Origin: Isosphaeraceae bacterium
Lineage (GTDB): Bacteria > Planctomycetota > Planctomycetia > Isosphaerales > Isosphaeraceae
Reading direction: 5' to 3'
DNA length: 64,000 nt
NCBI GenBank assembly: GCA_025356475.1
Contig: JANXSX010000221.1
Coordinates: forward strand, 1 to 64,000
Part shown: positions 1 to 64,000 of the stretch, piece by piece
How positions within the stretch are numbered: position 1 is the first letter of the stretch
Layout: each line of letters starts with the position of its first letter
Notes under the pieces: generated by a model
Databases searched by the model: none
What the model was told of the DNA's origin: nothing
What the model saw: the letters and a program-made list of their open reading frames with translations, nothing else
Translations under genes and position numbers: made by a program

Positions 1-191
1 GCGGAGATCGTGATCACCGCTGGGTTTGATGCGTAAGATTCCGACTTCGGAGTCACTAAACTTCCGAATGCATCGAACGCATTCGCGCAGTTGGGGCATG
101 TCCACCCTCCCCAGAGTGCCTGTCGGAAACTGCCGGGTAGGCGCGCAGTCGGTTTAGGATATCCACACTCCGAACAGCGAAGTTTCGGCAT
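1..191 (-). CDS. Zinc-ribbon protein, N-terminal part (runs off the left edge)
   Basis: On the minus strand an open frame begins with ATG at 191 and continues past the left end of the window, so only 63 codons are visible. The product starts MPKLRCSECGYPKPT and has a second pair CPNC, giving C6-x2-C9 and C32-x2-C35, the arrangement of a four-cysteine zinc ribbon. A hydrophobic/aromatic stretch with several Trp and Gly lies between the pairs. No clear Shine-Dalgarno precedes this ATG and the frame stays open upstream without an obvious better start, so the start is uncertain. Nothing in the visible part gives a specific function; zinc ribbons of this type usually head regulatory or membrane proteins. 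Confidence 0.55.
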   Translation of the reverse strand, partial: MPKLRCSECGYPKPTARLPGSFRQALWGGWTCPNCANAFDAFGSLVTPKSESYASNPAVITIS

Positions 192-805
192 TTCGTTATC
201 ATACCCAAGTGAGGAGGCCTTCGGGACGTTCTGGTAAGAATGTCCCTCATGTCGAACAAGGTGAGCAAACCGAGTGCTTCACCGTTTGAGTTGCCACTCG
301 TCGCAGTCGAGTCTGTGGCCTATGATTCAATGAGGTCAGGTCCAAGCACAACCGTATACCAGTACGAAAACGCTTGAGGAAATCGGGCGTGAATTGTCAA
401 ATCGACACGGTACAAAGTTCGTAGTCCTCATAATGCGATAAAAAAAGTCGATTTTGACTCAATTTTGAGGTTGTTCTCATCATTTAGGGTTGGCGTCACT
501 TTGGTAGGCCGCTTCTTACAAAATGAGGATCGCATGCTGAACTCTTGCCGACCTCCTCCCATGTGATAGATTTCAGTCATGAAGTCCACGCAGGAGCGAG
601 GATACTTCAACGGAGCGTCCACCTTTTCGGTCGCATCCGCCCTGGATTGAAACGACTTCATTGAATCGGCGAGCGGGGAGTTCTGCCACGCAACTCGGCT
701 TCGAATCTCGCGAGAATCGGCAGATGACTGCTTCATCTTGAGACTTCTCCCCGTTCGGACCACGGTTTGCAAAGCACGAACTTCCACCTGGGAGGATCGA
801 TCGCG
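192..805. other. Intergenic region containing one doubtful gene
   Basis: Apart from the doubtful 102-residue gene at 428-736, nothing is recognised here. The segment from about 300 to 530 is relatively AT-rich, which fits promoters for the divergent genes on both sides, but no convincing -35/-10 pair or terminator was found by eye. Confidence 0.4.
428..736 (-). CDS. Hypothetical protein, 102 aa, divergent from the protease gene
   Basis: Possible gene read leftward from ATG at 736, preceded by GGGGAGAAG at a spacing of about 7, a good ribosome binding site. The product begins MKQSSADSREIRSRV and is polar with scattered Cys (CVDF, FCKK). No family is recognised. The 3' part (about 428-520) is more AT-rich than the neighbourhood. 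It lies head-to-head with the S41 protease gene, with about 70 bases between the starts. The region could equally be non-coding, so this is a weak call resting mainly on the ribosome binding site. Confidence 0.3.
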   Translation of the reverse strand: MKQSSADSREIRSRVAWQNSPLADSMKSFQSRADATEKVDAPLKYPRSCVDFMTEIYHMGGGRQEFSMRSSFCKKRPTKVTPTLNDENNLKIESKSTFFIAL

Positions 806-2491
806 ATGCGACCCCATCTTGAGGTCACGCGCCTGGCGGCGGGATTGCTAGCATTGTGCCTGGCCTTTTCCCCGTCCCCAAGCCTCTGTGACGAACCTGC
901 CGCACGCCGCCAACCACCCGCACCGAGCGCGGTGCGTGCCATGCCAACCGATCCGGCCGGTACGCTCGAACTCGGGCTCGACCTGGAACGAAAACGAAAT
1001 TGGTCCGGGGCAATGGCCCTTTACGAGGAGTCAATCGAACTCTGGCCGGAACGTTCAGACTTCGTTCAGCGCCGTCGTCTCTGCGAGATCCATCACAAAC
1101 TGGTCCGGCGTTACAGCGACCAATCGTTTCGAAAAGTCCTCCTGACCCGCTCCCGAGAAGAGTCGCTCGAACTCCTTGACGAGGTTGTCGAGCGAATCGA
1201 AACGCACTACGTCGAGACCGTGGCGTTCGAGGGTCTCCTTCGACGCGGGTATGACAACATGGAGGTCGCACTCAGGGAGCCCACGTTTCTTGTCCCAAAC
1301 GCTCCAAAGGCGAAGACCGATCAGGTGGCCTTACTTCGCCAACAGCTTCTCGGACGCCGCGATCGTCTGAATATTCCGAATCGTCAAGCGGCACTCGCAG
1401 AGGTTGACGCGGTCTGCTCGCTATCGCGTCAGGCGTTGAATCTCTCGCCCGCATCAGTCACTTTAGAGTTTGTCTATGGTACATGCGACGCGCTCGACGA
1501 TTACACGAGTTGCCTCACACCGGACAAACTTGATGATCTCTATGCGATGATCGATGGTAATTTCGTGGGCTTGGGGGTCGAACTCAAAGGAGATGCACAA
1601 GGCATCCTACTCGTTGGAGTGATCAAGAAAGGGCCGGCCTCGGAGGCTGGGCTTAAGGTTGGGGATCGCATCATCGCCATAGCTGGTAAGTCGATCCGGG
1701 GTGTTTCGCTCGACGACGCGGCCGGACGACTTCAGGGTACAGAAGGGACGGCCATCGACTTGTCGATCCAGGCTAAGGACGGTTCAACCCGCCAGGTTCG
1801 ACTTGTTCGACGGCCAGTCGAGGTCGAGAGTGTGGGCGAGGCCAAATTGCTCGGTGGGAATTCGTCCATCGGCTACCTTCAACTCTCCGGCTTTCAAAAG
1901 ACTTCGACCGACGAACTCGACCGGGGAATCGCCAGCCTCCAGAGCAAGGGGATGCGCTACCTGATCCTGGACCTCAGAGGGAATCCCGGCGGGCTCCTGA
2001 ATGTCGCAGTCGAGATCGCTGAAAGGTTTATCGACCAGGGGGTGATTGTCTCCACAAAAGGGCGAGCCAAGGGCCAGACCGCAACGTATCGCGCGTCGGG
2101 CAGGGCGATCTGGACCATGCCGATGGCAGTTTTGATCGACCGCGATAGTGCGAGTGCCAGCGAAATTCTGGCCGGGGCGCTCAAAGAGCATCAGCGAGCC
2201 CTGATCATCGGTGAACGCTCCTACGGGAAGGGATCAGTCCAAAGTATCTTCTCGCTCCATACCGTTCAGGCAGGACTGAAGTTGACGACGGCGAAATTCT
2301 ACTCTCCGACGGATCGGGCCTATAGCGAGCAGGGGGTGGACCCCGATGTTCCCGTCCGGCTTGCCGCCAAGCCGGTCGACGGCGAGTCGACGGTCGGTGT
2401 ATCCTCGGACAACATGGGGGACCCCGATCGTGATGCCGTGTTGGCACAGGCGATCGCTCAGGCCCGCCGACGTCTGAGTCAGCCAAGATGA
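806..2491 (+). CDS. S41 family C-terminal processing peptidase (CtpA-like) with PDZ domain
   Basis: Serine protease of the tail-specific protease family, which trims or degrades exported proteins from their C-terminus. The chosen start (806) has GGGAGG upstream and begins with a signal peptide (MRPHLEVTRLAAGLLALCLA). After about 230 residues of family-variable N-terminal region, a PDZ domain occupies roughly residues 250-335 (VGLGVELKGD, VGDRIIAIAGKSI). The S41 core follows with YLILDLRGNPGGLL and SASASEILAG. The Ser/Lys dyad is probably S450 and K475 (GERSYGKGSVQS), the 25-residue spacing known from E. coli Prc. At 561 residues it is longer than typical CtpA (about 400), the excess being N-terminal. 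The next gene starts inside its stop codon (ATGA overlap), so the two are probably translated together. It should act in the periplasm or at the cell envelope. Confidence 0.9.
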   Translation: MRPHLEVTRLAAGLLALCLAFSPSPSLCDEPAARRQPPAPSAVRAMPTDPAGTLELGLDLERKRNWSGAMALYEESIELWPERSDFVQRRRLCEIHHKLVRRYSDQSFRKVLLTRSREESLELLDEVVERIETHYVETVAFEGLLRRGYDNMEVALREPTFLVPNAPKAKTDQVALLRQQLLGRRDRLNIPNRQAALAEVDAVCSLSRQALNLSPASVTLEFVYGTCDALDDYTSCLTPDKLDDLYAMIDGNFVGLGVELKGDAQGILLVGVIKKGPASEAGLKVGDRIIAIAGKSIRGVSLDDAAGRLQGTEGTAIDLSIQAKDGSTRQVRLVRRPVEVESVGEAKLLGGNSSIGYLQLSGFQKTSTDELDRGIASLQSKGMRYLILDLRGNPGGLLNVAVEIAERFIDQGVIVSTKGRAKGQTATYRASGRAIWTMPMAVLIDRDSASASEILAGALKEHQRALIIGERSYGKGSVQSIFSLHTVQAGLKLTTAKFYSPTDRAYSEQGVDPDVPVRLAAKPVDGESTVGVSSDNMGDPDRDAVLAQAIAQARRRLSQPR

Positions 2492-4461
2492 TGCAGGACG
2501 CAGTCCGTCCGACCAATTCGGTAACTCCAACCCCTTCATGGACCGTCATCACCGACGCTCCCTTGAAGGGGTTGAAGCTTGCTCGGGAAGCTGGGACGTT
2601 GCTGGTTTGGGACCAGGCTGAGAACCTCTGGCTACTCGACACGAATGGAGAGCATCGCTCGGCTGGTCGTTGTCCAGGGGCCGTAATCGCCGGGTCAATC
2701 AGTGACGACGGAAGCTTGATCGCTCTCTTGGGCGAGGATTCGAGACTATGGCTCCTCGGGGCTGACCTCAATGTGATTGTCGAACGAGCCTCGATTGCTG
2801 AGGCGTCGGCCTTGGCGATCGACCCGCATGGACGGTTTGTCGCGATTGCCTCCAAGCTCAATCAGACTCAGATTTACACCCGATTCGGCAAGCTTGCAGG
2901 CAAGTTTGAGACACGGCAGCCGTTAGCCCACCTTGAGTTTGTCCCCAGCCGAACCATGATCATTGGTACGGCCGCCTATGGCACGATCGCAGGGGTGGAA
3001 CTTCACCCCAACCGCATGACGGGAAAGTTCGATCCGGAAGTTCTCTGGCAAGAGAATCTGATGTCGAATGTGGGTCGCCTCGCGATGTCGGGCGACGGCG
3101 GCATGATCTTAACCGCATGTTACACACATGGGGTCCAACGATATGATTTGAAGGGGCAGAACGAGGGTGCGTACCACTTGGGTGGCTCGCCTTCGCACGC
3201 CGTGCCCGACTTCATGGGTCGGACGATCGTGGTGACAACGGTCGAGGGAGAACTCAGCCTGCTCAGCCCTGGTGGCCAGATCCGCTCTCGCATGGAGTTA
3301 CCCAGAGCCCCACTCGAAGTCGCAATGGATGCCCTCGGTCGATCGGTCTATTACGGATTGCCGACCGGCGAGATCGTCAAACTGGACCTGACTGGCGAAG
3401 AGTTACCGAGGGAGGGCAGGACATCGACCGGTGAAGCTGAGGTCCGAGTCGCGTCGGGGGGCCAAGTCCGTTCCCCAGATTGGGTGATTCCCATCGCCTT
3501 GAGCGACGAACAAGCGGAATACGCGGTGGTCGCAATCGTGGATGAGCCGCCGAGGGTCGTGGTAATGACCTCGGACAACAAGCTATCGATCTATTCTCCC
3601 GAGGGGGTTCTCCTTGGTCAAGCCCCAGAAATTCACGGCGTCGGTCGACTGATTCGAACATCGCCAGGCTGGGTGGCTTCCGCGACCAATAAGCAGATCG
3701 TCTTGTGCGACGTTCGGCGCAACATGGCGAGAAAGCTCGACTTGAGTTTGGTTGAACTCACGCACCTGGCCCTGAAACCAGACAGCTACGGATTGGGAAT
3801 CGTCCAGGAGCGCGACCGCGTTGGTCGTTGTACCTCGGCGGGCCGTTGGGTCTTTCGGCGCGAACTTGACACCGGGGTCGAAGATCTTGCCATCGATTCT
3901 GAGGGCTTCACGGCGGTCAGTTTGGACGATGGCCGACTCTTGATTCTCGACCCCACTGGGGAACCGGTCGGTCATTACCAAACGAAGCCAGAAGAGCCGA
4001 TGCTTCTGATCGAGGCTCCGGAAGGCTCGACACCAAATGCGCGTTGGGTGACGTTGGCTCGCCGGGCTCAGATTCTTCGAGCTCACGACAAATCTGGCAA
4101 AACCCTCTGGGAGAGCCCCCTCCCCTGGGAGGCATGGCAGCTTCAGAAGCTTGGGGGGTTTGCGGTCGCGACAGCCCCAGATGGCCGCTCAATTGCCTTC
4201 GATGGACGTGGTCAAAGCCAAGGGGTCGGCAAGAAGCTAGACGCCACCCTTGTACTCCTGGCACTTGATGGCGATGGGGGCCTGTTACGGATTGCGCGGC
4301 AAGGAACACATTTAATAGCTTCAGAATTGAACGGTCGCGTTCGATGGCGAGCCGTGAGCGACGTTCCGATCGGCACATTCGCAGCGGGTTCGTCGGGGGT
4401 TACCGCATTCCTGGGCCGCTCACTTGCCTATTTTCCCGCAGTGCCTGAGATCGCAAAGTGA
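2488..4461 (+). CDS. Beta-propeller-like (WD40/PQQ-type repeat) protein
   Basis: A 657-residue protein made of repeated beta-strand units of about 40-45 residues with patterns such as WLLDTNGEH, LWLLGADLN, LSIYSPEGVLL and LLILDPTGEPV. These are typical of blade repeats in WD40/quinoprotein-like propellers, covering nearly the full length. No signal peptide or membrane segment is seen, so it is probably cytoplasmic. Its ATG overlaps the stop of the S41 protease gene (ATGA), indicating translational coupling, though the functional link to a periplasmic protease is unclear. It could be a scaffold or sensor; no catalytic motif is visible. It ends about 240 bases before the next gene. Confidence 0.7.
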   Translation: MMQDAVRPTNSVTPTPSWTVITDAPLKGLKLAREAGTLLVWDQAENLWLLDTNGEHRSAGRCPGAVIAGSISDDGSLIALLGEDSRLWLLGADLNVIVERASIAEASALAIDPHGRFVAIASKLNQTQIYTRFGKLAGKFETRQPLAHLEFVPSRTMIIGTAAYGTIAGVELHPNRMTGKFDPEVLWQENLMSNVGRLAMSGDGGMILTACYTHGVQRYDLKGQNEGAYHLGGSPSHAVPDFMGRTIVVTTVEGELSLLSPGGQIRSRMELPRAPLEVAMDALGRSVYYGLPTGEIVKLDLTGEELPREGRTSTGEAEVRVASGGQVRSPDWVIPIALSDEQAEYAVVAIVDEPPRVVVMTSDNKLSIYSPEGVLLGQAPEIHGVGRLIRTSPGWVASATNKQIVLCDVRRNMARKLDLSLVELTHLALKPDSYGLGIVQERDRVGRCTSAGRWVFRRELDTGVEDLAIDSEGFTAVSLDDGRLLILDPTGEPVGHYQTKPEEPMLLIEAPEGSTPNARWVTLARRAQILRAHDKSGKTLWESPLPWEAWQLQKLGGFAVATAPDGRSIAFDGRGQSQGVGKKLDATLVLLALDGDGGLLRIARQGTHLIASELNGRVRWRAVSDVPIGTFAAGSSGVTAFLGRSLAYFPAVPEIAK

Positions 4462-4513
4462 GGGGAATTCACATCACTGACGTACGGCGTCGAGTCGATT
4501 TGTGTCATTGAGC

Positions 4514-4543
4514 TTGATCGTCGTCGGCTTCTCGGGCTATACT
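4514..4543 (+). promoter_or_regulatory. Probable sigma70-type promoter for the 152-aa gene
   Basis: TTGATC at 4514-4519 and TATACT at 4538-4543 are separated by 18 bases, close to the housekeeping consensus. It would start transcription near 4550, about 150 bases upstream of the ATG at 4701. Read from sequence only. Confidence 0.4.
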
Positions 4544-4700
4544 TTCAAATCTCTCATCCTCGACACGCCGGTCCGGTCAACCTCGCCCCGCATGGTCAAC
4601 CGACAGCCCGAATTTGGCTAGTCTTCACTCGTCCGCCCAGCGAGTGTGACCTTCTGTGGAGTGAGCTCTTCAGTCCGGACCCTGGCGACGGGAGGTCGGA

Positions 4701-5159
4701 ATGCCGCAGTGTCCACCACCAGTTCCCCATGTTTCGCGCCCGATAAGCGCCGAACGCCATAGCGTCCACGATCACGGAGCGGTCGAAGCCAAACGCCACA
4801 GGTGGATCGAAAGTGAGAAGGCAGGCCGGGATCTGGGAATGGCCGCGATTCGTGGCTGGATCCGGATGCATTGGAATGGCTTCTTGCGTGCTCGTTGGAT
4901 GGAGCATCTCCAAGGCCGAACATTCTGGATCGAACTCGACCACGACGACTTTGGTCTGCTTCGCGATGCTTTCAAGACATCTCCGCTCATCGATCCCATT
5001 CTGGGTCTATTGAAGGATGGTCAAGAAAACCTGGATGTCCTGAATTGGGCCATTGATGCGAGCTTACCGATCGATCATGTGTTCGAGATCCTCGAGGCGC
5101 TGGACATTAATAGCCGCCGGATCGAGTGCAAGCTCGAAGATCGATTGTCGTTCGAGTAA
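4701..5159 (+). CDS. Conserved hypothetical protein, 152 aa
   Basis: The start at 4701 is supported by GGGAGGT 5-6 bases upstream. The product has a low-complexity N-terminus followed by a dense, conserved-looking core from about residue 35: RWIESEKAGRDLG, IRGWIRMHWNGFLRARW and FWIELDHDDFGLL, then a helical C-terminus. The core is rich in Trp, Arg and acidic residues and looks like a globular cytoplasmic domain. I recall similar uncharacterised proteins from planctomycetes but cannot assign a function. No signal peptide, membrane segment or metal motif is seen. It converges with the aminopeptidase gene, with a hairpin between the two. Confidence 0.65.
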   Translation: MPQCPPPVPHVSRPISAERHSVHDHGAVEAKRHRWIESEKAGRDLGMAAIRGWIRMHWNGFLRARWMEHLQGRTFWIELDHDDFGLLRDAFKTSPLIDPILGLLKDGQENLDVLNWAIDASLPIDHVFEILEALDINSRRIECKLEDRLSFE

Positions 5160-5166
5160 AGAGCGG

Positions 5167-5205
5167 TATTTCCGAGCGATGGGGATCGCCCAACGCCCGG
5201 AAATA
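5167..5205. terminator. Hairpin between two convergent genes
   Basis: TATTTCCG at 5167-5174 pairs perfectly with CGGAAATA at 5198-5205. The interior can pair further through CGAT and ATCG. It lies between the stop of the 152-residue gene (5159) and the stop of the aminopeptidase gene (5208), so it can serve both directions. No long T-run follows. Confidence 0.5.
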
Positions 5206-5207
5206 GT

Positions 5208-6659
5208 TCAAACGCTTTGACTTCTGGACGTGAGTAGAGCGACCAAGGTTCGGACGAAGCAACCAGTCCCACCCGAATCTCGGCTTGATGACTCCGAGTC
5301 AGCCCAGCTTGGCCCGGCAATATCCAGGTGGGCCCACGCAGTTTCGCCGACGAACTGCTGAAGGAACTTTGCGGCCGTACTCGCCCCCCCGTACTTGCCA
5401 CCGACATTTTTCAGGTCAGCGACTGGGCTCTTGAGCCCTTCGAGGAAGTCTGGATCCAGCGGCAACCGCCAAACTCGCTCGCCCGTGGCTTTCGAGGCTT
5501 GCTCCACCTCTAGCGCAATGCTCTCATCGGAACTGAATAGCCCTGCAATCTTGGTCCCAACCGCGACCATGCACGCGCCCGTGAGTGTCGCTAAATCAAT
5601 GATCGCGGCGGGCTTTTGCTCCACGGCATAGCTAAGAGCATCCGCAAGGATCAGCCTGCCCTCTGCGTCGGTGTTGAGGACTTCGACCGTCTTTCCGTTC
5701 CTCATCGTGAGGACGTCACCGAGCTTCATGGCCCTTCCACCTGTCATGTTCTCGGTCATCGCCATGTAGCCGCTGACGTTGACTTTGAGCCCAAGCCGTG
5801 CGACCGCCTCAATGGTTGCGAGGACCACGGCCGCGCCGGCCATGTCGCACTTCATGTCTTCCATTGAGGCACTTGGCTTGAGCGAGAGCCCACCCGAATC
5901 GAACGTAACTCCTTTGCCTACGAGGGCAAGCGTGGGAGTGTCACCCCCATGTCGGTAGTAGACCTGGACAAAGGCAGGAGGCTCATCCGAACCTGCCGAA
6001 ACACCGATTAGGCCTCCAAATCGCTCCAAGACCAACCGATCCGGTCCCCAAACCTCAGCCTGGAGACCCCGCTTGGCAAGGACCTCGCGGGCACGTTCTG
6101 CAAGCACCGTGGGGGACTTCTCAGACGGGGGCGTATTGACCAGGTCCCGAGCAAGATTGACAGCCTCGCCGATGATCACCGCCCGGTCGATCGTCTCTTG
6201 AGTGGGCTTACCAAGGAAGGTGATCGTCTCTGGAGAGTAGCGGCTCGGTTCCGCTTTCCGGAGGCCGGAGTCGCGCGTTCCAACGATGACCCCCTCGACG
6301 AATAGGCTAATATCACCTTCAAAACTTATGGCAATAGCGATCGATTCGCACGGTTTGACGAGCAACTTGCGGGTGAGCGTAACCCCTGCGTTGAAGAGTG
6401 ATGCTGGATCTAGATTCCCTCGTTTGCCAAGACCAAGCACACCAACTGCGGTGGCAGCCAGGCCGAAGTCGCCATAAAAAGGAGTCCAATCGCCTGCCAC
6501 GAGAGAAATATCCTTGCCTTCGACAAGTTTGGTGACTAGCGATCCTAAAGGGGAGGATGCCAGGGTTCTTGGGAGTTCCTCCCCATCGTCAAAGAGGCAG
6601 ACGACGAGCCATTTGGCCTTAACGGTCATGGGGTCGGAGGTGGATGCCCTGACAATCAT
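5208..6659 (-). CDS. pepA: Leucyl aminopeptidase, M17 family
   Basis: Cytosolic zinc/manganese aminopeptidase that removes N-terminal residues from peptides during protein turnover. The N-terminal macro-like domain is followed by the catalytic domain with VGKGVTFDSGGLSLKP, which holds the metal-binding and catalytic Lys/Asp. The family signature NTDAEGRLILADAL holds the Asp/Glu ligands and Arg. The length of 483 residues fits the family (about 480-500). ATG at 6659 is chosen because it has GAAGGGAG upstream and matches the usual N-terminal length; frames further upstream encode an atypical extension. The gene is divergent from the PEGA lipoprotein gene with about 210 bases between starts. Monocistronic as far as can be seen. 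Confidence 0.93.
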   Translation of the reverse strand: MIVRASTSDPMTVKAKWLVVCLFDDGEELPRTLASSPLGSLVTKLVEGKDISLVAGDWTPFYGDFGLAATAVGVLGLGKRGNLDPASLFNAGVTLTRKLLVKPCESIAIAISFEGDISLFVEGVIVGTRDSGLRKAEPSRYSPETITFLGKPTQETIDRAVIIGEAVNLARDLVNTPPSEKSPTVLAERAREVLAKRGLQAEVWGPDRLVLERFGGLIGVSAGSDEPPAFVQVYYRHGGDTPTLALVGKGVTFDSGGLSLKPSASMEDMKCDMAGAAVVLATIEAVARLGLKVNVSGYMAMTENMTGGRAMKLGDVLTMRNGKTVEVLNTDAEGRLILADALSYAVEQKPAAIIDLATLTGACMVAVGTKIAGLFSSDESIALEVEQASKATGERVWRLPLDPDFLEGLKSPVADLKNVGGKYGGASTAAKFLQQFVGETAWAHLDIAGPSWADSESSSRDSGGTGCFVRTLVALLTSRSQSV

Positions 6660-6871
6660 TGGTAAACTCGACTCCCTTCGCGCAGGACATTGGTTGACAA
6701 TCAGAATTCGTATCTTCTCAATCGCACTTGGCCGCGCCAACCCACCTTGCCAGGGTCGCAGACCTCGGCTATGATCCCGCCGTCATCGGACAGGGCATCC
6801 TCTTGTACCACCCTCCTTGCGTCGACCTCTGATGCTTCGAACGAAAGCGACCAGGGCGAGAGGGTGGACAG

Positions 6872-7339
6872 ATGGATCACCGAAATCACCGAGTGCGTCG
6901 CGCTGAGACACTGATTGGTCTCACAATTCTCCTCGGCCTGTCCTCGACCGGCTGCGTGGAACGTCGGTACACCATTCGTACCGATCCGCCTGGCGCGCTG
7001 GTTATTGTCAATAAAGAGGAACTCGGTGCCTCGCCCGTTTCGAAGTCGTTCACGTTTTATGGTGACCGCGATATTACGATCATTGCCGATGGGTATGCGA
7101 CAATGCGGGTCCAACAGCCGCTTGCAGCGCCCTGGTGGGACAACCGAGTTACTGAGTTCTTCACCGAGAACCTGCTGCCGATCACTCTTCGCGACGAGCG
7201 TGAGTTCACGTTCAGGATGGCACCCGCAACGGTTCCTGCTACCAACGAGTTGATCGGTCGGGCCGACGCGCTCAAGTCAGAAGGTCAACGTCCTCCGCTG
7301 CCACGCCGCCAAGGAATTCTCGGCTGGTTCGGATTCTGA
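6872..7339 (+). CDS. PEGA-domain lipoprotein
   Basis: A 155-residue exported protein. The N-terminus has a positively charged stretch, a hydrophobic segment and a lipobox-like LSSTGC around residues 23-28, so it is probably lipid-anchored to an envelope membrane. Immediately after the Cys comes a PEGA-type module (YTIRTDPPGALVIVNKEE, GASPVSKSFTFYGDRDI), a beta-rich domain frequent in surface proteins. The C-terminal part includes a Trp-rich linker (APWWDNRV) and ends with a basic segment and GILGWFGF. No enzymatic motif. It is probably transcribed on its own. Confidence 0.8.
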   Translation: MDHRNHRVRRAETLIGLTILLGLSSTGCVERRYTIRTDPPGALVIVNKEELGASPVSKSFTFYGDRDITIIADGYATMRVQQPLAAPWWDNRVTEFFTENLLPITLRDEREFTFRMAPATVPATNELIGRADALKSEGQRPPLPRRQGILGWFGF

Positions 7340-7444
7340 ACACTTCGCAAGACTTGGACTAGTCGTCGTTCGACCAAGCGATTAGATTCCGGTTCCACGA
7401 GATGTACCGAGATCGACCATCCTCAAGGATCGAGGGTGAACTCT

Positions 7445-8311
7445 GTGAAGCTCCTTGCCGCCGCAGTCCAGATTTCGGCCCAACCCGGTGCCGTTGCACT
7501 CAATCTCGAACGTGCCGATGAGCAACTAAGCCTCGCTCACGGTTTCGGTGTCGAACTTGCGGTTCTCCCCGAGATGCACAGCACCGGATATGGCTTAATC
7601 CCAAACTACGCACCGATCGCTGAAGGCCGGGACGGTCCCACCGCTGGTTGGTTGCTCGATCGCGCCAGACGGTTTGGGATGGACATCAGCATGGGCTTTG
7701 TTGAGCGCGAGGGCCGTCATCTCTATGACGCGCTCGCGTTTGCGACAGCTCAAGGTGATCTTTCGATTTACCGCAAGCGAAACCTTGTTTTCTGGGAACG
7801 GTCCCGTTTTCGTCCGGGGACTGAGCCGCTCATCGTCCAGACGCGGTGGGGTCGAATCGGTTTCGCAGTCTGTGCCGACATGATCTATAAGCGAACTTGG
7901 GCCGATTATCGGGGTAAGATCGATCTGGCCATCGTTGCCGCCGCCTGGCCGGACTTTGCCTGCCGACTGACCGGTCGCAAGGATTGGCTACTCGGTCATG
8001 TGGGGCCTCTCTCAGCGGATATTCCTCGCAAAGTTGCGGTTGATCTGGGCATCCCCGTGATTTTTGCCAACCAGTGCGGTCCGACGACGACCGTGATACC
8101 AATCCTCCGCAAGAGAATCGCCGACCAGTTCGCAGGCCGGAGCAGTCTCTGTGATGGCCGACATGGTGACCCTCTTCACGCGGGTCGTGATGAGCAACTT
8201 CTGATCGCACCACTGACCCTCCATACTCTAGGACGAGGACCCCACCTATGCCGTACTACGTCCCGCTCGGGTTCCGAGGCCTCGTCCTTCGCGTCGGCAC
8301 TCGTTTCATAG
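7445..8311 (+). CDS. Carbon-nitrogen hydrolase (nitrilase superfamily)
   Basis: Cytoplasmic amidase/carbamoylase-type enzyme acting on a non-peptide C-N bond; the substrate cannot be read from sequence. The Glu-Lys-Cys triad is visible: E in AVLPEMHSTGYG, K in YRKRNLVFW and C in GFAVCADMIY. A further conserved segment IPVIFANQCGP follows. The start is taken as GTG 7445 because GAGGGTGA sits about 6 bases upstream; GTG at 7436 is possible. Length 288 is normal. The last 25 residues (after LTLHTLGRG) look unlike the family and are rich in Ser/Arg. A frameshift or a replaced C-terminus there is possible, because another frame opens at 8248. Confidence 0.85.
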   Translation: MKLLAAAVQISAQPGAVALNLERADEQLSLAHGFGVELAVLPEMHSTGYGLIPNYAPIAEGRDGPTAGWLLDRARRFGMDISMGFVEREGRHLYDALAFATAQGDLSIYRKRNLVFWERSRFRPGTEPLIVQTRWGRIGFAVCADMIYKRTWADYRGKIDLAIVAAAWPDFACRLTGRKDWLLGHVGPLSADIPRKVAVDLGIPVIFANQCGPTTTVIPILRKRIADQFAGRSSLCDGRHGDPLHAGRDEQLLIAPLTLHTLGRGPHLCRTTSRSGSEASSFASALVS

Positions 8312-8403
8312 GCCTGCTTGGCGGGCTCGTCTATTGGCGGTCGAGTCGGCGGAGGCACCGCGCGCTCTTGGATTCCGTGGTATCATTGCCTCGTCAACGT
8401 TGA
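8248..8403 (+). other. Possible small membrane peptide or frameshifted tail of the nitrilase gene
   Basis: In the +2 frame relative to the nitrilase gene, ATG 8248 opens a 51-codon frame beginning MPYYVPLGFRGL, containing a hydrophobic segment (RFIGLLGGLVYW) and then a strongly basic tail. It overlaps the last 64 bases of the nitrilase gene. It has the look of a small membrane peptide, but no good ribosome binding site precedes it. It could also be chance. Confidence 0.2.
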
Positions 8404-8477
8404 TCCTTCGTATCGGTGGCAGAGCAAGTCAAGCTTAGGCTCGCCCCGAGTATCGTCTCCAGCGGAGCAGACCGGAA

Positions 8478-10448
8478 ATGTGCGGGATCGCTGGAGCTTT
8501 CGACCTCACCGGGGAACGTGAATTCCCCCAATCCCTTCTCCGCTCGATGACCCGAGCCATCGCCCATCGAGGACCCGACGACGAGCAGTTCCACGTCGAA
8601 CCTGGGGTCTCCCTGGGCGCTCGCCGGCTGTCGATCGTCGACCTTGAAGGGGGCAGGCAACCGATCGCAAACGAGGATGGTTCGATCTGGGTCGCCTTCA
8701 ATGGTGAACTGTTTGAATATCCCGAATTGCGCAAGGAACTGCTTGCGAGCGGGCACACGCTGGCGACTCGCTGCGACACCGAAGCCTGGGTCCACCTCTA
8801 CGAAGAGCGTGGCGAAGGAATGTTTGAGAAGGCACGCGGGCAATTCGCCGTTTCGCTCTGGGATCGGCCCAATCGTACCCTGATTCTGGGCCGGGACCGG
8901 GTTGGGATCTGCCCCCTCTATTACGCCGAAAGGGACGGGTGGCTCCTCTGGTCGTCGGAGATCAAAGGACTTCTCGCGTCGGGTCTCGTCAAGGCGGTTG
9001 CTGACCCGCGAGGAGTCGATCACCTCTTCTCCTTCTTCTGTGCGGGGACGACACGCACCTTCTTCGAGGGGGTCAAGTCCATCCCCCCCGGGAACTATCT
9101 CCGGATCAGGGATGGTCGGATCGAGCAGCGTCAGTATTGGGATCTGGAGTTCCCCGACGCAGGCGACGAGCGGCGGATGGATAATCCTCAGCCGCTGATC
9201 GACGAGTTCGAGGGGATTCTTTGCCAAGCCGTCGAACGCCGACTACGGGGTGACGTCCCTGTGGTCAGCTACATCAGCGGTGGCCTCGACTCAACAGTTG
9301 TTCTGGGACTAAGCTCTCGGCAACTTGGTCGGCCTGTGCCTTCGTTTACGATCGGCTGGTCGAACAAGTCAGGGCCGGACGAACTGGCAGAGGCTGCCGA
9401 ATCCGCCCAAGTCCTGGGTTCCAAACTCACGACCGTGATGATGGATCGATCGGAAATCGTCGAGGCTTTCCCTGAGTTGATCGTCGCTGCGGAAGGCCCA
9501 GTCCTCGACACTTCGTGTGCAGCATTGATGCAACTTGCGAAGGCAGTCCACAACCAGGGCTACAAAGTTGTACTTACGGGAGAGGGAGCCGACGAGGCCC
9601 TCGCCGGTTACGTTTGGTTTAAGTCCCGGAAGTTTTGGGACGGCGTCCAGAACCGCATCGGGATGGGACTTCCCCACGCTCTCCGGTCACTGGCTTTGCT
9701 GGCGATCGGCGGAGGATCACAACATCGATCGGCCATCCGCGCGATCGGCGGAGTGCGAACGGCGCAGCAGGACATGTACGAGATGATCGGCCAATCTCGA
9801 TCGATCCTCTACACTCCTGAGATGTGGGACCGAATCGGAGATCATAGCCCTTACGCAGACCTGGACGTTCCCAACCAGCGTATGGCCAAATGGGCCCCTC
9901 TAAATCAGTCGCTTTACGTTGGCTACAAGGTGATGTTGGCTGGGTTGCTGATGATCTCGAAGGGGGACCGCATCTCAATGCATTCCTCAGTTGAGGCCCG
10001 CTACCCCTTCCTCGACGACGATGTGATCAAATTCTGCTGCTCGATCGATCCCGAATATAAGCTTCGTAAGCTCAAGACGGAAAAATGGATCTTGCGACAG
10101 GTTGCCGCCAAGACTCTCCCTAAACAGATCGCAAACCGCCCAAAAACGATGTTCCGCGCCAATCTCGCTCGTACGTTCCTCGGAGATCATCGCCCTCATT
10201 GGGTCAATCAACTGCTCAGCCCCGAGTCGCTTCGCGCAACTGGCATGTTTAATGCATGGTCAGTGGCCCGGGAACGTGACATCCAGACGGCCATCCCCAG
10301 GATCACCGCAAGGCGATTTGTGATGGATGTGGCACTGACTTGTGTCGTCTCGACCCAGCTTTGGCACCACATCTACTGCGGTGGAGGACTCTGCGACCTG
10401 CCCACATGGTCGCCCCCTCTCGATACCGGTCTGGCGAACACGACGTAA
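8478..10448 (+). CDS. asnB: Asparagine synthase (glutamine-hydrolysing)
   Basis: Converts aspartate and glutamine plus ATP to asparagine, or carries out the same chemistry on another carboxylate in the AsnB-like subfamilies. The protein begins MCGIAGAFDL, leaving Cys2 as the glutaminase nucleophile after Met removal. The Ntn-hydrolase domain (about 1-210) shows AHRGPDDEQ and WVAFNGELF. The synthetase domain has the pyrophosphatase loop ISGGLDSTVVLG. The C-terminal part includes HSSVEARYPFLDDDV, as in class-B enzymes. At 656 residues it is slightly longer than E. coli AsnB (554), as in many Gram-positive and planctomycete members. GGAG lies upstream of the ATG. A gene for a large ATPase follows after about 50 bases. 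Confidence 0.92.
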   Translation: MCGIAGAFDLTGEREFPQSLLRSMTRAIAHRGPDDEQFHVEPGVSLGARRLSIVDLEGGRQPIANEDGSIWVAFNGELFEYPELRKELLASGHTLATRCDTEAWVHLYEERGEGMFEKARGQFAVSLWDRPNRTLILGRDRVGICPLYYAERDGWLLWSSEIKGLLASGLVKAVADPRGVDHLFSFFCAGTTRTFFEGVKSIPPGNYLRIRDGRIEQRQYWDLEFPDAGDERRMDNPQPLIDEFEGILCQAVERRLRGDVPVVSYISGGLDSTVVLGLSSRQLGRPVPSFTIGWSNKSGPDELAEAAESAQVLGSKLTTVMMDRSEIVEAFPELIVAAEGPVLDTSCAALMQLAKAVHNQGYKVVLTGEGADEALAGYVWFKSRKFWDGVQNRIGMGLPHALRSLALLAIGGGSQHRSAIRAIGGVRTAQQDMYEMIGQSRSILYTPEMWDRIGDHSPYADLDVPNQRMAKWAPLNQSLYVGYKVMLAGLLMISKGDRISMHSSVEARYPFLDDDVIKFCCSIDPEYKLRKLKTEKWILRQVAAKTLPKQIANRPKTMFRANLARTFLGDHRPHWVNQLLSPESLRATGMFNAWSVARERDIQTAIPRITARRFVMDVALTCVVSTQLWHHIYCGGGLCDLPTWSPPLDTGLANTT

Positions 10449-10500
10449 TTCGATCTTCCAGCCACACAGCCGGTGGCATATCAAACAAAGCCGAGGACAA

Positions 10501-13500
10501 ATGAAGCATCAACAATCGATCTTATTTGTTGTATTGCTTCTGAGTCAGGTCCAATGGCCACCCTCTTGTCATGCGGCTGAAGCTCAATCACCCGCAGACA
10601 AGACGACCACAGCGCCGCAGGTCGAAACGACTGTTAAGCCGCAGACCACAGAGGCGAAGGTAAGTCCTCCTGCGGATTCCAAGGCAACCCAGAAGAATGC
10701 ATCTCCAAGTTCAACGGAGATTGGGCATACTCCAGGTTCCACGAGTGTTCCTGAGACCAAAACAGAAGCCGTTAAAGCCAAGAGCGATCCTGAGAAGTCT
10801 GAGGCCAAGAAAGTCGCTCGCCCGCCGATCCGCGTGGAGAAGAGTGGACTCGACATTATTGCAGGACCTTGGTTTGACGAGCTTACAGCCGGTCAAGATC
10901 AGGCTGCGATGGACTTATTGAAGGTGAAGATTCATCTTAAGTTCGGCCTCGTCGAGTTCGGTAACGTCAACGAATTTGTGATTTCGCGTCAACTGCTCGA
11001 CCGAATTGGCGATGAACGATCTCGGAACAAACCCTCTGTGACAGCAACTTCACCGACCTGGATCGATTTTCTCGAACAAGAAACCGACCGCCTGGTACAG
11101 TCCGCTCGGGCCACCTTGTTCGGAGAATACCCACTGATACGGGGATTTGAACTTCCCTTCGAGGAGAATGACGAGGATTTTCGTGTCTATGCCTATACGC
11201 GAAGGGGCGATGCGAAACGGAATGCGGTTCGGAATACACTCGAGAAGCTTGGAAGGCTGGCGTCGCTCGACCCACAGCATGTTCTTATCCTGATTCCGAG
11301 CAGTGCGTCACATCCGACCTCGCATGAGGAGTTGGCACGGCTTGCCAATTCAGAATCGCAAGCGGCGTTCGCTCGTTTTCCAAATCTCAAAGTCTATGGT
11401 GGTCGCTTCCGGGACTCGGTGGATGCAATGCCAGCGTGGGAGGCAGCCGACCCGGCCTTTGACCCGATTTGTCGAAAGTTCCTCAAACAGATCCGTCCAG
11501 GTGACGAGCCTCGCTCGGTGATGATCGTCCAGCTCCGGGATTTTGAAGATGACAACCTCCATTGGGTTCAGGCGCAGTACCGGCTCTTTGGACCGTCAGC
11601 TCTTGATAAGGCGGCGACCGACGCATCCAAACTTGAAGCGGACAAGATCCGAATTGCCGAAACCCTGACCAGGGATTTCAGCCCCTATAATTATGGGATC
11701 TGGATCCTCATCGGAGTGCTGTATGTCATCGCACTTGTCACCCAGGAACTCCTCACGAATTCACGGACCCGAGCCAGCTCTGCTCGCTGGGTGACGTGGT
11801 TCGCATTGCCATCGCTAGGTTTTATCCTGGGAATCTTCCTGACCCATCCCGTCATGATGGCACTTGCCGACTGGCTTCCCAAGCCTAGAACCAGCGCATG
11901 GAGTGGAACTTGGTGGCCGTGTGTCGCTGGCTCGATTTCTCTGATCCTACCGCTAGGTGTGTTCCGGCTCGCGGCAGGAAGTGCGGACCGATATTGGCCA
12001 ACCCTTTCCTATCATGGACGGTGGGGAATCGCCTTCTTGCCAGTAGCTTTGGGAATCACAGCCGCCTGGGTTCAACCGGCCTTTTATGCAAATGGCTGGA
12101 AATCACTCGCGTTTATTCCAGCCTTCGCAGCGGCAGCGGCCTCACTAGCCTATTGCTTTGGCCGTGCGATCGATCGCGCCGACAAATTTCCGGTGACAGT
12201 TGCACCAATCAGCATGCTTCTTACTGTCCTATTTGGTGCCGCCGCCTTTTTGGGATCGGCTTCCTTCCTCTGGCTCATTTCGATTTTCGCTCTCTTGGCA
12301 ATTTTTGGGCATGGGGGATTTGCTCCTCGTGCGAGTGCGGCACTCAGCCAGGCCCAACAAGAGCCAGTGTCCACCATGCCCGTGAATTCGCAACCTCCTG
12401 TCACGTTGGAAGAACTCCGAAAATCGCTGGCCTTTCCAATATATCGAGGTCCAAAAAAAATTGAGAATATGTACCGACGTCTTCTCAGTTCTGATCCTCC
12501 TGTCGTGAAATGGATCGGCTTGATCGGCCCCAAAGCATCAGGCAAGACCGCCGCACTTCGCTTCTTGCAGGAGGAACTGAAGGCATCCCAGCCGGTGATT
12601 CAGATTCTCAGCGGAGTTTGTACACATCGGAGTCAGCGTGAGTCCGCCTACCAACCGTTCCGAGATGCTTTCACGATGCTCGGCTTACCGGAAGGACTCG
12701 TTGAGGCTCACACCGGCAGCGATAATGTGAATAGCCTCTTTGACAACCTGGCGTATGAGCTGATTCCATTCTGGACATTCTTTTCATTCGACTCGGAGAG
12801 CGGTAACGAAAAATCGACCCGCACCGAACTTATCGTGGCCGTTACGAATGCACTCCGAAAGCTTAGCCAGACTGAGCCGGTTGTCCTCGTCATCGACGAT
12901 ATTCAATGGATCGATGAAGACTCGGCTGCTCTCTTGAGTCATCTATGGACCACCTTTCCTCCCGGAAGTGAAGGTCAATTTACGGTGATCCTGGCGGGTC
13001 GCGATCTCGCACCACTTGGCGATATCAACCCGACGATCGAAACCGTGACGCTTTCGCTTCCCTCCGAGCTCGACCAAATTCGAGTCCTCACCAGCAGTCT
13101 CAACATTGAGCCTATCTCGGCGAAGCAGATCGTGACCGCCTTGGGCGTAATGGGGCAAGAGCCTGGCGGGATGTACTGGGTTCTGCGTGCGCTTCGTGAA
13201 TTGGTCGATGATAGCTCGCTCTCGCCTACCCCGCGAGGATTCGTGCTGAGCCAGAAACTCTTACAATCAGGCCAGTTGCCGGTCCCGCTGAAGATGCGAG
13301 ACCGCATGATTGCCTCGCTCCACGCGTCGGGGGATTCGTTGCGCATTCTCGAGTGCGCGGCGCTCCTTGGTTCAAGGTTCCGGGTGAGCGACGTCGCCGA
13401 CTGTCTCGGGATTGATCGGCTGGACCTGTTAGAGACACTTCGCCGTCTCGATCGTGATAGTCAACTCGTGCGTGACGTGCCACTCGACGAAGAATGCTAT

Positions 13501-13914
13501 GAATTCTCTTCAAGCTTCCTTCACGAAGTCCTCCGTGAGGAACTTGGTGTCTCCCGAAGCCGTTCGCGGAAGCAAAGCGGACCGTCCAAGATCGCGCGCG
13601 AGATGCACGGGCGAATTGCGGAAATGATGAAGAAACGCTCACCCCGGCCCAAGCAGGCGACCTATGCGATCGCCGAACACTTCTTCGAGGCAGGCGAAGC
13701 TTACCACTCCCAGTGCATCGAAGCCTGTCATGTTGCTGTTGAAGTCGCACGTAAGACTGGCGACGAACCGACCGTTCAACGGTTCACGTCAATGATCGAT
13801 ACGGTTCGAGCACGTTCGCGGGAAGCAACGACCCGAGCCCAGACACACGCCATTCGGCCGATTAGCGAAAATGTGATCCTCTCGGGTCATGACGTTGCTT
13901 CCGAGATAAGGTAG
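10501..13914 (+). CDS. Large exported/membrane protein with C-terminal AAA (STAND-like) ATPase
   Basis: An 1137-residue protein starting at ATG 10501 (GAGG upstream). Reading from the N-terminus: a signal peptide (ILFVVLLLSQVQWP); a Thr/Lys/Pro-rich linker to about residue 110; and an unrecognised soluble domain to about 390. Next comes a bundle of hydrophobic segments from about 398 to 610 (YGIWILIGVLYVIALV and others). A P-loop ATPase then has Walker A GPKASGKTAAL at about 676 and Walker B VVLVIDDIQWIDED at about 795-805. A winged-helix-like and helical C-terminus resembles AAA_16/STAND regulators. With a cleaved signal and an even number of later helices, the two ends would be on opposite sides of the membrane, which would suit transmembrane signalling. 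The specific role is unknown. Confidence 0.8.
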   Translation: MKHQQSILFVVLLLSQVQWPPSCHAAEAQSPADKTTTAPQVETTVKPQTTEAKVSPPADSKATQKNASPSSTEIGHTPGSTSVPETKTEAVKAKSDPEKSEAKKVARPPIRVEKSGLDIIAGPWFDELTAGQDQAAMDLLKVKIHLKFGLVEFGNVNEFVISRQLLDRIGDERSRNKPSVTATSPTWIDFLEQETDRLVQSARATLFGEYPLIRGFELPFEENDEDFRVYAYTRRGDAKRNAVRNTLEKLGRLASLDPQHVLILIPSSASHPTSHEELARLANSESQAAFARFPNLKVYGGRFRDSVDAMPAWEAADPAFDPICRKFLKQIRPGDEPRSVMIVQLRDFEDDNLHWVQAQYRLFGPSALDKAATDASKLEADKIRIAETLTRDFSPYNYGIWILIGVLYVIALVTQELLTNSRTRASSARWVTWFALPSLGFILGIFLTHPVMMALADWLPKPRTSAWSGTWWPCVAGSISLILPLGVFRLAAGSADRYWPTLSYHGRWGIAFLPVALGITAAWVQPAFYANGWKSLAFIPAFAAAAASLAYCFGRAIDRADKFPVTVAPISMLLTVLFGAAAFLGSASFLWLISIFALLAIFGHGGFAPRASAALSQAQQEPVSTMPVNSQPPVTLEELRKSLAFPIYRGPKKIENMYRRLLSSDPPVVKWIGLIGPKASGKTAALRFLQEELKASQPVIQILSGVCTHRSQRESAYQPFRDAFTMLGLPEGLVEAHTGSDNVNSLFDNLAYELIPFWTFFSFDSESGNEKSTRTELIVAVTNALRKLSQTEPVVLVIDDIQWIDEDSAALLSHLWTTFPPGSEGQFTVILAGRDLAPLGDINPTIETVTLSLPSELDQIRVLTSSLNIEPISAKQIVTALGVMGQEPGGMYWVLRALRELVDDSSLSPTPRGFVLSQKLLQSGQLPVPLKMRDRMIASLHASGDSLRILECAALLGSRFRVSDVADCLGIDRLDLLETLRRLDRDSQLVRDVPLDEECYEFSSSFLHEVLREELGVSRSRSRKQSGPSKIAREMHGRIAEMMKKRSPRPKQATYAIAEHFFEAGEAYHSQCIEACHVAVEVARKTGDEPTVQRFTSMIDTVRARSREATTRAQTHAIRPISENVILSGHDVASEIR

Positions 13915-13968
13915 TCTCAGACCTTCAGCGAGTCGCAAAGTGCTTTCTTCCCGAAGAGTCGCCTGTTC

Positions 13969-14418
13969 ATGCGCGCCGTACTCCAGCGTGTTAGCACGTG
14001 CTCGGTGACCGTCGACGGATCCATCGTCGGCTCAATTGGGCAAGGGTGGCTCGTGTTTGTAGGAGTCGCTAAGGGTGACACCGATGTCGATGCGGATCGT
14101 CTCGCCGAGAAAACGATCAGCCTGCGAGCCTTTGGCGATACAAACGGCAAGATGAATTTAAGTGTGGTGGACATCGGTGGGGCGATCCTTGTTGTGAGCC
14201 AGTTTACCTTAATGGGGGACTGCCGGGCCGGTCGTCGCCCAAGCTTCATTGAAGCCGCCGAACCCGCCGAGGCCGAACGACTTTACCTCCGATATGTCCT
14301 GGATATTGCCAGTCAAGGTGTTCCTGTACAAACCGGCATCTTCCGAGCCGACATGAAAGTGGAATTGGTCAATGATGGCCCTGTGACACTTCTAATCGAT
14401 AGCACTAAACGCTTCTGA
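13969..14418 (+). CDS. dtd: D-aminoacyl-tRNA deacylase
   Basis: Removes D-amino acids (and glycine mischarged on tRNA-Ala) from tRNA, a cytosolic translation proofreading enzyme. The 149-residue length and the N-terminus [17 protein letters not shown] match the family. Both cross-subunit motifs are visible: [17 protein letters not shown] and the C-terminal [10 protein letters not shown]. The start is the only sensible ATG in this frame. It is followed 10 bases later by the DUF3052 gene, probably in one transcript. Confidence 0.95.
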
Positions 14419-14428
14419 GGCCACACGA

Positions 14429-14860
14429 ATGGCTGGTTATTCCGGCACTCCGCTGATCAAGAAGTTGGACTTACGCGCTGGTCACTGTCTCTTGATCCTT
14501 GGAATGACTGATTTGTTTCTCGAAACCCTCGGCCCTCTGACTGAAGGTCTACAGCTTGGCAGCACGGATCATGCTCCACTCGATCGCATTATCCTTTTCG
14601 TGTACACATGCGATCAACTCTGCCGATGGCTCGTTGAAGTCTTACTGAGACTCGTCGCCGATGGATCCGTTTGGGTTGCCTGGCCCAAGAAAGCGTCGAA
14701 GGTTCCTACCGATTTAACTGAGGCTTCCGTTCGTTTGTACGGGCTTTCTGTCGGGCTCGTTGACAACAAGGTCTGTGCCATTGATGAGATCTGGTCCGGG
14801 CTCCGATTCGTCGTCCGACTGAAAGATCGAGAAGAGTGGAGTCAACGACACTCTGGTTGA
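14429..14860 (+). CDS. DUF3052 family protein
   Basis: A 143-residue cytoplasmic protein that starts MAGYSGTPLIKKL and contains VWVAWPKKASKVPTDLTE, GLSVGLVDNKVCAID and WSGLRFVVRL. These are hallmarks of DUF3052, a family of unknown biochemistry found in actinobacteria, planctomycetes and others. It is complete and of normal length. It sits 10 bases after dtd and 60 before the sugar kinase gene, so it may share their transcript; co-location does not reveal its role. Confidence 0.85.
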   Translation: MAGYSGTPLIKKLDLRAGHCLLILGMTDLFLETLGPLTEGLQLGSTDHAPLDRIILFVYTCDQLCRWLVEVLLRLVADGSVWVAWPKKASKVPTDLTEASVRLYGLSVGLVDNKVCAIDEIWSGLRFVVRLKDREEWSQRHSG

Positions 14861-14921
14861 AGCATCTCGACAGAGTTACCATTTTGGCAGCAATCTGCAT
14901 GCCTCCAACCAGGACTCCCCC

Positions 14922-16436
14922 ATGCCGCCAGTCTGTTACGTGCTCGGCCTTGATGTCGGTACTCAGAGCCTTCGAGCCGCGATCATTGCGCTGGATGGAA
15001 CGACTGTCGCCTTCGGGGTTGAGCCGATCGAGACAACATATCCGCAACCCGCCTGGGCGGAACAAGATCCGAACCAGTGGTGGGAGGCGGCCAGAATCGC
15101 GGTCGGTAAGGCTCTGAAACAGGGGTCGATCGCTCCCGAGTCGATCGCGGCGATCGGCATGGACTGCACAGCCTGTACAGTGGTAGCGAGCACCATAAAT
15201 GGGCAAGCATTGCGTCCTGCGCTCTTGTGGATGGATCAACGATCGTCGAAGGAGGCCGACGATCTTGGTGCGACTCGCGACCCGATCCTCAAATATGTCT
15301 CTGGGAAACTCTCACCCGAATGGATGTTACCCAAGGCCCTTTGGCTCAAACGGAACGAGCCCGCCGCATACGCAAAAGCAGAGCGAATCGTCGAATGCAC
15401 GGATTGGCTCATGCACAAGCTCACAGGTGAGTGGACGTTGTCCTTGAACCATGTTGCCGTCAAGTGGAACTACTCGGGGCGAGATGGAGGCTGGCCCAGG
15501 GCGATGATGACCGAGGTCGGACTCGAGGATCTTCTGGCAAAATGGCCCGAGCGGATTGTACCATTAGGTGCCACAACCGCAGGATTGTCGGCGAGTGCCG
15601 CCGCCCATCTTGGCCTCACCAAAGGCACTCCAGTCGCTCAAGCGGGAATCGATGCGTATCTAGGGATGCTGGGCTTGGGAGCAACGAACGCCGGCGATGT
15701 GGCAGTCATCGTGGGGTCGAGCACGTGCCACTTGGCCCAATCGAAGGCGGGGGTCTTTGGATCAGGGGTCGCTGGCTGCTACCCCGACGCGACCGTCGAT
15801 GGATTGTTCACCATCGAGGCGGGCCAGACCGCGACGGGCTCGATTCTCGATTGGTACCGACGCAACTTTGCCGCAGCCGAGCAAGCTGAAGCGGACGAAC
15901 GAGGTGTTCACGTTTTCGAGATTCTTGATAACAAGGCCAAGCAGACTCCTCCCGGTGCGGACGGACTGGTGGTCCGTGACGATTGGCAGGGGAATAGGTC
16001 TCCTTACAAGAACCCACACGCGCGGGGAGCGATCACCGGTCTCTCGCTTGGCCACAGTTCCGGACACATCATTCGAGCCATTTATGAAGCGACGGCCTGC
16101 GGAACGCGGCACATTCTCGAAGATGCGGCGAATCATGGTCTTGAGGTTTCCCGGATTTTCATCGGCGGTGGGGGCGTCAAGTCCCAACTCTGGTGCCAGA
16201 TCCATGCCGATATCTTAGGGATGCCGGTCCACATCCCTCGCGAAAGCGAGGCTTGTGCCCTTGGTGCAGGTATGGTCGCTGCGGTCGCTGCAGGACTGAT
16301 GGCCAACCTTTCGGAGGCCGCCAAAAAGATGGTTGCAATCGACCGAGTCATTGAACCGAATCCTACGAACAAGCAAGTGTATGACCGCTTGTTCGCGGAT
16401 TACGTTCAACTCTATCAGTCATTGAACCCGGATTAG
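14922..16436 (+). CDS. FGGY family carbohydrate kinase (ribulokinase/xylulokinase type)
   Basis: Phosphorylates a sugar with ATP; within FGGY kinases the Trp-Met-Asp substrate loop (LLWMDQRSSKEAD) points to a ketopentose such as ribulose or xylulose, but the exact sugar is uncertain. The N-terminal phosphate-1 motif GLDVGTQSLRAAI and the C-terminal adenosine-binding segment FIGGGGVKSQLWCQI are present, as is the Gly/Asp-rich AGIDAYLGMLGLGA that carries the catalytic Asp. Length 504 is typical. The start ATG 14922 has AGGA upstream. Its last 18 bases overlap the end of glmU on the other strand. Confidence 0.88.
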   Translation: MPPVCYVLGLDVGTQSLRAAIIALDGTTVAFGVEPIETTYPQPAWAEQDPNQWWEAARIAVGKALKQGSIAPESIAAIGMDCTACTVVASTINGQALRPALLWMDQRSSKEADDLGATRDPILKYVSGKLSPEWMLPKALWLKRNEPAAYAKAERIVECTDWLMHKLTGEWTLSLNHVAVKWNYSGRDGGWPRAMMTEVGLEDLLAKWPERIVPLGATTAGLSASAAAHLGLTKGTPVAQAGIDAYLGMLGLGATNAGDVAVIVGSSTCHLAQSKAGVFGSGVAGCYPDATVDGLFTIEAGQTATGSILDWYRRNFAAAEQAEADERGVHVFEILDNKAKQTPPGADGLVVRDDWQGNRSPYKNPHARGAITGLSLGHSSGHIIRAIYEATACGTRHILEDAANHGLEVSRIFIGGGGVKSQLWCQIHADILGMPVHIPRESEACALGAGMVAAVAAGLMANLSEAAKKMVAIDRVIEPNPTNKQVYDRLFADYVQLYQSLNPD

Positions 16437-17714
16437 CGACTCATCAGGGCGGACCGGAATCAGAATCGGGCGGGCAGGGACGCCGACGACCGTTTGACCG
16501 TCAGCAACGTCATGATGCTTGGTTACCACTGCGCCTGCTCCAACGATCGACTGCTTACCGACGCTGACGGGAGCGACGAGGACCGAACCGGAACCGACGA
16601 AAGCTCCTTCACCAATCTCGGTAAGCCCCTTCTCAAGGCCATTGAAATTGGCAGTGACCGCCGCTGCGCCGATGTTTGCACCCGCCCCGACGTTCGCATC
16701 GCCCAGATAGGCGAGATGCCGCGCGAGCACAAGATCGCCCAGGGTCGAGCGAGAGATCTCAACAAACGCCCCAATTTCGACGCCATCACCAAGGATCGTG
16801 CCGTCCCGCAAATGGGAGAAGGGGCCAATTTTACAGTTTTGACCGATTTTCACATTCCCTGAAATCACGCTGAACGGGTAGATCACCGTGTCCTGACCGA
16901 TGACCGCTCGACCATCAATGTAGGTATTCTGAGGGTCAACGACAGTCACCCCGTCCTGGAGAAGCTGCTCGATGATCCGAGACCGCATGATTGCGTTCGC
17001 CTGCGCGAGGTGATGACGAGTGTTGATCCCAAGGATGTCGTCGGCCTCGAGTACTCGGAGCGCCTTCACCTTACGACCCATCGCCTGGAGCAACTGTGGA
17101 GCGTCAGTCAGGTAGTATTCCCCCTGTGAGTTGCCGGTGTCGAGCTTATCGAGGGCATCCCACAGACCTGGGAGTTCGAATACATAACAGCTTGGGTTGA
17201 CTTCCCGGATCGCGCGTTCTTCAGGAGAACAGTCGCGTTCCTCGACAATTTTGAGGAACCGACCCGCAGAATCTCGCAAGATTCGACCGAATCCGGTTGG
17301 GTCGGGAACCTCCGCAGTTCCTAATAAGCATGTGACCTGATCCGATTTGCAGCGATCGAGGAGCCCCTTGAGCGAATCGGGACGGACCAGCGGCTCGTCG
17401 CCCACAAGAATTAATGCTGGGCCGGAATAGCCTTCGAGGAAGGGGCGACACGCCTTGACGGCGTCTCCTGTCCCGAGTTGTCGAGTCTGTGTGGCAAACA
17501 GGATCGAAGGATCGTCGGCGAGAGCGGATCGGACCTGATCAGCGCCATAGCCGACAACAACGATGATGGTTTTTGCGCCCGCTCCCCGAACTGCGTCGAC
17601 CACGTAGCGGATCATAGGGCGACCACAAATTTCGTGGAGCACCTTCGCCTTTTCCGACTTCATCCGCTTGCCGTGTCCAGCCGCCAACAGAATCGCTACC
17701 GGGCCTTCAATCAT
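16419..17714 (-). CDS. glmU: Bifunctional UDP-N-acetylglucosamine pyrophosphorylase / glucosamine-1-phosphate acetyltransferase
   Basis: Makes UDP-N-acetylglucosamine, precursor of peptidoglycan and lipid A. The N-terminal uridylyltransferase domain has the signature LAAGHGKRMKSEKAKVLHEI and the metal-binding Asp in LVGDEPLV. The C-terminal part is a left-handed beta-helix built from hexapeptide repeats (VIGQDTVIYPFSVISGNVKI and further). ARHLAYLGDANVGAG includes the His aligned with the acetyltransferase base of E. coli GlmU. At 431 residues it is about 25 shorter than the E. coli enzyme, mostly at the C-terminus. It converges on the sugar kinase with an 18-base overlap of the coding ends. 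Confidence 0.9.
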   Translation of the reverse strand: MIEGPVAILLAAGHGKRMKSEKAKVLHEICGRPMIRYVVDAVRGAGAKTIIVVVGYGADQVRSALADDPSILFATQTRQLGTGDAVKACRPFLEGYSGPALILVGDEPLVRPDSLKGLLDRCKSDQVTCLLGTAEVPDPTGFGRILRDSAGRFLKIVEERDCSPEERAIREVNPSCYVFELPGLWDALDKLDTGNSQGEYYLTDAPQLLQAMGRKVKALRVLEADDILGINTRHHLAQANAIMRSRIIEQLLQDGVTVVDPQNTYIDGRAVIGQDTVIYPFSVISGNVKIGQNCKIGPFSHLRDGTILGDGVEIGAFVEISRSTLGDLVLARHLAYLGDANVGAGANIGAAAVTANFNGLEKGLTEIGEGAFVGSGSVLVAPVSVGKQSIVGAGAVVTKHHDVADGQTVVGVPARPILIPVRPDESLIRVQ

Positions 17715-17948
17715 GGATCAGTCCTGCGACGAGCCAGAAATAGCACAGGCTCTCACAAGCCTGGTCATGGATAGGTAATAATCATACTGAGATCCGTCCC
17801 TCCCCGTCAAACTTGAGATCATTTGGTCAGGCAGCGAACCTTGAAGAAGCGACCTAGATCTGTCACACTACGGGCTCTCGTGAGAGATCGCTGCGAATAA
17901 TGCAACTTAGGTGCAGGATCTTAACTCGGATGGTGAGGTGATTCGTCG

Positions 17949-18236
17949 ATGTCGCTCACGAAGGATGAAGTCGCAAAGGTTGCGATCTTAGCTCGTCTTA
18001 GGCTCGCACCAGACGAGCTTGAGACCTACACAGGGCAGCTCAACTCGATTGTTGAGTATGTGGCGCTGCTGCAATCGCTTGACACAACAAATGTTGAACC
18101 GCTGGCTCATGGCGTCGAAGTACGGAATGTCTTTCGCGATGATGTCCGTGGCGAGTCGCTTTCCCGCGAGGCCGCCCTGTCGAACGCCCCCAAGCGCAAT
18201 TCTGATAGCTTCCTTGTTCCGGCCGTCCTGGACTGA
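17949..18236 (+). CDS. gatC: Asp/Glu-tRNA(Asn/Gln) amidotransferase subunit C
   Basis: The 95-residue clamp subunit of GatCAB, which converts Glu-tRNA-Gln and/or Asp-tRNA-Asn to the amidated forms. The N-terminus MSLTKDEVAKVAILARLRL and LNSIVEYVALLQSLDTTNVEPL match GatC, including the segment that wraps between GatA and GatB. The start ATG 17949 has GGTGAGGTGA upstream. gatA starts 6 bases after the stop, so the two are co-transcribed. A spacer of about 230 bases separates it from the divergent glmU. Confidence 0.93.
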   Translation: MSLTKDEVAKVAILARLRLAPDELETYTGQLNSIVEYVALLQSLDTTNVEPLAHGVEVRNVFRDDVRGESLSREAALSNAPKRNSDSFLVPAVLD

Positions 18237-18242
18237 TTACCG

Positions 18243-19739
18243 ATGATCGACTGCACGCGCTCGACCGCTGTGAGCCTCTTGGCTCGCCTCAATTCCGGTG
18301 AGGTCACTGCCGAATCCGTGACGACCGCTTATCTCGATCGGGCGAACCGACTCGATGGGCAGCTTCACGTGTTCCTTCATCGGGACAATGAGCGAGCACT
18401 CGCCCAGGCCCGCTCCGTTGATGCCAAGAGGAAGGCTGGCGAGCCCCTCGGGCTGCTCGCTGGAATACCGATCGCCCTCAAAGACGTACTCTGCACGATC
18501 GGCGAGCCGACGACTTGCGGAAGCAAGATGCTTGAAAACTTCAAGCCCCCTTATGATGCGACTGTCGTCAGCAAACTCCGAGCTGCCGACGCCGTGATCG
18601 TTGGTAAGACGAACATGGACGAGTTCGCCATGGGCTCGTCGACCGAGAATTCTGCCTACGGTCCAACGCGTAACCCGTGGGACACGACTCGCATTCCTGG
18701 TGGCTCCTCCGGCGGTTCTGCTGCGGCCGTCGCTGCCGATTTCGCGCCCCTGGCGCTCGGATCGGATACGGGCGGTTCCATCCGCCAACCGGCTGCACTC
18801 TGCGGTATCGTCGGTCTCAAACCGACATATGGCCGTGTCAGTCGCTATGGATTAATTGCGTTTGCCAGCTCGCTAGACCAGATTGGTCCTTTCACTCACG
18901 ACCTGGCCGATACCGCACTCCTGATGAGCGTCATCTCGGGGCCCGACCCACGAGACGCCACGAGCGTTGATATTCCCGTTCCGGATTACCTGGGGACGCT
19001 GGATCAGCCTCCTAAGTCGCTACGAATTGGTCTGGTTCGCGAGTTCTTCGGTGAAGGTCTCGACCCTGAAGTCGAAGCCTCGATCCGGGAGGCCATCCGA
19101 GTCTATGAAGCTGCTGGGGCTACCGTTTCCGAAGTGTCTTTGCCGCACTCGAAGTATGGGGTCGCTGCCTATTACCTCGTGGCCCCGGCGGAATGCTCGA
19201 GTAACTTGGCGAGGTATGACGGAACCATCTTTGGCCATCGGTCGGAGGATTTCGCCGCGAAATACCCCGGCGAGGAAGATTTGCCCCCCCTCATTCGGAT
19301 GATGATGGCCAGTCGCGCTGAAGGCTTCGGCCCTGAAGTGAAACGGCGGATCATGCTCGGTACTTTTGCGCTCTCGGCCGGGTACGCGGACCAGTACTAT
19401 ACCCAGGCACTCAAAGTCCGTCGCCTGATCCGGAACGATTTCGATGAAGCGTTCAAGAGTGTCGATGTTCTTGTGGGACCGACTTCCCCGACACCTGCGT
19501 TCAAGCTTGGTGAACGTACGGCTGACCCTCTGGCGATGTACCTCTCGGACATCTACACGATCACCACAAATCTGGCCGGAATACCGGGATTGAGCATCCC
19601 GTGCGGATTGACGAAGTCAGGTCTGCCGATCGGTATGCAGTTGTTGGCACCGGCGTTCGCTGAAGAGAATCTGCTCCGGACCGCCAGGGTCTTCGAAAAA
19701 GCGACCGACTGGCAGACTCGCAGGCCACCTCTCGCCTGA
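18243..19739 (+). CDS. gatA: Asp/Glu-tRNA(Asn/Gln) amidotransferase subunit A
   Basis: The glutaminase subunit of GatCAB, an amidase-signature enzyme that releases ammonia from glutamine and channels it to GatB. The Ser-cisSer-Lys triad is visible: Lys in [12 protein letters not shown], and the two serines in [13 protein letters not shown] and [12 protein letters not shown]. The 498-residue length and the C-terminal [20 protein letters not shown] are standard. It is translated directly after gatC. Between it and gatB lies a hairpin-forming spacer of about 155 bases. Confidence 0.96.
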
Positions 19740-19750
19740 TGGCAATGAGT

Positions 19751-19780
19751 CCAGCCCTCTCGGACACGTTCCGAGGCTGG
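19751..19780 (+). terminator. Hairpin between gatA and gatB
   Basis: CCAGCC at 19751-19756 pairs with GGCTGG at 19775-19780, and TCGGA with TCCGA inside, with a three-base bulge and a CACG-type loop. It lies 11 bases after the gatA stop. There is no T-run, so it may attenuate, protect the upstream mRNA end, or mark a processing site rather than terminate fully. Confidence 0.4.
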
Positions 19781-19896
19781 CAGATCTGCTTTGGCTGTCC
19801 AAGAACAAGGGCAATTGCCCATTCACCGTATTCTTTGTAGATCAAGACAGCACAGTTTGTTGAAGTCTTCGCTGGCTGGAAGGTGGCGAGCTGAAC

Positions 19897-21372
19897 ATGA
19901 ATACGACTCTGATCATTGGCCTCGAAGTTCACGTTCAACTGACGACTGAGAGCAAGATGTTCTCGTCTTGTGGCACGGAGTTCGGGCTTTCTCCGAACAC
20001 CCAGACCGATCCGGTCTCGCTTGGGTTGCCAGGGACACTTCCTGTCATGAACAGGAAAGCGTTCGAGCTAGCCCTCAAGACGGCTGTGGCTCTCGACGCC
20101 ACAATTTCGCGATTCACCAAGTGGGATCGCAAGAATTACTACTACCCCGACCTGCCCAAGAACTACCAGATCAGCCAGTATGACCTCCCATTCAGCACGG
20201 GAGGGTCGGTCCCGATCCCTCCCAATAAAGATGGCACTGGCGGTGGCGAAGTCCGTTTGACTCGAGTCCATCTCGAAGAGGATACCGGCAAGTTGACGCA
20301 CGGAGCAGGGGGGTTCTCGGAGGTCGATTTGAACCGTGCAGGGATCCCGCTTCTGGAGATTGTGACCGAGCCCGACCTTCGCTCCACCGCCGATGCCCGC
20401 GCCTGCTTGGAGGAGCTTAGGCTTACCCTCCGCTACCTTGGTGTGTCTGATTGTGAGATGCAGGAGGGAAGTCTCAGGTGCGACGCGAACGTGAATCTGC
20501 ACATCGAAAAAGACGGCAAGACTATTGCCACGCCAATTGTTGAAATCAAGAACCTCAACAGCTTCCGTTCCGTTCAGCTCGCTCTCGAGTACGAAGCCCT
20601 TCGGCAATTGAAAAAGTGGGAAGCGGATGGACTCACGATTAACGACGCCCCCAAAGAGACTCGCGGGTGGAGTGATCCTGAAGGGATGACCAAGCCACAA
20701 CGGACCAAGGAAACCGCCGCCGACTACCGATACTTTCCAGAACCCGACCTCGTTCCTGTCGTCGTTGACGATGAGTGGCTTGCTCGCGTCAAGGCGTCGA
20801 TCGGCGAGCTTCCAGCCAAGCGCCGGAAGCGATTCGAAACCGAGTATGGTCTCTCCGCCTACGACGCCAACGTGCTGGTCGAGCAGGGTCAGGATGTGGC
20901 TGACTACTATGACGCTGTTGCTAGGTCAACAAGTGAATATAAGATTGCAAGCAACTGGATCCAGCAGGATGTCCTGCGGATCGCCAAAGAGCAGAAGCTT
21001 GTCATGGCCGACTTCCCAATCAGGCCGGAAGTCCTTGCCGATCTCGTGAACCGCGTGAAGAGTGGCGAGATCAACACCAACTCCGGACGCGAAGTCTTGG
21101 GGAAGATGATCGACTCGGGGGGGTCGGCGGCGGACATTATCGCGTCGGGTGGTTATGCCATGGTTTCGGACAAGTCGGCAATCATCGCCGCTGTCGATGC
21201 CGCGTTGGCGAGTAACCCCAAGGCGATCGAAGACCTCAAGGGGGGTAAGAAGAAGCCCGATGCCGTCAAGGGCTTCCTCAGAGGCCAAGTGATGAAACAG
21301 ACTGGCGGGAAAGCCGACCCCAACATTGTCAGCGAGCTGCTCGACGCCAAGCTTGCCGAACTCATGGGGTAA
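19897..21372 (+). CDS. gatB: Asp/Glu-tRNA(Asn/Gln) amidotransferase subunit B
   Basis: The kinase/tRNA-binding subunit of GatCAB. It phosphorylates the mischarged Glu/Asp-tRNA and transfers ammonia to it. The N-terminal catalytic cradle shows IIGLEVHVQLTTESKMFSSC, YYPDLPKNYQISQYD and VDLNRAGIPLLEIVTEPD; Cys and His positions for the zinc site differ among species and are not resolved here. The C-terminal helical plus YqeY-like tail (GKKKPDAVKGFLRGQVMKQT) is complete. Length 491 is normal. A GGAAGGTGGCGAG element precedes the ATG. It ends 3 bases before the stop of the convergent phosphodiesterase gene. Confidence 0.96.
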   Translation: MNTTLIIGLEVHVQLTTESKMFSSCGTEFGLSPNTQTDPVSLGLPGTLPVMNRKAFELALKTAVALDATISRFTKWDRKNYYYPDLPKNYQISQYDLPFSTGGSVPIPPNKDGTGGGEVRLTRVHLEEDTGKLTHGAGGFSEVDLNRAGIPLLEIVTEPDLRSTADARACLEELRLTLRYLGVSDCEMQEGSLRCDANVNLHIEKDGKTIATPIVEIKNLNSFRSVQLALEYEALRQLKKWEADGLTINDAPKETRGWSDPEGMTKPQRTKETAADYRYFPEPDLVPVVVDDEWLARVKASIGELPAKRRKRFETEYGLSAYDANVLVEQGQDVADYYDAVARSTSEYKIASNWIQQDVLRIAKEQKLVMADFPIRPEVLADLVNRVKSGEINTNSGREVLGKMIDSGGSAADIIASGGYAMVSDKSAIIAAVDAALASNPKAIEDLKGGKKKPDAVKGFLRGQVMKQTGGKADPNIVSELLDAKLAELMG

Positions 21373-21375
21373 GCA

Positions 21376-22782
21376 TCAGTCCATCAAAGCCCGAACTAGC
21401 TCGGCGTGAACATCCGTCAAGGCGAGATCTTCAGCCGGTTCCACGCCATCGCCGATGAGTAAGGGGCGATCGAGGGGGTCAGTGGCTGATAAGCCATGGC
21501 TCCCCTTGATTAGGGTTGGGTCGAGGGGTATCACATCAAACAGCGTCCGGAATCCAAGCTTCTTGGCAAGTAAACGGCGAGCGACCTTGAGTTTTGGAAA
21601 GTTCAGTTGTGGGTCGAAGAGGAGCTCACACGGGTCGTAACCCGGCTTGCGATGTATGTCTACCGTTCGAGCGAAGTCGGGAGCAAGGTGGTCTTCGAGC
21701 CAGAACGGATACGCGAACCATGCATTGGCCTCAGAGAGGGCGATCAACTCGCCCGCTCGTGAGTGGTTCAAGCCGATTTCTTCGCGTTGCTCACCCACAA
21801 AGATCTTCGCAACACCTGGAATCGTTCGAATGGTCTCGGCGACGGCATCAAGATCGCTAGGATTCTTGACATAAACGTGCGCTAACTGGTGATCGCAAAC
21901 GGCGAAGGCCCGGCTTGCGAATGTTTCGAAGATCTCTCCGAAGGGACCAAGACGGACCGAGAGGTATCCTGCCGCACGAAGTGCTCGATTGATCAGGATC
22001 GGTCTGGAGACATCAGAGTGGCCATACTCGCTCACGACCCAGACCCGCGCCCCAACCTCCCTTGCAGCGTCAAGAATCGGCAGACACGCGTGGTCGAGTT
22101 CGCCAACAAGCCCAGCCATGTCGCAGCCACTGGGACCGAATCGTTGGGGGGCATAATCGAGGTGCGGGAGATATACAAGTGTCAGGTCGGGCCAATCCGT
22201 CTTAATGACATTCGCAGCCGCCTTGGCAATCCAATCCGTGCAGGGGAGGCCAGCCATCGGTCCCCAGAAGCTCGGGAATGGGAACCTTCCCAACTCGGTC
22301 TCGAGTCGATCGGTCAGTCCAAAGGGTGTGCCTGTTATTCCGAAGGCTTTGTTCCCATCCGCTGCATAATAAGGTTTGGGGGTAACACTCAGATCAACGT
22401 CTGCACCTTGGTTAAACCACCAGAAAAGCTTGGCAACACGAAACGATTCACCACGCTCTTGTTTCAGACGTCGAAGTGTTGAATAGATCGGTTCGGCTTG
22501 TAAGAGTGTGTTCGACTGCTGCCAGAACCGAACCTCCGATGTCTCGCGAAATAGCCATCCATTACCAACAATTCCATGCCCCTGTGGACTCCGCCCTGTC
22601 AGGATACTCGCTTGCGCGGTGCAAGTGACGGCGGGTAGAACCTCGCGGAGCGGACGGCACCAGCCCGAATCGGCGAGCGTTTGAAGACGCGGGGCAAGGG
22701 GCAATAAGCGTGGGGTTAAGCCCACAGCATTGATCACGATCAGTGGGGCGGTCTTCGATTCACGCAAACAGGAATCTCGCAT
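21376..22782 (-). CDS. Alkaline phosphatase superfamily protein (nucleotide pyrophosphatase/phosphodiesterase type)
   Basis: A 468-residue hydrolase-like protein of the alkaline phosphatase fold. The nucleophile region is PAVTCTAQASILTGRSPQGH, where a Thr would be the nucleophile. Later metal-ligand segments are VYLPHLDYAPQRFG and VSEYGHSDVSRP. The first metal-binding position, usually Asp, is Asn here (VINAVGLTPRLL); I recall this in related planctomycete proteins but cannot verify it. No signal peptide is evident, so it may be cytoplasmic. Substrate unknown: a phosphodiester or sulfate ester is plausible. It is divergent from the DUF309 gene, with starts about 70 bases apart. Confidence 0.8.
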   Translation of the reverse strand: MRDSCLRESKTAPLIVINAVGLTPRLLPLAPRLQTLADSGWCRPLREVLPAVTCTAQASILTGRSPQGHGIVGNGWLFRETSEVRFWQQSNTLLQAEPIYSTLRRLKQERGESFRVAKLFWWFNQGADVDLSVTPKPYYAADGNKAFGITGTPFGLTDRLETELGRFPFPSFWGPMAGLPCTDWIAKAAANVIKTDWPDLTLVYLPHLDYAPQRFGPSGCDMAGLVGELDHACLPILDAAREVGARVWVVSEYGHSDVSRPILINRALRAAGYLSVRLGPFGEIFETFASRAFAVCDHQLAHVYVKNPSDLDAVAETIRTIPGVAKIFVGEQREEIGLNHSRAGELIALSEANAWFAYPFWLEDHLAPDFARTVDIHRKPGYDPCELLFDPQLNFPKLKVARRLLAKKLGFRTLFDVIPLDPTLIKGSHGLSATDPLDRPLLIGDGVEPAEDLALTDVHAELVRALMD

Positions 22783-22854
22783 TCCGGTGGGTCTGTGATT
22801 TCAGGATCATATCAAACGGGATTATTCTGGTCGATCTGTGAACGGGAGCCTGCT

Positions 22855-23373
22855 GTGCCAAATTGCTTTCCCGATTACGCCTTCTATCCCGGCGGACCCT
22901 GGCCGCATCCCACCCGTACCGCAGAAGGCCACTCGTTCGGGCATCGCGAACTCCCAGCCCCGGAACCGATCGATCCGGCGCATTGGGAGGCATCCGAGGC
23001 TTACTTGTGGGGATACTCACTATTTGATGCGGGGTACTACTGGGAAGCCCATGAAACCTGGGAGGGGCTCTGGCATGTCCATCATCGGTGCGGGCCGATC
23101 GCGGACCTGCTCAAGGCCTTGATCAAGCTTGCTGCCGCAGGCGTAAAAGTACGGGAAGGCCAGCCGGAGGGTGTTCGAAGACATTCGCTTCGGGCTGCGC
23201 TCTTGATCGAAATGGTCCGCCAGGAGGTTGGCCCCAGCCTGCTCGGAGTGAATCTCGACAGCCTCGCCGCGATCGGTCGGGAGACCGCCCTCAACCCTCC
23301 CTCGGACACAGGCGATCGAGACGCACGTGTCCGAAGGGTCTTCCTCTTCCAACTCATGCCTACCGCACCATAA
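22855..23373 (+). CDS. DUF309 domain protein
   Basis: A 172-residue protein starting at GTG 22855, chosen because GGGAG lies 6 bases upstream and the product then begins MPNCFPDYAFYPGG. The DUF309 core is seen as WGYSLFDAGYYWEAHETWEGLW followed in the next helix by LLKALIKLAAAGVKVREGQ, with the His/Glu pattern that gives this helical family its metal-binding-like look. Function of the family is not established. It ends about 30 bases before the stop of the convergent ccsA-like gene. Confidence 0.75.
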   Translation: MPNCFPDYAFYPGGPWPHPTRTAEGHSFGHRELPAPEPIDPAHWEASEAYLWGYSLFDAGYYWEAHETWEGLWHVHHRCGPIADLLKALIKLAAAGVKVREGQPEGVRRHSLRAALLIEMVRQEVGPSLLGVNLDSLAAIGRETALNPPSDTGDRDARVRRVFLFQLMPTAP

Positions 23374-23400
23374 CTGACTCAGTACTCTGAACGAAATGGC

Positions 23401-25227
23401 TCATCCCTCGCTAGGAAGCGGGTTGATACGTCGGCCCCCTTTTTTCAGCGAGTTCGGAACTCGGGTTGGGGGTGGGGTCTTGGGCGACGCGGCATCACGC
23501 GACTGCTCGGCCCGAACGCTCCACCAGAAATTTAGCGGGAGCAACCCGATGCCGATGATCGCGAGCTGACTGGTCCAGAAGATCGCCAGCGACGTCGCCA
23601 AGGTATTGTTGAACCCATAAGCATGCAAACCAACCCCGAGTTGGTTCGTACCGAAGTAAGACCAGGCCGTCACGATGTTCCCACCGACCGCCAGGACAGC
23701 AATCCCGCGATCTTTGACGAGGCCCCCCCACCGGGCATGGAGAATCAACGCATTCCACAGCACAATGAGGATCGCGCCATTCTCTTTGGGATCCCAGCCC
23801 CAGAATCGACCCCACGATTGATCGGCCCAGATCCCACCCAGAACCGTTCCCACGAAGCTCAATAACGTGGCGAAGCAAATCACGCCATAGATCACCTTAT
23901 TGAGGGACTTTCCTCGAACGCGAGTCATTGTGGGCGTGGCCATACCCCAAACGATGTAGCCAATTCCCAGGAAGCCCGCAACAAACGTGGCCGTATACCC
24001 AAGAGTCACGCATGTCACATGCGTGGCCAGCCAGAAGTTAGTGTCGAGGACCGCCTGCATCATCTCCAATGTGTCGCCGCCCGATGCGAGGAAGTTCGCG
24101 ACGATCAGTGAAAAGCCGCCGGTCACCGCTGCAACCGCGTTGCCGACCCCCATCCCCGTAATCCGTTCGATCACCAGACCAAGAGCCACACATCCCCAGC
24201 CAATGAATACAGCGGAAGAATACAGATTTGTGACGGGGGGACGTCCTTGAATGTACATGCGGGAGATCAGCGCGATCGTGTGAATGATCAACGAGAACGT
24301 CACGAGTGAGAATGCGGTCCTATTCAGAAAGACACCAAGAGGCCGAGAGGACATGACCCAACCGAGACACGTGAGCAAAAATGCAAACGCGTAAAAATAC
24401 ATACCGCTGTAGAACGGCTGGAGATCGTTAAAGACCGTCTCGAAACTCGCTCTGCGAAGGTCCTCAGGGGGAATGCTTGAGCTGACCAACGCCCCATATT
24501 TCTTTAAACTCTCGTTGAATGCATTCGCATCACCTTCCGTGTAGCTCCGAAGCAACGTGATGACCTCTCGAACAACGGGGTCGTCATCCGGCTCACCACC
24601 ACTCTTTTCGGTAGCGACAGCGCGCTGGGCGGCCTCGATCAAAGTCGTCCATTGAGTGCTCTCGGCATTTTTCGGAGGGATGAGCAGGGGAATCTCTAAC
24701 GTTGCAATCTTGATCGAGAGTTGGAGGTGTTCAGCCAATTCGAGAAGCTTGGCTTGGTAGATATCACGTTTTGCGGGTTCCTGGACCCGTGCATGTTCCG
24801 CTTCTTTGGCAAGTTCCTCAATCTCCGGTGCAATCTCTTTCAGCGAGTACTTGAGCCCCTCGCGACGGGGGAGCTTGAGGAGGGAGAGGACCTGGTCGTT
24901 ATCGATCCGGAACACCTTGTTCTCATCGGCTCGCTCGTTCTTGAGGAGCCGGCTCGTCATGGTATCCAGGAGCCAGCGGATTGCCGGTTGCGGCTTATCC
25001 TCAGAATCTTTATATGTGGTTCGCCCGCCGCTGATCACCATGAGTGAGTTTCGCGCAAGCGTATCTATCGGCTTCATTCGACCTCGGTCGACAACCGGGA
25101 GACGACCGAATCCATTGAGATCCATCGTGGACGTCGACGTATACCTCGGTCGATTCACGAGTGTGAGAACCAGAACTAGCGCGAGGGCCAAGATCCAAGG
25201 GCCGAAGCGATTCGTGAAGCTCTTCAT
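23401..25227 (-). CDS. ccsA: Cytochrome c biogenesis protein CcsA-like (heme handling, WWD domain)
   Basis: Membrane protein of the system II (Ccs) pathway, which delivers heme and ligates it to apocytochrome c. Together with ResB it forms the heme channel/synthase. The hallmark tryptophan-rich WWD loop is present (WGRFWGWDPKENGA), and candidate heme-ligand histidines lie in TNFWLATHVT, IIHTIAL and LHAYGF. About eight to ten hydrophobic segments follow a long N-terminal domain of about 270 residues (first membrane segment ILALALVLVLTLVN) that ordinary CcsA lacks. The start is ATG 25227, which overlaps the resB stop (ATGA), giving translational coupling. The C-terminus is basic and Pro-rich. 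At 608 residues it is an enlarged form. Confidence 0.9.
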   Translation of the reverse strand: MKSFTNRFGPWILALALVLVLTLVNRPRYTSTSTMDLNGFGRLPVVDRGRMKPIDTLARNSLMVISGGRTTYKDSEDKPQPAIRWLLDTMTSRLLKNERADENKVFRIDNDQVLSLLKLPRREGLKYSLKEIAPEIEELAKEAEHARVQEPAKRDIYQAKLLELAEHLQLSIKIATLEIPLLIPPKNAESTQWTTLIEAAQRAVATEKSGGEPDDDPVVREVITLLRSYTEGDANAFNESLKKYGALVSSSIPPEDLRRASFETVFNDLQPFYSGMYFYAFAFLLTCLGWVMSSRPLGVFLNRTAFSLVTFSLIIHTIALISRMYIQGRPPVTNLYSSAVFIGWGCVALGLVIERITGMGVGNAVAAVTGGFSLIVANFLASGGDTLEMMQAVLDTNFWLATHVTCVTLGYTATFVAGFLGIGYIVWGMATPTMTRVRGKSLNKVIYGVICFATLLSFVGTVLGGIWADQSWGRFWGWDPKENGAILIVLWNALILHARWGGLVKDRGIAVLAVGGNIVTAWSYFGTNQLGVGLHAYGFNNTLATSLAIFWTSQLAIIGIGLLPLNFWWSVRAEQSRDAASPKTPPPTRVPNSLKKGGRRINPLPSEG

Positions 25228-26540
25228 GAGACCGCCCTCCGGCGCAGGAAGCCAAATAAATGGAAGCAGAAATGGAAGAGCATACCCGCCGATACCAATC
25301 CGCACGACAAGTAGGGAATCAACCAACCCGGGTTTCGGACCACTTGAAGGACTGTGCCGCGATCGCCGGGCAGGAACGATGATTGATAGAACGTCTCCCC
25401 GCGATGGCGCAGGGGCTCGTTCATCTTGATGCTCGCTTCCCGGTCGACCCCGGTTTCGCTATCAACAAGCCTCACGTCGCTCTGATAATTCTTGGGAGTG
25501 TCCGTCCCCAAATAGACGTCGTGACGAAAATCCTTGAGTGAGATCGTGTAAGGCTTATAGGTGCGTTTGAACCTCATCGTGAACCGATAAGGCTTGCCGT
25601 CGACGCTCACCGTTTGTTCAGTCCGATTACTCAATTCCGAGAGCCAGACCGAGACGAGGTAGGTACCCAGTTCCTCGCCCTTCTTCCCAATGAGTGACAC
25701 ATAGGCCGAGGGAAGGTCCGCTTTGGCGTTTACTTCTGTCCCCGCCACCACTGCGTTGGGAGAAGCTTTCACCCGCCGTCCATCCCCGGCTGTCGCCAGG
25801 TTCGCCTTTGACGTATTCCAGTCGTCCGGCTCAGTGACCGAAGAGTTCGGGTAGAACTCCCGAACCGTCACGTCGAACGGAAGCAAGGGATTGCGAACGC
25901 TTTCACCCTTACGCAACAGTTGTTGCGGGATCGAAGTGACCAGATCCAGCTCGGATGCTGAGCCATCAATGATGGCGAGTTCCACGCTTCTCTGATCGAT
26001 GACATAATTGCTGGAATTCCCTTCTTCAATCGTCATTGACCCTTCGACTGCATACTTGCGTGTAATGAACTCTCCCACCAGCAACAGGATCAGGCCCGAG
26101 TGGATCAGGACAATGCCCGTCCTCTTCCAGGAGAACTTGAATCGTACCATGTGGGCGGCGATCAGATTCACGAAGAGGAGCCAACCAAGCGTGTAGCCTC
26201 CAGGGAGCGGAAAGCCCCACGCTGGGTCAATTTGGTAAGTGGGAGGGACACTGAAGAAGATCTGGGCGAACTTGACCGAGAGATGACCCGGAACCCAGAC
26301 CCAGACCGACCAGAAATACTTGTCAACGACGGTCCAGATGCCGTCATCGATCTGGGCCATCGTGCCGAAGAATACGAGCAACATGGAGAACGTCAGAAGG
26401 GTCACCGTCAACTTCAACGAGGCGAATGGCGCGACCAAACGCTTGAGGACCGCCCGAGTTGGTTGTGGCTTCAATTTCCGTTCCGACCTGTCGCGAGGGT
26501 CGACTTTCCCATCTCGAGCTTTGACGTGGGATTGGGTCAT
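25224..26540 (-). CDS. resB: Cytochrome c biogenesis protein ResB/Ccs1
   Basis: Partner of CcsA in system II cytochrome c maturation. ResB proteins have few membrane helices and a large periplasmic domain. Here the order is: cytoplasmic basic N-terminus (to about 45), helices around LTVTLLTFSMLLVFFG, GYTLGWLLFVNLIAAH and TGIVLIHSGLILLLVG, a long beta-rich exported domain from about 170 to 395, and a last helix near the C-terminus (YLSCGLVSAGMLFHFCF). IHSG with its His fits the heme-proximal site. Length 438 is usual. The start (ATG 26540) overlaps the lipoprotein gene stop, and its own stop overlaps ccsA, so three genes form a tightly coupled operon. Confidence 0.9.
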   Translation of the reverse strand: MTQSHVKARDGKVDPRDRSERKLKPQPTRAVLKRLVAPFASLKLTVTLLTFSMLLVFFGTMAQIDDGIWTVVDKYFWSVWVWVPGHLSVKFAQIFFSVPPTYQIDPAWGFPLPGGYTLGWLLFVNLIAAHMVRFKFSWKRTGIVLIHSGLILLLVGEFITRKYAVEGSMTIEEGNSSNYVIDQRSVELAIIDGSASELDLVTSIPQQLLRKGESVRNPLLPFDVTVREFYPNSSVTEPDDWNTSKANLATAGDGRRVKASPNAVVAGTEVNAKADLPSAYVSLIGKKGEELGTYLVSVWLSELSNRTEQTVSVDGKPYRFTMRFKRTYKPYTISLKDFRHDVYLGTDTPKNYQSDVRLVDSETGVDREASIKMNEPLRHRGETFYQSSFLPGDRGTVLQVVRNPGWLIPYLSCGLVSAGMLFHFCFHLFGFLRRRAVS

Positions 26541-27631
26541 GGCCGATTCCCCTTCTCACTCGCGAAGCGGATGGATTTCACGAAGGTGATAAAGTCCGAG
26601 AGGGCTGCTTCAACGGCAGGGGCATCACCACTCATTTTAATGAACCAAGTCTGAGGACCTTCTTCACGAACAACCCCCACAATCCGGCGGGCTTGAGCTT
26701 CAGTCGAACTGAAGTCGAAGAGCACTCCTCTGCCGCCGGCGACCTCAACGGACTTTGCCTCGGCCTTCAACTGTTCATCACTGAGAGGCGATAGTCCAAG
26801 TTGACCACGCCATCGATTTGCATTTGCGGTTTGGCCGCCAGCCGCTCCTAGCAAAGGTGTGACGGTGACTTCGGCTGCGCTATTCCCCTCAGAAGTCGCG
26901 AAGCTCTTGGCGGCGAATCCTCCGCGAGGCTTCGTCTCATGCCAGGCCGACGGAAGATCAAAACGGAAATCACTAGACCCGGCTGAGGCAGGAGCCACTG
27001 TCTTGGAGACGTCCTTCGCGTGTTCCTGCTCAATGCCGTTGTGAGTTGCGAAGCGAATCGATTTTACGAAACTCACGTACCCGGACAGGGCCTGATCCAC
27101 GGCAGAAGCTTCACCCGTCAACTTGATGAACCAAGTCTGGGGCCCCTCTTCACGAACGACTCCCACAATCCGTCGAGCTGGCGTATCCGTCGAACTGAAG
27201 TCAAAGAGAAATCCACGCCCACCCGCAACCTCGACGGCCTTAGCTTCGGCCTTCATTTGTTCCTCGCTCAAGGCAGATAGTCCGAGTTGCCCGCGCCAGC
27301 GGTTCGCATTCGCGGTCTGGCCACCAGCACTACCTTGCAAAGGAGTAACAGTCACCTCGGGCACGACCTCCCCATCGGCGACCGCGAAACTCTTGGCGGC
27401 GAACCCGCCTCGGGGCTTCGTCTCTCGCCAACCAGAGGGTAGGTCGAAGCTGAACGCTCCAGAAACCGAATCGGGAGAAGGAATCTTCTTGGGGAGTTCC
27501 TTGGCCACCTTGTATTGAGTGATGGCCGGCTCAGCTTCACAACCGACCAAGAGCAGTGGAAAGAAGATGAGCCCCCACAAGACGCCGTCGGAGCGAACAT
27601 AAATCGATCTCAATGAACTTGCTTGTTTCAT
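26537..27631 (-). CDS. Lipoprotein with two tandem copies of a PsbP-like domain
   Basis: A lipoprotein (hydrophobic stretch then LLLVGCEAEP, the Cys being the lipidation site) followed by two diverged copies of a domain of about 140 residues. Each copy contains F.FDLPS.W.ETKPRGGFAAKSFA, the core ANANRWRGQLGLS, GGRG.LFDFSST and RRIVGVVREEGPQTWFIK. The repeat boundaries are around residues 55-195 and 220-360. The same fold, in one copy, occurs in the 179-residue protein at 37760. The gene heads the ResB-CcsA operon (ATGA overlap with resB), so the protein probably helps heme or apocytochrome handling outside the membrane; this is inference. The start (ATG 27631) is uncertain; ATG 27646 is possible. 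Confidence 0.75.
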   Translation of the reverse strand: MKQASSLRSIYVRSDGVLWGLIFFPLLLVGCEAEPAITQYKVAKELPKKIPSPDSVSGAFSFDLPSGWRETKPRGGFAAKSFAVADGEVVPEVTVTPLQGSAGGQTANANRWRGQLGLSALSEEQMKAEAKAVEVAGGRGFLFDFSSTDTPARRIVGVVREEGPQTWFIKLTGEASAVDQALSGYVSFVKSIRFATHNGIEQEHAKDVSKTVAPASAGSSDFRFDLPSAWHETKPRGGFAAKSFATSEGNSAAEVTVTPLLGAAGGQTANANRWRGQLGLSPLSDEQLKAEAKSVEVAGGRGVLFDFSSTEAQARRIVGVVREEGPQTWFIKMSGDAPAVEAALSDFITFVKSIRFASEKGNRP

Positions 27632-28056
27632 GTCTGGCGTGCGCATGGGTATCGATACCACGAGTCATAAACTGTTTCAATGTTTACGCGAGTTTGCCCA
27701 TCAGTTGGATTTGAATCTGTTGGGAGCAAACGGAAAAAGGGCGTTTCTGGCGAGATGAGTCATATCCTTAGAACCTATGAACATCACCTCAAGGAGGGAA
27801 CGATGGCGGGAGGAATCAGCAAATGGGCTAGGTACGCTTCAAAGGAAGCCACGGCACGACGTCAATACTTCCTCCGTCGTCTCTTCTTAAGAGAAGTTTA
27901 GACGAACGTGGGATGAAAGACCAGATATCCGGATGAGTGAGCCAACCAGGAGTTACAGACCTCAGAAAATTATCACACTCTCGATTATTGACGGAACTCA
28001 CGCTAGACGCAAGCGTACACCAGCCAATCTTTCACAATTGTTTAACTTTGCGGATT
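27632..28056. other. Intergenic region with a candidate small gene
   Basis: About 420 bases between the lipoprotein start and the convergent DUF3754 stop. It contains a weak minus-strand promoter candidate for the ResB operon (TTGAAA at 27680-27675, TATCGA at 27657-27652, 17-base spacing) and the candidate 32-codon gene at 27803. No repeat or RNA gene is seen. Confidence 0.35.
27803..27901 (+). CDS. Candidate small basic protein, 32 aa
   Basis: ATG 27803 is preceded by AAGGAGGG at 4-5 bases, the best ribosome binding site in this part of the window. It opens a 32-codon frame with product MAGGISKWARYASKEATARR and then a basic, hydrophobic end (FLRRLFLREV). The peptide could form an amphipathic helix. 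It stands alone in the spacer between convergent genes. No homolog is recognised. The alternative is a chance frame, since its length is below what statistics can decide. Confidence 0.35.
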   Translation: MAGGISKWARYASKEATARRQYFLRRLFLREV

Positions 28057-29367
28057 TCATCGATGGACGAAGGTGTTATCCCAGCGATCATCGAGTCGTC
28101 TCAGACACTCTTCGATCGGAACGGGTCGGAGCCGTCCCTGGGCATCTTTGGTCGCAAGCTTGTAATGGTGGAGCTTGGTGAGAGCGTCAGCCACGTCGAA
28201 ATTGAGTTCCTGACCTGTCTTGTCTTTGAGAAAGTGCTCGATCTCGCTATCGAGTTGACCGACTGTCCAGTTGGATGTTTCTCGCGATTTGCGCCAGAGG
28301 AAGAAGTAGGCAAGCATCGTTTCTTTGTACTCCTCCTCTTCAGCCGAGTCGATCATCTTGGTAAGAACGCTCGAATTGTTGGCGAGCGTGAGGTAGTAAA
28401 GGTTCCGGATCATGTTCGAAAGGTGTTTCGCGCGAGCTCGCCGGAAGCCAAAAAACGAGTTCACTCCGGCAGAGACTGGTGCGATGATCAGCGGACCCAT
28501 TAGGAGAGGGTTGGTCGCCAAGTTCGCCAGAGTTAAGGTCGCGCCGAAGATCAATTTGAAGGTTAGCGTCGCCAGACCAGTTCCCAGAGGCGATGCGATC
28601 TGGGCTCGATCGGTCCAGCGCATCTTCACCTTGGTCCCCTGTTCGGGAAGATGCATCTCCATGTCCACATGCGGAACGTCCTTGAACATTCGCATATAGA
28701 CAGCATCGGATCGAACGAGCGGCCCCAGTTGGACTCCCTCTTTAAATTTCAAGAGGACGATCAACCGCTGGTATGCATCAAGCACAACCGTGCGCTTTCG
28801 ATATCGTGTCCGAGCCGTCCGGACGGATCTCTTGATTTGGGTGAAGCCTCGTGCATAAACCCGCAGGTGCTCAAACAGATCAAAGTCAGGCTCGTAAGAG
28901 AGCCCCACCTCATTCGTTGCTGCCACAGCCGCGCGAATGACTCCAAGATCGAGTTTTCGATAATTCGCCTTCTCGAGCGCCGCTTCGAATGGGATCAAGA
29001 AATCTTCGTCCGAATGATCTGTCCCTTCCAGAGAATGACCCTCAATCTGGATATAGTCACTATCCGGGTCAAGCGGTGCATAGAGTTCTTTAAGCTCGCG
29101 GAGCTTTTCATAGAATTCACTATGAAAAGTCCACGCCACAATCTTGCAGAGATCTCGGAGCTTCTCGACCTGCTCAGGAGTCAGGGTCGGGTCAGAGAGC
29201 AGTAATCTCGTGAGATCACCGGGGCGGATCGGTAACGCCTTCTCGCGAACGTCAACGGTGTCAAGACCTAGCTCCAGGGCGCTTTCTTGCGAGGGCGCTT
29301 CCACCTCCATGTCCGCCGCGTCACAGGAGTCGTCAGCTTCGGTCGATTCAAGCTCTTGGGTTGCCAT
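28057..29367 (-). CDS. DUF3754 (TMEM143-like) family protein
   Basis: A 436-residue protein. From ATG 29367 it has an acidic N-terminus, then RDLCKIVAWTFHSEFYEKLREL and YAPLDPDSDYIQIE, a region rich in Tyr/Arg (RYRKRTVVLDAYQRLIVLLK), and two closely spaced hydrophobic segments (LATLTFKLIFGATLTLANLA and LLMGPLIIAPVSAGVNSFF) that fit the DUF3754 family membrane hairpin. The C-terminus is charged and helical. The family has no assigned biochemistry; its eukaryotic relatives are mitochondrial membrane proteins. It converges with the small candidate gene and is divergent from the oxidoreductase gene (about 200 bases between starts). Confidence 0.75.
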   Translation of the reverse strand: MATQELESTEADDSCDAADMEVEAPSQESALELGLDTVDVREKALPIRPGDLTRLLLSDPTLTPEQVEKLRDLCKIVAWTFHSEFYEKLRELKELYAPLDPDSDYIQIEGHSLEGTDHSDEDFLIPFEAALEKANYRKLDLGVIRAAVAATNEVGLSYEPDFDLFEHLRVYARGFTQIKRSVRTARTRYRKRTVVLDAYQRLIVLLKFKEGVQLGPLVRSDAVYMRMFKDVPHVDMEMHLPEQGTKVKMRWTDRAQIASPLGTGLATLTFKLIFGATLTLANLATNPLLMGPLIIAPVSAGVNSFFGFRRARAKHLSNMIRNLYYLTLANNSSVLTKMIDSAEEEEYKETMLAYFFLWRKSRETSNWTVGQLDSEIEHFLKDKTGQELNFDVADALTKLHHYKLATKDAQGRLRPVPIEECLRRLDDRWDNTFVHR

Positions 29368-29567
29368 GGTTCCGGACGGACTTATTACTCCGCCTTTGCT
29401 CCTTACTCCTCGTATCTGTCTTACGGAGAGTATTCTACGCTTGAAGCTCGGGATTCGGGAGAAGGGTGGTTGAGAGCCGCCCCCATTGGTATTGTGAACC
29501 CGTCCGAGCGTTTCATCGTAGGAGCGATCGATCCCCAACGGCAGAATGATGGACGCAGGAGTAGGTT

Positions 29568-30602
29568 GTGGCATCCTCGCGTCCGCAACGACTGAGAGTC
29601 GGAGTTATCGGCCTCGGTCGACTCTGGGAGGCTCGCCATAAGCCGGCCTTCCAACGCCTTTCGGACCGGTTCCGCGTCGTTTCCGTCTACGACCAGGTGT
29701 ACCGACGAGCCGAACTCGAAGCTGAAAGCATCGGCGCTACTGCTTCGGAAAGCCTCAGTCAATTAGTCGAACGGCACGATGTCGACGTCGTCTCGATCTT
29801 GACTCCCCAGTGGTTCGGCTTACAGGCGATCGAAATTGCTTGCCGCGCGGGGAAGCCAATCTATTGTGCGCTTCCCCTGGCGGCAGAGCCCGAGCACCTT
29901 GAGCGGCTCGATCATCTCTTCCGATCAAATGGCGTTGCTTTCATGCCCGAACTGGCGCGAAGGCATTATCCCGCGACGGTAAGGCTCAAGACACTCTTGT
30001 CGACGTGTCTCGGCCCCGCCCGGCTGATCCTCGGGCACACTCGGCTGTTCGCGTTCGACCGATATAGTCAGCCAGGCCCCACGACCCAACTGGCACCCGC
30101 CCCGCTCTTGATCGATCCGGGCAGTAACCTTGTCGACTGGTGTCGTTTCCTCTTTGAGGACGAACCGATCTCCGTTCAAGCCTCGGGAACGACTGTTTTG
30201 GCGGAGTCAAACACGGGCCATGACTTCGAAGAAATCACCGCCGTGTTCTCCCAAGGACGGATGGCTCAGGTAAGTGTCGCCAACTATCACTCCAAGATCT
30301 GGGGGGATGCCACTCGATTCCTTCCCCGACCGGGTTTCCAGATCTTTGCGGAACGGGGATCGGCGTGGCTGGAGATGCCCGATAAAATTCATTGGACGGA
30401 TAGCTCCGGAACTTACGAGCAGCAACTCCCCATGGAACCGTCCCTCGGGGAAAACCTGAACTTGGATCTGCTCCGCATGGTCCGAGAGGAAGAATCGGCA
30501 GGACCGACATGGAACGACGCGTGGCGAGTGGCGCGTCTGGTCGGCGATCTGAAACTTAGTGAGTCCGAAGGGCGAACCGTGTTGAACACCGTCGACTTGT
30601 GA
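29568..30602 (+). CDS. Gfo/Idh/MocA family oxidoreductase
   Basis: NAD(P)-dependent sugar or sugar-acid dehydrogenase family. The N-terminal Rossmann fold has RVGVIGLGRLWEARHKPAFQ followed by SVYDQ. The AGKPIYCALPLAAEPEHLERL segment matches the usual catalytic-domain entry, but the classical EKP motif is replaced (ALPL), so catalytic function may differ. Length 344 is normal. The start is GTG 29568 with AGGAG about 7 bases upstream. The next gene, a glycosyltransferase, starts 13 bases after its stop, suggesting a joint transcript and a role in glycan metabolism. Confidence 0.85.
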   Translation: MASSRPQRLRVGVIGLGRLWEARHKPAFQRLSDRFRVVSVYDQVYRRAELEAESIGATASESLSQLVERHDVDVVSILTPQWFGLQAIEIACRAGKPIYCALPLAAEPEHLERLDHLFRSNGVAFMPELARRHYPATVRLKTLLSTCLGPARLILGHTRLFAFDRYSQPGPTTQLAPAPLLIDPGSNLVDWCRFLFEDEPISVQASGTTVLAESNTGHDFEEITAVFSQGRMAQVSVANYHSKIWGDATRFLPRPGFQIFAERGSAWLEMPDKIHWTDSSGTYEQQLPMEPSLGENLNLDLLRMVREEESAGPTWNDAWRVARLVGDLKLSESEGRTVLNTVDL

Positions 30603-30615
30603 AAGATCGCCCACC

Positions 30616-32283
30616 ATGTCGATCGCCCCATCCGCACCAAGGTGGTGTTTTCCCTTGTCGGTCGTGGCCTGCCTCGTCGGACTCGGACTGCTGGTCCATG
30701 GGGCTTGGCAAAGTTCAGCCACCTATGACGAGGTCGCCTATATCCGTGTCGCTGCACACTGGTGGCGTACTGGTGATCAAACCAGGATCACCCGGATGGG
30801 ATCCCCACTCACGTTCTGGAAGGTCCAACAAGCCCCTGTCCTCTGGTTGATCGATCGCGCTGGTTATGGGGCTTGGATCGATGACCCGACTCAATTTCTT
30901 CCAGATCTTCTGCCATGGCTCCGTGTTGGTGGGCTTTGGATTTGGGCGTTGGGACTGGGAATCACAGGCTGGTGGGCAAGACGGTTAGCGGGCCCGATCG
31001 CCATGACCTTGGCCTCATGGCTCTATGCACTCAGCCCGAACCTGATTGCCCATGGGGGTTTGGTCACCATGGAGCAACCCCTGACGACCGCCTGGGTGGG
31101 AGTCTGTTACCTGTTCTGGGAGTTCCTTGCACAGAAGGATTTCAAGTTCTTCATCGCTTCGGCGCTCCTCACCGGACTCACGTTCTCCTTAAAGTTCACC
31201 GCGATCTTATTACCGCCACTGCTCGGGCTAGCCTGGGTTGTTCAGCAATTCCGCCTTCGGACTAGCAGTCGGGAATTCGTCCGGCAAACGATCCAGTCGA
31301 TCGGTTTGATGGTGGTGTTCGTGTCACTCACGGTCATGGCGAACCTCGTGGTAACAGGCTTCGCAATGCTGCCGCCGAGTGAACGAACGAACAACCACCC
31401 AAGCCTTGGGGCTTCGAGTGGAGCTTTCTCAGCTCGCTGGATCGGGAGGCTGATCGAGACCCCAATGCCCCAGGATTGGGTTGGTTTCGCAATCCAGCTT
31501 CGACATCAGCGTTCGGGGGGGCCGTCGTTTCTGATGGGTGAGCGCCGAATGCATGGTTGGTGGTATTACTACTTTGTGGCCATGGCCGTGAAGGTTCCTC
31601 TTTGGTTCTGGCTTCTAGTCGCCGCCCGTTTTCTTTGTGGAAGGAAGGTGTCACTTCATAAGCACGCCAGCCTTCCACTGGTCGTGATCGTTGGGTTTCT
31701 GACGATTACAGCTCTGGGCTCGTCAAGGAACTACGGGGTCCGCTACCTGCTACCGCTCGCTCCTCTCGCAATTGTGTGGGTGTCCCAAATCGTCGAGGCC
31801 GGTCGCGCGTTTCGACTCCTCGCCGGGGTTGTCGCCGTTGGTTATGCCGGGGCAATCGCAACCACTCACCCACACGAGTTAACGTATTTCCCTGCGTGGG
31901 TTGGTGGTAAAACCCAAGGGAAAACATGGCTGGCAGACTCCAACTTCGATTGGGGCCAGGGAGCCCGGTCGTTGGCTCGGCTCCAGCGGCAGCAACCGGA
32001 ACTTCGCAGGTTGACCTTGTACATCTTCGGTGAGACAGATCCCCAACCCTTCGGAGTGGTTGGGATCGTCCATGTCGTCGACGCGGGTGAGGACCAAGCT
32101 CAAATCCCTGAAAAACTTCAGGCCGAGACCCCGTTTTTGGCGGTCTCGGCCTCGTTGGAAGTTGGGCTCTGGGGTCCACCGGGCTACTTCGCCTTGCTGA
32201 GAGGGATCAAGCCCGTGGCGATAACCGATGATGGCACCATTTCGGTCTACCGAACGACCGACCTGGCCGCCTTACCTAACTGA
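30616..32283 (+). CDS. Membrane glycosyltransferase, GT39/ArnT-like
   Basis: A 555-residue polytopic membrane protein of the family that transfers sugars from polyprenyl-phosphate donors to envelope acceptors. The first loop has the expected acidic pair near the first helix ([17 protein letters not shown]). At least ten hydrophobic segments follow ([45 protein letters not shown] and others). The C-terminus has a soluble region with [18 protein letters not shown]. Acceptor and donor are unknown. It lies 13 bases after the oxidoreductase gene, and its end overlaps the convergent SPFH gene by 8 bases. Confidence 0.8.
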
Positions 32284-33280
32284 GTTTCGCGCCACAACCG
32301 GAACAGAACTTGGGGTTGCCCGCGAGTGAGTTTCCACATTCGGAGCAGAACTTAGCCCCGAGTGCCGGTGTCGTGGGTGCTGTTAGCGGATGTGCTGGCG
32401 GGGTTGGGATGTTTGGGTTAGGCTGGATGGCCGGGGCTGCGTTCATCGCTTCGCGCATCATCCCTGGAATCATCATCCCAAATCCAGCTCCCATGCCGGC
32501 AGACATCGCCCCCGAGCCATCGCCTCCCGCCTGAGCGGCGTCGGTCATCGCTTTGGCAGCCTGAAACTTCATGAAGTCATTCATGTTGCCGATCGCTGAC
32601 ATTCCTGAACGGGCGTCCATCATCTTCTGGACTTCGTCTGGGGGAGTGATCCCCGCAATCAGCAGGTCCACGAGTTCCAGGCCGAGGCTCATGAAGTCCT
32701 CAGCGCACTTGCGTTTCGTCGTTGCCGCGACCTCGTCGTACTCGCTGGGCAAGTCGAGGATGGAGGTTAGGCCGGTTCCTAACACATCCGTGAGCCGGGA
32801 AACGATCCGGTCTCGGAGGTAGTCTTCAACCGCCTCGGTTGTGACTAAGCCCTGACTTCCTACGATCGTGGTCATGAATTTACGAGGGTCTGTTACCCGA
32901 AGGGCGAATTTGCCAAAGCTGCGGAGCCTAACGATCGACAGTTCCTTGTCGCGAAAGGCAATCGGCTGCTTCGTCCCCCACTTCAGGTCAATGAAGGTCT
33001 GAGTTGCGATGAAGTAGACTGAGGCTTGAAATGGGGATCGTTCCCACGGGATGGTCAGGATCCGCGTAAGAATGGGAACATTCAGGGTCGTAAGGGTATG
33101 CCTGCCGGGTCCGAACTCGTCGTAGACCTGTCCGCTCCGGAGGAACAGAGCACGCTGGTTCTCCTGAACGATCAGTTGGGCGCCGAGCTTGATATCAGCT
33201 TCGCCGTCTTGAGGAACTCGCTGGACGAGGGTGCGACCTGTGGGGTCAAAAAAGTCGATAACTTCAAGTCGAAGTCCCAT
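32276..33280 (-). CDS. SPFH-domain protein with C-terminal zinc ribbon
   Basis: Related to the SPFH/virion-core-protein (YdjL) group of membrane-organising proteins. The N-terminal half holds the SPFH-like domain ([36 protein letters not shown]). A helical region follows, then a Met/Gly/Ala/Pro-rich linker, and a C-terminal zinc ribbon with CSECGNSL and CSGCGAKL (four cysteines as CxxC-x11-CxxC type). No membrane helix is obvious, so association would be peripheral. It is translated after the zinc-ribbon protein gene at 33317, with a 36-base gap. Its stop overlaps the convergent glycosyltransferase. Confidence 0.85.
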
Positions 33281-33316
33281 CAGAAGGCCTCCTCGCGGCT
33301 AGAGATGTCTGGAAGA

Positions 33317-33883
33317 TCAGTAAAGGTCAAGCCCGCGGGTCAAGCGATCTTCAAGGCGATCGGCGGCTTCAGCGATGCTTCGAATCAGCTTGCCAGCATC
33401 GAGATGTTCGACGAGTTCGCTGTCAACATTGTGGATCACGACGAAGTATTCTTCGCCGCGCAGGCTCTTGATAGCAAAATGGCCGTCGACGCTCCGGGCA
33501 TTTAAGAGGAGCAAACGACGAGCAGCGCGATCATCCGCAGGACCACAAACCGAGACCAATTCAAGGATGGCGCGACCGGTGTGATCGACTCCTCCACGTC
33601 CGAGATAGACCGCCTGGCGGCGGTCGAGTGGAAGGGGTACAACCACTCGCCAACCGTGCCCCGAGGGGCTCGCCTCGTAGCCAGATCGTTCGGCGAGTAG
33701 CCGGATGCCTCGACTAGGGTCGGGATCGTGAGGGTCAGGTGGTTCGTAAGGCCCAAGTGCTTCGCTTGCCGCGTCAGCATCCGGCTTCGCGGTTCCAAGC
33801 GGAAGCGCGCAGACGAGACAGAATCGGTTGCTCGGCGAATTCCAAGTAGCGCATCGAGCGCAAGCAAGTTCGTGATACGACAT
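33317..33883 (-). CDS. Zinc-ribbon protein with a C-terminal chaperone-like domain
   Basis: A 188-residue protein from ATG 33883. The N-terminus has a zinc ribbon: CARCATWN and CLVCALPLG. An acidic/Pro linker follows. The second half (from about residue 70) is a mixed alpha/beta domain with WRVVVPLPLDRRQAVYLG, ILELVSVCGPAD and FVVIHNVDSEL, ending in a helix. The strand pattern is reminiscent of YbjN/type III chaperone-like domains, but this is an impression only. It is probably co-transcribed with the SPFH gene downstream and is divergent from the large kinase gene, which also starts with a zinc ribbon. Confidence 0.7.
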   Translation of the reverse strand: MSYHELACARCATWNSPSNRFCLVCALPLGTAKPDADAASEALGPYEPPDPHDPDPSRGIRLLAERSGYEASPSGHGWRVVVPLPLDRRQAVYLGRGGVDHTGRAILELVSVCGPADDRAARRLLLLNARSVDGHFAIKSLRGEEYFVVIHNVDSELVEHLDAGKLIRSIAEAADRLEDRLTRGLDLY

Positions 33884-34254
33884 GGCCAGACGTCTCGGGG
33901 TCGGAAGCCTGGTATTTCGATAACTGATTCTACCTGGAGGGCCGACCACGGCGAAACAAACGACTCAACCGAATTTCCACAATCGAGGTGCGCGGGTAGA
34001 CTAGGAAGCTACGTCCACCATCAGGTCAATTCCTGGCAACAACTGGTGGGTGGGCGTCCCCGAGACTTCGTGACTCGGTCCTTGAAGTTTTTACCGTTCG
34101 ACGAGTTCGTTCGACAGGCTGGTTTAGGGCTGAAAGCGTACGTGAGACCTTACGCGCCGGCCCACCTCCGTAATATGTTGCGATTCCCATATAACGCGAG
34201 GCCTGAGTCGGCATCGCCGCAGGTTTCCGCTTTAACGATCCGAGTGAATCGACC
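33884..34254. other. Intergenic region between divergent zinc-ribbon and kinase genes
   Basis: About 370 bases with no coding frame I would support. A TATAAC at 34190-34195 could be a -10 for the kinase gene, but no matching -35 was found. It probably carries promoters for both directions. Confidence 0.4.
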
Positions 34255-37017
34255 ATGACCGAGAGCTGCACCCGATGTGCCCGGTCGATCGAATACCTAG
34301 GCGAAGCCCCCTCATTCTGTATGTACTGTGGTCATCCGCTCAGCGACTCAACACTGCTGAAGGATTTGTCGATCGATTACCAGCAACACGTCGACGATAC
34401 CTTCGCTGAGCCGTCTAACCATGTCGGCCCAGGAATGATTCCGGTCTCCGTCGGTGGGTTCCGACTCCTTCGGAAGCTGGGTGAGGGGGGCATGGGCTCC
34501 GTTCACGAGGGTGAAGATCCTGTCACTGGACGAAGAGTGGCGGTCAAACTGATTTCGCCTCACCTATTAGGCTCTCAGGTCTCAGTCGAGAGGTTCCTCC
34601 AGGAGGGACGCCTGGCAAGCGCGATCTCGCACCCGAGATGTGTTTTTGTACTCGGTGCGGATGAAGAACAGGGGCGACCCTATATCATCATGGAGTTAAT
34701 GCCAGGATCGACCTTGAAAGACCTGGTCACGAATGTCGGCCCGCTCCCCGTGGAACAAGCAGTCGCAAAGATTCTCGACGTGATTGATGGACTTAGGGAA
34801 GCCCACCGGATGGGTGTGCTTCATCGCGACGTCAAGCCCTCAAACTGCTTCGTTGAGGCGGATGGTCGAGTGAAAATTGGCGACTTCGGGCTCTCGAAGT
34901 CGCTCTCGGGCGACATGAACTTGACCAGGACCGGCTCGTTCCTTGGGACACCTCTGTACGCCGCTCCTGAACAGATCCGGGGCGAGGATCTCGACGGTCG
35001 CGCGGATGTCTATTCAGCGACGGCGACTTTGTATTTTCTTCTTTGCGGCAGAGCGCCTTTCGAGGGGGGGAATGCCGAGTCGACTCTGGCCAAGATCGTC
35101 AGTGAGCCGGCCCCCTCGGTCCGTGTGCTGATCCCGGAGATACCTCGAGCACTCGACGCGGTCCTGCTCAAAGGCTTGGAACGAAACCGGGATCGACGGT
35201 GGCGAGATCTCGATGAACTTTCCGAAGCACTCCTTCCTTTCGTCCCCAGTCGCCTGTCAATTAGTGGAGTCGGTATTCGCCTACTTGCATTTATGGGTGA
35301 TATTATAATCACTCGATTTTTTGCCCTCGCATTGTTTCATGGGATTACGTATTACTCAACCGGCAAGACTGCTCCACCTCTTGAAAGTTTGCTTGTGACG
35401 ACCGTTTTCGATCTGATGATCTGGATCGGCTACTTCGTCGTTGCGGAGGGACTCACAGGCAGCTCCCCGTTCAAATACTTCATGCGGATGAAGGTCTACT
35501 GTGCAGGCAGGGCATCGATCCCAGGCGTGAAGCGGTCCCTGGCTCGAACAGCGATTCTCTACGCGATTATCGATCTACCAGTCACGATATTCTCGATTTA
35601 CACGCTTTGGACTGCTGGCAGACCCATGTTCTTGGCCACGGTTGTCGCACGCGTCGTTGGGATCGCATTCATTTGCTCGACCATGCGTGCTTCGAACGAC
35701 TACCGGGGTCTCCACGAGATCTTGAGTGGGACGCGGGTGGTTCGGCTCCCGAGCAAGAGGTCACTCACCTCCAATGGCCTCGGTCGTTGGCCACGTCGCG
35801 AGTGGGCACTCTCTCGGCCTTCGGAAATGCCAATGACTCTGGGCAGCTACACGGTTGAGGGAGCAATCCGCTGGGATGATCAGATTTGCATCCTCCAGGC
35901 TATCGACCCCGGACTTCACCGGCGAGCCTGGATCTTGCTTGGGCGGGTCGAGGAAGAAATCCTTTCTCCCGAACGTCGTGAAACCGATCGACTCACCCGA
36001 CCACGCTGGCTTGCTGCGGGTCAATGGCAGGACTGGCGCTGGGATGCCTTTGTCGCACCCGTAGGTCGACCGTTAGTCGATCTGGTCAACCCCAAGAATC
36101 CGCTCAACTGGGCGGAGAGTCGCCGAGTGCTCGAAGCACTTACCGAAGAGCTCATCGAGTCGATCGCGACGAACTCGCTCCCCTCGAGCCTTAGCACAAG
36201 TCAGGTGTTTGTTCAGCCTGACAGCCAAATCCAACTGCTCGACGCTGACCCGACGAATTCCTCAGAGCGTGTCACCTCAGTAGGCGATCCTCAATCTCGC
36301 GCCCTGAGCCTTGTGCATTCAGTCGCGATCCTCAGCTTGACAGGTAGGCAACTGAATCCGGTTGAAAATCCCCGAATCCTTGGTTCAATTCCGATCCATG
36401 CTCGAAGAATTCTCGATCGTCTCCGCCCTGGAGTGAGAAGCTACGCGAATATTGAGGCCATTCGGATGGATCTCGATTCCACGCGCAACTTGCCCTGCCA
36501 ACTCACCATTACGACCCGATACATCCGTGCCGGAATCTTTCTTGCCAAGCTGATCATCTCGATAGGGGCTGCCTCGGTCCCGGTCGGCCTTGCGATCACC
36601 GCAAAGGCAATGACCTCGTTCGATAACGGACCGGAAGACAAGTATCTTTATGACATGATTGAAAACTCAGTCACGCGATATGTATCGGTCCTTCCACTGG
36701 TGATTCCACTCATCTGGATGGCCTGGGCGATGGCGACTCGGGGGGGATTGACCCGGCCCCTGCTTGGGCTCACCCTCGCTAGGCCGGATGGCTCGCCGGT
36801 CAGTGGACTGCGGTGCTTTGTTCGGGAGGGGATTCTCTGGGGATTTGTGGCGATCGTCCTTCGACTGAGTCTTTGGAATTACATTTCAAAGAGTCCTCTC
36901 TCGATTGCCCCGGAATGGTGCTTTTGCCTGTTAATCCTCTATGCGATCTGGGGAATCCTCTCGGGGCGACGTATGCCGCACGAGTGGATTTCAGGAACAA
37001 TCGTTGTGCCCAAGTAG
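34255..37017 (+). CDS. Ser/Thr kinase with duplicated kinase-RDD architecture (second kinase degenerate)
   Basis: A 920-residue protein in five parts. (1) Zinc ribbon, residues 5-25 (CTRC...CMYC). (2) A Hanks-type kinase, about 67-330, with the Gly loop KLGEGGMGSVHEG, K98, the HRDVKPSN loop (H190/D192), the DFG Asp D210 and APEQ, so apparently active. (3) An RDD-type membrane domain, about 338-505, with RLLAFMGDIII and, at its end, HEILSGTRVV. (4) A second kinase-like domain, about 525-750, that lacks a Gly-rich loop, a lysine at the ATP site, an HRD loop and DFG (LLDAD in its place). (5) A second RDD-like region from about 755 to the end, whose HEWISGTIVV matches the first. It is probably a membrane-anchored signalling protein with kinase facing the cytoplasm. 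A stem-loop follows the gene. Confidence 0.85.
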   Translation: MTESCTRCARSIEYLGEAPSFCMYCGHPLSDSTLLKDLSIDYQQHVDDTFAEPSNHVGPGMIPVSVGGFRLLRKLGEGGMGSVHEGEDPVTGRRVAVKLISPHLLGSQVSVERFLQEGRLASAISHPRCVFVLGADEEQGRPYIIMELMPGSTLKDLVTNVGPLPVEQAVAKILDVIDGLREAHRMGVLHRDVKPSNCFVEADGRVKIGDFGLSKSLSGDMNLTRTGSFLGTPLYAAPEQIRGEDLDGRADVYSATATLYFLLCGRAPFEGGNAESTLAKIVSEPAPSVRVLIPEIPRALDAVLLKGLERNRDRRWRDLDELSEALLPFVPSRLSISGVGIRLLAFMGDIIITRFFALALFHGITYYSTGKTAPPLESLLVTTVFDLMIWIGYFVVAEGLTGSSPFKYFMRMKVYCAGRASIPGVKRSLARTAILYAIIDLPVTIFSIYTLWTAGRPMFLATVVARVVGIAFICSTMRASNDYRGLHEILSGTRVVRLPSKRSLTSNGLGRWPRREWALSRPSEMPMTLGSYTVEGAIRWDDQICILQAIDPGLHRRAWILLGRVEEEILSPERRETDRLTRPRWLAAGQWQDWRWDAFVAPVGRPLVDLVNPKNPLNWAESRRVLEALTEELIESIATNSLPSSLSTSQVFVQPDSQIQLLDADPTNSSERVTSVGDPQSRALSLVHSVAILSLTGRQLNPVENPRILGSIPIHARRILDRLRPGVRSYANIEAIRMDLDSTRNLPCQLTITTRYIRAGIFLAKLIISIGAASVPVGLAITAKAMTSFDNGPEDKYLYDMIENSVTRYVSVLPLVIPLIWMAWAMATRGGLTRPLLGLTLARPDGSPVSGLRCFVREGILWGFVAIVLRLSLWNYISKSPLSIAPEWCFCLLILYAIWGILSGRRMPHEWISGTIVVPK

Positions 37018-37044
37018 TTAGCGCTCAACGTGACCTGGCAACGT

Positions 37045-37078
37045 GGAGTGGCAAGGGGCGCAAACCCCAAGCCACTCC
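37045..37078. terminator. Nested hairpin between convergent genes
   Basis: GGAGTGGC at 37045-37052 pairs with GCCACTCC at 37071-37078; inside, GGGG at 37055-37058 pairs with CCCC at 37065-37068. It lies 28 bases after the kinase stop and 56 before the DUF1080 stop on the other strand. No T-run follows, but the stem is very stable. Confidence 0.5.
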
Positions 37079-37133
37079 CAATCGCCCCGCTAGACGGAAC
37101 TCATCCCAGCCCGAATCATCGCAAGACGGGTGT

Positions 37134-37736
37134 TCAATCGAACGACTTAAGCTGAATGTTCCGGAATCTGACGATCGATTTATCGTCATGATTCTGGATC
37201 CCAACGTATCCCTTCTCCCCGCGCGAACCTTTGTAAGTATTGATCACTTCACCATTAAGCTTGATCGTGTATTCCTGTCCCTTCACCGTAATCTCGTAGA
37301 GATTCCACTCCCCGACTGGCTTTGTCGGTGCAGCCTTGTCGGCGGGCTTGAAACTGTACACGGCCCCGGTCCTGTGAACCGGGTCGGCCCCATCACAGAT
37401 CTGGATCTCGTAGCCTTCATTCACGGCATCCCAGGGGCTCTTGGGCTCGTTAGGGAACCTGACGAAGATCCCGGAGTTGTCTAAAGGAGTGGATTGTTTG
37501 TACTCGACGCGGAGTGTGAAGTTTTTCTGGGTCGCTTTGGCGTACCAGAGCATTCCCATGCCTCCTTCTGTCACTAACACTCCCTCCGACTCTTCTTTGA
37601 CGGAGCCAGGTCCGACCATCTTCCAACCCTGCTTGAGCGGATCGCCCTTGGCGTAAATGGATGTGAATCCATCATCAGCAGCCCAGGTCAGGGAGCTTGC
37701 GAAACAGAGAGCTATCGTCAGTAGGCCGAACTTCAT
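37134..37736 (-). CDS. DUF1080 (3-keto-disaccharide hydrolase) protein
   Basis: A 200-residue secreted protein: signal peptide MKFGLLTIALCFASSLTWA, then one DUF1080 domain (WKMVGPGSVKEESEGVLVTE, NSGIFVRFPN, WNLYEITVKGQEYTIKLNGE), a beta-sandwich concanavalin-like fold very abundant in planctomycetes. Family members are thought to act on glycans, including 3-keto sugars; the substrate here is unknown. ATG 37736 is chosen because GGAG lies 8 bases upstream; ATG 37742 would be too close. It lies 23 bases downstream of the PsbP-like protein gene, on the same transcript by inference. Confidence 0.88.
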   Translation of the reverse strand: MKFGLLTIALCFASSLTWAADDGFTSIYAKGDPLKQGWKMVGPGSVKEESEGVLVTEGGMGMLWYAKATQKNFTLRVEYKQSTPLDNSGIFVRFPNEPKSPWDAVNEGYEIQICDGADPVHRTGAVYSFKPADKAAPTKPVGEWNLYEITVKGQEYTIKLNGEVINTYKGSRGEKGYVGIQNHDDKSIVRFRNIQLKSFD

Positions 37737-37759
37737 GATCATGTCTCCAGAGAAAGGGT

Positions 37760-38299
37760 TTAGTTGCGGCTCAAGGTGGCAATCAAGGCATCGAAGTCCT
37801 TTTCTGCGGCTTCGATTGTCTTCTCCGGGCCCAGTAACTTGAGGTAATAGCCTCCGTCGGGGAGCTCAACAATGGCACCCAGGAGGCGATACCCTTTCTG
37901 AGCGCCTGCCTTCCCGAACGGATCAGTAAATGTCCCTGCACAGGCGACGCGAGTCACATCGACGTTTTTCCCTTTGAGCCGCTTGCTCTCGACTGCGGGG
38001 GTCTTGCCGTCTGCATCCTTGAACTGGGCCTGCCAGCGGGCAACATTGGCTTCGACCGAGCCGGCACGGTCGGGAAAGACGTAGATCGAAAAATCCCCAG
38101 GAGTCGTATCGCTCGCAACTGGGTCGAGTTTGAGCTGGACCTTACGCATTGATGACTGAGGAGGAATCGACTTCCAACTCGCGGGAGCCTCGAACACCAA
38201 GCTCCCCACAGTGACCTTGTGGGGCTTGAGTGGTTCGTCCGCGCCGGCGAGGACGACCGCCAGAGTGGAGAAGGCGAGAATCGAAAGGCGGCGAGACAT
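37760..38299 (-). CDS. Exported single-domain relative of the ResB-operon lipoprotein (PsbP-like)
   Basis: A 179-residue exported protein with a signal peptide (MSRRLSILAFSTLAVVLAGA). The remaining domain shows F.AP.SW at its start, then VEANVARWQAQF, YRLLGAIVELPDGGYYLKL and a C-terminal helix. The order and spacing match each repeat of the lipoprotein at 26537-27631. ATG 38299 is preceded by GGAG at 8 bases. It is followed by the DUF1080 gene and is divergent from the ThuA-like gene (about 100 bases). No catalytic residues are apparent. Confidence 0.65.
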   Translation of the reverse strand: MSRRLSILAFSTLAVVLAGADEPLKPHKVTVGSLVFEAPASWKSIPPQSSMRKVQLKLDPVASDTTPGDFSIYVFPDRAGSVEANVARWQAQFKDADGKTPAVESKRLKGKNVDVTRVACAGTFTDPFGKAGAQKGYRLLGAIVELPDGGYYLKLLGPEKTIEAAEKDFDALIATLSRN

Positions 38300-38398
38300 C
38301 TTGATGACTCCAAGGTGGGACATTGCGGCTTTCGTTGGGTCGGACTACGATGCGTGGACCAGATCACTTCACTTTGAAACCGCTACGGAGGTTAGCCT

Positions 38399-39190
38399 GT
38401 GCGTGCTCATCGTCCTCTCCCATTCCTACTCGCGTTGACCGTGCTTTGCCTCACTTGCACCCCTAGCCACGCTCAGAAAAAAGCGCCCGATGGTGCGAAA
38501 GTGTTACTGCTGACCGGAGGTGCCCGCGAGCATCACGGTTATCGCGATCAGGCATTCTACCTAGCAAACTTGCTCGAGGACACCAAGCGCTACCAAGTCA
38601 CCATTGTCGAGGATGGCGGCATTCTCGAATCACCCTCGCTCGCGAAATACGACATCATCTTCGTCAACGCGGATCGTCGCGACCCCGAGTTCAAGCTGAC
38701 CAAGGCTCAGCAAGAAGGCTTGGTGGCCGCTGTCAAGAATGGCAAAGGGTATATCAGCGTCCATGGGGCAGACAATGCCGCACCAGACTGGAACGATGAG
38801 TTCCGCGAGATGCTCGGCGGGGTCTTCTCGCATGATACGAAAGGTGGCACGCTCCCCGATAGCAAGGTGAAGAAGGGGACATATACGGTCAAGATCGCCG
38901 ACTCGAGCCATAAAGTCACCAGGGGGATCTCAGACTTCGAACTCGCCGATGAACTCTACTACCAGCTCCAGATGAAGCCTGGTGTGCAGCCGTTGGCCAC
39001 GATCGATTACGACAAGGGGACCTGGCCGGTCGCTTGGACGCGTGACTTCGGCAAAGGCAAGGTCTTTCACCTGGTCCTTGGCCACCGAGACTTTGGCCCC
39101 AACAAGTCCGATCCTACCACGAACCCCAACCTCGCCAAACTTCTGGTTCAAGGCGTCGACTGGGTTTCCGAAGGAATCCGCAAACCGTGA
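38399..39190 (+). CDS. ThuA-like domain exported protein
   Basis: A 263-residue protein with signal peptide (LPFLLALTVLCLTCTPSHA) and the ThuA/trehalose-utilisation glutamine-amidotransferase-like fold: KVLLLTGGAREHHGYRDQ, YDIIFVNADRRDPEF, GLVAAVKNGKGYISVHGADN, GGVFSHDT, AWTRDFGKGKVFHLVLGHRD. It should be periplasmic. In planctomycetes these proteins are associated with sugar catabolism near DUF1080 and Gfo/Idh/MocA genes, consistent with the neighbour at 37134. The start GTG 38399 has GGAGG upstream. A terminator hairpin follows. Confidence 0.88.
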   Translation: MRAHRPLPFLLALTVLCLTCTPSHAQKKAPDGAKVLLLTGGAREHHGYRDQAFYLANLLEDTKRYQVTIVEDGGILESPSLAKYDIIFVNADRRDPEFKLTKAQQEGLVAAVKNGKGYISVHGADNAAPDWNDEFREMLGGVFSHDTKGGTLPDSKVKKGTYTVKIADSSHKVTRGISDFELADELYYQLQMKPGVQPLATIDYDKGTWPVAWTRDFGKGKVFHLVLGHRDFGPNKSDPTTNPNLAKLLVQGVDWVSEGIRKP

Positions 39191-39199
39191 TCGCGATCA

Positions 39200-39238
39200 G
39201 ATCGAGCTTGCCCAAGTGGGGCATGGCCAGGCTCGATC
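39200..39238. terminator. Hairpin after the ThuA-like gene
   Basis: GATCGAGC at 39200-39207 pairs with GCTCGATC at 39231-39238, with TGCCC pairing to GGGCA inside. It lies 10 bases after the ThuA-like stop and before the stop of the convergent GH38-like gene; no T-run. Confidence 0.5.
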
Positions 39239-39276
39239 AATATACTCCATGCGTTGGCTCACATTGATGAGGCGAG

Positions 39277-42123
39277 TTAACCAAGTGTGATGTCAACGCA
39301 CGCCAACTCATTTGGAGTCAAATCCACTAGTACCGCATCGCCATCAATAGGCAAGTCTACGATCAACTCTTCATGAAAGTTGACTTGCCTCGCCCAAACT
39401 GGGTCCCGAAAACATCGGAGCCGACACCGTGTCGCATTCCCGGCAGTTTCCAGGAGATGGACCGTAACCCCCCAGCCCCGACCATCTCCAGAACGTTCGG
39501 CAAAACGGATGGAGGTGATTGCGACAGATGTACGATCCGCCTGGAAGAACCAGCCTGCGGCACCGGTCTTAGGAGGTCCCGACTCAGTTGGGACCACGAT
39601 CGGAGGAGTCCTCAAATCAAGAGCGGGAGCGAACGGATTCTCGGCATCAAGAGCGAGACCTAGCACAAAAGTTCGCGTGGTCTCCCGCCCAGCCACTAAC
39701 AAGGTATCGAGCATACGCCCTCCATGACGTTGGTGGTGAGCCAAACCGTTCATGAGTAACGTTGTTCGTTGCTTACGAGTGGTGATCTCGATCGCATCCG
39801 GCGTCTCAGGGCGGAGCGATTCGGTCAGATCGGCTCCGAGCAGGGATGTTCGCCGCATCATGGCGCTAGGATCAGGCCAAGCCCATCGACAGGCGAGGTT
39901 TTGCAGCCACGGGTCTGCCTGTTCAATTGAGCTCAGCCACTCGGAGTTCAGATCACGGAGTGTAATCTCGATCTCGACGATTCCTCGACCCGACCAGAGC
40001 CGAAACGTTTGCTGGAATCGCGCCAGGACCGTCTCGCCCTTGCCGAGGATTCGTCCCGTGGAAAATGCTTGGACAAGAGCAGGCCCACCATAATCGACTT
40101 CGAACTTCTCACCGACCATCCGGCTCAGCAGTGGTGTTCCATCCGCAGCAATCAGACCAGAAATTACCAGTTGCTGGCCGACCCGAGCCGTCGGTTCACC
40201 AAGTGCCTTAAAGGCCCGTATCCCGCCGGTCGCCGTGTCAATCGAAAGCTCAATCAGCTCGTTTCGTAAGGTGGAATCCTTGACTCCAAGTTTTCCCGTC
40301 GATTGAGTCGTAGCGCTGGGGCTTGACTCACGAGGGACCCAGACGTATCCGAACGCGGGGAGATCGACAACCGCCCGAACTCCATCTTCGGTGAACTGAG
40401 CGGCTCGAAGTGGACCTTCGACCCCAAGGTTCGCCGCCGCATCCGGGAGTAAGACGGGCGATTTACGTTTCATCCCAAGAGGATTAAACACGAGGTAACC
40501 GGCTGCACCGTCGGTTTGCCCACCAAGGACACAACCAGCCGCACTCTCAGCCCAGGCAGGGATTGCGGCGTCGAGCATTCCCTTCGCACCTTCATAATCG
40601 CCGGTTTCGAGCGACGTCTCGATCCGCGAGATCGGGGGTTGCCCGTCCAGACTCGTCAGGTCTTGGGACAAAGATCGAACGATGGTCTCGATGACAGCAA
40701 GCGAATCGAGCCGGGCTCGAAGCGACGCGTGCTCAGCCCTTCGTGTGATCGGCCGCTCTTCCCGCCGCTCGACGGACTGAGCGAGATAAGGAGTCTCGTA
40801 AGCATCCGCGTTTGGGCTCATACTTTCATAAGGTCGGTCGGTTAAATGAAAGTAGTCATTGACTGTTGTCCACTTTGCGAGTACCGGCGAATAGGACGCG
40901 ACTCGTCTCAGGTCGCGATACCAGCCGGTGGTCGAGCCCGCCCAGTGGGCGAGGGGCAGTGTCGCAACATGGTCGTCGCGCATGGTCGCCCCAAGCCGCC
41001 AAGGGAGAACTCGGCCTGAAGTCTGACGATCCGCAGAGAGTGGGGGCCTCAGTAGTGATTCGAGACTGGTGCCGTCGGGGGCTTCCCACAGGCGTTTTGA
41101 CTCAATTCGGATGGGAAACTTGCCCGCGTCAAAACCGAGGTGCAAGGCGAATCGGAGCGAGAATCGTTTGGCGATCTGAGGAAGCTGTGGATAAAGCCCA
41201 AATCGCCTCCTCGCCAGAGTTTCAACATTTCGACTATCGAGGTGCTCGCGATAAACCTCTCCACCGCGCTGGAACTGCCAGAGGATCGACTCCAAGGGAC
41301 GGAGCGGCTCGTCGGCTTCTCCGTACGCGCCACCGATCACATCGGCCCAGCCTTCGTTAATGGCATCTCTGAGCGACTGGATCAGTTCAGGATCGCGATT
41401 GGCGAGCGATTCGATCGCTCTGGCGTTCGCCAGGAACGAGATCGGGGTCCGGTTGGATAATGCGTCGCGGACGGCATCAAGGGGCGTCGAATCATGGAGG
41501 AAAGCGATATCCACCATGTAGGCATCGACAGGATAGAACCGCTCGCGAGCTTCGATGAGAAGTTCGAATGACGCACGGAGGCGGCTCTTGACCGCGTTCG
41601 CGTCCCCCTCCTGCCAGGAGATGGCTGCACTGATTGTCTCGCGCGTGAAGCTTTCGCGGTCGAGGGCATCCGCGTGACTCATTGCCGCAGTGAGATTCGC
41701 AAGCATCTCATGGGCGGTCCCCAAGGCGAGGAAATCCTCAGCGAGTTGCTCTTTCTCATCGAACGCGGGAACCGGCTCGAGCCCGAGTCGCTCGATCATC
41801 TGAGCGATAAGTGGAGAGCGGTCGGTCGTTCCTTCAATAAGGATCGCACCCGAATCTTCGGCCTGGACCCGATAACCCGAGGGGAGGCGACCCAGACACC
41901 CCGCCTGCGTGATCCGGACATCCCCAGTTGCCGGTGAAGTCGGGGCTTCAATATCTTCGAGAAGGGGCAACTCGTCCGAAGTGGCGAGGAACAGGGGGTG
42001 CCAGGCGACGGTGGCGGCGACCCAGGCTGCGAGTGCCTCGCCCTCAGACTGGCTCGAAGCCGGTTCGCGACCGGCATCGACGATCAAACCATGAAAACGC
42101 CTGGAAGAACGTTCCGATTCCAT
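39277..42123 (-). CDS. GH38-like (alpha-mannosidase-type) protein, catalytic Asp apparently absent
   Basis: A 948-residue cytoplasmic-looking protein. The middle of the N-terminal half resembles GH38: GWADVIGGAYGEADEPLRPL corresponds to the W.PVGG.W.E.D pattern, and RRFGLYPQLPQIAKRFSL to the segment around the nucleophile. In active GH38 enzymes this reads WEPD.FG; here the aligned residue is Arg. The later half (from about 560) resembles the GH38 C-terminal beta domains (YLVFNPLGMKRKSPVLL, FGYVWVPRE, NELIELSIDTATGGIRAFK). It starts 4 bases after the stop of the YceH gene (ATG 42123, TTG one codon earlier), so the two are probably co-transcribed. Assignment is by pattern only. Confidence 0.6.
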   Translation of the reverse strand: MESERSSRRFHGLIVDAGREPASSQSEGEALAAWVAATVAWHPLFLATSDELPLLEDIEAPTSPATGDVRITQAGCLGRLPSGYRVQAEDSGAILIEGTTDRSPLIAQMIERLGLEPVPAFDEKEQLAEDFLALGTAHEMLANLTAAMSHADALDRESFTRETISAAISWQEGDANAVKSRLRASFELLIEARERFYPVDAYMVDIAFLHDSTPLDAVRDALSNRTPISFLANARAIESLANRDPELIQSLRDAINEGWADVIGGAYGEADEPLRPLESILWQFQRGGEVYREHLDSRNVETLARRRFGLYPQLPQIAKRFSLRFALHLGFDAGKFPIRIESKRLWEAPDGTSLESLLRPPLSADRQTSGRVLPWRLGATMRDDHVATLPLAHWAGSTTGWYRDLRRVASYSPVLAKWTTVNDYFHLTDRPYESMSPNADAYETPYLAQSVERREERPITRRAEHASLRARLDSLAVIETIVRSLSQDLTSLDGQPPISRIETSLETGDYEGAKGMLDAAIPAWAESAAGCVLGGQTDGAAGYLVFNPLGMKRKSPVLLPDAAANLGVEGPLRAAQFTEDGVRAVVDLPAFGYVWVPRESSPSATTQSTGKLGVKDSTLRNELIELSIDTATGGIRAFKALGEPTARVGQQLVISGLIAADGTPLLSRMVGEKFEVDYGGPALVQAFSTGRILGKGETVLARFQQTFRLWSGRGIVEIEITLRDLNSEWLSSIEQADPWLQNLACRWAWPDPSAMMRRTSLLGADLTESLRPETPDAIEITTRKQRTTLLMNGLAHHQRHGGRMLDTLLVAGRETTRTFVLGLALDAENPFAPALDLRTPPIVVPTESGPPKTGAAGWFFQADRTSVAITSIRFAERSGDGRGWGVTVHLLETAGNATRCRLRCFRDPVWARQVNFHEELIVDLPIDGDAVLVDLTPNELACVDITLG

Positions 42124-42127
42124 CAAC

Positions 42128-42856
42128 TCAAGCTCCCAGCGCGGATTTCAGGTCGTGGACTTCGCTTTCAAGCGACTCCACTTTCAGTTTCAAACTCGCA
42201 AGCTCATCGCGAAGGGTCGCGATCTCGGCCACCCAACCTGGAGTTCCCGTCACGGCGGACATGTCGGCTCGGGTGGGTCGGGGCACATCTTCGTCGCCCA
42301 TCACGGGCCGGAGCGAAAATGCCTGACGCACCTTCTCAAGCTCTTCGGCGGGGTAGAGGCCGTGGGTCACGACCACGCCGCGTTGTTGCCCAGAGGGAGA
42401 AAGTCTGATCACCAATCCGCGCGACTGAAGCGCTTCCAGCACCGTCTGCAAGGATGACAAGTCGGACAGCGGTTCCATCCGGCTTGCCCTCACTCGAAGG
42501 TCCCCTTCGGTTTGGGCCCCGCGCAACATCAGTTCCGCGACCACGGCGAGTTCCACCTTGGAGACTTTCAGCCAATCGTACATCGTGTGCTTCCAGCGCA
42601 CGACACGACCGCCCCCTTCAACCATCACGACCGCCCCCTTCTTGCGGAGGCCAACAAGGATATCTTCGATGTCATCCACGTCGTAATTGGTCACAGGATC
42701 GCGGTTCGACTTCTGATTGCAGCCGGTGGTCAGTGCATTGATTGTCATCGGGTAGACTTCGGGAGTGGTCTTCGCCTTCTCGACGAGGACCCCGAGAACT
42801 CTTCGCTCACGACCGGTCAAGGGGGGTCGAACCACGTCTGGGGGCACCGAACTCAT
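42128..42856 (-). CDS. YceH family (DUF480) protein
   Basis: A 242-residue protein of two winged-helix-like DUF480 domains: RRVLGVLVEKAKTTPEVYPM and NALTTGCNQKSNRDPV at the N-terminus, and LRVRASRMEPLSDLSSLQTV in the second domain. A coiled-coil C-terminal tail follows (about 210-240, SLKLKVESLESEVHDLK). The family is widespread and suspected to bind DNA; no target is known. GAGGTT precedes the ATG. It lies directly upstream of the GH38-like gene. Confidence 0.9.
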   Translation of the reverse strand: MSSVPPDVVRPPLTGRERRVLGVLVEKAKTTPEVYPMTINALTTGCNQKSNRDPVTNYDVDDIEDILVGLRKKGAVVMVEGGGRVVRWKHTMYDWLKVSKVELAVVAELMLRGAQTEGDLRVRASRMEPLSDLSSLQTVLEALQSRGLVIRLSPSGQQRGVVVTHGLYPAEELEKVRQAFSLRPVMGDEDVPRPTRADMSAVTGTPGWVAEIATLRDELASLKLKVESLESEVHDLKSALGA

Positions 42857-42900
42857 GGAGCAACCTCGATCATTGAGGATTATCTTGGATCTGGATGGTA

Positions 42901-43689
42901 TCAGAACCGGGCGAGTCGTTCAGTGATCGACTTCACTTGGCTCGGGATATCCCGGTCGAATTCCGGCCAGATCGTCAGGTAGCCGTGGTAATTGATCTCT
43001 TCAAGGGCACCCAAGTACTCCTCCCAGTCGAGGGCACCTGGAGGATAGCCCTCCCCGCGTGGGTTGATGATCCGCGCCGTGCCTGCTCCTGTCGATGCGT
43101 CGTTGGCATAAGCATGGGCGACGCTCGATCCGAGCGCCACTGTTGCCGCCACGGGATCGATCCCCTGACGCAGGAGGCTAGCCGGGTCAATGCTCGCCAC
43201 GAGTGAGGGCTCGGCGATCGACGTGAGAAACGACTTCAAATCTGCGCCGGAGTTGGTCCCTGTCTCGATCGCAATCTTGACCCCTTGATGCTCCGCCCGC
43301 CGACCGAGGTCCGCGAGCGTGTTCGAGAAGATCTGGCGGCGGGACGTTTCAGCCTCAGGAGGAATGGCCCCAACCCTTGCCAGAACGAGAGTTGCCCCAA
43401 GTTCATAGGCCAGGCTGAAAGCACGCTCGGCCCGCGTGAGCCGATCGTCGAGTTGGTCGAGGGTGTCAAAAGGACGGCGAGTCGGTAGATGCAAGGCAAT
43501 CAGGGTGAGCTGGACCGAACGGAGCGCGTGGCGAAGCTCGCGACGTCCCGATTCCGAGAGCCGGTCCGGCCCAAGGTCGCCGATCGCGTCGAGAACGACT
43601 CCCTTCGCCCCGAGTTGAGCAGCTTGGCGGAACTGCGACTTAAGGTCTTGGGCAGGATCGAGTCGCAAGCCAATCGGGGAACGGATCAT
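42901..43689 (-). CDS. Sugar phosphate isomerase/epimerase-like TIM barrel protein
   Basis: A 262-residue protein of the AP-endonuclease-2 type TIM barrel fold: GAKGVVLDAIGDLGP, LTLIALHLPTRRPF, GATLVLARVG, HQGVKIAIETGTNSG and GYLTIWPEFDRD. The Glu (E in IAIETG), Asp, His and Glu positions of xylose-isomerase-like metal sites seem partly replaced (PEF in place of the final Glu motif), so the substrate is unclear. The start ATG 43689 has TGAGGTT about 9 bases upstream. Its 3' end lies 44 bases from the YceH start; it may share that operon. Confidence 0.75.
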   Translation of the reverse strand: MIRSPIGLRLDPAQDLKSQFRQAAQLGAKGVVLDAIGDLGPDRLSESGRRELRHALRSVQLTLIALHLPTRRPFDTLDQLDDRLTRAERAFSLAYELGATLVLARVGAIPPEAETSRRQIFSNTLADLGRRAEHQGVKIAIETGTNSGADLKSFLTSIAEPSLVASIDPASLLRQGIDPVAATVALGSSVAHAYANDASTGAGTARIINPRGEGYPPGALDWEEYLGALEEINYHGYLTIWPEFDRDIPSQVKSITERLARF

Positions 43690-43790
43690 GGCTCGATAAC
43701 CTCAGGTTGGCGCGCTCGGGTCGGATCGTGTCCAATTATGGAGCCTAGTATGCCGCCCAATCGCTTCGAGGGAGAGGGGAATTCTCTACT

Positions 43791-45182
43791 GTGCCGCGAT
43801 GTGCCACGGCTTCCATGAGTCTCTTGCTCGATATCGACCCCAAAGTTCTTGCCGCCAAGATCGGGCAATGCACGGGAGCAGCCCTGTTAGAGAGTGGCCC
43901 GGGATTCGGAAATTCCGGCCGTTGGAGCATCCTCACCGCGTGGCCAAGTCAAATATTCGAGGCCTGGGGCGACTCTTGGAGCAGTCGAGGGGATGGAGAA
44001 ATCGATCGGAGTGGGACTGATGACACACTCGATGCGTTGGCGAACTTCCTCGCAGAAAATGGATTGGCGGACTCCCGAGGGCAGCCCGAAGTCGATCAAC
44101 CCCCCTTCATGGGCGGCGCGATCGGCACAATCGGGTATGACGTCGGGACCCAGATTGAAACGCTCCCGCGCAAGGCCAAACGCGACACTCGCTGGCCCGA
44201 TATCTGTCTCCAAGTCTATGATTGGGCGATTTGCGTCGACCACCAACGCGATGAGGTCAGGCTCTGGACGCCAGAGAGTGACCTCAGCTCTGGAACGATC
44301 ATCGATCGTGTGCTCAGGGTACTCGACGGAACGAAGTCGCTTGGGCACTCCCGCCTTCTCGAGCCGCTGAAGAGCAACTTTGAGCCCGACGACTATCGAG
44401 CTGCAGTCTCTCGAGCCCTCGAATACATTGCAGCCGGTGACATCTTCCAGGTGAATCTGTCGCAGCGGTTCGCAGCTCATGGCGAGTTTGATCCTCTCGA
44501 CCTCTACCTTCGACTCAAGAATGAAAGTCCTGCCCCATTCGCAGCCTTCTTGAGGCACAATCAATCCGCAGTCATCAGCGCGAGTCCAGAATGGTTTTAT
44601 CAGACGCGTGGTTCCAAGATCTCAACCCGACCTATTAAGGGGACTCGCCGCAGAGGTCTCTCACCTCAGGAAGATGACCAACTCATTCACGACCTGATGA
44701 ACTCCCCGAAGGATCGCGCTGAGTTGACGATGATCGTCGATCTGGAACGAAACGACCTTGGAAGGATTTGCGAGTATGGGTCCGTCAAAGTGACCGAGTC
44801 GATGGTTCTCGAGACCTATGCTCAGGTCCATCACCTGGTCGCGACCGTAGAAGGCACGTTGCGAGCGAATGTCGGACCAGTGGATGTCTTGCGAGCCATG
44901 TTTCCAGGCGGCTCGGTCACGGGTGCTCCCAAGATCCGAGCGATGGAAATTATCGACGAGTTGGAGCCGACGCAACGCGGGATCTACACGGGTGCAATCG
45001 GTTATTTCAGCCGAGGAGGCACCAGTGCTTTCAATATCGCCATCCGCACAATGCTCGTCGAAACCAACCTGGTTTCGTACCAAGTTGGTGGCGGGATTGT
45101 GGCGGATAGTGATCCCGACTCCGAATATCTCGAAACGCTTCATAAAGGGCGAGGCCTCCGCAAAGTGTTGGAGTCGCCATGA
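43791..45182 (+). CDS. pabB: Aminodeoxychorismate synthase component I
   Basis: Converts chorismate and ammonia (from the glutamine amidotransferase PabA) to 4-amino-4-deoxychorismate, in folate synthesis. The chorismate-binding domain is clear: AAGDIFQVNLSQRF, SASPEWFY, PIKGTRRRG and VEGTLRANVGPV. Because anthranilate synthase component I is similar, this assignment rests mainly on the next gene being an aminodeoxychorismate-lyase-type aminotransferase. The start is GTG 43791 (GAGAGGGG upstream) or ATG 43815. Length 463 fits a stand-alone component I. The pabC gene starts within the last codons (ATGA overlap). Confidence 0.88.
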   Translation: MPRCATASMSLLLDIDPKVLAAKIGQCTGAALLESGPGFGNSGRWSILTAWPSQIFEAWGDSWSSRGDGEIDRSGTDDTLDALANFLAENGLADSRGQPEVDQPPFMGGAIGTIGYDVGTQIETLPRKAKRDTRWPDICLQVYDWAICVDHQRDEVRLWTPESDLSSGTIIDRVLRVLDGTKSLGHSRLLEPLKSNFEPDDYRAAVSRALEYIAAGDIFQVNLSQRFAAHGEFDPLDLYLRLKNESPAPFAAFLRHNQSAVISASPEWFYQTRGSKISTRPIKGTRRRGLSPQEDDQLIHDLMNSPKDRAELTMIVDLERNDLGRICEYGSVKVTESMVLETYAQVHHLVATVEGTLRANVGPVDVLRAMFPGGSVTGAPKIRAMEIIDELEPTQRGIYTGAIGYFSRGGTSAFNIAIRTMLVETNLVSYQVGGGIVADSDPDSEYLETLHKGRGLRKVLESP

Positions 45183-46021
45183 ACTCGCCACTTATCTGGT
45201 GCGAAAACCAGATCAAACCGATTGAGGAATTGTTGATCCCAGCAACGGATCGCATCTTCGAGCATGGTCTGGGACTCTTCGAGACTTTTCGCACCTGGCA
45301 AGGTCACCACTCGACGCTAAACCTGAATTTGGAACGACTCCGAGAGTCCACACGCTTCTGGCAAATGTTCGTAAGCGAGCCCAGCCTTCCGACTGCCGAT
45401 AATCTACATGCCCTTAAAGCCGCGAACGGACTGGTTGGAGATGCCGTCTTCCGACTCACTGCAACGGGTGGGAGTCGCTCGCAATCGGTGGTGTGGGTCC
45501 AGGCCAAACCGCTCCCAGCGGAGTTCCCTCACAAAGGATTGACGTTGATTCTCTCGAATCAAACGGTGACGTACCACACGCCAACAACTGTGTACAAGTC
45601 GATCAACTATCTCAACCGACGCCTTGCCCACGATGAGGCGATCTCCCTTGGTGCCCATGAAGCCTTGCTGACATCCTCGACCGGCGAGGTCTTGGAAGGG
45701 AGCCGATCGAACCTCTTCGCGTTTTCGGAGGGAATTCTCCGGACTCCACCCACGACCGCGCCACTTCTCCGAGGGGTCATGCGTGAGATTGTCTTGCGAG
45801 TCGCCGAGAGCCTCGGGGTCGCATGTGACCTAACGGCGATCCCGCTGGGCCAGCTTGAGCTCATGGACGAGATTTTCTTGACGAATGCCGTCCGTGGGGT
45901 CATGCCAGTCTCCCATTTCCAATCCTATCATCGTGGAGCCATAGGGCCAGGAACAGCTCGAATCTCGGCCGCACTTCTGAACTTACTCAATTCTGGAGGG
46001 AACACATCATGGGTTTGGTAG
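45179..46021 (+). CDS. pabC: Class IV aminotransferase, probable aminodeoxychorismate lyase
   Basis: PLP enzyme of fold type IV that eliminates pyruvate from aminodeoxychorismate to yield p-aminobenzoate. Visible features are DRIFEHGLGLFETFRTW, the PLP-lysine in YKSINYLNRRLAHDEA, and SSTGEVLEGSRSNLFAF. A branched-chain or D-amino acid transaminase is an alternative, but the context beside pabB favours PabC. GGAG stands 4-6 bases before the ATG. It overlaps pabB by 4 bases and the Nif3 gene by 13 bases. Confidence 0.85.
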   Translation: MNSPLIWCENQIKPIEELLIPATDRIFEHGLGLFETFRTWQGHHSTLNLNLERLRESTRFWQMFVSEPSLPTADNLHALKAANGLVGDAVFRLTATGGSRSQSVVWVQAKPLPAEFPHKGLTLILSNQTVTYHTPTTVYKSINYLNRRLAHDEAISLGAHEALLTSSTGEVLEGSRSNLFAFSEGILRTPPTTAPLLRGVMREIVLRVAESLGVACDLTAIPLGQLELMDEIFLTNAVRGVMPVSHFQSYHRGAIGPGTARISAALLNLLNSGGNTSWVW

Positions 46022-47127
46022 CAATTTCGGAGGTGATGTCCTGGCTCGAAAACTTCGCTCCTCGCGAACTCGCCGAGTCATGGGATAATGTGGGGCTCCT
46101 CATGGGTGATCCCACGACTCTGATCTCCAAAGTGATGACGTGTTTGACAGTGACTTCAGATTCGGCTGACGAGGCGATTAACAATGGGGTCGGACTCATC
46201 GTCACCCATCACCCAATTATGTTTAAGCCGGTTCAGTCGCTTCGAGCCGACAGTCTGACTACGAAACTCCCCTGGCGACTGGCCAGGGCTGGGATCGCGG
46301 TCTATAGCCCACACACTGCGCTCGACAACTGCGTCGGAGGAATCAACGACGGCCTGACTAGCCGTCTGGGGCTAGTTGAGGTCGGCCCACTTCGACCAAC
46401 GCATCGAAGTCCATGTTCCAAAATCATCACGTTTTCGCCCGAGACAGATCGCGTCAACATCCTCTCGGCAGCGTTCGCGGCGGGTGCAGGGCGGATCGGT
46501 CTGTACGACGAGTGTTCGTTCAGCTCGACAGGGCAGGGGACCTTTCGCGGACGTCCAGGGAGCAACCCAACCGTCGGGGAGACCGGGCGCTTTGAAGAGG
46601 TCGTTGAGAGCCGCATGGAATTGATCTGCCCTAACGATCGCATTGCAGATGTACTGACCGCCATCCGCCGGGCTCACTCCTATGAGGAAGTTCCGATTGA
46701 TGTGATCGCACTGAGTCCTGTTCCGTCCGGACCGGGGATTGGACGCCTGGGATCGCTGACCTCGCCCATGTCGATCGGCGATTTTGCGAGTCTCGTGGCG
46801 TTGAGATTGGGAGCACCCGCGACCCAATTTGTTGGCAATCCTGCCAGAATCGTGCAGCGAATCGCCATCTGTTGTGGTGCCGGCGACGATTTTCTCGCGG
46901 ATGCGCGCCGGGCCGGTGCCGATGTTCTGCTGACTGGTGAGGCGAGATTCCACCGAGCGTGCGAGGCGTACGAACTTGGGGTTGGACTCGTGGTGGCGGG
47001 CCACTATGCGACCGAGCGACCCGGGGTCGAGGATCTCGCGGACCGGCTCCGCCTGGCCTTCCCAGTCCTTGAGATTCGCGCGAGTTGTCATGAATTCGAC
47101 CCATTGCGCCTACACAATGTGCGATAG
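46009..47127 (+). CDS. Nif3-like dinuclear metal centre protein
   Basis: A 372-residue member of the Nif3/DUF34 family, a toroidal protein with a two-metal site. Metal-ligand segments are visible: WDNVGLLMGD, LIVTHHPIMF, YSPHTALDN, and near the C-terminus GEARFHRACEAYELGVGLVVAGH-type Glu/His residues. Between about residues 130 and 235 there is the extra inserted domain of the longer family members (as in YqfO; note GRIGLYDECSFSSTGQGTF). Its biochemical role is not settled; a link to folate (GTP cyclohydrolase I-like) has been proposed for relatives. A GGAGGG ribosome site overlaps the pabC end, and its start overlaps pabC by 13 bases. Confidence 0.9.
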   Translation: MGLVAISEVMSWLENFAPRELAESWDNVGLLMGDPTTLISKVMTCLTVTSDSADEAINNGVGLIVTHHPIMFKPVQSLRADSLTTKLPWRLARAGIAVYSPHTALDNCVGGINDGLTSRLGLVEVGPLRPTHRSPCSKIITFSPETDRVNILSAAFAAGAGRIGLYDECSFSSTGQGTFRGRPGSNPTVGETGRFEEVVESRMELICPNDRIADVLTAIRRAHSYEEVPIDVIALSPVPSGPGIGRLGSLTSPMSIGDFASLVALRLGAPATQFVGNPARIVQRIAICCGAGDDFLADARRAGADVLLTGEARFHRACEAYELGVGLVVAGHYATERPGVEDLADRLRLAFPVLEIRASCHEFDPLRLHNVR

Positions 47128-47465
47128 TCGCGGGACGCTTCGGACCACGCAAAAACCTACATACGCAGGATTCTCCAGGCCAAAGATACCCCCAAAGGAT
47201 TTACACGCAAGCGTAATATCATTTCTTGAAATCACCTCAAACAATCTCTGATGTCAAACCCTTCCTAAACGAACTCCGAGGGGCATGAATTCGGCACGGA
47301 CATCTTTCGTTGAACAACGGCTTCGAGTAATCTACGAACGTCTTCGTTTTGGGAGCCACCCGACATTCACATGAAGAAGTAGTGATGTCGTTTCCTCCAA
47401 GTATTGTAGAATCCAGGTGGTTCGGGTTCTCGGTCTTTTCCAGCAGTTCATTTTGAGGAGCGATC
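47128..47465. other. Intergenic region upstream of the cytochrome gene
   Basis: About 340 AT-rich bases with no supported gene. It should hold the promoter and leader of the cytochrome gene, but only weak -10-like hexamers (for example TAGAAT about 50 bases before the ATG) were noticed. No repeat is evident. Confidence 0.35.
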
Positions 47466-47879
47466 ATGAAGCGAGTGACTTGTGCATTGAGCCTGGCGAC
47501 TTTGATGGTTGCGTTCGCCTTCGCCACGGCTTCGAACGGTGCCGATGATGCCCCGTCAGCCAAGGTGATCATGGGCAAACTGACCAAAGGTCCCAACGCA
47601 GCCGCTGGCAAGCTCAAGAATGCCCTGGCTGCTCAACCGCCCGCTTGGGCCGACATCAAGGCCGCTGCCGAAGTCTTCGGTAAGTTCGGCCCCGAACTTA
47701 CCAAGAATGACCCACCCAAGGGAGACAAGGCCAGCTATAAGCAGCTCGCAACCGTCTTCGCCTCGAACAGCTCGGCCCTGGCCGCCGCTGCATCCAAGGA
47801 AGACCTCGAAGGTGTGAAGTCTGCCTTCGGCAAGATCGGCACTTCTTGTATGACTTGCCATAAAGCCCACAAGCCTTGA
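47466..47879 (+). CDS. Exported monoheme cytochrome c (c-prime/c556-like)
   Basis: A 137-residue protein with a signal peptide ending near the ASNGA region and one heme-attachment site near the C-terminus, CMTCHKAHKP, so the heme is C-terminal as in c-prime/c556-type four-helix cytochromes. The rest is Ala/Lys-rich and helical (WADIKAAAEVFGKFG, GDKASYKQLATVFAS), as expected for that bundle. It is likely a periplasmic electron carrier or gas-binding protein. GAGGAGCG lies 6 bases upstream of the ATG. It depends on the system II machinery encoded at 23.4-27.6 kb. A terminator hairpin follows. Confidence 0.85.
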   Translation: MKRVTCALSLATLMVAFAFATASNGADDAPSAKVIMGKLTKGPNAAAGKLKNALAAQPPAWADIKAAAEVFGKFGPELTKNDPPKGDKASYKQLATVFASNSSALAAAASKEDLEGVKSAFGKIGTSCMTCHKAHKP

Positions 47880-47899
47880 TCGGTTCGCTCGCGATCATC

Positions 47900-47934
47900 T
47901 CCCCGAGTCGGGAACCTCTCCCCCCGCTCGGGGA
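47900..47934 (+). terminator. Hairpin after the cytochrome gene
   Basis: TCCCCGAG at 47900-47907 pairs with CTCGGGGA at 47927-47934, with a further CGGG/CCCG pairing inside. It lies 20 bases after the cytochrome stop, with no T-run; it is upstream of the stop of the convergent FGE-like gene. Confidence 0.5.
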
Positions 47935-47978
47935 TCACTACCGAAGGTCTGTGTCATTGTACTAGGCACTGGCTCAAT

Positions 47979-49616
47979 TCAGAACGGTACGACCCCGCTC
48001 GAGTTCGGCGGGGGCGAGTTACCGCCAGGATTCGCGGGGTTCGTGGTCTGGTTAGCCGACCCCTCGACCGGAAGCACACAACGGAATCCAAGGTAGGGTA
48101 GCTTCGAGTTTGCAGCTAACCCCTCCCGCCAAGACGTGTTCCAAGTCTTGGACCCCCCTTTGACCGTGATTAGAGGGGACTTCGCCCGACTTGAGGCGGG
48201 GCCGATCGGGTTGACGGCTGTTTGACCCTTTAAGGTCTGATAATACTTGGCGTCGAACCAGTCGCTGGTCCATTCCCAGACATTGCCGGCGAGGTCGAAG
48301 ACACCATAGGGTGATTGGTCGTTCTCGAACGACATGACTGTGTCAACCTGTCGAGGCTGACGAGGCTTTGCCCAGCTCGGCGGCTCGGATCCCGCAGGAT
48401 AAACGCGACCGTCGGGAGAGCGGGCGGCGAGTTCCCACTGAGCTTCGGTAGGGACCTTCTTTCCCGCCCAGTCGGCGTAATCCTTGGCCCCTTTGGCATC
48501 GACTTTGACCACAGGATGATCGTCCGAGCCCACGAGTTCCGCTCTTCGACCTGTTTCCCGAAGAAATAGGGTGTACTGGCGGTTCGTCACTTCGTGTTGA
48601 TCCATGTAATAGCTGGACAGGGAGACTGGGTGAGAGGGACTTTCGGAAAGCGGTCCCTCATCACGTCCCATGGGAAACGTGGTCCCGGCGATGAAGATCA
48701 TTGTCGCGCCGTCGCGGTCACTCACGATCTGTATTGGCCAGCCCGACGCATGATAGAGGGTTCCCTCCCGGGGCCTGAACCCTGCTGGAAGCGGCTTGGA
48801 ATTGGCGGGAAGGGCTGCGTCTACCGTCGTTGAACTTGCCGGAGTGGTCCGGGCCGGTTCAGCCGCATTGACGGGAAGGACCATCTCGGCAGTCCCGGCA
48901 CCCGTCACTGGCGCCGGAGAGGCGTTCACTACTGGACTTGGTGGAACGTCGACTGGTGTTGGTGCGGTCGCTTCGGGTGATGTTGCGACAACGGCAGCAC
49001 CCTCAGGGAAAAGCGGTAAGCCCTGCGCTGAGCAATCTAAGGCCGTCTTCGCTTCCTTGGCTGCAAGAGTGGCAGGGAATGCTTTCACGATCTTTTGAAG
49101 TAGAGCAACAACCTGATCGGCTTTTCCAGTCTTGGCGACCTGCTTTGCCTGAGTAAGAAGCAGCCTTGCGTCGTCCTCGCCTTTCGCAATCGTTTTGGTC
49201 GCGATCGGAGGCTCAGGAATCATCTCCTCTTCGCTGAGATCAACTGGCCCGTCTCCGCTAGTGAACGATCGAAACAGGAGAAACCCTACAAGGAAGACCG
49301 CACCAAAAGCACCGGCACCGATCACCATTCTGACCAGCGTTCGCCCTTCATAAGTCTCCAGAACGGGGGTTTCCGCGAGTTCCCCCTTCACACTTTTCTT
49401 GGCCTTTGAGACCGACGCTGATGCCGAGGCCCTGGCTTTCTTGGCCTTGATCTTAGGTTTTTCCTCTTCGGGCTCAGGATCGGCCTTCCACATGCGTGGG
49501 AGGGGTGCTCCCGCTTTCGTGCTCGACGGAATCGAATGAACCGGCTCCGCGTCCTCCTCAACAGGATCGGGCTCGTTCGGATCGGGGGCCAGGTTGTACT
49601 GATCTTCGTCGTTCAT
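47979..49616 (-). CDS. Membrane-anchored FGE/SUMF1-like protein (catalytic Cys absent)
   Basis: A 545-residue protein from ATG 49616 (GGAGGG about 9 bases upstream). It has a cytoplasmic Lys/Pro-rich N-terminus (about 1-90), a single membrane helix (VIGAGAFGAVFLVGFLLF), a helical region and an Ala/Pro/Val-rich linker. The formylglycine-generating-enzyme-like domain (about 280-525) contains GTTFPMGRDEGP, VTNRQYTLFLRETG, KVPTEAQWELAAR, GVFDLAGNVWEWTSD and TVKGGSKTWNTSW. The FGE active-site cysteines are not seen (segments near SKTWNTSW and GFRCV lack the pair), so it probably binds peptide or ligand rather than making formylglycine. It may be a structural or sensory protein. Confidence 0.8.
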   Translation of the reverse strand: MNDEDQYNLAPDPNEPDPVEEDAEPVHSIPSSTKAGAPLPRMWKADPEPEEEKPKIKAKKARASASASVSKAKKSVKGELAETPVLETYEGRTLVRMVIGAGAFGAVFLVGFLLFRSFTSGDGPVDLSEEEMIPEPPIATKTIAKGEDDARLLLTQAKQVAKTGKADQVVALLQKIVKAFPATLAAKEAKTALDCSAQGLPLFPEGAAVVATSPEATAPTPVDVPPSPVVNASPAPVTGAGTAEMVLPVNAAEPARTTPASSTTVDAALPANSKPLPAGFRPREGTLYHASGWPIQIVSDRDGATMIFIAGTTFPMGRDEGPLSESPSHPVSLSSYYMDQHEVTNRQYTLFLRETGRRAELVGSDDHPVVKVDAKGAKDYADWAGKKVPTEAQWELAARSPDGRVYPAGSEPPSWAKPRQPRQVDTVMSFENDQSPYGVFDLAGNVWEWTSDWFDAKYYQTLKGQTAVNPIGPASSRAKSPLITVKGGSKTWNTSWREGLAANSKLPYLGFRCVLPVEGSANQTTNPANPGGNSPPPNSSGVVPF

Positions 49617-49835
49617 CCGCGCATCCCTCCAGGAACGCATCGGCGAATTGTATCGTTCACCGACCCCTGCTCACTTAATTTAACGCTCAACTGCCACGGC
49701 TACAAGAGAGGGACGCTCATCAGCATTCCGATCAAGGAACGACTTCGCCTGTATTCCGTAACATCGCTCCGAGATTGGGATTCGGGTAGCGATGCTCCGT
49801 GAGGATCACGATCGAACGGCTCGATTAAGAACGTT

Positions 49836-50963
49836 TCACTTCGGGGTTTGGAACTGGCCAATCTTGGTCAAGAAGTCGTGATTTGATGGGTATTTGCCCA
49901 TCTGTTTGACGAGCGACTCCATCGCTTCTACCGGCTTCATCTGCGAGAGGCTCCGCCGAAGCAGCGTGATCCGGCTCAGAGTCTCCGCATCGAGCAGTCG
50001 TTCTTCCTTACGCGTTCCGGACAGGGCGAGATCGATCGCAGGCCAGACTCGACGCTCGGCCAGCTTCCGATCGAGAACCACTTCCATGTTCCCGGTTCCC
50101 TTGAACTCCTGGAAGATCATGTCGTCCATCCGGCTTCCGGTCTCGATCAGACAGGTTGCAAGTACAGTGAGCGAGCCCCCCTCATCAAACGCTCGGGCGG
50201 CCCCAAAGAGTCGTTTCGGGATATCGAGGGCCTTGATATCGACCCCTCCCGACATCGTTCTGCCCGAATTTGACATCTTGTTGTACGTACGAGCAAGTCG
50301 CGTGAGGCTATCCATCAGGATAAGCACCTGACCACCCGATTCGGCGACGCGACGGGCCCGGTCGAACGTCAATTGGGTTAAGCGGATATGTTCCTCGGGA
50401 GCGTGATCCGAGGAGGAGGCCACAACCTCTCCTTGCGTACCCCGGCGCATCTCAGTCACTTCTTCCGGCCGCTCGTCGATGAGCAAGACGATCAACTGCA
50501 GCTCTGGATGGTTCTTGGCCACGGAGGCAGCGAGCTGCTGTAAGAGGATTGTTTTTCCACTCCGAGGTGGGGCAACAATCAAGCCTCGCTGCCCTTTACC
50601 AACCGGCGTCAATAGGTCCATGACCCGCATGCCCATGGGCTCGGAACCAATTTCAAGCTTGATCTGCTCGTGGGGGTCGATCGCAGTCAGCTCATCAAAA
50701 TTCCGAACAGTCGCGTACTCGTCCGGGGAAAGCCCCTCGATTTCCGTGATCTCAACAAGCCTCGGAGCTTTCCCGACTCTGCCGGGCTCGACTCGACCGG
50801 TGACAACAACCCCTGGTCGAAGCGGATACTTTTGGAAGAAAGAGGACTCAACCGCAACATCGTCGGCAAGGACTTTGTAATGTCGCCCCGGATCTCGCAA
50901 GATCCCTTGGCCCTTCATTTGAATTTCTAGCACACCTGTGCGGGTCTGTTCAGCCAAGCTCAT
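49836..50963 (-). CDS. rho: Transcription termination factor Rho (short form)
   Basis: Hexameric RNA-dependent ATPase that ends transcription. The ATPase core has Walker [14 protein letters not shown], Walker B and arginine-finger regions such as [17 protein letters not shown] and [11 protein letters not shown], and [17 protein letters not shown]. The protein is 375 residues against 419 in E. coli: the N-terminal helical bundle (first about 47 residues) is absent, and the cold-shock-like RNA-binding domain starts almost at residue 10. The RNP-type motif that reads GFGFLR in E. coli is GQGILR here. A long spacer (about 430 bases) precedes the gene, which may hold the autoregulatory leader typical of rho. 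Confidence 0.93.
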
Positions 50964-51169
50964 GACGGATTCGCTCGCTCGGCGAGGAAAATGGGACTCG
51001 AGGATAGGCGGGGAGAGGAACCTGAGAGAGGGGGAAGGAATCCAATCCTGCAGTGAGGCCGCACGTATGTAGGACCTGCACCGACTGACGGAATGCCTGA
51101 CTCTCCCATGAGAGAAGGCTTCGGATCACAGTCTCACTTCTTAGCAATTACATTACTAGATTAACGGCA

Positions 51170-51185
51170 GGACGGCTGCCCGTCC
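51170..51185. other. Compact inverted repeat
   Basis: GGACGG at 51170-51175 pairs with CCGTCC at 51180-51185 around CTGC. An overlapping alternative stem, GGCAG at 51166-51170 with CTGCC at 51176-51180, would exclude the first. It could be a terminator, operator or switch; no T-run. Confidence 0.3.
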
Positions 51186-51200
51186 ATGAGGAGGGAGTGA

Positions 51201-51296
51201 ATGGCAGTAATGTTGCAAAGCCCATGCCACCGGGTAGTAGAGCACGGAAGAACAGCCGGACTAGAGAACAAACGGACTCGACTCTCCCTTTCCTAA
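51201..51296 (+). other. Candidate 31-codon leader frame
   Basis: ATG 51201 is preceded by GAGGAGGGAGTGA, a near-perfect ribosome binding site, and opens 31 codons to TAA at 51294. The frame (MAVMLQSPCHRVVEHGRTAG and on) shows no recognisable domain. It lies about 100 bases upstream of the next gene start, so it may be a leader peptide or coincidence. Confidence 0.2.
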
Positions 51297-51397
51297 CAGC
51301 CTTTCCGCGCTATCATCCCGAAGTTGAGAGCGCCTGACCAAAATATCTTCTCGAAACCACCCAGAATCCCCAAAGTCCTTCATCCCGTATACCGATA

Positions 51398-52225
51398 ATG
51401 ATTCCGCGAAGTGCGATGTTGCACCCTTATTACGGGACTACGACGATGACCATGTCACCCAATGCCACTCTCGCGGGAGCAATCCCTGAGTCCAAAATCA
51501 ACAAGCGATCGATCCGCCTAGTGGACCTTTGTCTCCAGACCGAGCGCGAACGCCTCGCCAAGTCGAAAGACCGCGCAACGACCAAGCGGAACTGGCTGAT
51601 CCACAGAGCCGGGGTCGTTTGGGATGTCGATCAGCTCGCACGGGCTGAGACCCTGGCGACCAATCTCAAGAAGAAGCCTGGCCAGGTCGTTGCTCGGCTC
51701 AAGACGACCTATCACGGCTGCCTGTTCCTGATAGAGCGTTGGTCGTACCTCATCAGCAAGATAAGCTCCGATAAGTTCGACGGGGAACTGTCCCCCGCCA
51801 ATCGAGTCAAAGCCCTTTGCATCCTAGGAATTCCGCCCGACGAGTGGGACGACGAGGAGTCGGTCATCAGCACCGACATGATCTCCCGGGACAACAAAGA
51901 TTGGCACTTGCAAGCACAGAAGCATCTCAAATCGGTCTTCATACGCGAGAGGAACCGGGTTATTGATCTCTCCAAGATTCTCGAAGCCCTGAACAAAGAG
52001 ATCCAGGCCAAGGCCATGCTTGGTGAGTTCTTCGATTCCGACGCGTTCCTGAACAAGACTGAACGTGAAGTCGCTCACAGCGAGCGAATGATCAAAGCCC
52101 TTGAAAAAGAGCGGCTGACGGCGAGTCACGACGAGGCCGAGGATGGGTTGGATCCTCCAGAAGCTTCAGCTTCTGCCGAACCAACCGCCGCTGAAACGAC
52201 CGTCCAGCCCGACCCGCTCCTTTAG
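51398..52225 (+). CDS. Conserved hypothetical protein, 275 aa (planctomycete type)
   Basis: A charged, mostly helical cytoplasmic protein. It contains RNWLIHRAGVVWDVDQLARA, VVARLKTTYHGCLFLIERWS, LSPANRVKALCILGIPPDEW and RNRVIDLSKILEALNKEI, and ends in an acidic, Ala/Glu/Thr-rich tail. The HGCLFLIERW-type segment recalls uncharacterised planctomycete proteins in which a Trp-rich helix precedes a LLG-type motif; function is unknown. The start is unclear: ATG 51398, or ATG 51446 (GGGA upstream, product starting MTMSPNATLAG). No signal peptide or membrane segment. The gene is divergent from rho. Confidence 0.6.
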   Translation: MIPRSAMLHPYYGTTTMTMSPNATLAGAIPESKINKRSIRLVDLCLQTERERLAKSKDRATTKRNWLIHRAGVVWDVDQLARAETLATNLKKKPGQVVARLKTTYHGCLFLIERWSYLISKISSDKFDGELSPANRVKALCILGIPPDEWDDEESVISTDMISRDNKDWHLQAQKHLKSVFIRERNRVIDLSKILEALNKEIQAKAMLGEFFDSDAFLNKTEREVAHSERMIKALEKERLTASHDEAEDGLDPPEASASAEPTAAETTVQPDPLL

Positions 52226-52396
52226 TTCGTCAGATCGGTCTTTGACAATTCGGAAGACAGTGACGTTTCGACCTCCTCCCGAGGTGCGAACCCGCGTTCA
52301 CGTGACAACCGAGCAGCCACGCCAAGGCGTGCCGCAGAATTCCCGGAAGCGGGAGTGACTCGGCCTGGACGGATGGGGCTCTGATTCGCTTTCCTG

Positions 52397-53203
52397 TCAG
52401 ACTTTGGCATGACTCGTCCGAGCCGCCTGACCACCACCTGCGAGGTCAATGAGCGAATAGTCGCCGAAAAGGTTCGGGCTATCTTCTTGGAGCACTTTGA
52501 GCATTGCGAGAGCCACTTTGCGGATCTCCGCATCGGCATGCTCGCTCGCTCTCAGTTCAATAAAGTGGCGGAGTGCCCGTGCGTTCGCGGTCACGAAGAT
52601 CTGTGTCTCAGTCGCGTTGGGCAAGACCGACCGGGCGGCTTCTCGGGCCTTCTTACGTCTCAGCGTCCGGTCCTCGATCGATTTGAACTTGTCGTTCAAC
52701 CGGTCGGCGAGCTGCTGATAGGCTTTCTGGCAGGTCTGAACGGTGTCGAGCCAAATCTGATGCAACTCGGGATCTTCCGCAATGACGTCGGGCTCAACGA
52801 ACGCGCAGGAGGATTCGTCGACGAATCGCTGACTCAACTGAGAGTATGAGAAGCCAGCCCGATGCCGGACCAACTCATGAGTGAACGAGCGGCTCACCCC
52901 TGTCAGAATGAAGTTGAAAACGGCGTGTTCTAGAACAGAACCATGTCCGACTTCGAGGATATGACCAATATAGGCGGAGTTGCCGCCGGGACGTGGCTTG
53001 ACGTAACTCTTGTAGCAGAGCCGCCCTGCGACCTCGACCAACTTCTGGCCAGCCTCTTCGGTGTCCGTCGTCCAGCGGTCAACGCCTTCATCGGCGAGAA
53101 ACTTGGAAAGCTCATCGTCATCGACCATTTGACGACCGACCAAGTAGACTTTGGGCTCCCGAATGTCGGTGGTGGCGGGTGGGCTGCTGTCGACTGTTGC
53201 CAT
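52397..53203 (-). CDS. thyX: FAD-dependent thymidylate synthase
   Basis: Makes dTMP from dUMP using methylene-tetrahydrofolate and reduced flavin. The ThyX signature region is HELVRHRAGFSYSQLSQRF, one residue longer than the classical RHR-x7-S spacing but seen in other ThyX proteins. The dUMP-binding serine, the EVGHGSVLEHAVFNF segment (folate/flavin contact) and the C-terminal NARALRHFIELRAS are present. Start ATG 53203 (AGGGGTG upstream) is preferred; GTG 53212 is possible. It is divergent from the helicase gene and is the only thymidylate synthase seen in the window. Confidence 0.93.
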   Translation of the reverse strand: MATVDSSPPATTDIREPKVYLVGRQMVDDDELSKFLADEGVDRWTTDTEEAGQKLVEVAGRLCYKSYVKPRPGGNSAYIGHILEVGHGSVLEHAVFNFILTGVSRSFTHELVRHRAGFSYSQLSQRFVDESSCAFVEPDVIAEDPELHQIWLDTVQTCQKAYQQLADRLNDKFKSIEDRTLRRKKAREAARSVLPNATETQIFVTANARALRHFIELRASEHADAEIRKVALAMLKVLQEDSPNLFGDYSLIDLAGGGQAARTSHAKV

Positions 53204-53252
53204 CCTTGGCACCCCTGAACTGTGGATTCTCGTTCGGATTTGATCGTTCGGT

Positions 53253-53258
53253 TATAAT
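53253..53258 (+). promoter_or_regulatory. Consensus -10 element directly upstream of the helicase start
   Basis: A perfect TATAAT occupies 53253-53258, eight bases before the helicase ATG at 53266. A transcript starting the usual 6-8 bases downstream of such an element would begin at or next to the ATG, i.e. be leaderless. No matching -35 hexamer is obvious at 17 bases upstream. Confidence 0.45.
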
Positions 53259-53265
53259 CCCAGTC

Positions 53266-55281
53266 ATGCGAAAGATCAAGCTACGCTCCACGATCGACGA
53301 TCGGCTCCGCGCCCAATTTGGGAGCGATCTCAACCCTACGCAACGCGAAGCGGCCATGGCTCCCGATGGCGCGAATCTGATCCTTGCTGGTCCCGGATCA
53401 GGGAAAACGCGGGTCATCACGTATCGAGTGGCCTACCTCATCGCGCGGGGAGTGCCTGCCGAATCGATCTTACTGGTCACCTTCACGCGTCGGGCGGCTC
53501 GGGAGATGGTATCTCGGCTCGAAGGGTTGATCGGTGCCCAAGCAGGACGGGTCTGGGCTGGGACGTTCCACCATATCGGACATCGGATCCTCAGAAAGTC
53601 TGCCGAAGTTCTGGGATACGCGCCCAATTTCACGATCCTCGATAGTGAGGACGCCCAGGACCTCGTTAAACTCGCCATGGAAGACGCCGGTCTGACCGGC
53701 ATGAAGAAGATGGCCCCGAAGCCGGCCACAATTGGCCACCTGATTAGCTACGCTTTCAACGTGGACCGACCCCTTGCGGAGATCGTTGCGGATCGATCGC
53801 CTGATTTGTTGAATCTCGTTGCGGAGATTGAAGACACCGCCAAACGTTACTCGGAGCGCAAGCGGCGATCGAATTGCATGGATTACGACGATCTCCTCTC
53901 TCAGTGGGGACGTTTGATCCGCGAGTTCCCCGAGCAACGCCAACTCTTAGGGAAGCAGTTCGATCATCTCTTAGTCGATGAGATGCAGGACACAAACACT
54001 CCTCAGATTGCTCTCATCGAAGCCATCGCGGCTGCGGGAGCCGGCAATCTTACGGCTGTGGGAGACGATGCTCAATCGATTTACCGATTTCGAGGTGCAA
54101 ACTACGACAACATCCTGAAATTTCCAGACCGTCATCCCAATGCTCACATTTATCGGCTAGAAACCAATTATCGTTCGACCCCTGAAATCGTCGCGTTCAC
54201 AAACGCTTCAATCGGCTTGAACCAAGGCGGATTCTCCAAGACCCTGGTCTCCGCTCGGGCGTGTGGTATCAAGCCTCTGATTGTTCCCGCATCAGACTCT
54301 TATGAAGAGTCAGAGTTCATTTGCCAGCAGATCCTCGATCTCCGCGAGTCAGGTATCGACCTCAATCGGATCGCTGTGCTTTATCGGAATCACCACGACA
54401 GCATTGTCTTGCAGGGCGACCTCGTCACCCGAGGTATTCCGTACGTTGTCCGGAGTGGGCTGCGATTCTTCGAACAAGCCCATATCAAAGACACCTTGTG
54501 CTACCTCCGGATCATCGTCAACAGTCGCGACGAATCGGCCTGGCGTCGGCTCCTATTACTCCTGCCCGGCATAGGACCCGCAAAAGCCTCGGCCCTTTGG
54601 GAACAACTCGCCTCCTCCTCCGACCCACTTCAAGCGGTGGCTGAGAGAGCGGTGATGGATTCGGTTCCAGTAAAGTCGCGCGGACTGTTTGCTGGTTTCG
54701 TTGGCGACCTACGGAAGATCCAGGCGGCCAATCCTGAGAAGGAGCCAGCTTCCGCAATCGCTGCTGTCCTCGCTGGGGGGTATCCGTCGACGGTTCGATC
54801 CAAGTATGAACGCCCTGACAATCGTCTGGCCGACATCGAACAAATGGGGGTTTTGGCGGCCAAGTATGACAGCCTGGAACGACTTATCGCCGACCTCCTA
54901 CTCTCGGGAGAGCACGTGGGTGTCGATACCATGGAAGGAGGAGAGCCCGGTGAGGCCCTGGTCCTGAGCTCAATTCATCAAGCCAAGGGGCTCGAATGGT
55001 CCAGAGTCTTCATTCCTCGGCTGATTGAAGACGGCTTTCCCAACTCCCGTTCCTTGAACGAAGAGGGAGGTGAGGAGGAAGAACGTCGCATCTTTTACGT
55101 TGGAATCACACGAGCAATGGATGAGCTGACATTGACCTATCCGCTGACAATCTCACGAGGTGGGCGCGGGCCAACAATGATCACCAAGCCAAGTCGATTC
55201 CTCATCGAGATTCCACCCGAATTGAGCGAGTCGGCCGTCATCGAAACCGAGGATGCGAACGCTTGGGCGTTGGAGGATTGA
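53266..55281 (+). CDS. UvrD/Rep/PcrA family ATP-dependent DNA helicase
   Basis: A 671-residue 3'-5' superfamily 1 helicase, acting in DNA repair or replication restart. All motifs are visible: I AGPGSGKTRVITYR, Ia TFTRRAAREM, II VDEMQDTN, III AVGDDAQSIYRFRGA, IV LETNYRSTPE, V SSIHQAKGLEW and VI RIFYVGITRAMDEL. Motif II is DEMQD rather than DEFQD/DEYQD. The N-terminal LNPTQREAA matches the Q-motif region. The start (ATG 53266) has no ribosome binding site but a consensus -10 just before it. The next gene starts 5 bases after its stop, suggesting a shared transcript. It is divergent from thyX. Confidence 0.92.
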   Translation: MRKIKLRSTIDDRLRAQFGSDLNPTQREAAMAPDGANLILAGPGSGKTRVITYRVAYLIARGVPAESILLVTFTRRAAREMVSRLEGLIGAQAGRVWAGTFHHIGHRILRKSAEVLGYAPNFTILDSEDAQDLVKLAMEDAGLTGMKKMAPKPATIGHLISYAFNVDRPLAEIVADRSPDLLNLVAEIEDTAKRYSERKRRSNCMDYDDLLSQWGRLIREFPEQRQLLGKQFDHLLVDEMQDTNTPQIALIEAIAAAGAGNLTAVGDDAQSIYRFRGANYDNILKFPDRHPNAHIYRLETNYRSTPEIVAFTNASIGLNQGGFSKTLVSARACGIKPLIVPASDSYEESEFICQQILDLRESGIDLNRIAVLYRNHHDSIVLQGDLVTRGIPYVVRSGLRFFEQAHIKDTLCYLRIIVNSRDESAWRRLLLLLPGIGPAKASALWEQLASSSDPLQAVAERAVMDSVPVKSRGLFAGFVGDLRKIQAANPEKEPASAIAAVLAGGYPSTVRSKYERPDNRLADIEQMGVLAAKYDSLERLIADLLLSGEHVGVDTMEGGEPGEALVLSSIHQAKGLEWSRVFIPRLIEDGFPNSRSLNEEGGEEEERRIFYVGITRAMDELTLTYPLTISRGGRGPTMITKPSRFLIEIPPELSESAVIETEDANAWALED

Positions 55282-55286
55282 TCGCG

Positions 55287-56690
55287 ATGGAAACGCCCGA
55301 ACAGATCCTTGACTCGCTTCGTGACCATGTTGAGTGGACCGAGACTGAACGCGACGCTGCGTTTGACCGCATGATCCAGTCCGCAGATCTCGATGTCCTC
55401 GAGACCGTCGCTGTTCTGCGTTTAGGCAATCTGGCACTCGCTGATGGCGATGCGGTTCTCCGGCTCATTGAAGCGATCGGTTCGGAGGATGTCCTAACGG
55501 CGCTGGGCCAAGCTTTACTCGGTCAATCCGACCTTTCTGCGGACCGGGACTGGCACGCACTCTCGATCTTGTCGGATGCAGAGAGACTCGGCGAGTGGCC
55601 CGATCTGGCCGAGCGTTTCGCGGAACTCGAGGAGATCTTTGAGGAGGCCGATACCAGCTCCCTCGAAGAATGGGCGGCGACGATGCAAGATGACCCCGAT
55701 GGTGTCTGGGTTGCGCTCCACGGACTATCGATGGTCGAGCCAGCGATCAGGCCTTCGATTGTCGCCTCCCTCGCGAATGTGCCACTTAATGACGGACTTA
55801 TCGGGTTTCTTGAGGTTCTCGCCGGGGGTCCAGATCAGGACCTCCGGCGAGCGGCTCGTGAGGTACTCGAACGTCAGGATTCCTCTCCGACAAAGCGAAT
55901 CCAAGTCGCGAGCGAAGCGGCCCTCACCCGGCCACATACGATTGATCGGTGCCTGGTCACAGGATTGGATGGCGAGGGTCGGGGTGTCATCTGTATCGCG
56001 ACCAACCGGGGAATCGCTCGAAGCGCGATCTTTGAATGCGACATCACGCGGGGCATCTTCAGTGTCGTCGGTGAAGAAAGTCTGAATCAAGATTGGTCCC
56101 AAGTTCTTAGCCTCCGGCCCGAAACGGAGTACCTCATCGACCGCCCCGAACTCACGGTCAGCCTGCTTGCAGGCTTGGTGGGGATTGCTGGTCCTGATCT
56201 TCCCTCTCATGTGACCGACTGGTTGGATCAACTCTTTGGACAGGTCCTCACACCGCACCCTTTCCCGGGCACGATCGAGGGCTTTGACCCTGCAACCGTG
56301 CATCACGGCTTACTCCCCTCGCTCGCTGCTGAGGTCGTGCAGGCCTGCCCAACCTGGATTGATCAATCCAGCTTGACGCTCGAACTTGCCAAGGAACTTA
56401 CGGGCAAGACTTACCAGAGTGCGGATCCGGTCCGAGATGCCGGCGCGTACCGATACTTATTTGAGCATCGACTTGTGGGTCGGCTCGAAACCTATCGTCG
56501 CATGTTGTATTGGACGTCCGCTTTTTGGAACGCTCAGGAGCGAACTGAACTCGCCCAAGCCGCGTTGACCTTCGCCTGGCAGCTCTCGGACGCTCAACAT
56601 TCCGTGCCTGCAAACCCCTTCGTGGTCGAGCTCACGACACGAAGCCTGAATGCAGCGATAGGCGAATCTTCGTTGTCTACCCCACAGTGA
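55287..56690 (+). CDS. Acidic hypothetical protein, 467 aa, co-transcribed with the helicase
   Basis: Starts at ATG 55287 (GGAGG about 10 bases upstream), 5 bases after the helicase stop. The N-terminal half (about 1-210) is strongly acidic and helical with HEAT-like periodicity (LGNLALADGDAVLRLIEAIG, AERFAELEEIFEEADTSSLE). The second half has more beta character (IDRCLVTGLDGEGRGVICIA) and ends in a helical region (YRYLFEHRLVGRLETYRRML). No signal peptide, membrane segment or enzyme motif. The context suggests a partner in DNA metabolism, but this is only inference. Confidence 0.65.
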   Translation: METPEQILDSLRDHVEWTETERDAAFDRMIQSADLDVLETVAVLRLGNLALADGDAVLRLIEAIGSEDVLTALGQALLGQSDLSADRDWHALSILSDAERLGEWPDLAERFAELEEIFEEADTSSLEEWAATMQDDPDGVWVALHGLSMVEPAIRPSIVASLANVPLNDGLIGFLEVLAGGPDQDLRRAAREVLERQDSSPTKRIQVASEAALTRPHTIDRCLVTGLDGEGRGVICIATNRGIARSAIFECDITRGIFSVVGEESLNQDWSQVLSLRPETEYLIDRPELTVSLLAGLVGIAGPDLPSHVTDWLDQLFGQVLTPHPFPGTIEGFDPATVHHGLLPSLAAEVVQACPTWIDQSSLTLELAKELTGKTYQSADPVRDAGAYRYLFEHRLVGRLETYRRMLYWTSAFWNAQERTELAQAALTFAWQLSDAQHSVPANPFVVELTTRSLNAAIGESSLSTPQ

Positions 56691-56728
56691 TCTTAGATCA
56701 ATACATCAGAATAATTCGGTTAAGAAAA

Positions 56729-56752
56729 CTCCCTCTCCGTTTGGAGAGGGAG
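56729..56752 (-). terminator. Intrinsic terminator of the small basic protein gene
   Basis: A perfect 10-base stem, CTCCCTCTCC at 56729-56738 with GGAGAGGGAG at 56743-56752, around a GTTT loop. On the minus strand it is followed by TTTTCTT (complement of 56722-56728), the classic U-tract. It lies about 20 bases after the stop of the 43-residue gene. On the plus strand it also follows the 56690 stop but has no T-run. Confidence 0.8.
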
Positions 56753-56772
56753 GTGATCGCATCTGACTGCGA

Positions 56773-56904
56773 TCATTTCTTGGGGGGTTTGGCAGCGGGG
56801 GCAGCGGCCTTCGCAGCGGCTGGGGCCGGCTTGCTCTTCTCGGTCTTCTTGGTCGTTGCGATCTTCTTCTGCTTGTCTTTGTCCTTCGGCGCTTTGTCAC
56901 CCAT
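56773..56904 (-). CDS. Small basic Lys/Ala/Pro-rich protein, 43 aa
   Basis: Begins at ATG 56904 with GAGG 6 bases upstream. The product MGDKAPKDKDKQKKIATTKK continues with a KPAPAAAKAAAPAAKP-type tail and ends PPKK. It is highly positively charged, without hydrophobic or aromatic residues, and so probably unstructured and nucleic-acid-binding, in the manner of histone H1-like or ribosome-associated tails (inference). Similar short basic proteins are recalled in many planctomycete genomes. A strong intrinsic terminator lies directly downstream. It is too short to be picked by size alone but has a start site, composition and terminator in agreement. Confidence 0.65.
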   Translation of the reverse strand: MGDKAPKDKDKQKKIATTKKTEKSKPAPAAAKAAAPAAKPPKK

Positions 56905-57041
56905 CTCTGGCCTCGTATACCCTGAATCGGGCAAAAGAAGAAGGGAACTTGGGCCGGTTGGAGCCAGTTCCGACCGGACTGCTTAAGCTTGCGCTTAAGG
57001 GCGAAAAGGATCAAGGCGGAAGCGACCGATGAATGCAAGAA

Positions 57042-57078
57042 GACGGCTGTGTCAGGTTGTCTACCTGGCACAGCCGTC
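57042..57078 (-). terminator. Long terminator hairpin of the molybdenum hydroxylase operon
   Basis: A stem of 16 base pairs (one G-T pair) joins 57042-57057 with 57063-57078 around a five-base loop. On the minus strand the sequence after the stem is TTCTTGCATTC. It lies 28 bases after the stop of the small Cys-containing gene at 57107, so it ends the whole operon. An intrinsic terminator is very likely. Confidence 0.75.
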
Positions 57079-57106
57079 AATTCTTCGCAGTCATGATTCA
57101 ATCAAG

Positions 57107-57346
57107 TTACAGGGCTTCGTAGCAGGAACGGCCAGGCTGGCGGCACTCGTGTCCGTCGACCTGATCGTCGTCTGGACCGAAACTCTTCATCGTTTGAAGA
57201 CACCAATAAATGGTGTTGTCATAACCATCGTGAGACTCACCACCCGAGCCGTCGGTGTAGATGTACATCCCCTTATTTCGCAGGTGGCGACAGGGGACGA
57301 CCATCGATTCTTCAACCACGGGGAGATCGGAACCCTCGGTGGACAT
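57107..57346 (-). CDS. Small cysteine-containing protein at the end of the Mo-hydroxylase operon
   Basis: A 79-residue protein that starts MSTEGSDLPVVEESMVVPCR (GGGAGG upstream), 6 bases after the stop of the FAD subunit gene. It contains four Cys (PCRHL, YWCLQTM, ECRQPG and SCYEA), an acidic N-terminus and Gly/Asp/Ser-rich middle (YTDGSGGESHDGYDN). The Cys spacing is uneven and does not form a standard zinc ribbon. No signal peptide is seen. Function unknown; position suggests an assembly factor or partner of the hydroxylase, which is inference. Confidence 0.7.
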   Translation of the reverse strand: MSTEGSDLPVVEESMVVPCRHLRNKGMYIYTDGSGGESHDGYDNTIYWCLQTMKSFGPDDDQVDGHECRQPGRSCYEAL

Positions 57347-57352
57347 GGCAGA

Positions 57353-58330
57353 TCAAACCTCCCAATAAATCTGGCCCACGGCTGCGAGCAAAGCACGCTT
57401 GACGGCAACCTCGGCGAGTTTCACCTTGTAGGCGTTGCCCGATAGAGGTTTGGCCGACTTTACGGCGGCTGCGGCTGCGGCGGTTGCAGTCTCAGGAGTC
57501 AGAGCTTTGCCGATCAAGGAGGCTTCGGCAGCTTCACTCCGGAATGGAATCGGAGCGACCGACCCAAGTACGATTCGAGCGACCTTCACCTTGCCGCCTT
57601 CAAGGACAACGTGCGCAGATGCGATGGCGAGCGGCCAGTCATAAGACTCTTTCTCACGAGCCTCGTAACTCGCGCTCTTGCCGACGGTCTTGGGGAGGAT
57701 CACTTTCGTGAGGATCTCCCCTTTTCCAACGGTCAACTCGCTCTCGCCCTCAGCCTTCGGGATGCTGTACAGTTCCTCGATCGCGACGGTGCGTTCTTTC
57801 CCATCAGCGCCGAGGATCGTCGCCTTCGCGCCCAGGGCGATCAGGGCGACGGCCAAGCTCGACGGAGCGACGAATAAGGCGTCACCCTCGGTCATGAAGA
57901 TCGAGTGGTAACGGTTGTCACCGGCCCGAACGAGGCTCTTGCCGTCCTTCATCGCGAGCAAGCCGTTGCCAGTGCGGTAGTACCAGCAGCGAGGTCGCTG
58001 CAGGAGGTTACCGCCGACAGTCGCCATGTTCCGAAGCTGAACAGCGCCAACTTCGGACGCTGCCTGCCAAAGGGCAGGGTACTTGTCCTTAATGACCTTA
58101 CTCGCGACCAAGGTCGCGAGGGTGGTGGCCGCGCCGATCGTCTCGGCGTCAATACCGGCAAGGGTCTTGATCCCAGCAATATGGACCACACGACCTGGGG
58201 AGGTCACATCGTCCTTCATGCGGTTCATCAAGTCGGTTCCGCCGGCCATGACGACAGTATCGGTTCCGCCGGCGAGAGCCTTCAAAGCAAGGTCGGCAGT
58301 AGGTGGGCTGGCATAATCAAAGGCGCGCAT
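57353..58330 (-). CDS. FAD-binding subunit of a molybdenum hydroxylase (xanthine dehydrogenase family)
   Basis: A 325-residue flavoprotein subunit passing electrons from the 2Fe-2S subunit to the final acceptor. FAD contacts of the family are visible: VMAGGTDLMNRMKDDV and VGAVQLRNMATVGGNLLQ. The conserved C-terminal CO_deh_flav_C region (AREKESYDWPLAIASAHVVL) follows. The start ATG 58330 (AAGGGAAGG upstream) lies 5 bases after the Mo subunit stop; frames further upstream overlap that gene. It is the third gene of the operon, in the order 2Fe-2S, Mo, FAD, small Cys protein. Confidence 0.9.
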   Translation of the reverse strand: MRAFDYASPPTADLALKALAGGTDTVVMAGGTDLMNRMKDDVTSPGRVVHIAGIKTLAGIDAETIGAATTLATLVASKVIKDKYPALWQAASEVGAVQLRNMATVGGNLLQRPRCWYYRTGNGLLAMKDGKSLVRAGDNRYHSIFMTEGDALFVAPSSLAVALIALGAKATILGADGKERTVAIEELYSIPKAEGESELTVGKGEILTKVILPKTVGKSASYEAREKESYDWPLAIASAHVVLEGGKVKVARIVLGSVAPIPFRSEAAEASLIGKALTPETATAAAAAAVKSAKPLSGNAYKVKLAEVAVKRALLAAVGQIYWEV

Positions 58331-58335
58331 GTGGA

Positions 58336-60495
58336 TCAAGCCTTCCCTTGGTTGGAGGCGGAGGCCAGGGCGTCCAAGACATTTTTGGGAGACATTGGCC
58401 ACTGGGTGACGCGAACACCGATGGCGTTGGTCACGGCGTTGCCGATCGCGGCTGCGGTCCCGATCGTCGGCGGCTCGCCGATGCCGATCACACCTCGGGC
58501 TCGCATGGCAGGGGTGTCAAGAGCATGCACAATGATCTCGGGCATGTCGCTTGCCCCGGCGATCTTGTACAACTCCATGTCCGCGTTGAGCATCTGACCA
58601 GTGGTCGGATCCATCACGCGTTCCTCGAATAGACCGTAATTCAAGCCACCGATCACTCCGCCGGAAACTTGGCTATCCCAAGCCATGCGGTTGATGATCA
58701 GTCCTGAATCTTGGACAGCCACGATCTTCTTGAGCCTGACTTTGCCAGTCTCGATATCGACGGTGACTTCAACAAACTGAACACCAGCAACACCACCGGC
58801 GCTAAGGCCGTCGGTGAACTTGCCGGTCTCAGTAATCGACGTCATACCGAGCTTGCGGCAGGCGTCTTTCCAGGACATCTTGGCCTCGCCCTTGACGAGC
58901 AATTTGCCGTCCTTCAACGACAGGTCAGCCGCCGCACCCCCGACTGCGGGAGCGATCTTGGCGAACATCGCCTCCATCGCCTGAGTGACGGCGTTCAAGG
59001 CAGGGGGAGCCATCGACGGGGTCGTCGTAGAGCCACCCGACGCTTGGCCGGGAACAAAGGTCGAATTGCCAATGTTCGAGGTAATGTCGGTCGGTTGAAG
59101 CCCCAGGACCTCGGCTGCGATAATCGCGAGAACTGTGCGAGCCCCGGTACCAATATCCTGGGTGGCCGATCGGAGCTCGACCGAACCGTCCGGGTTAATC
59201 GTACAGGTCACCTGCTTATCGCGAGCACCGGCACCACCCCATTGGTGAAGGGCCATGCCATAGCCGGTCTTGATCGGACCATTGCCATTCTTGCCCCGAG
59301 GCTTTCGCTTCGCCTTCCAACCAATCAACTCCGCCCCGATCGCAATCTCTTCGAGATAGATCTCAGTCCGGAAATCTTTGGGAGCAAGGTTCTTGATCCT
59401 CATCTCCAGAGGGTCGACCCCGAGCTTATCGGCCAGATCGTCCATGGCGGCTTCCATGATGATACAGCCTTCGGGGTGACCCGGGGCTCGCATCGCACGG
59501 GCATTGCCGCCGTTGACAAACACGTCGGCATGTTCACGAGTGGTGTTGGGAATGCTGTAAACATAAGGAAGTGGGAATTGAGCCCCACGGCTCACACCCC
59601 CCGTTCCGAATGTCTCGGCCGCCAAAGCCACGAGTGTGCCATCCTTCTTCGCCCCAAGCTTGATCTTGCCCGTAGCGCTGGGACGGTTTCCACCCGCCAG
59701 GTGCTCTTGGATCCGATCGAGGAACATTTTGACGGGCTTGCCTGCCTTCTTGGACAGCTCTGCCGCAGTCAATCCCCAGATGTCGGCTCCGAACTTGGAA
59801 CCGAACCCGCCCCCCATCACGTCCGTGAGAACTGTGACGTTGGAGACAGGGATCTGGAAGCGTCCTGCAAGTTCGTTGGCCGTCCCTTGGACAGCCTGAG
59901 TGCTCGCCCAGGCGACGATCTTGTCCGGTCCATCCCACATTGCCGTGAGGCCGTGCGTCTCAAGACAGACGTGGGTGATCACGGGAACCGAATACGTCCC
60001 CTCGATCACCGATTCGGCCTTAGCGAAAGCCGCATCGATCGTCTCAGTACCTTTCTCAAGGGTCGTGCTGGCACGTCCCTTCTTGACGTTTCCACCCTTG
60101 ACTACGACAGGCGCATCGGCGGCCATCGCCTGAGCTTCAGTCACCGCGTGGGGCAACGCCTCGTAGACGATCTTGATCGCACGGACGGCGTCGCGGGCTT
60201 GCTCTTCGGTCTCCGCAGCAACGGCAGCAATGTCGTCGCCCTGGTAACGAAGGGTCGCACCTTCTTTAACGATGACGACGACCGCCTTGACACCGGGCAT
60301 CTTCTCGGCAGCAGAAGTGTCGATCGACTTGACCGTCGCGTGCGGAAGTGACGAGTAGAGCATCACGCCGAAGAGTGTGCCCTCGGGTCGCATATCCGAC
60401 GGATACTTCGCCTTGCCTGAGGCCTTAGCCATGCCGTCGAGGCGAGTAATTCTTGTCGTGATCAGCCTAGGATTTTCGGGCCAACTGGCAGCCAT
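58336..60495 (-). CDS. Molybdenum-cofactor-binding subunit of a xanthine dehydrogenase/aldehyde oxidoreductase family enzyme
   Basis: The large catalytic subunit, 719 residues. It hydroxylates a carbon of a purine, aldehyde or aromatic substrate. Visible features are DVMGGGFGSKFGAD and the Gly-rich loops near GGGARAMRAPGHPEG-type segments that bind the molybdopterin. GIGEPPTIGTAAAIGNAVTN carries the conserved catalytic Glu. No secretion signal; it could be co-exported with the Tat-tagged 2Fe-2S subunit, as known for PaoABC. Substrate cannot be predicted. Start ATG 60495 is 18 bases after the 2Fe-2S gene stop. Confidence 0.9.
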   Translation of the reverse strand: MAASWPENPRLITTRITRLDGMAKASGKAKYPSDMRPEGTLFGVMLYSSLPHATVKSIDTSAAEKMPGVKAVVVIVKEGATLRYQGDDIAAVAAETEEQARDAVRAIKIVYEALPHAVTEAQAMAADAPVVVKGGNVKKGRASTTLEKGTETIDAAFAKAESVIEGTYSVPVITHVCLETHGLTAMWDGPDKIVAWASTQAVQGTANELAGRFQIPVSNVTVLTDVMGGGFGSKFGADIWGLTAAELSKKAGKPVKMFLDRIQEHLAGGNRPSATGKIKLGAKKDGTLVALAAETFGTGGVSRGAQFPLPYVYSIPNTTREHADVFVNGGNARAMRAPGHPEGCIIMEAAMDDLADKLGVDPLEMRIKNLAPKDFRTEIYLEEIAIGAELIGWKAKRKPRGKNGNGPIKTGYGMALHQWGGAGARDKQVTCTINPDGSVELRSATQDIGTGARTVLAIIAAEVLGLQPTDITSNIGNSTFVPGQASGGSTTTPSMAPPALNAVTQAMEAMFAKIAPAVGGAAADLSLKDGKLLVKGEAKMSWKDACRKLGMTSITETGKFTDGLSAGGVAGVQFVEVTVDIETGKVRLKKIVAVQDSGLIINRMAWDSQVSGGVIGGLNYGLFEERVMDPTTGQMLNADMELYKIAGASDMPEIIVHALDTPAMRARGVIGIGEPPTIGTAAAIGNAVTNAIGVRVTQWPMSPKNVLDALASASNQGKA

Positions 60496-60513
60496 CTTGG
60501 GTCTCCCTTTGGA

Positions 60514-61155
60514 TTAAGCCTTGAGAGCCTTGGCCGCGGCGAGCGCTGCCTGGAACACGCCCATGTACGTCCCGCATCGACAGATGTTACCGTCGAGTCC
60601 CGCCTTGACTTCTGCAAGCGTGGGATTCGGATTCTTGTCGAGCATTGACTTGCAAGCGGTAACAAAGCCTGGAGTGCAGTAGCCGCACATCAGGCCGTCG
60701 TGTTGATGGAAAGCGTGCGGGACGCCGGCGGGACCGGTGTCAAAGCTTTCCAAGGTTTCGATCGTCTTGCCCTGACACGCGATCGCAAGCGATGTGCAGG
60801 AATAGACTGCCTCACCATCAATGATCGTCGTACAGGCACCACAACTCGCTCGATCGCAGACCCGCTTGGGACCAGTCACGTCAAGCTGATGGCGAAGGGT
60901 GTCAAGGAGTGTCGAGCGAGGCTCGACCGTGCAGGACATCACTTTGCCGTTGACCTTCAGGCTGATGGGGATCTGACCTGACAGGATTTTGACTTCCGGC
61001 TCGGCGAGAGCGGCGGCCTCAGCAGCTTTTGCCTCATCGAGTGCCAGAGTCGCAGGTCCGGTCAGAACGGCCGTAGCCGCAGCAAACCCACCGCCTCGCA
61101 AAAAATCGCGGCGGCTCGCGCCACCTTTCGGGTCTTTCAACTCTTGTTCCGCCAT
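60514..61155 (-). CDS. 2Fe-2S subunit of a molybdenum hydroxylase with Tat signal peptide
   Basis: A 213-residue iron-sulfur subunit. The N-terminus has a twin-arginine motif (ASRRDFLRGGGF) and a hydrophobic region (AAATAVLTGPATLAL), so the folded enzyme is probably exported to the periplasm, as with PaoA (YagT) of E. coli. The plant-type 2Fe-2S cluster is bound by CDRASCGAC and a later Cys (VYSC). The second cluster is bound by CGYCTPG and CRCG. Start ATG 61155 has GGAGAGAG upstream; ATG 61206 would add an odd tail. It is the first gene of the operon, with starts spaced for coupled translation. Confidence 0.92.
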   Translation of the reverse strand: MAEQELKDPKGGASRRDFLRGGGFAAATAVLTGPATLALDEAKAAEAAALAEPEVKILSGQIPISLKVNGKVMSCTVEPRSTLLDTLRHQLDVTGPKRVCDRASCGACTTIIDGEAVYSCTSLAIACQGKTIETLESFDTGPAGVPHAFHQHDGLMCGYCTPGFVTACKSMLDKNPNPTLAEVKAGLDGNICRCGTYMGVFQAALAAAKALKA

Positions 61156-61332
61156 CGGGGCTCTCTCCGGGACCTGCCCTTGTGGGAACTCGTCCATTCC
61201 ACTCACGCGTCACGACAGCAAGGCCGCAGGGGGCGGCTCGGCCGAGCATTGTCCATGGGTATCATGCCCAGCCCAGAATTCCCGTGCAAGTCGCCAGAAT
61301 TCAAAATCCAAGTGTATCGCTTTGCGCCACGA

Positions 61333-63357
61333 TCATGGCGCAGCAGTTTTCTTGGGAAGCTTCTCCTCGATCTTCTTCAAAGACTCTCGCAGGGATTCCG
61401 CCTCGGGGGCTGAACCAAGTTCACGAAGCAAGGTCTGGAGTCGGTCTCTCCACTCCGTCATTGTGGGGATAGAGTCGGAAATACTAGCCAGACGGTCGGT
61501 CAATGTCCCTTTGAGCTCGGGCGAGATTGGGCTCTTGACCACTTCTTCAAAGAGCCGACGGGCACGTGCAACGTCGCGGCTCTGGACGGCGAGTTCGACA
61601 TCGTGAACGTAAGTCGACTCGTAGGCGAGCTTGAACTCGGGCCCTCGCTCATCCGCAGGAATCTTCACCAGCTTTGCTCGAAGCTCGGCTCGTCTCCCAG
61701 CGTTCAAGAGGATTTCCACGAGCATTTTGTCAAGGATGGGACGCAGTGGAGGTTCAAGGTCGAGGCGGGGCAAACCCAACAGGACTTGCATGACATCATC
61801 TGTGCGAGGGTTACGACTCGCCCAGCGGACGATGGAAGTCTTGAGGCACCAGGCCAGGAGTGAGTTCGAGTCGCGAGGCACAGCCGCAAACGGCGATGCG
61901 GTATAGGCGGGAAAGCTACTCTCTGCTGGCAATCGAGGAGTCTGGGTCGCGAGTTTCGTCTCAAATCGATAGAGGGGATCGCCCAGATAGACCAGTCGCC
62001 AAGGTTGACCAAAGGCTTCCAATTGAGACTGACGCATTACCGCGCCCAGGGGTAATCCTTCATCGATCAACGCCGAAACCAATGTGGGGGTGCGAAATGA
62101 ACTTAAATAAGGTTCATTCATGGAACCAAAGTAAATGTACGCCCCCCCAGCCAGCCACCGACCTGCGATGGTATCGATACTGAGTGGATCCACGCCGGAG
62201 AACGAGTGTACAGTCAATACGACTGACGGGAAGGAAATCGGCATGTCGGCGGTCTGGCCCGGTCCTCCATGAATGGTCCAACCCGAGGGACCGCCCGAGC
62301 TATTGAGCATGATGAGGCCGTACCCGTTGCCCGGACCGACAAGGCGTTGCCATTCGCTGAGTCTTGCCTCAGGAGGTGCCTTCAACGTGACTTGGAACCG
62401 ATTGGCGAGGACCTTCGCCGCGCGGTCCATCGAATATTCATTCCAAGGCGGGTTTCGATCATATGTGTTGAAAAGGAGAGCGGTTTCGGGCTGGAGAAAC
62501 AGGGCACACATCGCTCGATAAACCGACTCCCGAGCATCACCGAGCAGGCGACCTGCAAACGCCCATCGGGTGTTGGTTGAACTCTCTCGACCAATGAGGT
62601 CATCGAAGGCGAACGCCCCCTCGCGAGTGTTATACCGGAATGGGTATGGTCCAGCGAGCGTCAGAAAGTCGCAAGAATCACCGAGTTGGTGATACTCGGG
62701 CGTTACCTTACTGACGACCGCTTCCAACTCAGCAGCGAGCCGCTTGGCCTCCCCTTCATCGGGGACTTTGGTGAGGTCGTATTTGGGGTCCCAACGGACC
62801 AGAGGCTGGTAATGGCCTGCCGCGAGCGCGACTGCTCCTGCCAAACTCGGACTCGTTGGGGTCGAAAACACGAGACCAGGGGGGGTAGGCCCAAGTTTCG
62901 TCGAGAGTTCGTCCCCCGGGGTCGCCCGGGTGTCGTCCATGGACCACGACTTACCGACTGCCGCAGTGGCCGCCTGCCAGAGAGCTTCAGCACCGATCGG
63001 ATCGACCTTCCGAGGAAATCGAACAACCTTCGACGGGCGAAATGCCCTGAGAAACTTTGCCGTTGTCGGCACATCGTCAATAAGGATGGGAAACCACTTG
63101 GTCTGGTCCCAGGAGGCGATCGCCTCCAAGAATGTTGGGATATCCGGCACCAGACAGACTTGGTCGATCACAGCCCTCTTGGGTCCTACGCGCAGCTCCC
63201 AGCTCAGCGACGCATTGCGAAGCGTCGCAAGTCGTGGGTCAAAGAATGCGACCGGCGCGCCGGGTTGTCGAGGTGCTTGCCCTTGGCTTACTGACCCGCT
63301 AATCGACAGGAGCACGAAAGTTGCCGCCAGTCTCACTCGACCCTGTCCGAGATTCAT
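61333..63357 (-). CDS. Secreted protein of TIGR03790-like (caspase-fold) appearance
   Basis: A 674-residue exported protein from ATG 63357 (GGAAGG upstream), with a signal peptide (RLAATFVLLSISGSVSQ). The middle section (about 400-540) has LTVHSFSGVDPLSIDTIAG, GRWLAGGAYIYFGSMNEPYL, PLGAVMRQSQ and VYLGDPLYRFE. This resembles the order RWL-GA-yG-EP...GdPL of the TIGR03790 family; the position that is usually Cys after EP is Tyr here, so peptidase activity is doubtful. The C-terminus from about 590 is helical and charged. It precedes the Mo-hydroxylase operon on the same strand, 177 bases from it. Assignment is by pattern only. Confidence 0.5.
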   Translation of the reverse strand: MNLGQGRVRLAATFVLLSISGSVSQGQAPRQPGAPVAFFDPRLATLRNASLSWELRVGPKRAVIDQVCLVPDIPTFLEAIASWDQTKWFPILIDDVPTTAKFLRAFRPSKVVRFPRKVDPIGAEALWQAATAAVGKSWSMDDTRATPGDELSTKLGPTPPGLVFSTPTSPSLAGAVALAAGHYQPLVRWDPKYDLTKVPDEGEAKRLAAELEAVVSKVTPEYHQLGDSCDFLTLAGPYPFRYNTREGAFAFDDLIGRESSTNTRWAFAGRLLGDARESVYRAMCALFLQPETALLFNTYDRNPPWNEYSMDRAAKVLANRFQVTLKAPPEARLSEWQRLVGPGNGYGLIMLNSSGGPSGWTIHGGPGQTADMPISFPSVVLTVHSFSGVDPLSIDTIAGRWLAGGAYIYFGSMNEPYLSSFRTPTLVSALIDEGLPLGAVMRQSQLEAFGQPWRLVYLGDPLYRFETKLATQTPRLPAESSFPAYTASPFAAVPRDSNSLLAWCLKTSIVRWASRNPRTDDVMQVLLGLPRLDLEPPLRPILDKMLVEILLNAGRRAELRAKLVKIPADERGPEFKLAYESTYVHDVELAVQSRDVARARRLFEEVVKSPISPELKGTLTDRLASISDSIPTMTEWRDRLQTLLRELGSAPEAESLRESLKKIEEKLPKKTAAP

Positions 63358-63496
63358 CGACCCGTCCTTCCGAGACAGACAATGCAGTAGTGCCTTGGAC
63401 CGCAACCCGTTAGTATGATGACTTGCTTTGCCTCGGCTTGGCCCCGTTCCTGACGGAGGCTCACCGGTCTGTCTCGCGAGTGAAGGACGCTGTTCG

Positions 63497-63892
63497 ATGA
63501 AAAAAGGTGGCATTCTCAATCCGGCGATCTGCTCTTTGCTGGCCGAACTTGGACACCTGGATGAACTGCTGATTGTCGATGCCGGTTACCCTCTGCCACC
63601 CGAGAGCCACGTGATCGATCTGACCCTCACGCCTGGAATTCCCAGATTCCTCGACGTCCTCCGCGCTGTCGCGGAGGAGCTCGTGATTGAATCGATCTCC
63701 GTCGCCTCTGAGATTACGGAGTATAGCCCAAAGCTCCACCAGGAGATCATCAAAATTGTCGGCGAGATCGACATCGACGAGGTTCCGCACCATGAATTTA
63801 AGGAGCAGTCGCTCGGGGTTAAAGGAATCATTCGTACCGCCGAGTTCACTCCCTACGCAAATGTTCGGATCTTGTGTGGGTCCGCATTCTAG
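63497..63892 (+). CDS. rbsD: D-ribose pyranase (RbsD/FucU family)
   Basis: A 131-residue mutarotase that interconverts pyranose and furanose forms of ribose (or fucose). The start ATG 63497 has GAAGGACG upstream. The family residues are visible in MKKGGILNPAI, GHLDELLIVDAGYPLPPES and the C-terminal TAEFTPYANVRILCGSAF, which contributes to the active site of the next subunit. It ends about 110 bases before the right edge; nothing is recognised in that tail. A ribose transporter or kinase might follow outside the window, but none is visible. Confidence 0.88.
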   Translation: MKKGGILNPAICSLLAELGHLDELLIVDAGYPLPPESHVIDLTLTPGIPRFLDVLRAVAEELVIESISVASEITEYSPKLHQEIIKIVGEIDIDEVPHHEFKEQSLGVKGIIRTAEFTPYANVRILCGSAF

Positions 63893-64000
63893 TCCGGATC
63901 GCCTACTTGGATCGCTCCACTCGGATCTGTCGATCCCTTAATACGCTTCGAGTATCACTGCTCGTTCACGTAGAGGCGTGTTGAATTCCGAGTGGGGTGT

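Follow-up and report, generated by a model that had tools for sequence, protein, structure and literature searches.

A planctomycete protein kinase with a repeated kinase-RDD module and a predicted pseudokinase in its second half

In the window analyzed here, a stretch of 64,000 nucleotides of Isosphaeraceae DNA, the gene at positions 34255 to 37017 of the plus strand encodes a 920-residue protein in which a zinc ribbon is followed by an active-type Ser/Thr kinase (K1), a membrane domain of the RDD family (RDD1), a pseudokinase (K2), and a second, diverged RDD-like domain (RDD2). The two kinase-RDD halves are homologous to each other, the arrangement is conserved across dozens of genera, and K2 has lost most of the residues on which catalysis by K1 would depend while being kept under purifying selection.

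Domain plan and homology of the two halves

The open reading frame starts with ATG, is free of stops, and has full-length relatives in other genera. Coding on the minus strand of the same interval was ruled out, as stops occurred throughout. The zinc ribbon (34267 to 34329, plus strand, as are all domains of the gene) was recognized by the conservation of C5, C8, C22, and C25, all four of which were invariant in 11 of 11 sequences and present in 58 to 61 of the 67 sequences of a larger alignment. K1 (residues ~66 to 332; 34450 to 35250) was assigned by a residue tally and by the Pfam Pkinase model, which matched residues 70 to 292 (E = 7.7e-43), and RDD1 (residues ~336 to 500; 35260 to 35754) by hydropathy, by conservation (A345, D349, K407, and H487 are kept), and by the Pfam RDD model at residues 338 to 490 (E = 2e-10; 41.5 bits against a gathering score of 24.1). 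When the whole protein was searched, residues 525 to 755 had no Pfam match; residues 756 to 920, searched by themselves, matched RDD and no other family, at 21.2 to 21.4 bits (E = 3.4e-4), just below the gathering score. K2 (residues ~526 to 750; 35830 to 36504) was delimited by hhalign against K1, by its profile match to the PDB, and by its AlphaFold2 fold, and RDD2 (residues ~752 to 920; 36508 to 37014) by the Pfam RDD matches of its relatives, by hhalign against RDD1, and by models. Profiles and fold together bore out the five-part plan of zinc ribbon, kinase, RDD, kinase-like, and RDD-like domains that had been read from the letters.

Profiles of the two halves were built from 67 rows, excluding the frame-broken copies L072 and L118 and the contig-end fragment L116. 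When half 1 (residues 62 to 503) was compared with half 2 (residues 520 to 920) by hhalign, the alignment covered 380 columns at a probability of 99.5% (E = 5.8e-23). The kinase domains alone gave an E value of 1.7e-15 and the RDD domains alone one of 1.4e-10, with which separately built alignments agreed (4.3e-7), and the negative control, K2 against RDD2, gave no match (probability, 0.15%). In most relatives, the second-half profile also picked up half 1 of the protein itself, often across kinase and RDD. The sequence-only reading had proposed a repeated kinase-RDD module, and both the alignment of the halves and the fold upheld it.

RDD2 had a Pfam RDD match of its own in 20 of 34 relatives (E up to 0.01; best, 1.9e-8), and no other Pfam family recurred among the 34 second RDD domains. 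Its suspected RDD nature was further supported by an order of helices and strands alike in both RDD domains of the full-length AlphaFold2 model, which was the weaker of the two models made (pLDDT, 69.5; pTM, 0.50). Within RDD1, the Asp of the first transmembrane segment (TM1) and K407 were each conserved in 66 of 67 sequences. Of the Arg and the two Asp residues characteristic of the RDD family, RDD2 conserves the Arg (R755; 66/67) and, near its C terminus, the second Asp position (65/67), while the TM1 Asp is lost; this terminal, HD-type position is Asp or Glu in RDD1 and RDD2 alike. Since hydropathy gave four hydrophobic segments in each RDD domain, the zinc ribbon, K1, and K2 would all face the same compartment, presumably the cytoplasm.

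Fold and lost catalytic residues of the second kinase

In an AlphaFold2 model of residues 515 to 920 made with eight sequences (pLDDT, 78.5), K2 adopted a PknB-like kinase fold. The PknB structures of Staphylococcus aureus and Mycobacterium tuberculosis came out on top in Foldseek (E = 1.5e-7), and VIA-align 2 superposed the K2 model on PknB over 218 residues (Z = 14.2; rmsd, 6.4), as the earlier assignment of residues 525 to 755 to a kinase-like domain had predicted. Searched against the PDB, the K2 profile matched PknA at 7.8e-8, and every match with an E value of <0.005 was a bacterial Ser/Thr kinase; the neighbors ranking first in the PDB and Foldseek searches were PknA, PknE, StkP, and PknB. 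No Pfam kinase model matched any of 34 K2 sequences, so ordinary annotation overlooks K2, and surveys of bacterial kinomes probably record fewer of these tandem kinases than exist.

The Gly loop, VAIK Lys (K98), alpha-C Glu (E117), HRD motif (residues 190 to 192), catalytic Asn (N197), and DFG motif (residues 210 to 212) that define Ser/Thr kinases (PF00069) are all present in K1, and its catalytic residues were found in 67 of 67 sequences with the exception of one DFG Phe replaced by Tyr. Because these motifs are intact, K1, already described as active-looking, is predicted to be a catalytic Ser/Thr kinase.

In K2, the residues equivalent to the VAIK Lys, HRD Asp, catalytic Asn, and DFG Asp are L561, S645, Q650, and D663. 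The HRD Asp was found in 0 of 67 K2 sequences and the Gly loop is absent; Lys occupied the VAIK position in two sequences (L073 and L109), with Trp, Val, Arg, or Leu as substitutes elsewhere, and Asn was kept at the catalytic position in 2 of 67. The sequence-only reading had all of the Gly loop, ATP-binding Lys, HRD, and DFG missing. This was correct for the first three, but hhalign and the alignment both place the Asp of LLDAD on the DFG Asp, a position that is Asp in 51 of 67 sequences and Glu in 10 of 67, followed by Phe in 30 of 67. The region reads mostly LLDF in the neighboring family of the class and mostly LVDP in the family of the window. With a kinase fold and with the VAIK Lys and HRD Asp lost, K2 classifies as a pseudokinase, and the protein would accordingly belong, as judged from its sequence, to the tandem proteins that carry an active-type kinase and a pseudokinase on a single chain.

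The K2 model retains the strand order of the N lobe, with a helix of just four residues between beta3 and beta4; ~15 residues separate LLD from the following helix, and the C lobe has fewer helices than that of K1. These features suggest that two helices, alpha-C and alpha-G, are missing from K2 along with most of the activation segment. Because these modelled elements as well as the HRD Asp, ATP Lys, and Gly loop are absent, K2 should not phosphorylate substrates, and it would probably not bind ATP in the usual mode.

Other positions of K2 are highly conserved, namely G530, D551, L554, R556, R579, R582, R584, G604, and W619, with R556, G604, and W619 found in 67 of 67 sequences. D551, L554, and R556 (66, 65, and 67 of 67, respectively) form a D-x-x-L-x-R motif in the beta2-beta3 turn that aligns with D-n-r-L-g-R of PknA, while K1 mostly carries Ser or Thr at the Leu position (47/67). 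We take the position of L554 to be that of PknB L33, a residue of the back-to-back dimer; L33 mutants are named in the titles of PDB entries among the PknB-type matches. The motif is widespread in bacterial kinases, and its conservation may be purely structural.

Distribution, descent, and genomic surroundings

When 40 related genomes were searched, six further genera within the family yielded full-length relatives (41 to 47% identity), and partial-length matches in four more genomes extended to whole proteins with an identical plan. Named carriers include Paludisphaera soli, Tautonia sociabilis, and metagenome-assembled genomes labelled Isosphaeraceae. Within the family, 19 of 45 genomes had a match to the second-half profile (E < 1e-100); within the class, 62 of 298 did so among the matches listed (E < 1e-25), and in a phylum-wide sample, 10 of 392, the window's own counted (E of 1e-16 or better). 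The layout also occurs in scattered genomes of other classes. When the open reading frames around these matches were inspected, the first half preceded the second in nearly all.

A kinase tree was built from 24 K1 domains, 24 K2 domains, 10 kinases of single-module kinase-RDD proteins, and 12 other kinases. K1 formed one clade and K2 another (SH-aLRT, 99 each), which argues that the arrangement is old and has been inherited as a unit. The two clades were not sisters, and the nearest relative of the long-branched K2 could not be placed. The tree therefore cannot tell whether K2 derives from K1 or from another kinase, and it favors neither duplication nor fusion. That a separate kinase-RDD protein was fused to the first unit, in place of an internal duplication, is a serious contender, if somewhat short of an even chance, and it is compatible with the functional explanation that we prefer. 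Single-module kinase-RDD proteins are present in the phylum, K1 and K2 are not sister clades, and plant tandem kinases arose by both routes (PMC6170490); however, duplication is the simplest source of a kinase-RDD order that occurs twice, and the K2 branch is too long for the tree to lend fusion any preference.

The single-module proteins (L146, L149, L159, and others) were found elsewhere in the phylum. They were rejected as direct ancestors because their kinases fall outside the K1 group, and since they do not group with K1, fusion of a kinase to an RDD domain may have occurred more than once.

The gene is surrounded by genes for a Band_7/zinc-ribbon protein, a zinc-ribbon protein of no assigned family, a 3-keto-disaccharide hydrolase, and ThuA. 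The zinc-ribbon gene (33317 to 33895, minus strand) is divergent, encodes 192 amino acids without a Pfam, NCBIfam, or PADLOC match, and adjoins the kinase gene in several related genera. The SPFH/Band_7 protein (32276 to 33280, minus strand) has a C-terminal zinc ribbon and is encoded near the kinase in L068 too. Comparison of the neighborhoods of relatives revealed no conserved operon partner pointing to a pathway, and an operon-based assignment of function was discarded, as the neighbors lie mostly on the opposite strand and are conserved in only part of the family.

Candidate roles and comparison with known systems

Two natural variants bear on the role of K2. In one relative (L145, 1393 to 3018 of G570:C58; a frame of 549 amino acids), K1 is joined directly to K2 and both RDD domains are absent; the contig stops ~130 bases beyond the stop codon. 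In another (L208, G671:C43, 455 to 2783 in minus-strand coordinates; 776 amino acids), RDD1 is lost and RDD2 is kept. Contig ends and frame-broken copies aside, no intact K2 protein without K1 was found in the profile-screened frames. In L072 (G052), L118 (G297), and L204 (G733), the reading frame shifts within RDD1 or shortly behind it and so separates K1-RDD1 from K2-RDD2; these copies may reflect sequencing error, decay, or a real split. The link between K1 and K2 thus appears more essential than the RDD domains, as judged from two draft genomes only, and its retention despite RDD loss offers the strongest argument that the partner of K2 is K1 and not just the membrane part.

On balance, we lean toward a multi-pass membrane kinase in which the noncatalytic K2 is a built-in scaffold, dimerization partner, or allosteric partner of K1. 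K2 would act in cis or in trans as a fixed scaffold that holds K1 in its active arrangement or out of it. Alternatively, K2 could pair with the K2 of a second copy and so bring two K1 domains together for trans-autophosphorylation, an idea that derives from the conserved D-x-x-L-x-R motif and its Leu. The RDD pair would anchor the complex and may relay the state of the membrane or of ions. A regulatory role of K2, its dimerization, the topology, and an input signal are what we infer here, and K2 might likewise be the allosteric sensor that was first proposed. Doubtful, though worth stating, is a JAK-like scheme in which the fused K2 gates K1, possibly through N-lobe K2-K2 pairing, and is fed by a twin-RDD sensor or ion transporter.

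Two other roles seem improbable to about the same degree. K2 could have another activity or bind a nucleotide or other ligand through its retained DFG Asp in the manner of SelO or SidJ, which offer precedents (PMC12599244); the Asp or Glu at this position might permit binding of a metal or ligand, and the trio of R579, R582, and R584 is conserved together with W596, but the scarcity of the ATP Lys and the absence of the Gly loop speak against it. The second module could also serve mainly in anchoring or transport, RDD1 and RDD2 forming an ion antiporter under K1 with K2 as a spacer. The Halobacillus RDD protein is an Na+(Li+,K+)/H+ antiporter that needs its terminal, HD-type Asp and not its TM1 Asp (PMC5996927), and both RDD domains have Asp or Glu at the former position; however, RDD2 lacks the TM1 Asp, and K1-K2 persists without RDD1 or without either RDD domain. 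That K2-RDD2 is a functionless, decaying leftover of duplication, as its lost catalytic residues and invisibility to Pfam might suggest, is very improbable and largely refuted by its presence in nearly every full-length relative, its single clade, its invariant residues, and its dN/dS, which in 12 nearby pairs was ~0.01 to 0.44 (K1, 0 to 0.27; RDD1, 0.05 to 0.54; RDD2, 0.08 to 0.55), far below 1 and usually no higher than that of RDD1, so that K2 is constrained.

The sequence-only reading knew of no description of such a protein, and our search of the open-access literature likewise found none of an RDD-kinase or of a planctomycete tandem kinase-pseudokinase. RDD domains, planctomycetes, and tandem pairs are all absent from a recent review of pseudokinases in bacteria, and the main text of a paper on planctomycete kinomes mentions neither RDD domains nor pseudokinases. 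The separate ingredients are all of known kinds; it is their combination for which we found no description in the open literature. Pseudokinases of bacteria have received little study (PMC12599244). A kinase fused to a pseudokinase, with natural variants that have lost RDD1 or both RDD domains, offers a clean system in which to test pseudokinase control outside eukaryotes.

Among known systems, K1 is a complete member of the PknA/PknB-type Ser/Thr kinases (PF00069) and K2 shares their fold, but here there are no PASTA domains, K2 lacks catalytic residues, and RDD domains replace the single helix; NF033483, the model for PknB PASTA kinases, scored 258.9 bits, in the kinase domain only, against a cutoff of 450. 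An anti-phage kinase reading (PADLOC PD-T4-6, mad6) was set aside, as the matches cover only the K1 kinase domain and are expected for any Hanks-type kinase. Of the two membrane domains, RDD1 belongs to the RDD family (PF06271) by its Pfam score and RDD2 is probably a diverged member of this family, which includes the Halobacillus protein and Bacillus subtilis SppI, an RDD protein able to regulate a partner within a membrane complex (PMC7568657). In contrast to the present protein, no known RDD protein is reported as fused to a kinase in the open-access papers found, and RDD2 differs from them in lacking the TM1 Asp.

K2 is akin to the pseudokinases of MviN (ActPs3) and EssB/YukC, which are noncatalytic dimerizing scaffolds, in its motif-less kinase fold, short activation loop, and membrane linkage; a transmembrane region after the kinase and an activation-loop deletion are shared with ActPs3, as compared by description only (PMC12599244). 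Unlike these, K2 is fused to an active-type kinase, follows a first kinase-RDD unit, and has no relation to the MviN flippase or type VII secretion. In GLW pseudokinases, GLW replaces HRD (PMC12599244); K2 has P-x-x at this position and no GLW. Janus kinases and the plant proteins WTK1/Yr15 and RPG1 likewise combine a kinase and a pseudokinase in a single polypeptide (PMC6170490), which the present protein resembles in plan, descent not being implied. In Janus kinases the pseudokinase comes first, whereas here the active-type kinase does, and two RDD domains would embed this bacterial protein in the membrane.
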